NCBI GenBank assembly: GCA_034670405.1
Contig: JAXDDX010000019.1
Coordinates: 2,608,501 to 2,672,500, forward strand
DNA length: 64,000 nt
Direction of reading: 5' to 3'
From: Hoplostethus atlanticus
Lineage: Eukaryota > Chordata > Actinopteri > Trachichthyiformes > Trachichthyidae
Shown piece after piece: positions 1-64,000 of this stretch; within the stretch, counting starts at the first letter, position 1, and the number at the start of each line of letters is the position of its first letter. The position numbers were made by a program, and so were the translations under genes. The notes under the pieces are model-generated. The model did not search any database and had not been told where the DNA came from. It was given only the letters and a program-made list of their open reading frames with translations.

Positions 1-94
1 TAAAACATACACACACACACAAACCACCACAATCAGTCTCGTGGGGGACTCCATGCTAACATGCAGTGGAGAGGGAGAGATTAATAGAATGGGG

Positions 95-96
<2 letters not shown>

Positions 97-165
<69 letters not shown>
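97..165. repeat. (GT)n microsatellite
   Basis: About 34 uninterrupted GT units followed directly by a short GA run. Alternating purine-pyrimidine tracts of this length can adopt left-handed DNA. Confidence 0.95.
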
Positions 166-173
<8 letters not shown>

Positions 174-3100
174 GGGTGGGAGGAAATGACACGGCACTGG
201 TGGAGGTGCACTGGTCTCTTCTATCTATCTTTTCCTCTGCTCTCTCTCTCCATCCCTCTCCCATCATTAGCCTTATCCCCTCTCTCCCGTCTCTCTCTTC
301 CTCCACTCTCTCTATCCCCTCTCCTTTCATTAACTGTCTCTCTCCTGTCCCTTTCTTCCGTCCTCTCTCTCTCCTCCCTCCTTTCTTCCTCGCGCTGCTG
401 TCATCTGACAGAGCCTCTCTATAAACATGCCAGGGACAGTGCTTCCCTCTCTCCCCTCCAAATTGTCTTTCCCCCCCCGTCTGAAACGGCCGTGATGATT
501 GCATTCTCACACTCCATTGTAAAACAAAAAAAGAAAAGAAAAAAAGGAGAACAGATAGTCGCTGTATGCCGCGGCCCCTTTTGTGGACTGCTGTTGGGGG
601 AATCTGAATTGCCTGTCAAGCAAGGGGGCCTTTCCAGCGCCGAGACGAGACACAATGGAGCTGTTTTGACTGGGCTGAGATGCAAAGAGGAAGACAATTC
701 CCCCCCCCCCCACAATGCCGTGCAGTCATCGTGATGTCCTGACTCATCACTCGGCGGGCCTGCGTCATATTGCAACAGGCGCACACACACACAGACACAC
801 ACGCAGGATGTGGTCGACGTAAATTATAGCTTGGTGATAGGAATCAAATCCAAATTGTATACACAAACTGAGAGAAGCTGACTGGATATAAATGGCATGA
901 CAGTCAAATTTGTTTTGCAATGCCAAATACCAATTAAAGGTGCAACAATGCGGGCGTCCTTTCATGTCCCGATGCCATTGACAGCATATTTTTATACTGA
1001 GAGATATCATCTTTGAAGGTTTTTTTTGCCATTTCTAATACCAAAACATCCAAATCCTTTATCTGCAATATCCGCCAATTTCCTTTCCCATTGCAGAAGA
1101 ATGGTTGATTTTTTTTTTTACATCCATGTGTATGATAGATGTTCATCTCTTTTTTTTTTTTTTACCATTACTTCACCAGGCAAGGTGACGAAGAATAATC
1201 TTATTTACAAGAATATCCTTGGGGGAGGGAGGGAGGAAGGGGAGGGTTACCCACGCTTATGCACTACTGCTCGAAGCCAGGAGGCGTCACTGACATTTTG
1301 GGCGTAAAGGTCTAGATGAAATATTGGTGTTGACTTGCACCGGTGTTGCTAACAAATGCTAAAGGGACACCGGAACAAAAAAAATTCTGGCATCAGAACA
1401 GTAGGTTTTAATTTTCTGATGAGGAGGTGAGGGGTTTGATGACTGATCACCAGGGCGGGAGTCTACAAATGCTGCTGTAAAGCGAGCCCGAAACTCTACT
1501 GCTTCCTCTCTTCGCTCCACATTACTGCCGTGCAGTCTTGACTCATCTAGGCCAACTTGCAGAATAATAAGCAGAGAGGGATATTTGGTGGGACTTTAAG
1601 AGAGCTGAAACTACAGTGCTGTGTTAGTGCCACTTTCACTCAGGCAGATGAAGAAACACTGCCAGTGATTAAGTGATTAAGCTGTGTGTGTGTGTGAGTG
1701 AAAATGAGAGCGAGAGACAGTGTGTGTGTGTGTGTGTGTGTGTGTGCCTTGCCTCCTTTGGGAGCCTGTAGCAAAAGCCTTAAATTATACATATGTTCTC
1801 ATTCCATTACCAGTGGCAACTACTAAAGGCTTCCCAGCATTTCCATTACCAAAATGAAGGAATGCACACACTCGCTCGCTCGCTCACACACACACACGCA
1901 CACGCTTGAGCAGGACAATGTGCTTATGCAATTAGACTAAACAGTGACAATCCAGTTGGAGAAATGTTCAAGGAAAAGTGTTAATCTTAACAGCCACAAG
2001 TACATGTGTGACCAGAATGGGGGGGTACTCTCTCCTGCCTCAACAAGGCATTTAACCCTGGTGGTTGTACTGGACAGTGAAATGGGTGTAACTGCATGTA
2101 TGGGCAACATTGCTGATAGAGCATGCATGCTCAGCGAAAAATATATGGTGTAAAAAAAAATAAAATGGCGGTACTAATAAAATGTTATGATAGATCAGCT
2201 ACAGGTATCTTAGCATGGCATATTTTCACTTTGCTCCATTTATTGCGATAGATTCCATGCAAGATGAATAATGCAGTTGCATGCTTTTTGATTTTCCAAA
2301 GTAGCGCGTGATGCTAACATGCGATGCTAACATGCATCTATACTAGGAGGTGAAGTTGCAATCCGAGTGGCTCCGCTTGCGTGCTGTGGTTCAGGGTTAG
2401 CATGTGTAAGCCAATAACATTACCTGCATTAGCAAATTGTACAACACATGTACAGGGTTGCTAAACGGCGGCGCGTATGGTTCAATAGCCATTAGTGAAT
2501 GTACTGTCTGAGATATGTTGTTTTCTACTCTATTCTACTGGTATGTTTCACCGCTTTACAGTATATATTTCAGGGAGTTTGGACTCTACTCTTCTCCACT
2601 GTGAACTTCTCTACATTCTACGCCCAGCTTGGATGCCAGATCTTAAACCTTCTCCCATAAACGCCGGTACCTTGTCGTGGATGGTTCTCATCAGCCTTCA
2701 GATCAGATCGGCCTCTGAAGAGAAGAGAGAGGTCTTATCAGACAGCTGACTGGAGAGGCCTGGCCCGGCGCTGCGAGTCACTTGAGCCTGGCCAGGAGCT
2801 GAGACAACATCAGACAAGGATTAAATCAACAAACTTGACTGACCCCTTGGTGACCAGGCAGGCTACTTTACAACTCTGTGGAGAGAGAGGAGTGTTTAGC
2901 CTGTTGGGCAGGAAAGAAAAAGGTGGGATGAATGTATGTATGAAGGAAGGTAGGGAGGAAGGAAGGAAGGAAGGGCGGACGGAAAGGAAGGTATATCCAA
3001 AGAGACAGCTTTGCAGGGTGAGGAAGCAGCCATTCCCAAAATACCCTCAATTCATGTCAGAAATGTGGAAGAATAATAATGTGCATGTGCCAGTAGAATA

Positions 3101-6100
3101 ATGCCCATGTGCCAGTCATATATCAGTGAGCAACTACCTTCCAATCAAGTCACAAGCGCTGAGTCTGTCTGCAGTCGTTTCTGGTCTGCTCAGCCTGTCA
3201 TTTGCAATTCCGGGAAGTCTCAAAGACCGGCTCACCTCTCTGCCTTGCCTCTGGAATCTGCACGCCACATACTATTTACTGCAAGAGGCATTTTTCGAGC
3301 ATACCGGCTGGAAAAATGTTTTTCGTTAAATACCAGCAAAAAATTTCAAGAAATGATTTGGGGAGCATGACACAATATGACGATCGATGCTGATGTTAAA
3401 ATAAGGATTCAGATTGTGTTGATAGTTGTATTGTGAGGCCTTTTTAGCCGGTGTAACTTTCTATTCATCTCGAGTCAAGAGTGTCAGATGGGGTGGAAGC
3501 ATGCAATAATAAACCTTGAGACCCGTGTGTCACGGTGGTGTCCGTCAAGCCTATGGAATGAGGCAGGTGTTACAGGATTTGTGGTCTTGGGCAGGCCAAC
3601 CGGGGGGTGCAGGGCTTACAGCCAATAAGGTTTTGAATCTGCCAAATAAAAATAAAGTGCTCTTGACGTTGCCGACTATTTCTGGCTTCTGCAAAAACAT
3701 CATCGCGAAAGCACATCAGGAAAAAGAAAAATCTATTTATTGGCATTAATGGAAAAGACCTATTATTGCGGTTATCTTCTATTAAAACATATTTTTTTTA
3801 CTGCTATCCACCATTGTTGTTGTCGCTATGACTTCCCTGCTCAGCGCCAGCTCGATAGCCACCACCCAGCTCGCTACTGGCCACGCCCCCTCCTCCCCCT
3901 CCAGCAAATAGCATGCACTCCAAAACAGCCCAAACATCATCAAAACGCCTGTTTCACTCAAAAGGGGGATTCATGCATGAGAGCACAGGGTCACAGATAG
4001 ACAAGGGGCTGACAATGCGGGTGGCAGAAGTCGAAGGGCTGTAAGACAACGATGCGAGGAGATGCAGGGCTTCGCACAATCCCGTAGGGGGAATGCCCAC
4101 TGTTGCAGACTGGAAAGCGATGCCGTTTTTATTTATTTGAGTGATTCATATTCTAAAAACACATCTCTCTCCAAAAACCCAGCGAGGCTCCAGTCTGCCC
4201 GGTCTGTCTTTTTGACTTCCAGGAAGTAAAACTTTGTTACCGATCTTCTTTTTTTTCCCTCTCAGATCATGTAAAACTATCAAAATTGTTGAAGTGAGTG
4301 AAGGTGAATTAAACCTATCTGAGCTGACTGCATGTTGTCCCTATATTTTTAAGAGCTGAGAAACACACACGGGCAGATACTGTTTCATATGCAGTACAAG
4401 TTTTCGCCTCCGGGGCTAAAAATCACACTAGTCAAGTAAAATAAGCAATTTTGCACAGAGTTTTTGGAGATGAGACTGAACTTGAACTTCAGTCTCATTC
4501 ACAGCTGAGCACCCTGTACTGATAGCAAAGTGGAAAGTGGGCGTCGGTCATTGTATTTGCACACAAATGAACCACATGAACCATTTTATCAGATGCTTCC
4601 AAAATGTGCAATGTGGTTCAGGAGCGCCGGTGGATTGAAAATAGGTTTCTATTACACTTCACAAACAATCTGGTAATTTACTTGGCACTTTAGAGAAAGA
4701 GATGGAAGTTAGCAAAACAGAGGGACGCGGAAAAAGACACGGGGACAACTGCCAATTCAACGATAATTATAGTCTCAAGAAAGAAAGAAGAAAAAAATCA
4801 TCAGAAAAAAAACATATTGAGCTATGGATTCGTGCCCGGGGTGAGCTGCTGACAGTATCTCTCCCTGCTATCTGAATCTGTCACAGAGCTTATTCCTCAA
4901 TTTTAGTTCTCTGGAGTGTAAGAAGAAGAAAAAAAAAAAAAATTCCCCTGCACTCAATCTCATCCACGGGCAAAGCCATCACTCACACGGTCATATTTGA
5001 ATTAGATGTCTAGACATACAGTTTGCCAAAGGACTGCTCTGCTTTTTGCCGTCAAGGGTTTCAGCGCAGCCCCCTTATCCTCTATCAAAATGATCGAGTT
5101 CCAGGAAAGATCCAAGGCTGGGAATGAATGCGGGGTGTAAATGGATGCTATCTGTAGGGTTTCCTGGGATTCGTCCTGTAAAAGAGCCCCATTCCTCTGA
5201 AAACGAAAAAAAAAGGGAGAGGAAACATCCATAAAATGCAACCGGATCAATACAATCCGGCGTGATATCACAGGATAAGATACAATGGCACAACAACAAT
5301 AAAAACAATAATAATGTACGATCAGGGATGATGTAGCGATACTCACTTTACCCATGTTTTTTAAAGGCGATATAAATATATAGATGATGTAAACTCTCTG
5401 CACAGGTGGTAGTACCTGCTAGCAACACCAAGCTATAGCTAAAGGTGCTGCTGTGAACTCGAACTCTCAATGACCTTGAGCATGTTGGCTTCACTTTACT
5501 CTTCTCAAAGCAAAAAAAAAAAAGATAGAAAAGATCACTGGGCTGCAATATGTCTGCATTTTTTTTTAATACCTTTTTCTTTGCACCAGCAGACAAAATA
5601 AAAGCCACTCAACTTGTATTCTATTCTCCCCTCCTTAGAGCAAATAATTGCATGCTTCTTTTACAGGAACTGCGACTGACTGGTCTCGTATGATCTCCGA
5701 CACAAAAGGAGTCGAGGAGCGATACGTTTGACCCGACTATCTCTCGTGCTGTTAAAGTTGGGCGAGCGCTTGCTGTGGGGGGGGGGGTGGCTCGGATGTC
5801 AGACGGATGGAGGGTGGGCGGAAGCCTGGATGTCGTTGGGTTTTTTGTCGAGTGGGAATCTCCCCGTCACAGATGCGCCATTGAATCAGGGCCCACGACA
5901 GCTCAAGGAAACCTGGCACCTGAGGAACCCGTCGCCTTCGATGACGCCCAGCCCTCGACGCTGACGAACCTCGCCTCCGCTTTTCGGCGTGCGCTTTTTT
6001 TTTTTTACCCGCTTGCACCAATCCCAGGATTCATGAGGCCGCTGGGTGTTTCGCTTTTCTGCCCTGCCGAGAAAATGGGGGCAGCTCAAATGTCCGTGTG

Positions 6101-6992
6101 ACTCGGTGTGTCCGACTATGTGACTTGTGCAGTCACAAGTGTGCATGTGTGTGTTTGTGTGTGTGAGGGGGTTAGTCAATTAAACAAACAGACATTGTCC
6201 TTGGATAAGCTCTCTGGGTTTCTCAAGCACCTAGCTTCGATTCAGGGAACACTACAGTACTGTGTGTTCAATTCCCAGCTGTATAACTGGCTCCTTCATA
6301 CATGCTGTGCACAGAGAGAGAGAGGGAGAGAGAGCAAGGGGGAGAGACAGAAAGAGAGAGAGGGGAGATGGAATGAGGGGGAGAGAAAGAAACAGAACGA
6401 GGTAGAAACAGAGACCTAGAAAAGGGAGGAAAGAGAGAGAGAGGAAAGAGAGAATGGAGGAATTAAATCCACCACACAAGAGTGCCATCTAGTGGACTCC
6501 TTTTTCATCCATCCCTTCATCCATCCCTCCTTTTTTTGTTTCCCCCCCCCACTGTTCATCTCACTGCCACGGTACCTCCCTAATCTTCTGTTACACAGCT
6601 CACACTTCCACCTTTTCCTCGACACACACACACACACACACACTAGCTTGCGTTCCTTGCTATGTAGCGCAATGGATTCTAAAGACACACACACACACAC
6701 ACACACACAGTGAAGGAGTTGAGCTTGCTTTTAGGCGGTATAAAAACACTTGTTTGTCCCTGAAGCCTCCTGCCCTCCTCTTCCTCCTTTCCTTCCTCTG
6801 CCTTCTCCTTACCCCCTTTCCCACATCCCCCATCTTTTCTCACCCCTTTTTCCACACTCTCTCTCTCTTTATCTCTCTCTCCGGAGCGCCCCCAGACTGT
6901 AAACAGTGGTGATGGATTACTAATTGTCCTGCTCTAGATGCAGTGGGGTGGAGACAGCTGTGGGTGGGTGGATCAGGATGTGGTGGTGTTGC

Positions 6993-6993
<1 letters not shown>

Positions 6994-7068
<75 letters not shown>
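6994..7068. repeat. (GT)n microsatellite
   Basis: About 37 uninterrupted GT units, preceded by a diverged GGTGGTGTTGC stretch and followed by CACAAACG. It is the second longest GT array in the window. Confidence 0.95.
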
Positions 7069-7069
<1 letters not shown>

Positions 7070-7443
7070 ACAAACGAATCACACTATCAGAATAGATAGC
7101 GGGCTTAGTCAAACACCTCCACACTCCACACACACATGCACACACACTGTATAATGTCACATGTTCACGCGTGGAAATCGGGAGCCTCTACGTGTCTGTA
7201 CAGTTTTGACCTTCACAGCACAACATACGTCCTTCACTGAGCAGTGTGATACCTCGCCCATTAGCTTTGCTTTGATAGCCTTGATGAGACCCTGGAGGGA
7301 GTTATTCCAATCTTCTAGCAGTAAAAATCTGTCATGCAACGTAAAAAAAATAAAGCTGTTTTTCCACAAGGGTGCTCTCCTTAAGTGCAGGTTTCACTAA
7401 TCAAGATACAGACAGAACAGTGGTGGTGGTGGCATGCTAGTCT

Positions 7444-7968
7444 AGAGCCTCTTTCACACATGCAGTGCAACCCTGAACTTATCTAGATGTTACTCGGAGG
7501 GGTTGTATGTGTGAACGCAAATGTCCGAATCAGTTGGTCTGGAAGTCAAAACGGACTTTACCCACCCAGCACCCTAGTCTGAAATCTGTTTTATCGCAGA
7601 GTGAGCCCAAGTGTGAACGGAGCAGAAGATTCTACGTATTTATCGTGCGACTGTCGCGAAACCAGGATAACACAAACATCCAAGGTTGAGGAAGAAGGCA
7701 ACTAGATCACGTCGATACTGCGGATACGTCTAACTGAGGTACTGAGAGTGAGTCGGTCACTTTGTCCGCAAATCTTCGTGCTGTAAACAAAGCGTACTTT
7801 GCGTCATGTCCTGTCTCACCGCACGCTCTACCCAAGCCCCGCCCCTCGCCTGAACTAACCGGAGTATTTTCTGTTGTCGTGAACGCATCCGAAACAGTCC
7901 GGAGAACGTCCGGGCAACTTCTTGTCCTGATTCTCTGGAGAATGTCCGAAGTGTATATCTGAAAGAGG
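7444..7968. mobile_element. Possible MITE with short inverted ends
   Basis: The left end contains GCCTCTTTCACACATGC and the right end, reverse-complemented, GCCTCTTTCAGATATAC, so ten bases of a shared inverted terminus are seen at about 525 bp spacing. The words GTCCGAA and GTCCGGA recur inside. No clean target-site duplication was found and no coding sequence is present. A non-autonomous DNA transposon is the simplest reading, but the family is not assigned. Confidence 0.4.
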
Positions 7969-8224
7969 CTTAGGGTTGTGCGTCTCAATCTCTGGAGCAT
8001 GAGGTTCTCATTTACCCCCAACCACATATTCCATCCTCTCTCAAAGAGGAACCTGCAGATATGAAGAGTCTGGTCATGTTTGTGAGTAAGAATTTGGACT
8101 AAACATGAAAAATGGCTACTTTTATAAATATAAATAATTTTTGGTACCCTGAAACTGGGAAACCATGTAGCTTTCCTCTCTTGTTTTATATGAGAAAAAG
8201 TCATTCAGCTTCCCGAATCAAAAT

Positions 8225-8375
8225 GTCCAAAGTTAGATTCTTGTTTAGGAAGGAAATGCACTTATGATTTCTGGTGACTAGTAGTTCTCTTGCCTACCTA
8301 TGTTGAATGCACTTATTGTAAGTTGCTTTGGATAAAAGCATCTGCTAAATGCCTGTAATGTAATGTGCATCATAT
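8225..8375 (+). mobile_element. 3' tail of a teleost LINE/SINE (L2-type end)
   Basis: The words TTGTAAGTTGCTTTGGATAA, AAGCATCTGCTAAATGCC and TGTAATGTAATG form the conserved 3' end shared by many fish L2-clade LINEs and the SINEs that use their machinery. Only the tail is recognisable; the body upstream is too diverged to name. Confidence 0.75.
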
Positions 8376-10159
8376 AAGTATAGTTCTAGTTTTTCCTTAT
8401 CATTATCCATCGATAAGGTAGGTAGGTACTTTATTTCTTTGTTTACAGCAGCCAAGACATAGAATCACACTAAGTTGCTGCCATTTAAAACCCTGGAGGC
8501 GTCGCGCACCATCCTGCTCACCCGAACAGTTGTGATCTGTACCATAAACTATTCTGCAGCAATGTGCATTTAATCTGATGGTCGGGTTGTAGTTTGTCTA
8601 GCTAAACAGTTGCATAGTAAAAGCCGTAAACAGTAAACTCTTGATGGCGTACTAAAAGCGACACACACACACACCTCACTTTATCTCCATCTCCACCTTC
8701 CAATCCATACTTTCCCCTCTACTTCCTTTTTTCCTTCCTCTCTCAATTTCAGTGGTCACATCACGCATCAATCAAACGGACACCAGCCAATGGAGATGTT
8801 ATCTGAGCGGCTTTGGCTTTGAGGCGGAGGGAGCGAACGAGTTGATCGCCTTAATGAATTGTACATCCATTATTCATAAACCCTACCCAGATACTTTTTT
8901 TTGCCCCGGCTTCGATAAATATATATTTATATAACGTGTCACTTTGTCTGATCGTCACGACCTGGCCCTGTTTCCTCAAGCTTCTGGCAAAGAGGGGGGA
9001 GGGGGGGGGTGGGGGTTCTAGTCTAGGATTGGTGCCAGCTGTGTTAATATGCAGGTTTGCAGTTTGGATTAGCAGGAAGGAAGTAGCTAGCCTGGCTGCG
9101 TTTGCACAGTGGCTAAAAAAAATCTGGCCATCGCACCAAATTTACAGATGAAATGAAATATTTAAAGAGTAAACTAGACAAGAACGACTGATTTTCTCAT
9201 GCATCGTCAACCCAATGCAACAAAAATGGATGGATGGATGGATATTCCCTGCTGAGAACAACTAGTCTTCTACTACCTCCAGTGCTCAGCAAATGCCATT
9301 CATAATTTCAAACGGCAAAAAAAAAAATGACGACATCAGCAAAGCAGGCCAGATCTCATGCACAACACGATAGATTTGATATATTTGATCAATCAATTTC
9401 CCCCCCCAAAAAAATCTTCTGCTCCAAATTTGAGCTGTGTGACTCAGGCTTCGTCACTAAGCCGTTCAAATTTGAAAACACATACTTATCTCTCCGTTTT
9501 GGCCTCCCGTCAACACTACGGCGGCGTTTTTACCCCCCACAAAACAGAGATTTCCAAAAATGATGACGTTTCACTGCTTGACTGTCACTTGATCCAGCCG
9601 TGAGGGTTAGGGGTTAGGTTGGGGGGGGGGGGTGATGGCTTTGCAGAACCAGATCGACATTTCATTGTTCTGCTGCTCCAGTCTGAACAAAGCCAATCTC
9701 CTCATTACTGACTCTAACGGCAGCCACATCAAAGTAGGTTCACAGACGCTTTTATCAACAGTTATTGGCAGTGCAGTCATACATTACACTTTTTGGAGGC
9801 ACGCACACACACACGCACACGCACACGCACACGCACACACACACACACACGGAAAATAAAGAGGGAGCTTGTTTGATCCAGAGCTGATTTAAAAGTGTTC
9901 GTTCTACTGATAGCGATGTGAGGCTGGGACACACACACACACCTTCAAATATGCTTGATTATGCTAGTCAAAGTAGACAATAAATGTATCTTCCTCCCCA
10001 TCACCCTTCTCTGTGTGTGTGTGTGTCACTGGTTGCCGGTGAGAACACTAATTTGTGTTACCTGTCAGAAACAAACTGTTTTCTGGGCTCTGTTAATTTG
10101 GATGACAGTCATCCGTGGTAACGTCTCAGTCGTTTATTGTTTACCAGCGGGTCCAAACG
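8376..10159. other. Intergenic DNA, no gene seen
   Basis: Contains a short GATG tract (about 9228-9242), a poly-G stretch (about 9620-9632) and a mixed CA/CG tract (about 9803-9850). No exon, RNA gene or full transposon was recognised. Confidence 0.55.
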
Positions 10160-10232
10160 GAGACAAAATAACGTGTCACCAATATTGCATTTTCGCAAAA
10201 AATGCAATATTGGTGACACGTTATTTTGTCTC
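10160..10232. repeat. Perfect 34-bp inverted repeat with 5-nt loop
   Basis: The left arm 10160-10193 and right arm 10199-10232 are exact reverse complements (outer end GAGACAAAATAACGTGTCAC), separated by CGCAA. Single strands would form a fully paired 34-bp hairpin. Flanks beyond the arms share only a GGACC-like word, and no terminal repeats of a known transposon were recognised. It may be a palindromic MITE core, a template-switch product or a structured RNA; the sequence alone does not decide. Confidence 0.95.
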
Positions 10233-12700
10233 AGGACCATCATGGTGACAAGTCTGTCGCTGCCTGTTGCAATCAATAGACAGACTCTCTTCCCTCGCTC
10301 CTCTGATCTCAGCAATGGAATAATCTTCACTACCATCAATTGTAATGACTTTTCCCTCTGTACTTTTTGACAGACAGCGAAAGAGCTCCAGATTAAGTAG
10401 CTCCGAAATACAGTAGATCTCCTTTTGAGGAGGAAGGAGCAGCAGTAATTGTCGTCATTTCCAGCTGAAAGTCCCTTTCATCTCGCCTGGGTCGCCTGCG
10501 AAATTCAACTTGACATTTTGCGAAACGTCAGGCCCCTTTCAGACCCCCACCTTTCCATCTGCTTTCCTTTTCTCTCTCTCTCTCTCTCTCAACTCCCCCC
10601 CCCCCCCCCAAAAAAAAACAGAAAATCAAAAAATACCCTCCGCCGACGAGACTGCAAAAGGCAGGCGCAATTACATTTCGAGCCTCGGGGGGCAAAGGGA
10701 GAAGAGAGAGGGAGGTAGGAGGGGATGATGGGGGGGGGGGGGGGGAGAGGAGAGGGGGGAGTTGGATGTCTGAGAAGGATGGATGAGAATATCTGGGTGT
10801 GATTGGTCATGCCTTACCCTCCCCTGCTGCATCTCAAAGAGACAGAGAGATGAGTGGAATGGGATTGTCCATTTTGTTCCTCGATAGAAGAAGAGAGTCC
10901 CCTACCTTCACACACACACACACACAGCCTCTGCTTTGGTCACTGCACCCCGTGGGCCAAAAGATGACTCAGTGCTTTAATCGTATTTGCTGGGGATTGA
11001 TGCCCAGAGTGGAGTTCCCCCCTTGCAGAAACTGAGAGTGAGAGAAAGCCACCAGAATCTGAGGTGCAGCCATTGAACCAAGATGACTGTTTCACAGCGA
11101 ACTCATTATTGTTCTCAGCGCCGGGGAAAAAAGACGGCCTTATTATTCTCCCGTGCCTAACAGGGACTCATAACAGCAAGATTGCTGGCAGCATTTGCTC
11201 GGTGGGGATATAATGCTCGGGGAGCTCCTCGTCCTTTGGCACACACTGTTCTCGCGTAATCCAATCATTTAAGTATCCCAACGCTTATTTTACTTGTTCG
11301 AACTTCACATTCTCCAGCAAAGTAGCGGGGTGGGTGGTAGGAGGTTGAGGGGGGAGGGGGGCGGGGATTAGAAACTAAACTGGGGGAAAAAAAGTCACAC
11401 TGAGATGCACTCAGGTTAATGCGGCGGTATTTCGACTCCCGACAACTCGGCGTGAATTACAGAGCAGCGTGCTGTCATCCAAACGCCGGAGAGAGAGAAG
11501 TTAAAGCCTGTACACTCAACGCTCCGCCACGGCTTAATTTCCCCGACAACACCAGTTTTTCCAAATGTGGATGTTGTACACCGTTATTGTACTCATTCTG
11601 TAATATAATCTTTTATAGTTTACTGCTTACCTGCCTAAACATGTAAACAATAAAAAAAAAAAATGAAGTGAGTGAATGAATTGCTGGAATTCCTCCAGGT
11701 TATTACTTTTAGTTACGTTTGGTTTTACTGTGACATCTAAATGGTTAATATAAGCCTTTTCATCACCTACACCTGTGACGAAGCATGATTTCAATCTGTT
11801 AAACCGATTACAGTTGCCAGAATAATCAGATTATTTAAGTAATCTCCAGCCGTGATGGTGCGTTATACACCGAGAGCGGCTTTGAAGTTGCAGGAGCTGC
11901 CAAAACGTCACCGGTTCAGTCTCCTTGTTACTAATCTGCCCCCTGGCGAGTGTCACCATGCAGAAATGAAGCGAAGCTGCAGGGTCAAAAATATGTTCAA
12001 ATGTGCAAGAAGACGCTCCTCTGTGACTACAGTAATGACGCTAAGGCAAATCCTTGACTGGAACTGGCCATTCAAAATCCATAGGCCATAGTGAACAGGC
12101 GACCTTTGGCCGTACAGGTGGTCAATGGGATTTCAGTACTGAGATCAAATCAAGTTAGCCTAAATAATGGGCTTTAAGACACATAATAAGATGGATAACA
12201 GAGTATACAGTATTACTGGTCATCCTTAGTGGTACTATTGCCCCTTGAGTAGCCTGGTATCCTGCCTAGTGTGTGTACTACATAGACAGGTGAAAGGTCT
12301 TCGACCCTCTATGCCCCACTATGCATGAGTTTGACCCAGCAGTGAACCGTTAGCTTGGAACGGCAGGCGTAACATCGTGTTAGTGAGAGTATACTGTATG
12401 TCATTACATGCTTTTGGCCCAGTTGCTACCATAACATGATATTTGGATTGACCACAAGCAACCCATTGATACACAGTCACAGGTATCAACACTGGGAAAA
12501 GAGACCTATAAGTATTTGTATTATGGATCTTTATTAGCTCACTTACCCGCTACAGATTCCTTAACACTTACATGTCTGCGTTTCTAAAGTAAATGCACAT
12601 ATGTGAGGCAGTCAGCTGAGAAATTCAGCCGGGCCGCTTCGCACAGCGCTGCATGTGAACCAATACTTTCCAGTCGACTGGTTCAGTAACCTGCTACAAG
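10233..12700. other. Intergenic DNA, no gene seen
   Basis: Contains CT, poly-C, poly-A and poly-G tracts (10570-10750), a CA tract (10910-10926) and GC-rich stretches. No exon or named element was recognised. Confidence 0.55.
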
Positions 12701-12734
12701 TGTAAGACTGTTGACTAACCCTAACCCCAACAAT

Positions 12735-13320
12735 ACAGATTAGAAGCAAACAGACAATTGGCAAACCAGAAATATTATAAACCCATTCAACACAGTATAC
12801 AGGCACAGACCCAAATCAGAACCATTCTACAATCCCTCTATCATCGCAAAATCATATCAGCAAAACAAAAAGATTTCCTATTCGGCCCAGACGATCCCCG
12901 CCCCCGTCAATTTTATCTTCTGCCCAAAATCCACAAAGAACCCCCAACCTGGACGGTCCCCTGTGAAGTTCCTCCCGGAAGACCTATAGACTGCGGCAGC
13001 ACCACCTATAACGTGTCGCACCTCATTGACTACTACCTGGGACCCATCTCCACCAGGCACCCTAGCTATATCAAAGACACTTACCATTTTCTACAGATCA
13101 TCCGGCCCATGGAGGTCCCCTCCCAGGCCCACCTGTTCACCACAGATATAGACAGCTTATACACAAACATTAACACAACCATGGGCGTAGATTCAGTTAG
13201 ACAAATCATGAACCAGACCAGACAAAGAAATATTACAATTGTTAGAACTCTGCCTCACAAGCAATGACTTTATGTTTGATGACAGATTTTTCAGTTTCAA
13301 GTATTAAGTACAATCAATAA
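12735..13320 (+). mobile_element. Penelope-like element fossil (reverse transcriptase part)
   Basis: The plus strand encodes a stretch typical of Penelope-like retroelement reverse transcriptases: NRQLANQKYYKPI, RPRQFYLLPKIHKEPPTW, PPGRP, SYIKDTYHFL and LFTTDIDSLYTNINT. RPRxFYLLPKIHK and SYIKDTxxFL are family hallmarks, and the copy is closest in memory to fish Neptune-type elements. Only part of the reverse transcriptase is seen; the C-terminal GIY-YIG endonuclease and terminal repeats were not recognised. The copy is broken and old. Confidence 0.85.
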
Positions 13321-14388
13321 ATAAATCAATCCAGGACTCGTAATTTCATCCACATCACAATACTTACCTTAGTCTAGGAATGGTCCATCTTTGTCTACAG
13401 GACAGAAGCTTAATAACAGATTCAAGGATATTTATCACATCACACATACTACTCACATGCCATTCACCTGGTCTTGATGACATCATTAATAAAAACCGTC
13501 CATCATTCTGAGACTCCACTCTGTTTACTCTGTATACTTTATCTCAATAACTTGTTTGGTCATATCCAGGGGGAGCGGTCCTCGGGGGTCCGCCAGTTCT
13601 CTTTCTATTTATTCTATTTATTCATTTTATCACTCTTGTGTGCCTTTTATCTACCTTGTGTTTTATTCTCCTTTGGCATGCTCTGTTTGCTGTGATAGCA
13701 CTTATTTTAAAGCACTTAGCTGAACTGGCTTTTAACCCAGGCCTTCCGGGGTCCTGCTCCCCCTCGGACTCACTCCACTGTTCGTCATGAGGGCCCCGCG
13801 GGTCCCACTATTTATTAAGGGAATTCAGAGGGCCGGTTGGGCGTCCCTCGATTATTCAGGGCCAATGGTCCCTGTTCTTATTATATTGTCCTTTTGCTTT
13901 GATACCGTTTTTTCTTATATATGTTTTGTCCTAATTGTCGTTTTGTTCTATTTATTTAATTATTGTATTTATTTATTTCTTTACTTGTACATATTTCTCA
14001 TTATGTTTGCAGTGGCAGCACTTTACTTCTTTACTTTATAGCACTTACCTTTATGACCATTTGGCTCTGTCTAGTCGAGGGACCCGGCCCCACCCACTTG
14101 GACCCAGCAATACAAGCACGTGTAACCCATCTACCCTACCTCAGCCTAACCCAAACCCGGTCTATTTATTCTAACCTTAACCATTTCCCTCCCACACGAA
14201 TAACCACTTCTGCCCATTTGACCACAGGTGCCTAGTTTGACTCGACCAGATCCTCTCCCTCTATTGATGTGGCACTCAAAAGCCACCTTCAAAAGACAAA
14301 CTGCTCAAATACGAGATCACCACCTCCATAGGCCAGTGCACAAGATTCCCACACCGGAACCCTGAACCCCAATCCTAACCCTCCCGGG
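13321..14388. other. Repeat-like noncoding DNA after the Penelope fossil
   Basis: This stretch has TATTTATTT-rich segments alternating with GC-rich words that recur (GGTCCGCC, GGTCCCAC, GGACCCGG) and a CCTAACC-rich part near 14120-14180. It may be the decayed remainder of the retroelement or another repeat. No coding sequence is supported. Confidence 0.35.
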
Positions 14389-14730
14389 CCTTTCTGTGTG
14401 GAGTTTGCATGTTCTCCCCGTGCTCACATGGGTCTCCTCCTAGAAAGAACCCCATCTAAAAACATGCAACATCCTGTCCTGTCCCTGACCACGACGAGGA
14501 CCTACACCTGAAATTGGTCCCCGGGCGCCGGAAAAAGGAGGCTGCCCACTGCTCCCTGGCTGTCCCTGGAGGAAGGTCGGCGGGGATGGGAAAATGCAGA
14601 GAACTCATTCAATTCGGACACCCTACCTGCATGTGTGTGTGTGTTGTGTTCGGCGGCCACTTCCCCCCTTGCATGTGTGCACCACGAATTGCAAATAAAA
14701 CTAATCTTCTAATCTTCTTCTTCATCTTCC
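14389..14730 (+). mobile_element. Teleost interspersed repeat with AATCTT-type tail
   Basis: CCTTTCTGTGTGGAGTTTGC followed by ATGTTCTCCCCGTG is the core of a very common fish repeat. About 150 bp on come GGCTGCCCACTGCTCC, GGGAAAATGCAGAGAACTCA and a tail AATAAAACTAATCTTCTAAT, the usual 3' end of the same repeat class. The internal part is rearranged. The family name is not assigned. Confidence 0.7.
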
Positions 14731-15695
14731 TTAGGACGTCACGCTGCGTATCTGCATCTCCCAGTTGATAGGGCAGTAAAAGTGAGGTCGGGTTTCTTTT
14801 TTTTTTTGGAAAACATAATGGGGAAACCGACGTATGCACAGTCCCCAGCTATGCCACGAGCTATTGACTAAAGTATTTGCCGTGCAAAGGAAAATGAATA
14901 GTTTGGAGTTTATCTCTATTTCTCGCCCTCCACACACGGTCGCGGTTGAATTGGTCATTAATACTGTGAGCACCCAACTTGCAGTGTTCACTCGAGTTAG
15001 AAAGCGGTCTGAAGTTTCCCCCCTATCAGCACCAGGACTGCTATCGTAAGTGTTTTGTGCCAAGTGGCTGTGTGCAAAGAGTCCCCCCCCATATATAACA
15101 CCCTGATTTTTAAGGACAAGGAGTATTTTAATCATCCATTTATGTATTACTTTATTTAGCAGTTAGTGTAAGTTCTGTCTCCGGAACAAGGGAGAGCATT
15201 AAACCTCCTGAATTCTTCTTGAAAAAATAATCAACCGAGCCGCGCGACAAAAACAACAAAAGGGTGGCGTAATGAGCAAAAAAGGCTTTTTTCGCGGCGG
15301 CATTATCATCCGGCGCGGAGCGATGAGGTTGCCCCTCGCACAATTACGAGTCCCGCACTTATCTTGTCGGAGCAGATTCTGCAGTGTGGGAAAGGGAGCG
15401 TATGCTTGTGCACGTGCAAGAATTAAAAAAAAGAAAAAAAGGAAAGGAAAGTGTCCAACAGGCTAACAATCTCTGAAGGTCCAGTATGCCATGTAATTCC
15501 AGAAGTCGGACACAGTAACAGTTTTTTCTGATTCCTATCATGTGATGCGAGGGAAGTTGTTATCTCTAGACTTGGTGCCTGGTGTACATCAGGCCTTGTT
15601 AACCATTGTAAAGTGCTGAAATGTCATGTAACGATGATGGATTGGATCATAGGGCGTTTATTGTGGGAGCAGCATCTGTGTTAAAAAAAGTGGGC

Positions 15696-15985
15696 TTTGT
15701 GCCCAGACGGTGTAATGGTTAAGACTCCAACCAATGGAACCACACACCGGTTTCCAAGGGACACTTTGGGGATGGGGGGCGGGGCCACGGGTGTTCAGTG
15801 TGTCATGGAAGAGCGTGCAGGTTTTTATCCCAACACAGCTGATTTCAACCGATTATCACCTTCGACCAGACAGAACTAAGTTATAAATTTAAACCCTGCA
15901 GACTCGTCCGTGGCACATGCAGTGTACGCAGGATGTCACGGGTTTGAATCTGACTCATGACCCTGCTGGTATGTCATCGACGCCC
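15696..15985 (+). mobile_element. tRNA-derived SINE remains, interrupted
   Basis: GTGCCCAGACGGTGTAATGG TTAAGACTC resembles a tRNA 5' half with an A box, and ACGGGTTTGAATCTGACTC at about 15939-15957 is a B-box-like segment. In related fish SINEs these are close together; here about 180 bp separate them, including a segment TGCAGGTTTTTATCCCAAC that belongs to another repeat. A nested insertion is inferred. Confidence 0.5.
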
Positions 15986-16695
15986 TTAATTTAGCATTTT
16001 TTTTCCTGCTGCTCTCTACTGAGCGCTATCTAGTAAAGCAGAAATGGCATAAGAAGTGATTAAAAAAAACATCCCAACACTATAAATTTCAAAGAAAAAG
16101 TGATAGAAAAGCAGCAATATACTAGCCAGCCGTACCTCTTGAAAATTAGATGAGTATCTTTTAGATGAGTATGGATCATTCCCATACTCCAGTCCTCCTC
16201 CCTGCCTGATGTTCTTCACTTTCTCAATAACTTATTAAATAGACTCGAATGTGACGACTTACGAAACAAATAAGAAATTCATTGTTTTGTGTGTTTTCCC
16301 CCGTGTGCGTGATAATCAAGTAAGGCCGAACTTCAGATTTCCTGTAAGGGTCTATTCATGTACATTACAAAATGGAGACCGGAGATGCTCAACTCAAAAA
16401 AGCAAAAACATGGTGAAGTGCAAAAGCCTAAGAAAAACAACAAGCTGTGAAAGTGGCCAAAAAACAAATAGCCAATGCCTAATATGAATAAACAATGGTG
16501 GGTTTCAGCTAGAAGCCAATTTTCCTTCTAGTGTTCTGGGGAGGAAAAATGATAACCAAGAGCTTCCTAGGTGCACCGTAAAAGAAGCCAATCGTCTTCA
16601 AATCAACTATGTGTTGTTTTGAGTGTTTTTTAGTGGATTCACCTGACAGTGCTACCAGGAAGTGCACCGGCCTTCGAACCTCAGTGGGTGTAGTT
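15986..16695. other. Intergenic DNA, no gene seen
   Basis: AT-rich sequence without recognisable exon, repeat family or simple repeat. Confidence 0.5.
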
Positions 16696-18245
16696 TAGTT
16701 GTTGGTTCTGTTCAACTCAACTTCATTGTCATTCCACCTTCAACAAATGCACGTTGAAATTAAACCCCTTTTTTCTTGGTTAAAGCACATTCCAAACAAG
16801 ATTAAGACAACAGTTTAACAAGGATGTAGTGGGAGGCAAGTTGCATAGAAGGTGCATAGATTGCATTATGAGCAGTAGTATAAATGACTGCTGCAAGGTA
16901 ATTCAAGCATTTCAGCATCACAGATTTGAGGGGTTATAAGGTGCATAAGAGCCCAGGACGTAGGCACTAAAGTAACTAGTGCATATAATGTAAGTGCAGA
17001 TGTATTACACGCTTTCACGATTGCTTTGATTCAATTTTCATGAGTTTTCAAAGTGCAGTGCTCTTAATGCAAAAGTCGATATTCCTACTTTTGGGCTCAA
17101 AATCACATCGCGTGGAATATAAAAATAACGGATGAGGTAATACATCATGCAAAAAGTTTTAAGCCTTTCCAAGAGGAAAAAAAATCTTTTTGCTCGAGTC
17201 AATCCTGATTCGGAATAATTTTTGCGATCGCCTACATCTGAAAATGTTTCTCCTCAAACCCCCTCAGGAGTAAGGAGGAGATAACAGGGAATACATTCTT
17301 GAGACTTCATGAGATAAATTTGAAGACGCTAACGTGCGACATATATATATATATATATATAAAATGGAAATAAGCTCCTATATGGCTGCTGCCCCCATAG
17401 GAAATAACGGGGGCCCTTCGATAGGAAATTGCAGCAGGGTGTGAAAACTGTGCACGTTTTGAGAAGAAGGAGCCGTAAAAAAAACATCAGAGTGAGTCGG
17501 ATTTCAGAAACGGGAGAAAATGCCTTTTTAGTGTTGAAACGAGCTCATTTGTGTCTCGTGGAGATTAAACTGATTCAGTGATTGTACCCTCTGTTCTGCA
17601 TTAACCTTACTGTAAAGCCACCGAGCCATTAGATATTTTTAGCAACCAAACAGCTTTTCCCTGAAGTACATAATAAGCAGTTATGTTGCAGTGCTACTAA
17701 CCTGGGCGATGCCAAGACGTGATATAAAAACACAATGTTGAAGTGATTTATTTGCACTGGAGCATTCTACTTGCATGCATTCTGCAGAACAGAATCGCAG
17801 TAAATACAGACAGGTACACAGACATGGTGTTGCAGGTAAAGCTCAGTGGAAGGAAGGTAAAAAAAAAATCACAGGGGTGAGTTGTGGGAGTCCTGTTTTG
17901 GGAGGTGTGGGTGGGAGGGTTAGTAAAGTTCGCCGGGGTGTATTTTGCGAGAGTCCTCTCCAGTATTCTTATGGCTTCGGGGTAAAAGCTGTTCCCTGCG
18001 CTGAACCAACTGCGGTATCATTTGCCAGACAGTAAACAGGTCATGGTTTGGGCTGGGTTAGGTCTCTCGCTGTTTGTTGTAAACATATCCTGTATGGGTG
18101 GGAGTGAGGACCCGGTGATGTATCGAGCTGTTTTCACCGGTCTTTTGCAAAGCGGCCTCGCAGTGCGGTTCCCATACCAGCCTGTGATGCAACAAGAGTA
18201 CGATAACAGTATATACGCGCTCTGTTGTACATCGGAGCCCAATGT
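16696..18245. mobile_element. Dispersed teleost repeat in two blocks with an insertion
   Basis: The first block (about 16696-17010) begins with CAACTTCATTGTCATTCCACC and AATGCACGTTGAAATTAAAC and continues with ATAATGTAAGTGCAG. The second (about 17760-18245) has TATGGCTTCGGGGTAAAAGC TGTTCC, GCGGTATCATTTGCCAGAC and TTCCCATACCAGCCTGTGAT GCA. Both blocks match a common long noncoding repeat of fish genomes. The 17010-17760 interval looks unrelated and carries a short AT tract (17341-17361). Family name not assigned. Confidence 0.6.
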
Positions 18246-21200
18246 TCCACATACATCGTTTAATTGATTCAGCCTAACGTGATGCCTGCTGTTTTAGATT
18301 ATCTCGCTAATCCTTATCCGGCTAACTCCATTCCTCCAACGCAGATCACAGATTGAATTGTCGGCAGCCTGTGATTTCTTTTAATTTCCAGTCTCTGAGC
18401 CAGTGGCAACCAATCAAAATGGTAAACTGTAAATATATTCCCTTATGGACTAAACCTGTATCTTTCAAACACCAAAGGATAGTATAATGTGTATTTCTAA
18501 TATTGCCTTGATCTATTGGTGCCTCTCAAAGGAAAGGCCCAGTCTTGTCTGAAAATGAGTCAAGCTGCGATGTACCTTGTATCGCCTTGGAGACGACGTG
18601 CAGTTACAATGGAGTTTAATTGTCACCGATCTAAAACATCAACGGTAAGCGTCAGGTTTTGGTGTCAGTCACACACGACTCAAAGAGCAAGACGTGCTCT
18701 TTCTAGACTCTCCATCTTGCTGTGTTTGAACTCTGAGCAACGTAATCCAAACCAACTGCAGTAAACAAGTTCAAAATGCAAAAGTTTTTTATGGGTACGA
18801 GGAGATGCATGTTGACATCTGATAGCCGGCAGTTACACACGCTTTCGGAAGCCGAGCAAAACAAAATGAACCATGGGTAAACTGCAGTCTGAATACGAGG
18901 CTCATATTCAGCTATTTCTTCATGTGTTAACTGGTGTGAACACCAGAGGAGGGAAATTACAGCAAAGATCAGACATGCTCCGGATGGATGGATTTGTTCT
19001 GACTCCCCTGTTGCCAAAGTATCTAACCTGGTTACCAAAACTCTGTCCAATAAATGAGCTACTTGTGAGTCCATGTGCCTTTTGTTCACAAGCCCTGGGC
19101 AGCGTGAACATAAACAAACCAAATGCAAGCTATCGTCAAGAAAAAGGATTCTTGTGTATGTATGTTTTTTCCAGATTGATTGACCCAGTTTGTTGGGTTT
19201 TGCTGACGATTCTGAATTGCCATACTCCTGGCTTCACCAATCAGTTGTTCACTGAGTCACTCAATGGTGCTGGAAAGTATACATGTGACAAATGACAGCA
19301 CTGACAGAGAGTCAGAGCTGTAATTATAACAAATGAGGATGATGATTAATTGAGAGACTGGACCCTGAAGCCAGCGACTAACGTCCCAACAGCGACCTCG
19401 TACGATCGGTGATTTTGTAATTGGGACGTTTCCCCGCCTCATGTTGATCCTTGCCTCTGGCCAGTGTGATTCGCTCAGCACAAGTCACAGCGTCCAATTC
19501 CTCCAAGACGGCTGCAATCAGCCTCTGAGAGGGTTCAGAGATCAGATGGGGATGAAAGTGAGTCACGTCTGTCGATATATGTGTGGACCTAATCATTTTT
19601 TTTTTCTTTTGTCCCTTGATATTCATTTTGTAAAACACATTTTCTCCGATATATATATATAATTTTTATATTATGCACTGAGAAAGTTGTTTTTTTGCTG
19701 CAATTTTGCTCCATCCTGAAGAGATATTGTTTGGAAGAATCAAGCTTTGCTCTATTTTCAGTTGTTGACAGTTTCCAAATGCGCAGCTCCATACAAACGT
19801 AATTGGGGAAGATGGAAAAGATGACTTGCGACGCTACCCAGCATGATTCTGTGCAGCCCCGAATCAAAAGCGCTCTTAGATGTTGAAGTTCAGATAATTA
19901 TAGTGTGATTCCACACAGTCAACTGTTCATTGTCAACAGCTCGAGGCTGTCATTACAGATTGCACGGCAAAATTTCAGCCTCAGTTCTCTGCGTCTAGCT
20001 TCGAGAAAGAGTCGTTTCATTTTCCACATTTGTTAGACTGTCCCAGGCCATATAATAGCATGCGGGTTCATAATTGATTCTTTCTCCCGTTGCTATATTG
20101 TAGTAAGAAAGATAAGAAAATAGCCATATTTTGCTGTAAACACGGCGTTGATGCCTTGAGTGTTGTAATTTCGCCGCTCGATTGCGCGACACGTAGCATG
20201 TTTACAGTCAAACAAACATGCAGCGGCTGGGGAGGACGCCAACGCTGCTAGCTTGGCGTTCGCCGAGTGACACTTTTAATACAAGCGCCAGTGGGGGGAA
20301 ATATGGTAAATGACCTAACATGGAGGCTTACTACTGATGGTCACAATGAGGAGGCTCAGTGTCAAAGCCATTATCCGAGCCGTTGAGGAAACACACACAC
20401 ACACAAAATCAACCTCTCGAAAGCCTTTCGGGGGAGATTTCCCTTTTCAGCAGCTTTTTTTCCTCTTCCTCCAACCAGAACCAGTTAAAAGATTGGGATT
20501 TGATATGCTGTCACTCATCTCCCGCCTGGTTTTTTTTGGACGACGGGTTCGTAAGCTACTGTAGAAGCAGAGCCGATGTAAATAAAGCGCTGGGAGACGA
20601 TTTTTTTTCGAGGCTCTGGAAGATCCCCGCCCCCCCCCGCCGAGCAGAAAAGGCAATCAGTAGGAATTAGAAAAAGGGGGGGAGGAGGGAAGAGGAGAGG
20701 ACTCGTTCAGGGGAAAGGGGAATAGGCATTGATTTTTATGTACGTTTCTAAAGAGCAAGAGGAGAGCCTGCTCAGTCACGGGCTCTAAGGACCCAAAAGA
20801 AGGGTAAAACAGATGAGGGGATATTATCCGCTATCCACTGTGTCGAGTATTTTTCACTATATTGCATCTCTCTCTCTCTGGTCACTCCGACAGCTTCTCA
20901 TTCACTCAGGCTTTCCCCCCCCCCCTCTCTCATTTTCTCTCTCCCGTCTCCATCCCCCTTTGTATTACTGCCAGCCAGTCAAATGGATGTTGGCATATTT
21001 CGGAGCCCTGTTGTCCAACTCCCCTCTCATGCGCGGGCCAAGTCCGTGGCTCAGCAGAGTGCGAGTTGGCAGCCGGCGAGACAAGCACACTAAAGCAATT
21101 AGCGTGGCCACCAACAGTCGCTCGGAGAACCGAACGTCCGTTCTGTTCGCGAGTCAAATAGAGGGTATTATTTATATCCAAAAGGTCAATACCCTCCCTG

Positions 21201-22117
21201 TCAGAGGATTTCAGATCTGTTAATGTGGGGCATTTGCACCACGGACACACACACACACACACAAAAGCAGTCCAAGCCGAATGGTCTTAAAAGGGCAGGA
21301 TTGTGACAATACCTCCTCCCTACACATGCACATTGGAGGTTGAAGCCTGTTGATGCTAAAAGATCAAGGTTATAACAACCTCCCACACACGGTAACGCAC
21401 ACCCGAACACCCGAGGTCAGTGAACGCGTCGTGATGTTAAAAAGGCGGCAGATGATGACAACCTCGGAGGGTGGCGACCGCCCTCGCTGTCAGAAACCAT
21501 GACCCTCATCTCGCACTCTTGTTCCGGCGCAAAGGGAGGAAGCGCAGCGGAGACGAACGGCGGGGAGCCTGAGAATAGCCTCAGATACCTGGGAAGTCGC
21601 TGACCCGCCCGACGGAAAGGTGCCTGACACGGATGTACCGCCAGTCCCTGCAGCGCATCCCGTGGCAGTGATGTACTTATTTTTTTGATTAGATTAGTAG
21701 GTACATTTTCAACAACAACCAGGGCTGATGTAAAATTCCACGACTTTTTACATGACTTTCCATATCCAAGCACTTCCGTGGGTTCGAAATCAGACTTAGA
21801 ATCTAATGCAACGAAACAAGTGACCATCAAATTCCCTGACTTTCCCTGTCTGGCATACACATTCCATGATATTCCCATATATTCAACAACCAGTGAAAAC
21901 CCTGAAGAATACACTCTTTACCTTCCTGTTATTAATTGGATATTGCCCCAACAAAGAATAGACATGATTTGTTGTGGATGCTTTTCTGGATTGCTGACAA
22001 AGAACAAACTTCTATTTCCAGGTTTCAGTGGTTAGCGCCTCATTAATGATGCTACCTGTAGGTTTTTCCCTCTGTAACTCTGTAGTATTGCTGTGAAATT
22101 AGTTGTGAGGACACTTT
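18246..22117. other. Intergenic DNA, no gene seen
   Basis: No exon was recognised. A segment around 21715-21900 with repeated CCACGACTTTTTACATGAC and CCCTGACTTTCCCTG words resembles a fish repeat rich in TTCCATGACTTTCC words. Other content is short simple repeats (CT near 20868, CA near 20392 and 21245). Confidence 0.5.
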
Positions 22118-22290
22118 TTAAAGCTGGCAAAACAGATGCCGGTACAAAAAAAAAAAAAAGTAGCGCCCCCAAACCCGCTATGATCTATTTTTTGATGTAG
22201 CTGGCAGGTTTTCAGGGTGCGAAAACATCTGAAGAAATCGAGGCGGATAAAACAGATTACATAAAGAAATCTGGCCCAGTGCAGCTTTAA
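22118..22290. mobile_element. Short TTAA MITE, probable relative of the mid1 3' UTR copy
   Basis: The right end, reverse-complemented, reads TTAAAGCTGCACTGGGCCAG and the left end TTAAAGCTGGCAAAACAG, each at a TTAA. The right terminus matches the 58.2-58.6 kb MITE in its first 14 bases, but this copy is only 173 bp, so it is an internally deleted or diverged relative. A poly-A run lies inside. Confidence 0.6.
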
Positions 22291-23034
22291 TATCTTATTT
22301 TTTTTAGTTTTATATAGTGTTAGATTAAGATTTAGATTGTGGATGTCTGCAGCCGCTGTACCAATCTGCAGTACGACCTCAGATCACTGTTTTCAGTGAG
22401 CAGAGGCACTGGAGTCGCCGGTGTCAGTCAATACCTGCAATACCGTCTCATTTGCAGCAGCTGTCGAGGTGACTTACACCCCCGCACACCCAACACACAC
22501 ACACACACACACACGTGTACGCCTCCCCCACCGTCAAAGTAAATTGGGAGCATGTTCTCTAAACTCTATTTACGGGTCTCCTGTTGTTTTTCTTAATGCA
22601 GTGTCTGACATGTGGGAGGAAGGGCAAAAGTCATCCACCTATCATCCGCAGAGAAACGTGTGTTGGAAAGTGAGAGAGGAAGACGTGGACAGACGAGAAG
22701 AAGAAGAAGAAGAAACAGGCTGGCAGGCAGACGGGATGAGAGAGAGAGAGATAGCGAGACAGGAGGAACGAGAGACAAACAGATAGACAGACCAAGGGAG
22801 TGCATGGCATGAACTCAGCTGTCACCCCCCGCCCCCCTTCAACCCCCCCAGCTTCCTGTCAATCACAGCTGATGACAGCCCCCATCCTGTCTCTGCCTCT
22901 GTCACCTCAATCACACAAGGACCTGATACTGTCATCACACTATGTGCGCCGTATCAAACCAGTTCACCGGCGTGTGTGTGTGTGCGCGTGTGTTTGTGTG
23001 CACCTGATTGGGTATACGACCCCTCGCTGGGGAA

Positions 23035-23069
<35 letters not shown>

Positions 23070-24262
23070 GCCTGATTGTGTGGCACGCGATTTTGACACG
23101 CACCCCTTGTTGAGCGAAGGCTGTCTGCCTGTCGGTCTGTATGACAAGCAACTCGTTCTGAAGAAAGCCTATGGATGAGGCCCCCCCGCCCGACACATGC
23201 ACCCCCCATCATAAATCTCTGTTGTTTACATCCGGGGACGCTCAGATGCTTCGATCTCACGGCGGCCATTGAATACAGATCAAAATGTTGCGGCGCGGGG
23301 GGGGGGGGGGGGGGGGGGTCTCCAGCAGGACCTTTCCTCTCTCTCTCGCAAAGTAATCAAAGGCATCCGGCGTATATACGACCCAGAGAATACGGTCTAT
23401 TGATTGATGTCAATCCAGAAATCCGACGTTTAATCAGAAAAAAATGCATGTTTGCAATTTCAGAAAGATGTAATGTGTAGATGAGATGTGTTTTAGTAGT
23501 AGTAGAGTGACTTATATCGCCGCTACATCGCGCCGATTATTGCTTTTATTAAATATTGGATATCGTCCAGTCAGTGTCATCCACCTCCAATATAATGGCT
23601 GTTGCCCCCGACTACAGCGACATAAAAACAGCCCATAAAAACCAGCAATGACATTTTATTTTTGCACATTTAATTTTTTTTAATGTTTTTGTAAATAGAT
23701 TCTTCTTTTCGAAGCCTAGAGTATCCGAGAGTATCCATCACAAACCCTTAAATAGTGTCATTATTCTGGGTTTCAGTGGAGTTTCAGTGTCCCGTGATGG
23801 TCTAAATGCAGTTTCAGAGGCTTTTCTACCCTGACAAGAATAAGATGATGGGGGAAAACCACTGAACACTGGTCAGATTTAAAGATGGGCTAGTATCGGC
23901 AGCTTCAATACAACCGTTCAAACCCTACCGCAACCTGAAGTGGGCTGATACTTGTTGCTCGGGTGTCGTCTTCGTCATCTTGCAACTTCTTCTGCTTCTG
24001 TTGTTGTTGTCCTGTTTTTTTTTTGGTGTGTGTGTGTGTGTGGTTGTTACTCTGAACCCTCCCGAGGCAAGTGTGACTTGCCCTATTCAAATCTATGCAG
24101 AGCAGCCACCTATTCAGAGAAACGTCCTTTCCTGCCTGTCCGGCGTCCCATTTCTAAAAAAAAAAAAAAAAAAAAATGTAAGTTATGGATTTATTCATTA
24201 CCTTTCATTATGTCCACTCAGAGGACAGGAGAGGAGACGACGAGGGGGGAAAAGTGTCTGTC

Positions 24263-24293
<31 letters not shown>

Positions 24294-26259
24294 CCCTTGC
24301 ACATATGGACAATGATGTGGAGGATTATGGGTAACCTTTAGTTTAAGATGATTAATTTGCCACTGTGTTTTTTAGCTGGAGGGCAGATGCAAGCAGAGAA
24401 AACTTATAATTGCCTCAGTACTGTATACCCTTCTCAATGTCAAACCTGTGATAGCGCACCGCTATTCAATAATTCCTAATCTAGCAGGGATTTAATCAGA
24501 AAACTGATACAGGCAGTGTGTGTGGTCATTATAATTAACTCAACGTTGAACTGCTCAGTGGCTGGTTGAGGCCCTAGTTGGACTGTGACACACACACACA
24601 CACACACACAGGAAATTTTAGCAGGGCTTCAGTTAGAAAACTCGGTGAAAACATCCCGCGAGGGTTGATTGCAGACGGATTCTGTTTTACTCTCAAACTA
24701 ATGCAATGGAAAATTTCATGCTGGGTTCCTTCAGGAATTTGAAATGTTTCCTCTCATCCACTTGTTATGGGAGATTACTGTTTTTTTAAAAAGGGGGCCA
24801 ATTATTTGAAATCCTCAAGTATACACTTCAAAATATTCTATGTCTATCTTAACAAGTCATTTAGTCTTAAAATCATTTGTTTCACTTTTTTTGTTTTGTT
24901 ACTTTTGGACTTTATCTGAAACCTCCACTTAAACTGACACTTTGTTCCAATTCCTTGAAAGGGATTTGCCTGGGAGTTGCCTGTGTGCTGATCTGCTCCG
25001 ACTAGTGTGACATCTCCACAACAATGCCAATTAAAAACAGCACCGGGCAAAAATAATAGGAGTACAGTAACGCATCGCATCCGTCCTTACCCTCCGTGCC
25101 GTTTTTATCCTCCTCTTGTTGCACTCCTTCTTGAGCAATCCTGTCCCCATTTGCATTTTAATTCCTGTGCTGGTGCGTCGCGGCGTGGCTAATCCTGCGC
25201 TAACCTAAATGAGGCCTGTGTTCTCAGCTAAAGAGTGTGTGTTCCTGCCTCGGCCTCGCCGCTTCGCTGTGGGGGGGAAAAAAAACAAAAAAAACTCTTT
25301 TGTTCGTTCCTGTCGGAGATGCACGCGCACACACACACACACACGTGCAGACAAGCATTTAGGTACAGATATACACACAGGCCTTGTTTACACTGATCAG
25401 CAATGCTGCAAATATTTATTTCTCACTCTCTCTCTCTGAATCTCTCCCGCTCTCTGTCTCTCTCTCTCTAACCTTGTGTCTTCCTCCCCGGCATCATTTC
25501 TCGGCGAAAACAAGATAGCCCATTAAATCAATCCTCACACCTTGTGTATACGCTATGCAAATAGTCCTGCAGCTGAGGGGAAGGGGGTGACAAATTCTCT
25601 CTCTCCCACCTACAGTAAAAAAGGTGCTTAGATGGAAAGAGGATTACAGCTTTGCTACCCACCTGAGACGCCTGTTGGGCGGGGGGGGGGGGCTTTTATT
25701 GTGTTTGTGCGTGAAAAGCCCTTTTACTAAAGTGCTGACGAGCCGCGGCGAAATGCCAAGACGGAGTGAGAGAGTGTAATGCAAATGGTGCTGTTGGTGA
25801 GCGCATCCTGATTGTATTTAGATAATGCCTAACACAGCAGCTGTTCGTTTAGGTGTGAATGTATGTATGTGTGTGTGTGTTTACAGCAGGGGTATGTGCG
25901 CATCCAGGTGTAAATGCTTCTTCCCACATGTGGTTTGTGAGTATCTGTTCATCACCGACACCTCTCGCCTTAAAAGCTTCCTATCATTTTGCATCCCCGG
26001 GTCCCAGGCTATGCATTTTTAGCGACCCCCATTTATATTTGCGTCATCTTCATCTTATATTTCCATCTCTCTCTCTCTCCTCCACCTGAGTCTGGGTTTC
26101 ACTGGGTTATGCGAGTGAGACATTTGGAGCAACGCAATTGAATCAACTAGTCATAATGGGTTTGGTTCCCCATGCACCATTTTGCATCCCAACTTGAATT
26201 GTGAGGGGGGGTGTCCAGTGAAAGTAAAGGCCCTTTACTTTCCCTCTAAATTAAGTGCA
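22291..26259. other. Intergenic DNA, no gene seen
   Basis: Contains CA/GT tracts (22495-22515, 23038-23066, 24263-24288, 24590-24610), a GAAGAAG-rich part (22695-22715), a poly-G run (about 23297-23318), a poly-A run near 24155-24176 and CT tracts near 25420-25470. No exon or named transposon was recognised. Confidence 0.5.
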
Positions 26260-26264
26260 TCTCA

Positions 26265-26735
26265 GTTACGGTACCGGGTCCGTGACAGACACAGGCGGGA
26301 AGGTCAACTGGCCAGCAGACCGTTTTATTTCCAGAGTCTATAATTCAGCCCGAACTTGACGGCCGCTCTCAGCGCCGCTCCCTCTGTCCCGATGGGCCAG
26401 TCTGCCAGGCTTCCAGGAACATACCAGCTCCAACCCCGACTGACCGGCTCTTGCAGGCTTGCCCCGGGCTGCGTCCTCCGCGGACCTCGGTTGGGCGCCG
26501 CTGCTCTCACTCCATAGCCCCGACCTGACTCACCAGCCACCTGTCGGACTCAGCCAGTCTAACCACGTCAGCCTCTCACACTGACGCAACCCGCTCTCGC
26601 TCACACACACACGCACACTCAGGTTAAAAAGGCTCAGCCGTAATTGGCCGCAGCCCTGCTGGACCCAGGCAGAGTCACTCCACTGACTCAACTCACTCCT
26701 GGATCCAGCCTACGCCTCCCCACCCCCCAAATAAC
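26265..26735 (-). mobile_element. Probable solo LTR (Ty3-type), reverse orientation
   Basis: On the minus strand this GC-rich 470-bp block starts near TGTTATTTGGGGGGTGGGG, has a TTTTTAACC promoter-like word, then an AATAAA inside GACTCTGGAAATAAAACGG and ends near TGTCTGTCACGGACCCGG. That order is typical of a Ty3-type LTR from fish. No internal coding region flanks it, so a solo LTR fossil is inferred. Exact ends and target duplication were not resolved. Confidence 0.5.
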
Positions 26736-29099
26736 ATCATCAGTCATTACTCCAATTTGACCCTAGAATTGCCGTTCATATAAGCCGGTTTGAGTTTTAG
26801 TAGCAAATTACATTGAATGCCACACCTAAATAATAAAAGCCTCTATTTGCTGCTTGGTCTTGGTCTGGGCCGCTGCTACCGCCCATTTGCCTTTTATATG
26901 TTTCCATTGGTGCTGTGTCCATAAGTTAATGACAGGAAGAGAAGAGAGTTCCCAGTAAACACTGCACACTTAGCTGTTGTTTCACCAGTCCTGTTAGTGC
27001 CACGATGCATCATTTTGTCTTATTATTTTGTGAAGTGTAAGTGCGCTTCTGTCGAGTAGTCCATTTATTTGATGAGCGCAGGCTTTTGTTTCGTGAAAGC
27101 CTGTAGGTACGCCTTGTGGTGGGGGCGCCAGCTTCTCCCGTAGCGCTCATTTATTAACTGATCGTATTTTTTCCGATAACTAATGAGTATGCCTTTTTGT
27201 TGTTGTTGTTGTTGACTATGGGCTTTAATTTGAAGGTGCACAAATAGTACCCTAGCTTGTGAAATCGTCTATTTTTGGCAGACACAAACTTTTGTAGAAC
27301 AATCGCCAGAACAAACAAAGCTATTCACAATGGAAGTTTAATGGTGATGAGTGACAAAAGCATTGTTTTCCTTAGAGCGTCATGCCTGTGAGTCCCGAGT
27401 CCGATGGATGGATGGATTGATGGGTGGACGGATGGATGGATTGGATTGATTGATGGATGGGCGGGCGAGGCCTGCCAAAGCAAAAAAAATGCCCAGGGCC
27501 GAATTTTGTTCCCTTCCTTGGGATTTAGTGAATTGATGCCCTTGAGTAAAGGCGCCTGGTGTTTCTCTCCAGCTGATTAAAGGCGGGAGCAAGCGACCGA
27601 CGTCTCATGTTTCTTTGATGATGTGGTAGCAGAGAATCCTTTTTGGACCTACGTGGATCCTGTAGGACGGCCGGTTTCAATGTCAGCCGCATGGCAACAG
27701 ATCGGACGTGTGTTTGAACGAGCCCGGGGCACAGGTTGAAAGTAAATGCGCTCAGTTTTTTGGTGCAGGGGAAATAAATAGAAAAAACATTAACCTCTGC
27801 TTTGTAAATTTAATTTTCACTTCATTAGAACCACCTGCGCTTTGATTTTTGCGACACCTGTTGTTTGCTTGGTAAGACGGCTGCATGGCGACGTACCGAA
27901 AGGGAGACAAATTCACTCTTAACTAAAAGTAATTCGTTTCCAGCTCATATTGTGAGTGCAGTTACAGCTGCGTGCGTGCACACACACACACCGTGGCAGG
28001 CATACTCCACATTTGCCATTTGTAGACAGAAAACACGTGGAGTTGATTTGTGAATGCTTTAATGTTTGAATGTAGACATCCATCGGCACACGAGGATTTA
28101 CAGTGAGGCGAAGTGGGATCTCTCTCTCTTCTCTCGTTCTCTTTTTAGGCCCACAGTCGGAGTCCGAGCGCTCCTCACTCATCATCATTAACATGGCTTA
28201 CTGGAGAGACCGGGGCGATGCCTCATTTGCCAACCCCCCCCCCTTGTAACCCTATTTAGCTCACCACCCACCGGCACGCACACCCTCATACACACACCCT
28301 CACATACACACACTATTTCTCTCTCTTTGTCTCACACACACATGCACGTTTGCCACAGGTTTGCACGTTGAACAGGACCTGAGGTGGCGAGCGTCGCCGA
28401 CTGCCGCCGCGGCCCATTTAACATTCAACTCGCCGTCCGCTCTCAGGGCGGCGAGCTCTGCAGGGACATCGCGGTGTCGGAGGCTTTTAACATTCTATGG
28501 ACGGACTCAGCACCGGGAGAGAAACACAGTGAGAGGGAAAGCCAAGGGGGGGGGGAGTAACAGTAAACCCACATAGAAGGGGGAAGAGAGGAAGGGGTGG
28601 TAAATGTTCTGTTACCGTGACGATCTGCCAGTCATCCCTCCCCCCCTTGCAATTATGGTATGTAATAGTTTTCAGACTGTGAGGAAATAGTGGCTGAGTA
28701 CATTGTGAATGCATGGGTAACCAGGAAGAATGTCTGTTTTATCTTATGTGAGTGCTGCGTCTGGGAAGGCCAATCAAGTGCATTTTGGGTATTTCATATA
28801 TACAAGGGTAAACAAAACCACATTTTCAGCCAGGTTTGAAACTCCAAAAGTATTAAATATACTATATAATGAAGCTTAGCGTAAGTTCAATCAGGAATTC
28901 TACCTCTCTCTTCCATTCATACTTATTATCTAATCAGTTGGAGACAAATACGCCCTTTCAGTATTACATCATTACACATCATCCAATCACCACGCTTCAT
29001 ACACCTTCTCTCACGCCTACTCTGGGAACCAATCACAAACCGGTACGTTCTACTTTTCCCGCATGTTGCTGTCATTTCATCAGGCCGACGTGACTCCAC
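26736..29099. other. Intergenic DNA, no gene seen
   Basis: Contains a GATG-rich tract (27400-27465) and CA-rich parts (28280-28345). No exon, RNA gene or named element was recognised. Confidence 0.5.
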
Positions 29100-29103
29100 T
29101 ATA

Positions 29104-29260
29104 TGGAAGGCCGTTAGCGCAAATAACGTCTAGAAAGTATGTGTTGACACGTTAAATTCCTACGCGTTGACACGTCAAAAATTAACGTGTTAACACGTCA
29201 TGTAGATTTTCTACACCTTAAGACGTCAAATTTTGCCATGTTACCTGTCACAGCCAACGG
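29104..29260. repeat. Left terminal inverted repeat and subterminal motif array
   Basis: The first 34 bases mirror the right end of the element. They are followed by repeated words GTGTTGACACGTTAA, GCGTTGACACGTCAA, AACGTGTTAACACGTCA and AAGACGTCAAA. The motif core GTTRACACGT occurs at least three times within 110 bp. Confidence 0.8.
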
Positions 29261-29553
29261 ATTGTTCCATTCTAGTGATGTCTACTTTCTAATAGGGGTG
29301 TTAGAAAGGAAGCCTGAGGCACAGCGAGTTTTGGCTGTTTCTTCTTCTTCTTTTGTTGTCTAATGGCGGTTGGCAAACAGCTTTTAGGTGCATTACCGCC
29401 ACCTTCTGGATTGGAGTGTGGATCAGAACGGTTACTATACTATTACATTCAATTATCCTATTAACACTAGAAGCCTCGTTTGGGTTTTTCTGTTGCAAAT
29501 ATCTCTGTTCAAATAAAGAGTATGAGGCCCCTAGTCCATGACCTTGTTTGCAG

Positions 29554-29668
29554 CAGATGTGGTGGCAGTGTTTAAACCGTCAAGCCTATCACTGACTGGG
29601 TCCAACAGGAGGAGGGGGTGAGACCAGGACCATTGCCTACTGGAGGGACTGGCTCCTGCAGGTGGAGG
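29554..29668 (+). pseudogene. HECT E3 ligase exon inside the transposon
   Basis: Acceptor CTTGTTTGCAG precedes an exon ending GTGGAGG before donor GTAAGA. It encodes VFKPSSLSLTGSNRRRG and, after a frame disruption, ETRTIAYWRDWLLQVE. Words of this kind (GSNRRR then a WxDWL motif) occur just upstream of the final HECT segment in multicopy fish proteins annotated as G2/M-phase E3 ligase-like. Its last codon is split and completed as aspartate by the exon at 30142. The 5' exons were not found. Confidence 0.6.
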
Positions 29669-30141
29669 GTAAGAAAGTGCCAAATATAAACACATTGTAT
29701 TGTTTATGTGAAGTGTTCGTAGGGAAAAGGGCACCTAAACCATTTTCTGTTGTACCTTGTACCGTGGTTAAGCTTCACTGTTAATTAATTGTTTACTGTG
29801 TCCTGGTAAATCATTATTCAGGCCAGCATTTATTTACAGTCACACACAGCAGCAGAGGGTGCTCTTAATACTGTACAATGTACATATTGTGAGACACAAA
29901 TGGCTAGCAGTAGCTAACTCTCGCAGAGAGCAAGTGGAGTGTTGTGCATGCACATGAAGCTACTATGTGCTGGAGTTCGGACTAACACCAAAACACACAT
30001 CAGTAGTCTAGTCTAGTGTGCAATATTAACATAATCCCCTCTTTTAATTTATTATTATAATTTAAACAATAAAATAACTGTTCATTTTCTTTACATTATT
30101 TAGTCCTCAAGTTCATTGATTACAAAAATGTATTTTGACAG

Positions 30142-30389
30142 ATGGAGAACCCTCGCTGAGCCTGGGAGACATCCTCACCTTTGCCACTGGGCTGGAGAAA
30201 ATCCCAGCTATGGGGTTTCCCTCACAACCTGAGCTGGAGTTTCTCCACCCAGAGGATGGACCAGCCCTTTATCCCACAGCGAATACCTGTGCGCTGATAC
30301 TTCGCCTTCCAGTACATCAGACGTACAATAAATTCAAGAGTGCCATGGAAACAGGAATTGGCTGTGCTGTTCATTTTGGGGTGCAGTAA
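30142..30389 (+). pseudogene. HECT domain C-lobe, last exon of the transposon's plus-strand gene
   Basis: After acceptor TATTTTGACAG the frame reads DGEPSLSLGDILTFATGLEK, IPAMGFPSQPELEFLHPE, YPTANTCALILRLPV and HQTYNKFKSAMETGIG to a TAA. This is the end of a HECT ubiquitin-ligase domain: ILxFATG, the PxxGF turn, and TANTCxxxLRLP, where the cysteine after TANT occupies the position of the catalytic HECT cysteine, followed by the usual closing FG. The known family reaction is thioester transfer of ubiquitin from E2 to substrate. N-terminal domains are missing here, so no function is claimed for this copy. Confidence 0.75.
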
Positions 30390-30427
30390 GACACTGAAAA
30401 GCAGAACCAATTCCTGTTTCCATGGCA
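30341..30427. repeat. Hairpin 1: inverted copy of the HECT coding end
   Basis: Left arm 30341-30361 and right arm 30407-30427 are perfect 21-bp reverse complements (TGCCATGGAAACAGGAATTG plus G). With mismatches the pairing extends inward about 17 more bases to a loop near GGGGTGCAGTAAGAC. The left arm codes for the AMETGIG end of the HECT exon and spans up to its stop; the right arm lies after the stop. Read backwards the right arm also spells AMETGIGSAF, so it is an inverted duplicate of coding sequence. The fold has the size of a microRNA precursor. Confidence 0.85.
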
Positions 30428-30440
30428 AGTAAATTGGTCT

Positions 30441-30580
30441 TTTGATCAGATTTACCAAAGGTTGACTCAGGAGGAAGATTTGTGTTTTGGATTAGCAAAG
30501 TCTAAATTTAAATCAGGACGTAGTCAATCCAAAATGCAAATCTTCCTCCTGAGCCATTCTTTAGTGGATCTGATTGAATG
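30441..30580. repeat. Hairpin 2: long imperfect inverted repeat
   Basis: The arm at 30464-30493 (CTCAGGAGGAAGATTTG then TGTTTTGGATT) pairs with 30526-30555 with three mismatches. Weaker pairing continues outward between TTGATCAGATTTACCAAAG and CTTTAGTGGATCTGATTG. The loop contains AAATTTAAATCAGGAC, which is seen in some palindromic fish MITEs. It may be a small MITE nested between the two transposon genes. Confidence 0.75.
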
Positions 30581-31070
30581 ATTGATTATGGTCTTGTTGG
30601 AAGACTTACAAGGGGTTCACATACAAGTCCTTTTCTGGGGAAAAATGCACTTTTTCTATTCCCCCCCCGCCCCCCTTCTGTTTTTGTTTACTTGTTTTGA
30701 TAAGCATACGACTGCAGGCCTGCTCTCAGATGCCCGTGTGCGTGTTAAGGAGTCCTAGTTTGGAAAAATAAAATGCATACAAAATATAAACGCATTCCAA
30801 GTGTGATATTTTTCATTTTATTTATTGCATAAGGTGAAAATGTTGAGGGAGAGGGAACAGTTAGACTCATACTATTGTGTTAATAAGTACATTTTATTGT
30901 CACTCAAAAAAACACACCAAAATACTCAAAACAAGCATAAATTGTTCAACCAAAGACATTATATAGGAGACATTTCACTTGCTCCTGTCTTTATGTATGT
31001 ATGCAAAATGGCATCACTGTACAGTCCAATGTTGTTGTTAATCTCTGTTGGATGGACTCCTAGCTTTGGT

Positions 31071-31500
31071 TCAGCTTAAAATAAAGCTCAGCACTTCCTC
31101 CAGAAGATCGACTCCAATCATGTCTCTTGAACCCGCCAAAGGGTTGACTCGTTGCTGGAGTTCTTGAAGGCGAACGGGCTCAAGAACAAAACGATTGGAG
31201 GGAACATTAACCCTCTCTGGCCAGTTGAAAGCAGATGCTGGTAGTCTCTGTCCTCCCTCTACTGGCTGCTCATCTGCACCGAAAACCCCTTGAACACCCG
31301 TGAGATTTCGTGACTGTAGTTGAAGACATCCCCGCACAAACATTTGATACGGGGACATGTACCGTGCAGTCCTGAGCCCATGGTGGTTCCACTGGTTGAC
31401 AAAGAGACCCAGGTCTCGGTTGATCCTCGGCAAGTACACGTAGTGTAGAGCCCAAAGGTGCATTTCATTGTTGCAGTCCAAACAAATACAAACAACAACA
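31071..31500 (-). pseudogene. Integrase-core transposase-like protein, C-terminal exon
   Basis: The minus-strand frame reads NNEMHLWALHYVYLPRINRD, LGLFVNQWNHHGLRTARYMS and PYQMFVRG, then a tail with FNWPERVNVPSNRFVLEPV to a TAA. The segment LHxVYLPRINRxL, WNxHxLRTA and SPxQxxxxG is the end of the DDE integrase-type core in multicopy fish proteins annotated only as integrase core domain-containing. The DDE residues themselves lie upstream and are not seen here. The exact acceptor was not resolved. Convergent with the HECT gene in the same transposon. Confidence 0.65.
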
Positions 31501-31629
31501 CTAAGGAGCTGAAATCAACTTATGGCCAAACCAGTTAATTGTCTTACCATAACACTGAAATAATAAATCATCTTTAAGGTGATTAAACTTCCATGGAAAG
31601 GGGGTAGATGTGTATTTTTCTAACACCCA

Positions 31630-32090
31630 TTGTGGGAAAGACTGAATGACTGAGCGAGCCAGAGAAAGAAGGCGCTCACGACACTAAAACACACAAGCAC
31701 TAGGGTTTGACTAGGTAAAGTTATATATTTGATCTGCAACTGTGTATTCAAACTCAAAATCAGCAAAAGTAACTTGTTGTGTGCTTATGGCCAGACAAAG
31801 CAGCCCATTACTCGGTCTCCACTCTCTGCGGTCACATCTCTAGCTCTCTCGCCCAAGTGAGGGAGCGGTACCGCGGCGTGTAGCGTTTATGTCGGAACTC
31901 ACATTATTTTGATGTTACCAAATAAATCATACAATGCGCAAGCAATCTAGAGATATCCCCGCAGTTGTGGTCTTGAAAAATAAAATCCCGGGTCCTCTTT
32001 GACCGAGACCGAGACAAGACCGAGTAAAAATGCGGCAGATTCCGAGACGAGACCTTCAAAAAATACCGATCTCGAGTACTACAACGCCGA
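31630..32090. mobile_element. Probable nested nonautonomous element inside the transposon
   Basis: GACCGAGACCGAGACAAGAC, GAGACGAGACCTTCAAAAAA and CGATCTCGAGTACTACAACG form one end of a common fish MITE whose mirror begins with a GTAGTACTCGAGA-type terminus. The opposite end was not found, so the left border is approximate. It sits between the two recognisable transposase exons. Confidence 0.45.
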
Positions 32091-32138
32091 TTAATAAATT
32101 ATTTGGCTTCATCTATTGGTCAAATTGAGGGGACTTAC

Positions 32139-32265
32139 CAGGCCGTCGTTGGTCTTCCCCAATCTCCTGACGAAATTCATTGATGAGACCCAACAAGTGG
32201 TCAGCTAACTCCGGTTCAACAAGCCTTCCTCTCGCCCACCGGAGACTTGCTTCCATTGTTTGCAT
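32139..32265 (-). pseudogene. Likely first coding exon of the integrase-like transposase
   Basis: On the minus strand an ATG at 32265 opens MQTMEASLRWARGRLVEPEL ADHLLGLINEFRQEIGEDQR RPG, ending at a donor GTAAGT. N-terminal segments of this amphipathic kind precede the integrase core in the fish proteins I recall. A second ATG at 32256 could be the true start. Middle exons are absent or replaced by the segment at about 31630-32090, so the gene is not intact. Confidence 0.45.
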
Positions 32266-32959
32266 TCTAGGTTATGGAAATAAACACAGCCAGCAAAAAC
32301 TAGGCTAGGCTAACGTTAAGTAAATGGCAAAAAGAACACACAGTATATGCGATTCAGACCAGCCACTTTATCATATCCTAATTACCTACGATGATTAAAA
32401 AGACTGTGGTTTTAACAAATCTAAAGCAACATGGTCTGCTAGGTAGCTAACGTTAAATAGCTTGGCCACATATCTGGCCATTAGATAGCTACAACATAGA
32501 GTTAGCGATTACAACATTACAACAGAGTTAGCCATTACAGCATAAAGCTAGCGATTTATTTTACCTTGACAAAGCTGCTCTGATTGTTTCCACATCGTCC
32601 GATGTTGCTAGTCTCGTACAATCCCTAAAGGTGCGGTTGCAATTGGAAAGGATGTTCTGCAGCGCCATCTCCAAGTTTCTTCTGCTTCTGAAACTTCACC
32701 GTCCCCCGCTGAAAGTTTAAATTGGTTTCTTCTAAACCACACCTCTGGCTTACGTTTCATACACATCATTTCCTTTACGGTATACGTAGGTGCCTGCAGC
32801 GTGCCTGTAATGAGTGCGTAGACGTCCACATCAGTAATTTATGCACCACGTCAGTAATTTATGCACAGCGTGGTCGCTTGCGTTGTTGTTCGACATCATT
32901 GACGCAACCCTCCTCATGAATACGTATGACTTCCTTGATTCAAGGTCCCTCATTGGCCA

Positions 32960-33225
32960 CAACCAGGAAATGCACGTTAACGTGTCAATTTTTGTCACGT
33001 TAACGTGTAGAAATATGACGCGTTAACACGACCAAATTTAACTTGTTAACACGTCATATTTGTACATGTTGACACGTTATTTCTAAGACGGTATTTGCCC
33101 TAACGGCGTTCCATAGAATATGACGCGTTAACACAACCAAATTTAACTTGTTAGCACGTCATATTTGTACGTGTTGACACGTGTTGACACGTTTCTAAGA
33201 CGGTATTTGCCCTAACGGCGTTCCA
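32960..33225. repeat. Right end of the transposon, tandemly duplicated
   Basis: A unit of about 107-112 bp ending GCCCTAACGGCGTTCCA occurs twice, ending at 33113 and again at 33225. Each unit has CGCGTTAACAC, ACTTGTTARCACGTCATATT and GTTGACACGT words. The two copies differ by a few bases and a GTGTTGACAC duplication. The outer copy abuts the TATA flank. Confidence 0.85.
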
Positions 33226-40792
<7,567 letters not shown>

Positions 40793-41244
40793 GGGCCTCA
40801 TTCACGAAATGAGCAATAAGGACCATACTTGACTGTAAAGTGTACTTACAAACGTTTCCACAAGCATTCATATATATATTTTCTTCTTTTCTGAACATTT
40901 TCTTACAATCAAAATGTAATTACACTGTAATTACATCACATTTGTGCTTTTGGAAACAGATAGGTATTATACTGAAATGGCTTCAAATAACTTTTTTCCC
41001 CCTGCCTCCAATAGCCTTTCCTTATATAAATCACAAACTATAACACCCCATAAACATGCAATTAATCTATGACGCCAACACAAATCTCCTAAATGTGTTT
41101 TTCCCCGCTCACCCCTCTCAGAAGCGTTCATATGATAACTCGGGGCTCCATCATGTGCTTTGTCACTGCAAAACAGGCAGTAGGCCCAAACACACTCCGA
41201 GGGCTAGAATTGAAAGCCTATTTAAACCATGTTGTTGACTCCGC

Positions 41245-41405
41245 TCGTGTGTAGGATAACTACTGCCTGCTGTGTCCTGCACAACATCGTCATGGAAGGT
41301 GGTGCACCTACCGCCTCCACTGGATGTGCCCCACGACCCACCTCTGGGACCTGACAACAGGCCTGCTGTTCAAGTTCGTCAGCAAGTGATTATGAATATT
41401 TTTGC
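41245..41405 (+). pseudogene. Harbinger transposase C-terminal fragment
   Basis: The plus strand reads CRITTACCVLHNIVMEGGAP and then, in another frame, PPPLDVPHDPPLGPDNRP and AVQVRQQVIMNIFA. ACCVLHNI is a hallmark of HARBI1-like transposases close to the last catalytic acid, and the RxxxVRxxVxxxF tail is the usual end. At least one frame change separates the two parts, so the copy is not functional. Confidence 0.75.
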
Positions 41406-41462
41406 AGCATACATTAGACATGAGACATTTTGTGCTATTGGCATTTAGAGCTGAAATATCTT

Positions 41463-41860
41463 TTAAAGGAAAAATCCACCCAAAACACAAAGAAAACTAA
41501 ACAGCTAAACAACATTTTGTTGTTTGGTGGGGTATTTGTCTGTGATTAATTGGCCAACCGTAGACAACGTGACGTCATGTGGAGATATTTCCATTGAGTT
41601 TAATAGGAGAAAAAATATCAACAATCTAAAACGGTGTCGGTCATGCAGACTCAGAGAGCAACAGCTTCTTTGTAGAAATCTATCGTAGAAGAGGAAGAGA
41701 CACCACCACTCAATCTACTGGAGTCCACAGTCCAAGTCCAAGTCAAAAGGCATTCTGGGAAATGTAGAAAATCCCTAATTGAAGTGGTAGTAGACAAGGC
41801 AGGTTGAGGGAAATTGGATACGCCAAAAAAGTAAATTACAACACAAAATAACTCGGAATA
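41463..41860. mobile_element. Possible TTAA MITE nested in the Harbinger element
   Basis: TTAAAGGAAAAATCCACCCA is a terminus seen in common fish TTAA-type MITEs. It starts about 60 bp after the transposase fragment. The opposite terminus was not found, so the right border is approximate. Confidence 0.4.
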
Positions 41861-42295
41861 ACAGGAATGCATCACAGATTGATGATATCTAACAGTGTAC
41901 GGACTTTTTTTTTTTCTTCAATGTTTCAGAAATGCAGCAGACGCCACCTCTGTCCGTCCGGCAGTGGTCGGGGGTCTCGGAGGCAGCTGGTGTGGCAGAG
42001 TCACCCATGCTCGTGGAGGACATCAGGGCATCCACAGCGGTCGCAGACACCGCTTGTGTCTGATTAAAGAGAAGTCAATCATTATTCCAGACATGCCTTG
42101 TACTTCTTCTTTATATAAAAAAAGGGGGTTACGCATGTGTGGCAGCGAGCAACACAAGTCCAAGAGTCTGTCCATTCCACCAGTACGACCTGACGCTGGT
42201 TTACGGCATGTTTTTTTTTCTCAAGAACAAAAGTAAGAAGGATCTAAGAAAAGTTTTGTGAATGAGGCCCGGTGACTTTCAGCCCAAAGTAATAT

Positions 42296-42530
42296 ACAGG
42301 CACGGTGGCTCGGCCTCACGGCAAGAAGGACCTGAGCTATCCCCGGTCCTGGTTGATTGTCAGGTGGACTCCAAATAGCCCAAAGGTATGAATGTGAGTA
42401 CGGAGGCCTGGGAAGACGAGCGGTCCCCGAAGCGCCAATTAATGGGGAGAATTAGTTGGTAGGAGGGTGGTCGTATCTGTAGTGGGTTAGCTGCACCCTG
42501 GGCCCTCTGGGAAATCCCTGCACCAAGTTA
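42296..42530 (+). mobile_element. Diverged copy of a common teleost repeat
   Basis: GGCACGGTGGCTCGGCCTCA CGGCAAGAAGGACCTGAG and later AGGTATGAATGTGAGTACGG match, with gaps, the 5' and middle parts of the same widespread fish repeat whose GTTTGCATGTTCTCCCC core is at 14.4 kb. The block starts just after the Harbinger right end. The tRNA-like beginning suggests a SINE-type origin, not proven. Confidence 0.55.
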
Positions 42531-45500
42531 TGAATTGTGAATATGTCAATCGGCTATAATACTATTTTATGGTAATAAGACAGAATAACACACACACACA
42601 CACTCAGTGCGATTACAGTGTTCAACACATCTAACCATGGTAATTGAAGTAATCTATGTCCGGGTGCCTCTGACACGGGGGGTTTTTTGATGGAGTTTCA
42701 GGCAGGAATAGCGAGCTAATGGCCCTCACATAGATTTGATCATTAGAGAGTATGAACGCTCGCTTTTGTAGGGCACTGGTGATTATCCACCTGCTCCACT
42801 TTGAACCGAGGAATAATTGGACCACCGATGTTTGGATCGGCCCCGGCTTGTATTTATCTTTAGGTCCGCGGTGACATCAAAAAGGATGTGGAGAGGTACT
42901 TGGCACTCTCAGGATGACACGCAAGAAAGCCTATCGTATCGCGGCACGGGAGCGTAACGATGGCGACCGATGAGCAGTTTGTACAAAACGGCTTTCCGAA
43001 TGTGCCGCCCATCGGAGGCATCAGAAGGCTAATAAGAGACGCTGTTAATCCGCCATGATGTTTTAATGAGGTTAAGAGAAAAGAGAAAACACTGAAAAAT
43101 GAATAATAAAGCCTTTTCGGTCCTAAACTTCAAAAATCTTCCCTTTTTCGCTGCATCCCCTACACCCACTATCCCTTTGGGAGAAAAGAACTCTTGACGA
43201 GGGGAAGAAAAAAAGTCTTGTTTCAGAAAAGAGGAAACGTACCAGGGGGATAGAAAGAGAAAGCAGGACAGATGATCTATATCAACCACTAACAAGAAGT
43301 GGAATCCAAAACTTCAGTTCTAAGGCTTCCAAACTCACAGCAGTCTCTGTTTGGAGAATAACCAAGACCAGCGGCTAGCTGCCTCCCTTCAAACACATGG
43401 AGGCAGGAGGGTGATGCATAAGCCCAAAGTTAGGCCATAGTCTTTTTTCTAAATTGTCATATTTTCTATTCCTCATGCTTCCACGGACAATCTAAATGTA
43501 GCTCACTCTGGCAGGTTTTAGAAAAAGTGAGGTGGCCATGTGGGGCTCAAATCCCCCTTTTCTGGCTCGCGGAATACAGCAGGGCTCTTGAGTTGCGCTC
43601 TCCCATCCACCAGGCTGATTGGAGGAGAGGAGCTGATTCCCCCTGTTTCACTCTCTGCCTGACTAGTTCTCACAGCGCTTTGAAGTAGCTCGCCCAGACC
43701 TCCGGCAATCTGCAGGAGACAGATCTCCAGACATGTTGAAAGAGGAAGAGCGAGAGCACGGAGACGCGTGCACAGACACAACCTTGAATGTGAATCCAAA
43801 ATAAATGAATGAATATTTCCTTTCTTTGCCCTCGACCACAGTTGAGGTGAATTCACGATCACTTCAATTGAGAATGTGAGTTGAAACTGCTAATTGACTC
43901 CACCTTTGTTCTGGCCTAGGTCTGTTAGTCTCCTGTTTGAAGGGGGCCAATCAGAACGTGTCGATGTTCTGGCATTTTGACTGGATTGTCCAATTTTTGG
44001 GCATGGTGATGGCGTTTATCGAACAGCGTGAAGGAGGTTAACTCCAGAAGCAAAAGGCGGATTGTTGCGGCCTTAAGGTCCGTTTTTTTCAGAGGCTGGT
44101 CTTTTTGTAGCTTGAGTTGCAGACCTGCCCTCCTGCTGTGATTGGCCAGCCCTGGAGCATCTGCACCTGGAGCTCGTTCCCAATCACCAGCCGGGGAAGC
44201 AAGTGCCACTCTGCGCCCTGATGGTTACCTGCACCCAGCCATGAAACTGTATAGTGTGGGTGAACATGTAAACATCAATCTTGCAATAGAAGCCACCGTT
44301 AAAACGTTGAGTGCAGCTGCTCTATAAGTCGAGTGGGATTCACTTTTTAAAGCTTTTATTCAGGGAAAGGATGCGCTTGGGTAAAAGCTTAACCTATCAA
44401 CTAGTCCCACTCGTGCATGGCGTGTTGTTACGGTCGCGTCTCCCCTCGTAGCGCTCGCCAAGTAAAGGAGGAGAGTCGGGGTCAGTCAAGGGGTCAATAT
44501 TTGCAACGAACATTGTTCGCTTTTTGTTCGGGAGCCGCGAAGCACGGCGGCTAAACGATGTGCCGAGGCAGATGGTGCATTCTGAAGCATACTGGAGCAG
44601 ACTGTGTGGTGTCACTGTGGATGAGGGGCCACATTACATAGAAATGGTAAATGCATTGTTGATGTGCTGTGATGTTGATGATGCAACAAACTTTTGAGGC
44701 AATGAATAAAGTCGAGTTGATCTCTTTTGATAGAGGCCAAAAACGTAGCTCATTGAACCGACATGCAGCAGAAAGAAAGCTTTTTAAGGCTTGGGCTGTT
44801 ATTCCAGTATGACCATCGCATCTTCTATTAAAAACACACCTCGTGCACATATGAGGGGCCAGCTCTGGGGCCCAAGTAACACACACAAGCCAGTGTCAGC
44901 AAATCCAACGCTTTGGAGTCTTTCTTGGACCCTGAACACACACCAAGGGCTTTTATCAACGCCTTTTTTTCTTTATCAACACATTCTCACCACAGAGCCG
45001 GCACAAATGATCATTTCGCTTTTGTCAGAAGCCGTTACAAAGCCATCACGCTGTGCTATGTTTATGCTTTTTGTCGAAACCCCCGCACTTTCGTAGAACC
45101 GTCTTCACCTCCCTTGAACGACGACGCGTTGTAAAGACGGCGCCTCAGACGGCTGGGGACCGGGGCTAACTTTGTACTATTACACTTTAAAATCCACACT
45201 GATTCGTCGGCTTGAAATTCACTTCAAGTGGGCGATGTAGCCTTGTCCCCCCCCCCCCCCTGTAATAATGTTACCATCATTACACAGATGACTATTCCTT
45301 CCACTTCTTAGCTTCAATGCTTCGAAAATGTACACCGAATCTCTGCCTTGAAATGTGTTTTCCACGGTGCTGCGAGCCATACGCCCTGAGCTTCAATCCA
45401 TTCAGGGCAATAATTCCATTACTATACAGAGCATAGCATATGAGGGCATTGCTTCTGCCTCAAAACACACTCACCCTGGATTGAAATGTGACTTCAGTCT

Positions 45501-47070
45501 GCATTACTTCCACAGCTCTCCTTCCCCCAAAGTGAAATAGCAAAGAGTTCAAAGATGGACAGACATGCACACCCACACACGCACACCTAGAAGCGACTTC
45601 GCGGCTATCGGAGTTTAGCCATTTCTTTATTTTTATTATTAAAAGGATGAACGGAGAAAAGTGGTTGTTTTTGCAGAGGTGGTAAAATCCCCCAAGGTTG
45701 CATTTGAAAATAAATAAATAAAATGAAATCAAGATGATGAACAGAAAATGCAGCTGAATCATAACAGAAACAAGCTGGACTGGATAAAAGCACACTTCAA
45801 TCGTCTTGTACTGTCGGCCACTGAGAAACCTCACCGCGGGAGTTTTGGTGTTAAGTGTCATGCTCAATGATGCACCAGACCAAGACCGCATTTCCTTACT
45901 GCTCTGTGGCCTCGAACTTGGTTGGCTGGAATTCTAACCTTGAGTTTATCGCTACCCGTCTTGCTTTGACCTGCAATACCTCCCCAATATTCTACTATCA
46001 CTACAAATAACCGTCCACTGCACACTTTTGCCTCTAAACACACTGCGACTCCAACACAGTCCTGCGTAGTGATATCGCAGAAGTTTAGCTGGTTTGTCTG
46101 CGGACACATAAACACACACACACACATCCTTATATACATGCATACATGAACACAAACTGTTAGAGGACCATTGCTATACACAATTTACGCCCCTCCCTCT
46201 GGTGTGCAGCTGAACGATGTTTGACACCGCCAGGATGTTCATGTTGCGCTGCAAAATGCAGTCAGCTTCAAATTGCCCCGGACTAATTGCGGCTATTCAG
46301 CCTTCCAAAAGCCACAATTGCTTTTACAAGCTCCTGCATTAGCGTGTGTCTGATGTTTTGACTTCAGATACAAAAGGTATTTTTGAATGTGGGATGACTT
46401 GAGCAAAAGATGGATGGAACGGAATGGTTACATAAATCCACACCTTGGGCGATGTCTTATGTTAGAGCCAAAAAGGGTGGGTGGAAGAAGCAAAAAGCTT
46501 TGCAAGCTGTTGCACACAGGGACAGGGAAATGATCCCAGGCATCTTGTTTGCATTGTCTAGAGTGGCCATTGTTTGTGAATGTCATGCAGCAGCTTCCAG
46601 CTCTGAATGTGTTAGAGGGTTGAAGCTTAGTACTATGACACATATACACATGCACGGACACACACACACACACACACACATACACACACACACACACACA
46701 CATACGAGGACACACACACAACACACACACACACACAAAGTGTTGCAGAGGTTTAAAGAGTGGCTTACAGCTTCTCCCTCAAGCCGCAGCCTGGAAAAGC
46801 TTGATTACAGTGTTTGCACCGCTCTCTGCTGGCCAACTATGTGAACTGCAGCCGCACAGCTCCACTCTCTGACCCATATTGTCTTGTCTTGAAAAATCCT
46901 TGCATGTTTTTATCTTTCTCTTGTCTCCAACATGCCGAACATGTTTTCCAACCATTAAGAATGCTTAGTGAAATATCAAAGATGTGCGAGTGAACACGAC
47001 CAAATCTACTCTTTCTTGAAAATTGTTCCTGTTGGAGATGTGACGGTTAGTTAAGGTAGTGGTACAAATC
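42531..47070. other. Intergenic DNA, no gene seen
   Basis: Contains a short CA tract (42590-42603), a poly-C run (45248-45260) and compound CA arrays (46655-46735). No exon, RNA gene or named transposon was recognised. Confidence 0.5.
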
Positions 47071-47074
47071 TATG

Positions 47075-47150
47075 CCAGTGATTCTCAAAGTGGGGTTCGG
47101 GTGTGTGTGTGTATTCTAGGGGATTCCAGGGGGTTCCCAAGCAAAATGAA
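47075..47150 (+). mobile_element. hAT-type element end (fragment)
   Basis: CCAGTGATTCTCAAAGTGGG GTTCGGG and GGGGATTCCAGGGGGTTC CC match the left end of vertebrate hAT elements, which usually begin CAGTGGTTCTCAAAGTGGGG. A GT tract has grown inside it. Right end not found. Confidence 0.55.
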
Positions 47151-49021
47151 GATCTTCGGTTTAATTGTACTATAATTGAATTCACTAGGAGTTATACCAG
47201 TTAAAGGATGGATAAGAATGACTATTCCAGTCATAGGTTCCACTGTCTCACACTATTGCCTCCCCATGTACAGATAGACAGTTCTCCAATTCAATACAAG
47301 TTCTCTTTAAATCTAAAATCCTTATTGAATTACATTGTCTGAATTTGGGGGTTCTATACATAAATTGCCTTGAAAGGTTTGACTTGCAGTTGGAAAATAA
47401 GATTTTTTTTCTTGAAGCCATCGATGATAATTACTGCAACAATTCCAATTGTCAACCATCCGTTCTCAAAATACATGTAGCCTTCTTGTTTAGCAGCCAT
47501 ATGCTGCACTCTCAGTCCTTGTATTAACAGCTCAGACATTTCAGGCCCCATGCCAACACATCACCGTTTAAGCAAAGCCAGAAGTGAGGGGACACCGTAC
47601 TGTGGTTTTGTATGGGGCCTAAAGGAAAATATAAGGATTACAGCCTTTTCGGCTTAGCCCTGTCATCCCTCCTTTTTACTTCAGGCACACCCAGACCATT
47701 GTTCAATACATACTGGGTGTAGTGAGGTATGGAATTGAAAGTCACCTTACCTTTCACTGCTCACAGGATCGCATCGAGTTTGAGACTCATCAAATATCCT
47801 GCTCACAAACAGCCTCCTCCATCCGCAGCCAAAATCCATCAATATGAGGTGAGCACTGTCCACCTTTTTTTTTTTCACCTCAACAATTTCCTGGTTTCAT
47901 CTTTGATAACTGGCAGCCTAAGTAGTGGTTTCATCAACACTCTCCAAAATACGGCTTGCATTGGAAGTCATGGTAAGTCAAAGTAATTTCCTTTTGTGTT
48001 TGTTGCGTTTAATGGCAAACAACATGATTCTACCTATATTGTGCAACCTCATTTCTTGGAGGAAGATAGCCCAAAGATAATAACTGTGCAGTGTAATCAT
48101 TGACATGTGACTTATTTTCTGATTGACATTTTCAGCTGTAGCCGTTTTGGAAAGGTATTTAAGATCCATCGTCTCTTTGTCATGTAACCCTGATGATGTT
48201 TTCATGCCGAAACGCGTTGTTTTTTTAGGTACCAATAAAGATCCATCAGCCTCCAACAGTAGCTGAACTTGCTCTTCCTTTCCTTCCTTTTTTTTGATGT
48301 GAAAATGACCCCAAAACCCGAAAAAAAAACACCCTTTGAGTCGTATGTGCACGGAAGTGAGGGAAGGTGAAGGTGGCTGATGCAACGCGTGACAACTTCA
48401 CCAAGAAACCACACATTGTCATTCACTTCCCTCCCTCACCTTGCAAGAGGTGGGGGAGCGTTTATTTTAGTCCTGTCAATTATCAGGAAGTGCCTCACTA
48501 GAGGACATATTTCACTATCAAATCAATACATGTTCCGGGAAAAAGACTTAATTCGTGCATAAATGCTTTATTTGAATCAGCGGGATGACCTCTATAGTCC
48601 TCTACACCAGGCGTGAGGATATTGGAAATGTTGATACTGGTAACTGTCGGTGTTCGAAGGCCTGCTGTGTTGCACTTCAGGAAATAAGCTTATCTGCTAG
48701 CAAGAAACTTTTTATGGGGCCTTTTCTCCTCTCACAGACAGTATATGCAGGGAAATAACAAACTATGGCAAAAACACATTTGAGCCTCGTATATGATATG
48801 CTCTTTAGTTGTTTGAGCTATATAGTGTCTTGAAGAAAATATTGATTGAAGTTTCCTCCCTCTCTGTGTAATGCCCCGTCACAGGTTTCCACCGGCTAAA
48901 AGGTTTTTTTTTATCAATGAGAGTTCATTATGTGCCTGAAGCTCTGGGGTCCTCGATACGTTTGTTAATTCTTATCGCATGGAATTGCACTGAGTCATAG
49001 ATGATGAATTTTGAAGGGTTG

Positions 49022-49079
<58 letters not shown>

Positions 49080-49610
49080 AATAAACAGCCGTGACGTCTC
49101 TGGAATTACATCTGTGTGAGTCAGTAAGATGAAGGAGACAACGTATCCCCTGAATCAGCAAACACACACACACAAACACACACACTAGGACACAAAGATA
49201 CACACCAGGCAAAACAAAATCAAACTCTCGCTCAGACCGGATATGAACATGATTCAAGGAGTCACCTGGGAGTGTCATTTCTAAGTATCTCCAGTGGGAC
49301 TCGCCTCAGGTAATCCATAAGCAATTATTCTGGGGAGACAACAGACAGACCTGTCATATCCGCTCTCCTCTGTGCAAACGCACTCAGGCAAGAACAAACC
49401 GCATGCACGGGGCGTGCGCGCGTGCACACACACACACACATTTGCACATCCACTAATGCACGCCTTCCTCTTTCTCACCCTCTCCCTCTCTCCCTCGTTC
49501 CTCCTCCCTCCTTCACACACAAATACGCTTAATCTCACACATACTCTTTTTTCCTCTTCTACTGCTTCCACATACAAATTCTCTCTCTCTCTCGCCTCTA
49601 CCTTTTCTCC

Positions 49611-49613
<3 letters not shown>
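47151..49613. other. Intergenic DNA, no gene seen
   Basis: Contains a GT array (49023-49076) and a Penelope-end-like word at about 48190-48225 described under findings. No coding exon is supported. Confidence 0.5.
49023..49076. repeat. (GT)n microsatellite
   Basis: About 27 uninterrupted GT units followed by GCGCAATAAACAG. Confidence 0.95.
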
Positions 49614-49652
<39 letters not shown>

Positions 49653-49895
49653 ATTACACTATCATTATGACTACATCCTTTCCCTACCTTAACCCTCACC
49701 TGTATCTAACCCTAATCCTAACTTTATCAACCGTAAACCCAAATCCTAATCCTAAACTAACCCCTTGAAGAAGTCAGGACCAGCCACTTCTCAAACATGT
49801 CCTCACTCCGAAGGTCTAAAACTCAAACTGGTTCTCACAAGTCCACAAGTCAAGCAAACACACACACACACCTACACACACACACACACAAAGAC
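49614..49895 (+). repeat. CA array with a CCTAACC/GGACCAGCC-type fish repeat
   Basis: A CA array (49614-49650) is followed by telomere-like CCCTAATCCTAAC words, then TTGAAGAAGTCAGGACCAGC C, ATGTCCTCACTCCGAAGGTC and CTGGTTCTCACAAGTCC, then CA tracts again. That order (CA tract, CCTAACC words, GGACCAGCC, ATGTCCTCAC) is a common dispersed repeat of ray-finned fish. The CCTAA words are not a telomere, being irregular and internal. Confidence 0.6.
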
Positions 49896-51099
49896 GTGCA
49901 GCATTGTTTGTTCTTCCACCTTGCTGGGTCAGAGACCCTCTCTGGTAGTTTCCTTAAAAATGAAAGCCGATGTGTTGCTGATACAAGCAACACTCCCCTG
50001 AATCCTAAAATCAGAGATGAAACAGTCCTTAGATGACCCGCGCTGCACGCCGCCCCAGTGGGACTCGCTCAGAAAAAGGTCCGACTCTTACTTTGGATTT
50101 AGTCAAGGGAGAAATGAGTAGAAATGGTTGAAACACCTTGCTACCGCTCTGCCCGTGCCTGCTACCTTTTAATTTATGCTTTTATCGTTTCTTGTCGCTT
50201 GGTTGCTCTCCTCTCTCCTCTCCCTTATATTTTTTTCCAATTACTTGAGAGCACAAAAGCCCTTGCCCATTTGGAGTGCAATAAATTATCGTCACTTAAT
50301 TAGGCAGTGAGGCGGTAAAAGCGTGTCTGTCCAAGTTTGTTTCAACCTGACTGAAGATTTTATGATTGAGAGGTGCAAACTAATTGGATTCTTGACTGGC
50401 TGTCTGGATGGAATTGCTAGACTATCAAAGAGGGATGAGTGAGTGATTGAGAAGGTAAGAGAGAGAGAGAAGAGAGAGAGGCAGTGAGCGAGTGAGTTTG
50501 AAGGAGGAGAAACCCAGAAAACAGAAGTGCTGAGGAGGACAGATTGTCAGGAAGAGAGAGAGTGAGACGGCAAAGGATGGAGAGGGAAGCAAGAGAGACA
50601 GACAGAGAGAGGAACAGACACACAGACAATATATACAATAGTACATGACAATATACAGTATATATACTATACACACTGATGTATACATAGACATTTGGAT
50701 GTTCGATATCCAAAAGTTGTGATTTCTTATGAATCGTAATCAAAAGCATACTTCTATTTAATCGTTTTTAATGATAAATATAGTAGCTCCAGAACTGAGA
50801 GAGAAACTTTTTAGTTTTCTCATCGCCCCCTAACCTTATGCTGCCTGCCTGAACTTTCCAAATACCCTTCCATTAGAAAAGTGATCGTTCCTTCCTTTGG
50901 CCTTAATTCTGCCCCGGGCCTCATCTGATCAATAGACTAAATTGTTCATCACAAAGGCCTTTGGTGCCTGTCTGGAGCAACAGATTAGAATGCAAGCCTG
51001 AGGCATAACAAGTCCCTGATTAAGATCAAATGCAATAAAGTAGAAATGAGGGGTTTCATTCCAAAAATGCTATCAAAAAGACTCAAGATAGCTTTGGCG
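49896..51099. other. Intergenic DNA, no gene seen
   Basis: Contains GA-rich DNA (50440-50620) and a TATAC-rich part (50630-50690). No exon recognised. Confidence 0.5.
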
Positions 51100-52150
51100 A
51101 GCAGGGGCCGTGGTGTAGCATTAGTCGGGAGGTGGGGAGAGGTGAGGGCCGGCCTGATAAGACATTGAGCAGGGACTGATTCCCATTAGCGTCCCGATAT
51201 CTGTCTGCTCTCCCCTCAGTAGGTGGTGAAGCCTGGGGATGAGGCCAGAAGAGTTGTTGCATTACTATTAAGTCGTATGAACTGTATACCTGAAAGGGGC
51301 AGAAGGACTGGGTTAATTTGTGTTAGATGGAGTTACATGTATCAATAAAAGAGTGCCTTGGTCGAACTCTCCCCATGGTCAAAATACAAGACTTGCTATA
51401 GTGGTGCCGAAACCCAGGACAAACAAACATTGGCAGGCAGCGCTGGAATAACGAATACTGCAAATCCTCCAACAGATCGCCAGCATGAAGGAGTCACAGC
51501 ACCAGACTCTTCTGTCCCTACAACAGCACCAGCAGCAAGGACTTATTAGCCCAGGCTAAGGAGTCTGCTGTAAGCTAACCAGGATTCCCGCTGTGGCCAC
51601 TGATCCACTCGGCCCACCCCTTGCCTTTTGAACCTCCACGTCTCCAAGATGACGGGCCAACAACGATCTTGAGGCCTTCTTGGAAGTGTTTGAGAGGTCA
51701 CCAGTGGGTATGGGTGGCCAGACTGCTAGGCCTCCTCACAATGGAGGCCTAGCTGCCAGCCCCACAGCCTTCCAGCTTCCTCCCAGATGGATTATAGCCA
51801 GATGAAGAAGGCCACACTAGACCACGTGGACCCTCATGCCAGGAGACCACCAGTGACAGTGCCAGGACCTACAAGGATGTTAGTCGAGCGCTCGCCTTCA
51901 CGCATGAGTTGCTGGACTCCTTCAGGCAGCAGTTGCAGCCGGTGACCTCCATGGCTTACAATATTCATCAAGGAGGTTAACTAGAAGGTAGAACAGTTTG
52001 TCAGCAGCATCCCCAAAAAAGATGGCCTGAGTGCCTCCAGTTCTGCATCTCTGGCACCTAGCAGAGGACCATATCGCCATCCAACCTATGACGGCGTGAC
52101 GATCCCAGCCAATGGAGAGGCGCTCACTTCTCTCTGCCACCCTCTTAACA
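51100..52150 (+). mobile_element. Ty3-type LTR retrotransposon fossil (LTR, primer site, Gag part)
   Basis: An LTR-like block (about 51100-51405) has AATAAAAG near its end, followed by a primer-binding-site-like TGGTGCCGAAACCCAGGA at about 51402. From about 51650 to 52100 the plus strand keeps scattered words of a Gag with a SCAN-related domain (AFLEVFERS-like, HELLDSFRQQLQ, EQFVSSIPKKDG), as in Gmr1-like Ty3 elements. No Pol region or second LTR was seen. The copy is old, 3'-truncated and broken many times. Confidence 0.6.
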
Positions 52151-52239
52151 CTCGACCTCACCCCCACTAGTCACAACAGCTAATACCTTCAATGATAATG
52201 TTACCTTCATGCGAGCAATCATTTTGTCAGAGTAGGTAC

Positions 52240-52510
52240 GACATTTTTCAGATAGAGGATCGTGAAAATGCGATGTCTAATAATATTATATTGAATGAAT
52301 CCCCATGGGGAACTTCTCTTCTCTTGCCCCCTCCACAGGGAGGTCAGAGCATAGGGTCGGCTACAGAACAGCGCTGGAGCTGGTAGGGGGATTTAATGTC
52401 TTGCTCAAGGACATTTCAGCGGGGTGCAGGCTTGCTGGCACATAGCGTGAAGCCAGGTTTTCTGGTTGAAGGACGGTCTCTTTAACCACCAGGCCACCTT
52501 GCCTCCTGGA
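52240..52510 (+). mobile_element. Dispersed fish repeat, copy 1
   Basis: Words TTTTTCAGATAGAGGATCGT G, AATCCCCATGGGGAACTTCT C, CTACAGAACAGCGCTGGAGC TGG, TCTTGCTCAAGGACATTTCA GC and ACCACCAGGCCACCTTGCC match a common teleost interspersed repeat. The copy starts about 90 bp after the Ty3 remains. Family not assigned. Confidence 0.6.
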
Positions 52511-54109
52511 TATCTCAGACCTCTAGGGAAATCAGTTACCCTGCTCCTAGCCAGACTATTTTAAGTATAACAGCCTGGGAACCTACTTTTATGTAGCTGG
52601 CAACTCCGAATCAACAATGAAGAGACTGATGTTGTTCCACCCCCCAATTGTCAGAATAGTGCAACTATTGTCAAAGAAATGGTGTGACAGGCTGAACCGA
52701 GTGCACAACTGCGACTGTTTGAATTCAAATGATTCACCACCCGGTTAGACTTACTGCTCCAACAGCTTGGGAGTGAAGATGATTGGGTGAAATGATTGAT
52801 TTCCTCCTCGCTAGACCTTGCTGCGAAGGAGTTCTCCACTTGCGACGCAAGTAAATCTGTGCCCTTCTTTGAAGCAATTGTGACTGATAGTTTTCAATTT
52901 CACAAGGGCACACACACAAATTATTTACATCACAAAAACATACATTATAGGTGTTTAGCTTGATGTTCCCATCCAGATTGACTTGCTATGAGTGCAACAG
53001 TAGAAAAGTCAATTCTTAGCAACGTTAACAAACAGACAACAGTAAAAGAGTGCAGGGGTGAAGGCCACAGTGCCAACAGATATTCATGTGTCCCTTCAGT
53101 ATTCATGTGTAATAAAGTGCTGATTGAGATCACACAGACACATCAAGAAATACACACACACACGCAGAGCAACCAAATCAAGCAACATACAAGCTCCTGA
53201 TTGCATATTGATCTTTTCGAAACAGTCTGGATTGCAACATTGTGACGGCAATCGAACAATCCGGCTTATTTTTTAGCACATTTTCTCTGCTCTGACCACA
53301 ATGGGAAAATATGTTACCTATGTTATTCCTATGGTCTTCAATAGTGCAATTGACCTGTGGACTGTCACCCAAAGCAATAAAAATGAGGATTGAAATTGCA
53401 GGGCGAACTAGAGACTGAGGTTGTGGAATCACAGATTGCTTGTTGGAGATTTTACATCCAAATGAGTTTTATTTCCTTCTAGCGCTTAAAGTTATGAACC
53501 AGAAACCGTGCTCACATTTCATTTCGCAGACTTTCTCATTAAAGTGTAATAAAGTTGAAATTATTAGATGTGAGGAGGTGAGATAAGAAGCATGATAAAT
53601 GGATGTGGTCATTCTGCGGCTCTCTGAGGTTAGACGAGAAGCTTGGGCAATATTGCCACGTATGAGTTTTACAAGGATCGTTTCAATGCCATGGAATACT
53701 TTTTAATGGATGAGATTAGTCACCTTGAAAATATGAGAATCACTTTAATTGCCAAGCATTCTTTGACACACAAACTGGATACCCCCATCAACACACACAC
53801 ACACCAGGTTTTTCATGGCGTGATCCAGTCGGCAGATTGTTTGTCACCAATTACTGTCCATGATCACATGACACGTGTTGACTTGTGTGCATATCTTCCA
53901 GAATCACTACAGTGACATCTGCTGGACATTTAGAGAATTAACCTTTTATTAACCTCACTCATTTTTATTTCCATTGGTTTTTACCCAATGTATGGTTTGA
54001 CTGTGTCATGCTCACTCACTCATAATCACTCAACTATTGTGGCAAGGCAAGGCGCCACTGTTACACACCTTCAGTCGTGAAACGCTGCTGATGTGTTAGG
54101 TCAGGGACA

Positions 54110-54158
<49 letters not shown>

Positions 54159-54369
54159 TACCAGCACAGCAAGACCCTCCTGAATAGCCATAGAATATCC
54201 CCCAGGGGAACAACGGCAGTGTCTTTTGGAGTCTTGTCTTTCTCTGATGTGGCTCGGCTGAAAAAAAAAATCTCTCTGGGGAATCCAGAGCCTCAAGACT
54301 GCCCATACAAGTATTTTCAGCCATATAGTACTATGGATACAAAACACTCAACCAAGTTTGGCCTGATGG
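52511..54369. other. Intergenic DNA with a CA array
   Basis: A CA array lies at 54113-54154. Near 53730-53765, GAATCACTTTAATTGCCAAG CAT resembles the end of another common fish repeat. No exon recognised. Confidence 0.5.
54113..54154. repeat. (CA)n microsatellite
   Basis: About 21 CA units followed by two ATAC units. Confidence 0.95.
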
Positions 54370-54374
54370 TAAGT

Positions 54375-54690
54375 TTAAGTGGGACAATGCTAGCCTAAAG
54401 GATGGAGAAGTGGGCTTGTGAAGGAAGGTCACGGGTTCAAATCCCCAGACCCGCTGGGAAAATCTGTCTGGTGAAAGTGAATGGGTAACAATCTTTCCTC
54501 TTTCCCCAAGTAAAGTCAAAGTGCCCTTGAGGGACATAAGGTACTTAACCCTCAGTTGCTGCTGTGAAGCTGCTCGGCAGCCAGGAGTAGAAAATTGCAT
54601 GTTACCCAGGTGTGAATATACAGTATGTAACTCTATGCATGTGAAGCACGGTGGTGCAGAAAAACAACATGCACGCTCAGCAAGCCCTTC
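54375..54690 (+). mobile_element. tRNA-derived SINE
   Basis: CTAAAGGATGGAGAAGTGGG CTTGTG resembles a tRNA-like head, and GGGTTCAAATCC at 54434-54444 is a good RNA polymerase III B box. CCCAGACCCGCTGGGAAAAT follows, then a body with AGTGCCCTTGAGGGACATAA GGTACTTAACCC, a SINE body seen in many fish. The 3' end is approximate. Confidence 0.65.
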
Positions 54691-55950
54691 CCCTAGGTTG
54701 AAAAAAAAATTGTTCAACCTTTGTGGTGCACTTGAGCCAAACTGCACAAAATCCCAAGACACATTAAGTTATCGATTGCTTGGAAATGTCACACAAAGTC
54801 TTATATGAAAACACAAGAGGGTCAGTAAACACATTTAACTGCTGAACATGGCTCAACCTGCATTAACTTGGAGGGAAAGGTCAGATTTTGAGCCCATAAA
54901 ATTTAAAAATAGAAGTAAATGTTATTATTTGACAATTGGCAAATCTCAAGGCATACCTGACGCTATAATATAACCACAGTGAATGAATTTAGTCCTTTGA
55001 GTATTTCGATTTTTGGGGCCTAGGCTGATTAAAACATGGTTTTATTTATTTATTAATCTAGATAAATGCTCTCTATACAAAGATCTATATATCAGGACCA
55101 CGAGGGAAATGACGTGATTTCTCCTTGGCTTGCTTCTTTCAGAGAGTAGGCCTCATAGTATGTCGCTTTTGAATTCCCAGTACTTTTCCTGTATGTGCAA
55201 TCGGTCTAATTTCAGGGATATAATACTGTGAAATTGGCTGTGATGGCACATTCTCATGCTAATTAAATAATATGACTGGCAGCATCCACACAGCAACCCA
55301 AATGATTAGTTTACGCTTTCATTGTGTTGTGTGTAATATTTCTCGTGCTGAATTCCTCGGCACAATTTAATAAATCTCTCATGGTTACCTGGCGAAAACG
55401 CTGGGGAGGCTATAGAAAGCGGCTATAGAAAGTAGCATGGATGACTGTTATCCCCTAACACACACACTCCCAAACACACAAACACACACCTCCGTGCTTG
55501 AGGAATGCATCCAGTGAGTTGTGCTCTGTTCTTTATTGTTTGCTCCGTGTAGCGATGGGTAAACTCATTTTTGCCCGCTCACACCACTGAACCCTGTGAA
55601 CTACACACAAAGGTTCGGGCTAATCCTTTCTGCTCATTGGTGGGAGCCTGCTGAACCCTGTCATTTAAAAACAATTGCTCACGGAAGAATCGGGAAGTGT
55701 CCCCTATGTCCACGGGAAGTTCCCATGATAAACTCAACAACTTCCTTTTCCGCGGGAAATTCTCAGGGTGAACTCGAATGAACTCTTACCTTGGGATTTG
55801 ACATTTTCATTAAGCCTGGATGATTCAGTGGTTGGAGGAATTACAACCTCAACACTAGATTATTTATTTAGTTATTTACTAATTATTTAACCAAGCAACT
55901 TGATTAAGAACATACAGTATTCTTGTCTATACTAATTGCTGCATTTTGAG
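54691..55950. other. Intergenic DNA, no gene seen
   Basis: AT-rich, with a short CA-rich part at 55455-55490. No exon or named element recognised. Confidence 0.5.
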
Positions 55951-55952
55951 GG

Positions 55953-56110
55953 TTAAAGGGGCCCTATTATAGCAATCCTCTATTTGTAAACATGGTCAAA
56001 GGTGTTTTAATTTGAGTGGTTAAATTCAATGTTATTGCATTTTCAAAAAAACACCCTTTTTCAGACCAACTAAAGTCAATGCATCACAACTGGACTTGGT
56101 CCCGATTGGC
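55953..56110. mobile_element. TTAA-type MITE end (GGGGCCCTATTAT family), partial
   Basis: TTAAAGGGGCCCTATTAT is the terminus of a very common teleost MITE. The following 150 bp (TCAAAGGTGTTTTAATTTGA, AAAAAACACCC) fit a diverged copy. The other terminus was not found. Confidence 0.55.
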
Positions 56111-56145
56111 TCCCCTCACTTTCCTGAAATGTGTCCAATTATCAT

Positions 56146-56365
56146 GACATTTTTCAGATAGAGGATCGTGAGAATGTCCAATCAGGCCAGTTTGAAGCAT
56201 TTCAACATAAAAGCTTCCCACTCAGCAGCTTTACCTCATTTGAATTATAGGGGCTGGTGTCATCGGCCAATCTGGGTTCAGTATTGTGATTCTTCTGCCT
56301 CACAGGATAGAGTCTTGAACAGCAACCTTTCGGTCACAAACTTGCTTCACACCGATATAATCTAA
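56146..56365 (+). mobile_element. Dispersed fish repeat, copy 2
   Basis: It shares 30 of 31 bases with copy 1 at 52240-52270, and ends with GAACAGCAACCTTTCGGTCA CAAACTTGCTTC, the usual 3' segment of the same repeat. The middle parts of the two copies differ, so each has its own deletions or insertions. Confidence 0.55.
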
Positions 56366-56915
56366 ATTTATGGATGTTGTCACAGCTTGAATTCCCCCCC
56401 CCCCCCCCAAAAAAAAAGTCATCTTTGTTTCTACCTCTCCCAGATAGAAATGGCTCATGACATTTCTACCTGACCTATTACAAGAATGGCTCTTGACATT
56501 CTCATACTGCCAAATTGCTTCAATGGATGAAAAAGCACGCCTTAAGGCCATTAACGAAAAAAAAAAAGGGTGAACAAAGACATAGTAGATCACCGCTTTA
56601 TTTTTTTGAGCTTCTCAAATGCTTATCTCAGACAAACTGCTACAGAACATATAACACAATGGTCATAAAGCTCAAATGGAAACATTAAATTATATAGTAT
56701 ATATTCGCATTAGATACAATGAAACATACAGTTCAATTTATTGCCCATGAAACATAGAATTTCACAATAGATTGTTATGTTTATTCCAAACAACTCATGG
56801 AAGACAAATATAAGTGTACCTGGTATTGAAACAAACAAAAAAACACAATGACAAACACAACAAAATGACTCATGTGTTCGATGTTGCGAATAAAGACTTC
56901 TTTCTTTTCTTTTCT

Positions 56916-58665
56916 TTTATTTACCCCGTTGAGTGCCTCTTCTGTCGTTGTTGGATGTTAAATATTATTACATGTCGAAATGGCCAATAATCTCCCTTCT
57001 GGGAGGATTCAATTTCAGGGTCTTGGCCTTCGTGTAATGACGGCTGAGGTGAAGAGTGAGGTGCATCCTAATGACATCATCATTGTGCGACAAATCCCAG
57101 GACAACCCCGCCGTATGTAGCCGAGTTGCCATTCACAAGTGAAGCTGTGTTTTACTGAATTGTATGGAGAGTAATTGAGCTTTTGACCCTGCGAAGCAAT
57201 AAGATGCATGTAAAAAAAAAAAAAAAAAAACGGAGCCCATGTGGAAAAGAAGACTAATGATGTGAGTCTGAAAATGAAACGATAATGTTCAAACACTCTT
57301 TGTTCGGGAGTATTGACATACCAACACAAACATGCCTCACAAAACAACCAAAAAGTAGTTCCTTATAGAAAAGTGAGAAAAAAAAAGGTTAAAAAATACT
57401 TAAATGTGCACCCATTAGTTACCAATAGTAACCAAGGGTTACAGCTGTAACACAACTCACTTATTATGTATAGTGTGAAATCCTAATGAGAGAACGTGTC
57501 TGACTGTCAAAGTAGGAAATTAACACAATAATTCAAAAAGAACATAACACTCCTAATATTAAGTCATGTTAATTGCACCAACATGAATTAGGTGTTCCCC
57601 AGCGTTTCCTACAAGACCATAAATAAAGTATGAACAATGTGCAAAAACAAGGACGTCATCTACATTTATGGGAAATTAATGCTATTTTTTAATGCTATTT
57701 TCTCCTTTCCACTGTTTAAAATAATTCAGCATCTATTAGAAAAAATGGATGCAAAGACATCTGAGCAGACAGCAATGGCTACTTTGGTTCTTTTTAGATG
57801 GGAAAATTGAGGGTAAATGCTATCAATGTACAAAATATACACTTGCTATTCTGAGCTTTACAGCAACTGCAAATGATTAAAGTGTGTGTGTGTATGTGTG
57901 TGTTCTTCCAAAGTGCTAGAACTGATAAGGTGGTCATAAAAGGAAAATAAGACATTGACTTGTGGCTTGTTTCCTAGTGGCCATGGTCCAAGTGGTACAA
58001 GTCATGGCCCAAAGTGCCTTGGAGTCGGGAGGTTTGGCCCAATCCTGTCCAGCTGGTCCTGTCTAGTCTGGATCAACTCAGGATTTCAGTCTGGGTATTT
58101 ACCAAGACGGGAGAAGAAGACGAGAACCTTTTGTAATCACAATAAACAATATATTCAACGGGACCTGGTCACTAACCGAAAAATCACTCCCAACTTTGAG
58201 AGGCTTGATGAAATAACGCCTCAGGCATGATTCGTAGTCTTTGGGCTTTAAAGCTGCAATAGGCGACTTTGCACGCTGGTGGCAGCAAGAGGTAACTGTT
58301 TGAATGTTACAGACTTCAAAACCCAGAAATCCTGCAATGTCGACATCAGTAAACTGCACACGTCGCGCTCATGTTTACCAACCCTTATATCAAAGGATAC
58401 AAACGGACGAGAGAGGGAAAAGACAGAGACCGTCTTAAATTGACTTCCTTTGGGCAGAGAAGATTCCCCACCGGTGACCATATAATTTGGGCAAATAGAG
58501 CAAATCTACAGTGTCTTGATTTAGGGGAATGGGGCGCACTTCTTTGTTGCAGCTCCACTTTGCTGATAAGACGGGTGTATTTTTCTAGAAAAATCTTGCC
58601 TAGTGCAGCTTTAACACTCGTCTAATTTGAAACAGATTAAGCCGGTTTGTTCAAAATGTTTGTTT
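56916..58665 (-). other. mid1: Probable mid1 3' untranslated region
   Basis: No coding frame is supported downstream of the mid1 stop. A plus-strand TTTATT at 56916-56921 gives an AATAAA on the mid1 strand, and another lies at about 56596-56601, so a 3' UTR of about 1.7-2.1 kb is possible. A TTAA-type MITE occupies 58248-58614 and would be transcribed with it. UTR extent is inference only; poly(A) site choice cannot be decided from sequence. Confidence 0.3.
58248..58614. mobile_element. TTAA-flanked MITE, 367 bp, next to the mid1 stop codon
   Basis: Both ends carry TTAA and inverted termini: left TTAAAGCTGCAATAGGCG, right (reverse complement) TTAAAGCTGCACTAGGCAAG. TTAA target sites are used by piggyBac and Kolobok transposons, so this is a non-autonomous member of one of those groups. 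The termini are like a common teleost repeat known to me as beginning TTAAAGCTGCACTA. No open frame of note lies inside. Its right end is 52 nt from the mid1 stop. Confidence 0.8.
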
Positions 58666-63837
<5,172 letters not shown>

Positions 63838-64000
63838 CTAGGGCCATTAGCAACCGACATTCAAACTTTGCATACTCTATCCATGCATGTTACGTGTCGA
63901 GATTAAGAGAGAGGTCAGTCGCTATATACTTGAGAAAACTACAATTGACTACAAACTTGTCTGTGCTTGAACACTAATCAATACACATATATTGATAATA

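Follow-up and report, generated by a model that had tools for sequence, protein, structure and literature searches.

Why do the remnants of a HECT ubiquitin-ligase gene and of an integrase-like transposase gene face each other between one pair of inverted repeats? This question is raised by a 4.1-kb element (positions 29102-33227, outer letters TATGGAAG..CGTTCCATA) in a 64,000-nucleotide stretch of the Hoplostethus atlanticus genome, which we call the window. The element is very probably a copy of a two-gene IS3EU-type transposon that carries HECT together with its transposase; this judgement covers the element and its genes and leaves the target of the ligase aside.

The element in the window

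The features of the element are as follows.

29102..29131, + strand: left terminal inverted repeat, tip TATGGAAGGCCGTTAG
29139..29199, + strand: left subterminal repeats GTTGACACGT/GTTAACACGT, spacing 23 bp
29200..29542, + strand: remaining left end, in common with longer copies (blastn to C63, C249, C89, C48 and C117); no coding match found
29542..29543: internal deletion scar; relative to the C63 copy, ~4.1 kb has been lost
29543..29668, + strand: remnant of the penultimate HECT exon, GTAAG donor-like site at its end
30142..30389, + strand: last HECT exon (PF00632; open reading frame), encoding the C-lobe and its cysteine motif TANTCALILRLP; stop codon 30387-30389
30341..30581: two inverted repeats at the HECT exon's 3' end (30341-30373/30395-30427, 91%; 30438-30509/30510-30581, 75%)
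31074..31481, - strand: C-terminal part of the rva_4 transposase gene (PF24764, E 1e-19)
31481..31482: second internal deletion scar; C63 has ~2.4 kb more here, including the catalytic core exons
32113..32271, - strand: candidate first transposase exon, followed by a donor-like GTAAG
32973..33193, - strand: right subterminal repeats
33080..33115, - strand: right terminus, inner unit of its tandem duplication
33198..33227, - strand: right terminal inverted repeat, tip TTCCATA

A first-pass annotation of this DNA described inverted termini of about 34 bp. Inverted ends are indeed present, and as measured they are 91% complementary over 32 nt (29100-29131 against 33198-33229). The left-end word (up to three mismatches) occurs at three places in the window (29103, 33086 and 33198), and none of 100 shuffles contained a match. 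The right tip is a tandem duplicate: 33080-33115 and 33192-33227 are identical over 36 nt. The left tip TATGGAA is common to the copies C249, C63 and C117. Repeated words had also been reported inside each end, and they are there: GTTRACACGT-like words (up to one mismatch) occur 24 times in the window against 5.9 expected, and 16 of the 24 are subterminal (29143-29198 and 32980-33192).

The TATA on both flanks, proposed earlier as a 4-bp target duplication, had to be rejected because the bases outside the tip vary among copies and five copies carry 6-bp duplications. The TAT..ATA around the window element is its own tip plus adjacent bases and shows no 4-bp duplication. A clean 6-bp duplication was not seen at the two ends of the window copy. 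Joining its flanks yielded no empty site (14 matches: the two flanks themselves and 12 partial ones).

Both genes survive as remnants. The HECT C-lobe exon matches PF00632 on the plus strand (E 4.7e-9, profile positions 233-304 of 306), and its 36.8 bits lie above the curated cut-off of 23.9. An AG acceptor places its probable start at 30142. In the other proposed HECT exon (29543-29668), one G that is absent from the C63 and C249 copies puts the sequence out of frame. The penultimate exon is detected by tblastn in C249, C48, C137, C125, C63 and C89, and the same six copies share the inverted repeat 30341-30373/30395-30427.

On the minus strand, only the C-terminal part of the supposed two-exon integrase core is present. 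The rva_4 match covers profile positions 132-193 of 194 in PF24764, the last third, and the piece is without the catalytic core. The second proposed exon (32113-32271), probably the first exon of the transposase gene, matches no Pfam family at E up to 1. The two remnants are convergent, as originally described. The window copy is internally deleted and non-autonomous and encodes neither a working ligase nor a working transposase.

Relatives in the genome

A 27-base end pattern (up to two mismatches) is found at 32 places in the genome, compared to 0 for a reversed control. Relatives with the ends of the window element are 9.8-24.7 kb long, and between them they hold the HECT and catalytic integrase exons that the window copy lacks.

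Eight copies were read at both ends: the window copy, C249, C63, C89 and C117 (the window family), and C207, C249b and C200 (diverged families). Copies with the same ends and without the genes had been named beforehand as evidence against a single element. C117 is such a copy for HECT (12.3 kb, both ends and transposase present, no HECT match); the other seven carry HECT sequence inside their ends. Two further loci, C378 and C525, have transposase exons and no HECT in the ~2.4 kb beyond, where other copies carry HECT. In the partial sequences L024-L026 no HECT was found, and the parts examined may stop short of the HECT position.

Five of the eight copies have 6-bp duplications. They are clean in C207 (GGTTTG), C249b (TGTTCC) and C200 (CAGCGC); C89 has CTCGAC and a damaged left tip, and C249 has GTCCAC with three extra left bases. 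A clean 6-bp duplication was not seen in C63 and C117. The empty sites that the first-pass annotation asked for were found for C89, where 39 of 40 scored matches to the joined flanks cross the join without the element, but neither for the window copy nor for C207.

The tips are TATGG..CCATA in the window family and C249b, and TACGG..CCGTA in C200. The tips of C207 (TATGAGG..CCTCATA) are TA..TA but not TAYGG. Mutation has changed single tips in C48 (left), C311 (right) and C89 (left). The right tip of C144 was looked for and not found, and at C337, C229, C30, C166 and C120 terminal repeats were not identified within 10 kb. In viral contigs, neither the C249b HECT nor the C207 transposase had relatives.

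HECT and transposase across families

Among the matches listed, HECT and rva_4 form 16 convergent pairs within 12 kb and no divergent or same-strand pairs. Eight position-shift controls gave 0-2 convergent and 0-1 same-strand pairs. Five of the 16 listed pairs come from the window family and two from the C207 family. A HECT partner was found among the matches listed for 16 of 107 rva_4 clusters, and 36 of 52 HECT clusters have no rva_4 within 12 kb among these matches; many of the latter are presumably host genes. Two rva_4 loci that were HECT-less among the matches listed, C166 and C120 (chosen for long open rva_4 frames), both have a convergent HECT open reading frame over the cut-off (25.0 and 25.2 bits; cut-off 23.9). 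The HECT sequences of C249b and C200 score 27.8 and 29.2 bits.

In the window family, and also in three diverged families that have ends of their own and 6-bp duplications, the convergent genes are enclosed by matching ends. The early suggestion of a single mobile element with HECT and integrase as its two genes is thus well supported. An unbroken HECT open reading frame of 649 aa is present in one diverged copy. Between the diverged families, the identity of transposase cores falls to 29%. HECT and transposase distances are correlated (Mantel r 0.70, 9 loci), less so when near-duplicates are removed (r 0.54, p 0.035, 7 loci). C229 and C30 are incongruent: their transposase is near one family and their HECT near another. 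Hence some of the pattern probably reflects exchange or repeated capture.

All nine aligned element HECTs have the C-lobe cysteine. Between families, dN and dS are 0.21 and 2.22 for the HECT N-lobe, 0.48 and 2.87 for the C-lobe, and 0.09 and 1.49 for the transposase, with dS near saturation overall and saturated in a fourth comparison. Both genes differ between families chiefly at silent sites. Within families, decay is close to neutral: between C207 and C144 pN/pS is 1.11 for HECT and 3.85 for the transposase (the latter resting on one silent change), and the pooled window-family values are 0.62 and 0.41. HECT appears to be a second gene kept by selection. Because convergent pairs recur across families and silent changes are in excess between them, HECT is best read as a second gene that recurs in these transposons and is conserved.

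The role of the ligase

The longer relatives encode an integrase-type DDE transposase with an rva_4 core and a helix-turn-helix N-terminal exon. This transposase would bind to the element ends and integrate the element, duplicating 6 bp of target, functions that are expected of an IS3EU-type transposase. Facing it in these relatives is a gene for a HECT-type E3 ubiquitin ligase, which combines UBX and HECT in the window family and probably works in trans on behalf of the element.

The element proteins share the HECT domain and its C-lobe cysteine with animal HECT E3 ligases (PMC2837046). The best PDB sequence match is HERC6 (E 0.0024), and identity between the element C-lobes and five other, presumed host, HECT C-lobes of the same genome is 16-38%. 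A UBX domain was found on one C249 exon only (PF00789, E 1.3e-4, 22.6 bits, cut-off 21). A literature search, with Repbase entries outside its scope, found no link between HECT and IS3EU among the papers listed; PMC2837046 contains no word in "transpos-" and PMC4255032 no word beginning with HECT.

Most likely, we tentatively predict, the ligase ubiquitinates a silencing or restriction factor with which the host acts on the transposon. It is less likely that it ubiquitinates the transposase or the transposition complex and thereby limits or times transposition, the turnover control suggested at the outset. Such regulation agrees with two genes in one element whose distances are partly correlated, but the C229/C30 mismatch argues against a tight protein partnership.

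It is improbable that HECT is a captured host passenger without benefit, like captured gene pieces in other transposons. The near-neutral decay within families, the lack of HECT in C117 (and probably in C378 and C525) and the mixed families of C229 and C30 would suit a passenger. However, one convergent order is kept across families with transposase cores as diverged as 29% identity, no other orientation occurs among the matches listed, the C-lobe cysteine is conserved, and changes between families are mainly silent.

We are evenly divided on the broader proposal that animal IS3EU include a deep clade in which HECT would be a regular second gene, selected, sometimes exchanged, and altering host proteins, for example by destroying a silencing factor.

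The superfamily of the element

The first-pass annotation knew of no named superfamily, but one has already been named for such ends. The tips of the window element and the 6-bp duplications agree with those of IS3EU/GingerRoot. Elements of this superfamily have TA..TA termini, usually 6-bp duplications, and an integrase-like DDE transposase (PMC10045372), and the elements described here share all three. They differ in their HECT gene: no HECT or other ubiquitin gene is mentioned in the portion of that paper available to us.

TET+ IS3EU elements of fungi have 6-bp duplications, terminal inverted repeats >30 bp, TAYGG..CCRTA tips, and alpha-kinase and TET/JBP dioxygenase as accessory genes (PMC12730594). 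Our elements resemble them in duplications, length of the terminal repeats, tips, and an accessory gene beside the transposase; the fungal alpha-kinase gene is likewise opposite in orientation to the transposase. In contrast, their hosts are fungi, and words beginning with "HECT" or "ubiquitin" occur 0 times in that text.

The C63 transposase exons match rva_4 (PF24764, E 2e-40, 3.8e-28 and 3.2e-7). Acidic residues within WHLDG, CDHGGEN and NQRIERL, which we take to be catalytic in this transposase family, are present in the transposase sequence and missing from the window copy. One N-terminal exon of C63, a part of the N-terminus, matches HTH_23 and other helix-turn-helix families, with no zinc domain among the best 25 of 28 families.

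It is very improbable that the element is instead Ginger1 or Ginger2. Ginger transposases are integrase-like too, but Ginger1 makes 4-bp and Ginger2 4-5-bp duplications (PMC10045372), compared to 6 bp in C207, C249b, C200, C89 and C249. The TA..TA tips, with TAYGG..CCRTA in the window family, C249b and C200 as described for IS3EU, and the helix-turn-helix exon also count against Ginger. As for retroviral-type integrases, the Pfam rve match to a core exon (E 1.6e-5) is below its cut-off, and PDB matches to integrases, including that of HTLV-2, are weak (E 0.58-0.61). Unlike retroviral elements, this one has short inverted repeats, no LTRs and a helix-turn-helix N-terminal exon.

Finally, a host HECT remnant and an unrelated integrase remnant between chance inverted repeats, as the many HECT clusters without a nearby rva_4 among the matches listed and the decayed window copy without a visible target duplication might suggest, is hardly credible against HECT and transposase within matching ends in seven of eight copies, 32 end places versus none in the control, and the C89 empty sites.

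Implications

If the proposal of a HECT-bearing clade is true, some of the HECT and "integrase core" genes that are multicopy and separately annotated in fish genomes belong together as two halves of a single mobile element. Among the HECT "genes" of such genomes there may be pieces of transposons, and element ends together with 6-bp duplications provide a simple test for them. DNA-demethylating or kinase genes on transposons point to a fight of some mobile elements against silencing by the host. To this a conserved ubiquitin ligase would add another chemistry, in animals.

A decayed element in the window

The DNA at window positions 29102-33227 is a single mobile element. The inverted termini described in the first-pass annotation are confirmed, agreeing at 91% over 32 nt, and so are the repeated words inside each end: 24 GTTRACACGT-like words occur in the window compared to 5.9 expected, and 16 of them lie within the element's two ends, inward of the inverted repeats.

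Features of the window
Between the element ends, plus strand: HECT C-lobe exon (PF00632, E 4.7e-9)
Between the element ends, minus strand, facing the HECT exon: integrase-core protein, last third only (PF24764 rva_4, E 1e-19, profile 132-193 of 194)
30341-30427 and 30438-30581: inverted repeats at or just past the HECT stop codon, between the convergent genes
33012-33227: tandemly duplicated right terminus
8304-8358, plus strand: UnaL2 LINE 3' element (Rfam RF00436)

The two facing genes proposed earlier are indeed convergent and both match Pfam, with the integrase reduced to its last third and the first remaining HECT exon out of frame through an extra G. Relative to C63, a longer copy in the same genome, the window copy has two gaps, one of about 4.1 kb at 29542/29543 and one of about 2.4 kb at 31481/31482. 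HECT exon sequence and the catalytic transposase exons have been lost; the C63 HECT is also truncated in the region of the window's HECT-exon loss. The window copy arose by deletion from a longer element. Because of the two internal deletions and the out-of-frame exon, it encodes neither enzyme. We infer that a transposase supplied from elsewhere could still act on its ends.

The right tip (36 nt) is present as two tandem copies. Similar duplications occur in the family copy C117 (L018 1149-1240), in C199 (L036) and in C207 (L024 1432-1570), an element of a diverged family; they are perhaps a by-product of the choice between inner and outer ends during transposition. The inverted repeat at 30341-30427 is also found in the other six HECT-bearing family copies fetched. 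The repeats near the HECT stop could form a hairpin in transcript 3' ends.

Longer copies of the same family

We searched the genome in full (632.8 Mb, 1161 contigs). The element sequence matches at least 98 pieces, and a 27-base end pattern occurs at 32 places versus 0 for the reversed control.

Longer copies with the ends of the window copy
C89: 9.8 kb, left tip damaged
C249: 24.7 kb
C63: about 10.3 kb
C117: about 12.3 kb

A 6.3-kb stretch inside C249 is missing from the other six copies compared at that point. The transposase exons of C63 match rva_4 (E 3.2e-7, 2e-40 and 3.8e-28), and an N-terminal exon matches helix-turn-helix families. The expected acidic residues are readable (WHLDG, CDHGGEN, NQRIERL), and we take particular ones to be catalytic from knowledge of the family. 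Additional HECT-gene exons, with N-lobe pieces, are present in C249, C48 and C137; a UBX match in the C249 gene (E 1.3e-4) falls just above the cut-off.

Six of the seven longer copies examined (C249, C48, C137, C125, C63, C89 and C117) carry the convergent pair; three of them (C249, C63, C89) have the ends of the window copy together with both genes. The exception is C117 (L018/L019), which has both ends and the transposase, with no HECT match. Nor was HECT found in the fetched parts of five further copies (L024-L028). Two of these, C378 (L027) and C525 (L028), have transposase exons and probably lack HECT, because the fetched part extends about 2.4 kb beyond, covering the expected HECT position.

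The left part of long copies also contains a short ORF that includes an acidic stretch (RRINVEEALALFDELGEGESDGG...; L014 1743-1982, plus strand; C249, L009 1287-1523), which is absent from the window copy and has no Pfam match above the cut-off.

The TATA noted on both flanks turned out to be the element tip (TAT/ATA) plus neighbouring bases. Target duplications are 6 bp long in C89 (CTCGAC), in C249 (GTCCAC, with 3 extra left bases) and in the three diverged elements tabulated below; none is present at the window copy, C63 or C117, where both ends were read. Empty sites could be recovered for C89: among the best 40 of 201 candidates, 39 scored matches to its joined flanks cross the join. Hence the C89 target is a repeat whose empty form survives. 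The same search of the genome found no empty site for the window copy or C207.

Convergent pairs in diverged families

Family searches gave 126 HECT and 151 rva_4 exon matches, with only the best candidates scored; the 126 HECT matches form 52 clusters and 150 listed rva_4 matches form 107. Among the matches listed, 16 HECT/rva_4 pairs within 12 kb are convergent, none divergent and none same-strand, while in eight controls with shifted positions convergent pairs numbered 0-2 and same-strand pairs 0-1. The 16 are not independent events, since the window family accounts for five of them and one other family for two (C207, C144).

Three diverged families, read at both ends and carrying both genes, with perfect 6-bp duplications
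C207: 9,524 bp, ends TATGAGG..CCTCATA, duplication GGTTTG
C249b: 6,757 bp, ends TATGGAAGC..GCTTCCATA, duplication TGTTCC
C200: 6,277 bp, ends TACGGAGC..GCTCCGTA, duplication CAGCGC

Together with the longer window-family copies, these elements give good support to the proposal that HECT and integrase are two genes of one element. In C144, a near relative of C207, the left tip is present; a right tip was looked for and not found. C337, C229 and C30 contain both genes, with no terminal repeats identified within the 10 kb fetched. The count of 16 in 107 rva_4 clusters with a HECT partner is probably too low, because two rva_4 loci, C166 and C120, chosen for long open frames and lacking a listed HECT match in the vicinity, both hold a HECT ORF in convergent orientation that scores above the Pfam cut-off; terminal repeats were not found there in 10 kb.

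The C249b copy contains an unbroken 649-aa ORF (L049 2131-4077, plus strand) that combines a HECT C-lobe with a long N-terminal part, the latter without a Pfam match above the cut-off.

Selection and descent of the HECT gene

Between families the proteins are conserved and silent changes are near saturation. For C249b versus C120, dN is 0.21 and dS 2.22 in the HECT N-lobe (190 codons), and 0.09 and 1.49 in the transposase (166 codons). For C63 versus C207, the values are 0.48 and 2.87 in the C-lobe (76 codons); in the transposase core dN is 0.40 with dS saturated (67 codons). The C-lobe cysteine is kept in all nine aligned C-lobes. Among copies of one family the changes resemble neutral decay, with pN/pS for HECT and transposase of 1.11 and 3.85 (C207/C144), 0.37 and 0.88 (C229/C30), and 0.62 and 0.41 (window family, pooled). 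Such a pattern is typical of transposon genes and suggests selection while a lineage is active, followed by decay once a copy has inserted.

Distances between loci measured on HECT correlate with those measured on the transposase (Mantel r 0.70, p 1e-4, 9 loci), also without near-duplicates (r 0.54, p 0.035, 7 loci). In C229 (L052) and C30 (L051) the transposase is nearest C249b and the HECT nearest C207; thus the ligase gene was probably exchanged between element families at least once. We compared C-lobes with five others of the genome, presumed host genes, of which C27 could be an element's. In the resulting tree, whose alignment is too short for counting captures, C337 falls among the presumed host HECTs, one group unites the window copy with C207 and C229/C30, and the C249b type stands apart in a group of its own.

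Superfamily and possible role

The first-pass annotation gave no named superfamily for this pair, allowing that one may exist. Judged by their ends and 6-bp duplications, the elements probably belong to the named superfamily IS3EU/GingerRoot. Members of this superfamily are described as ending in TA..TA, as usually making 6-bp duplications and as lacking an HHCC domain (PMC10045372). For fungal IS3EU elements the description gives TAYGG..CCRTA ends, TIRs longer than 30 bp, 6-bp duplications and accessory genes for alpha-kinase, opposite to the transposase, and TET/JBP (PMC12730594). We infer that Pfam lists this IS3EU-type transposase under the name rva_4.

By analogy with the superfamily's biology, the transposase would bind the element ends and mobilise the element, leaving 6-bp duplications at the target. 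The HECT protein may work in trans, and its most likely target, tentatively, is a host protein that keeps the element silent or restricted; action on the transposase complex instead seems rather unlikely. Accessory genes as such are known in IS3EU elements; a search of the open-licence full-text literature found no HECT ligase among them.
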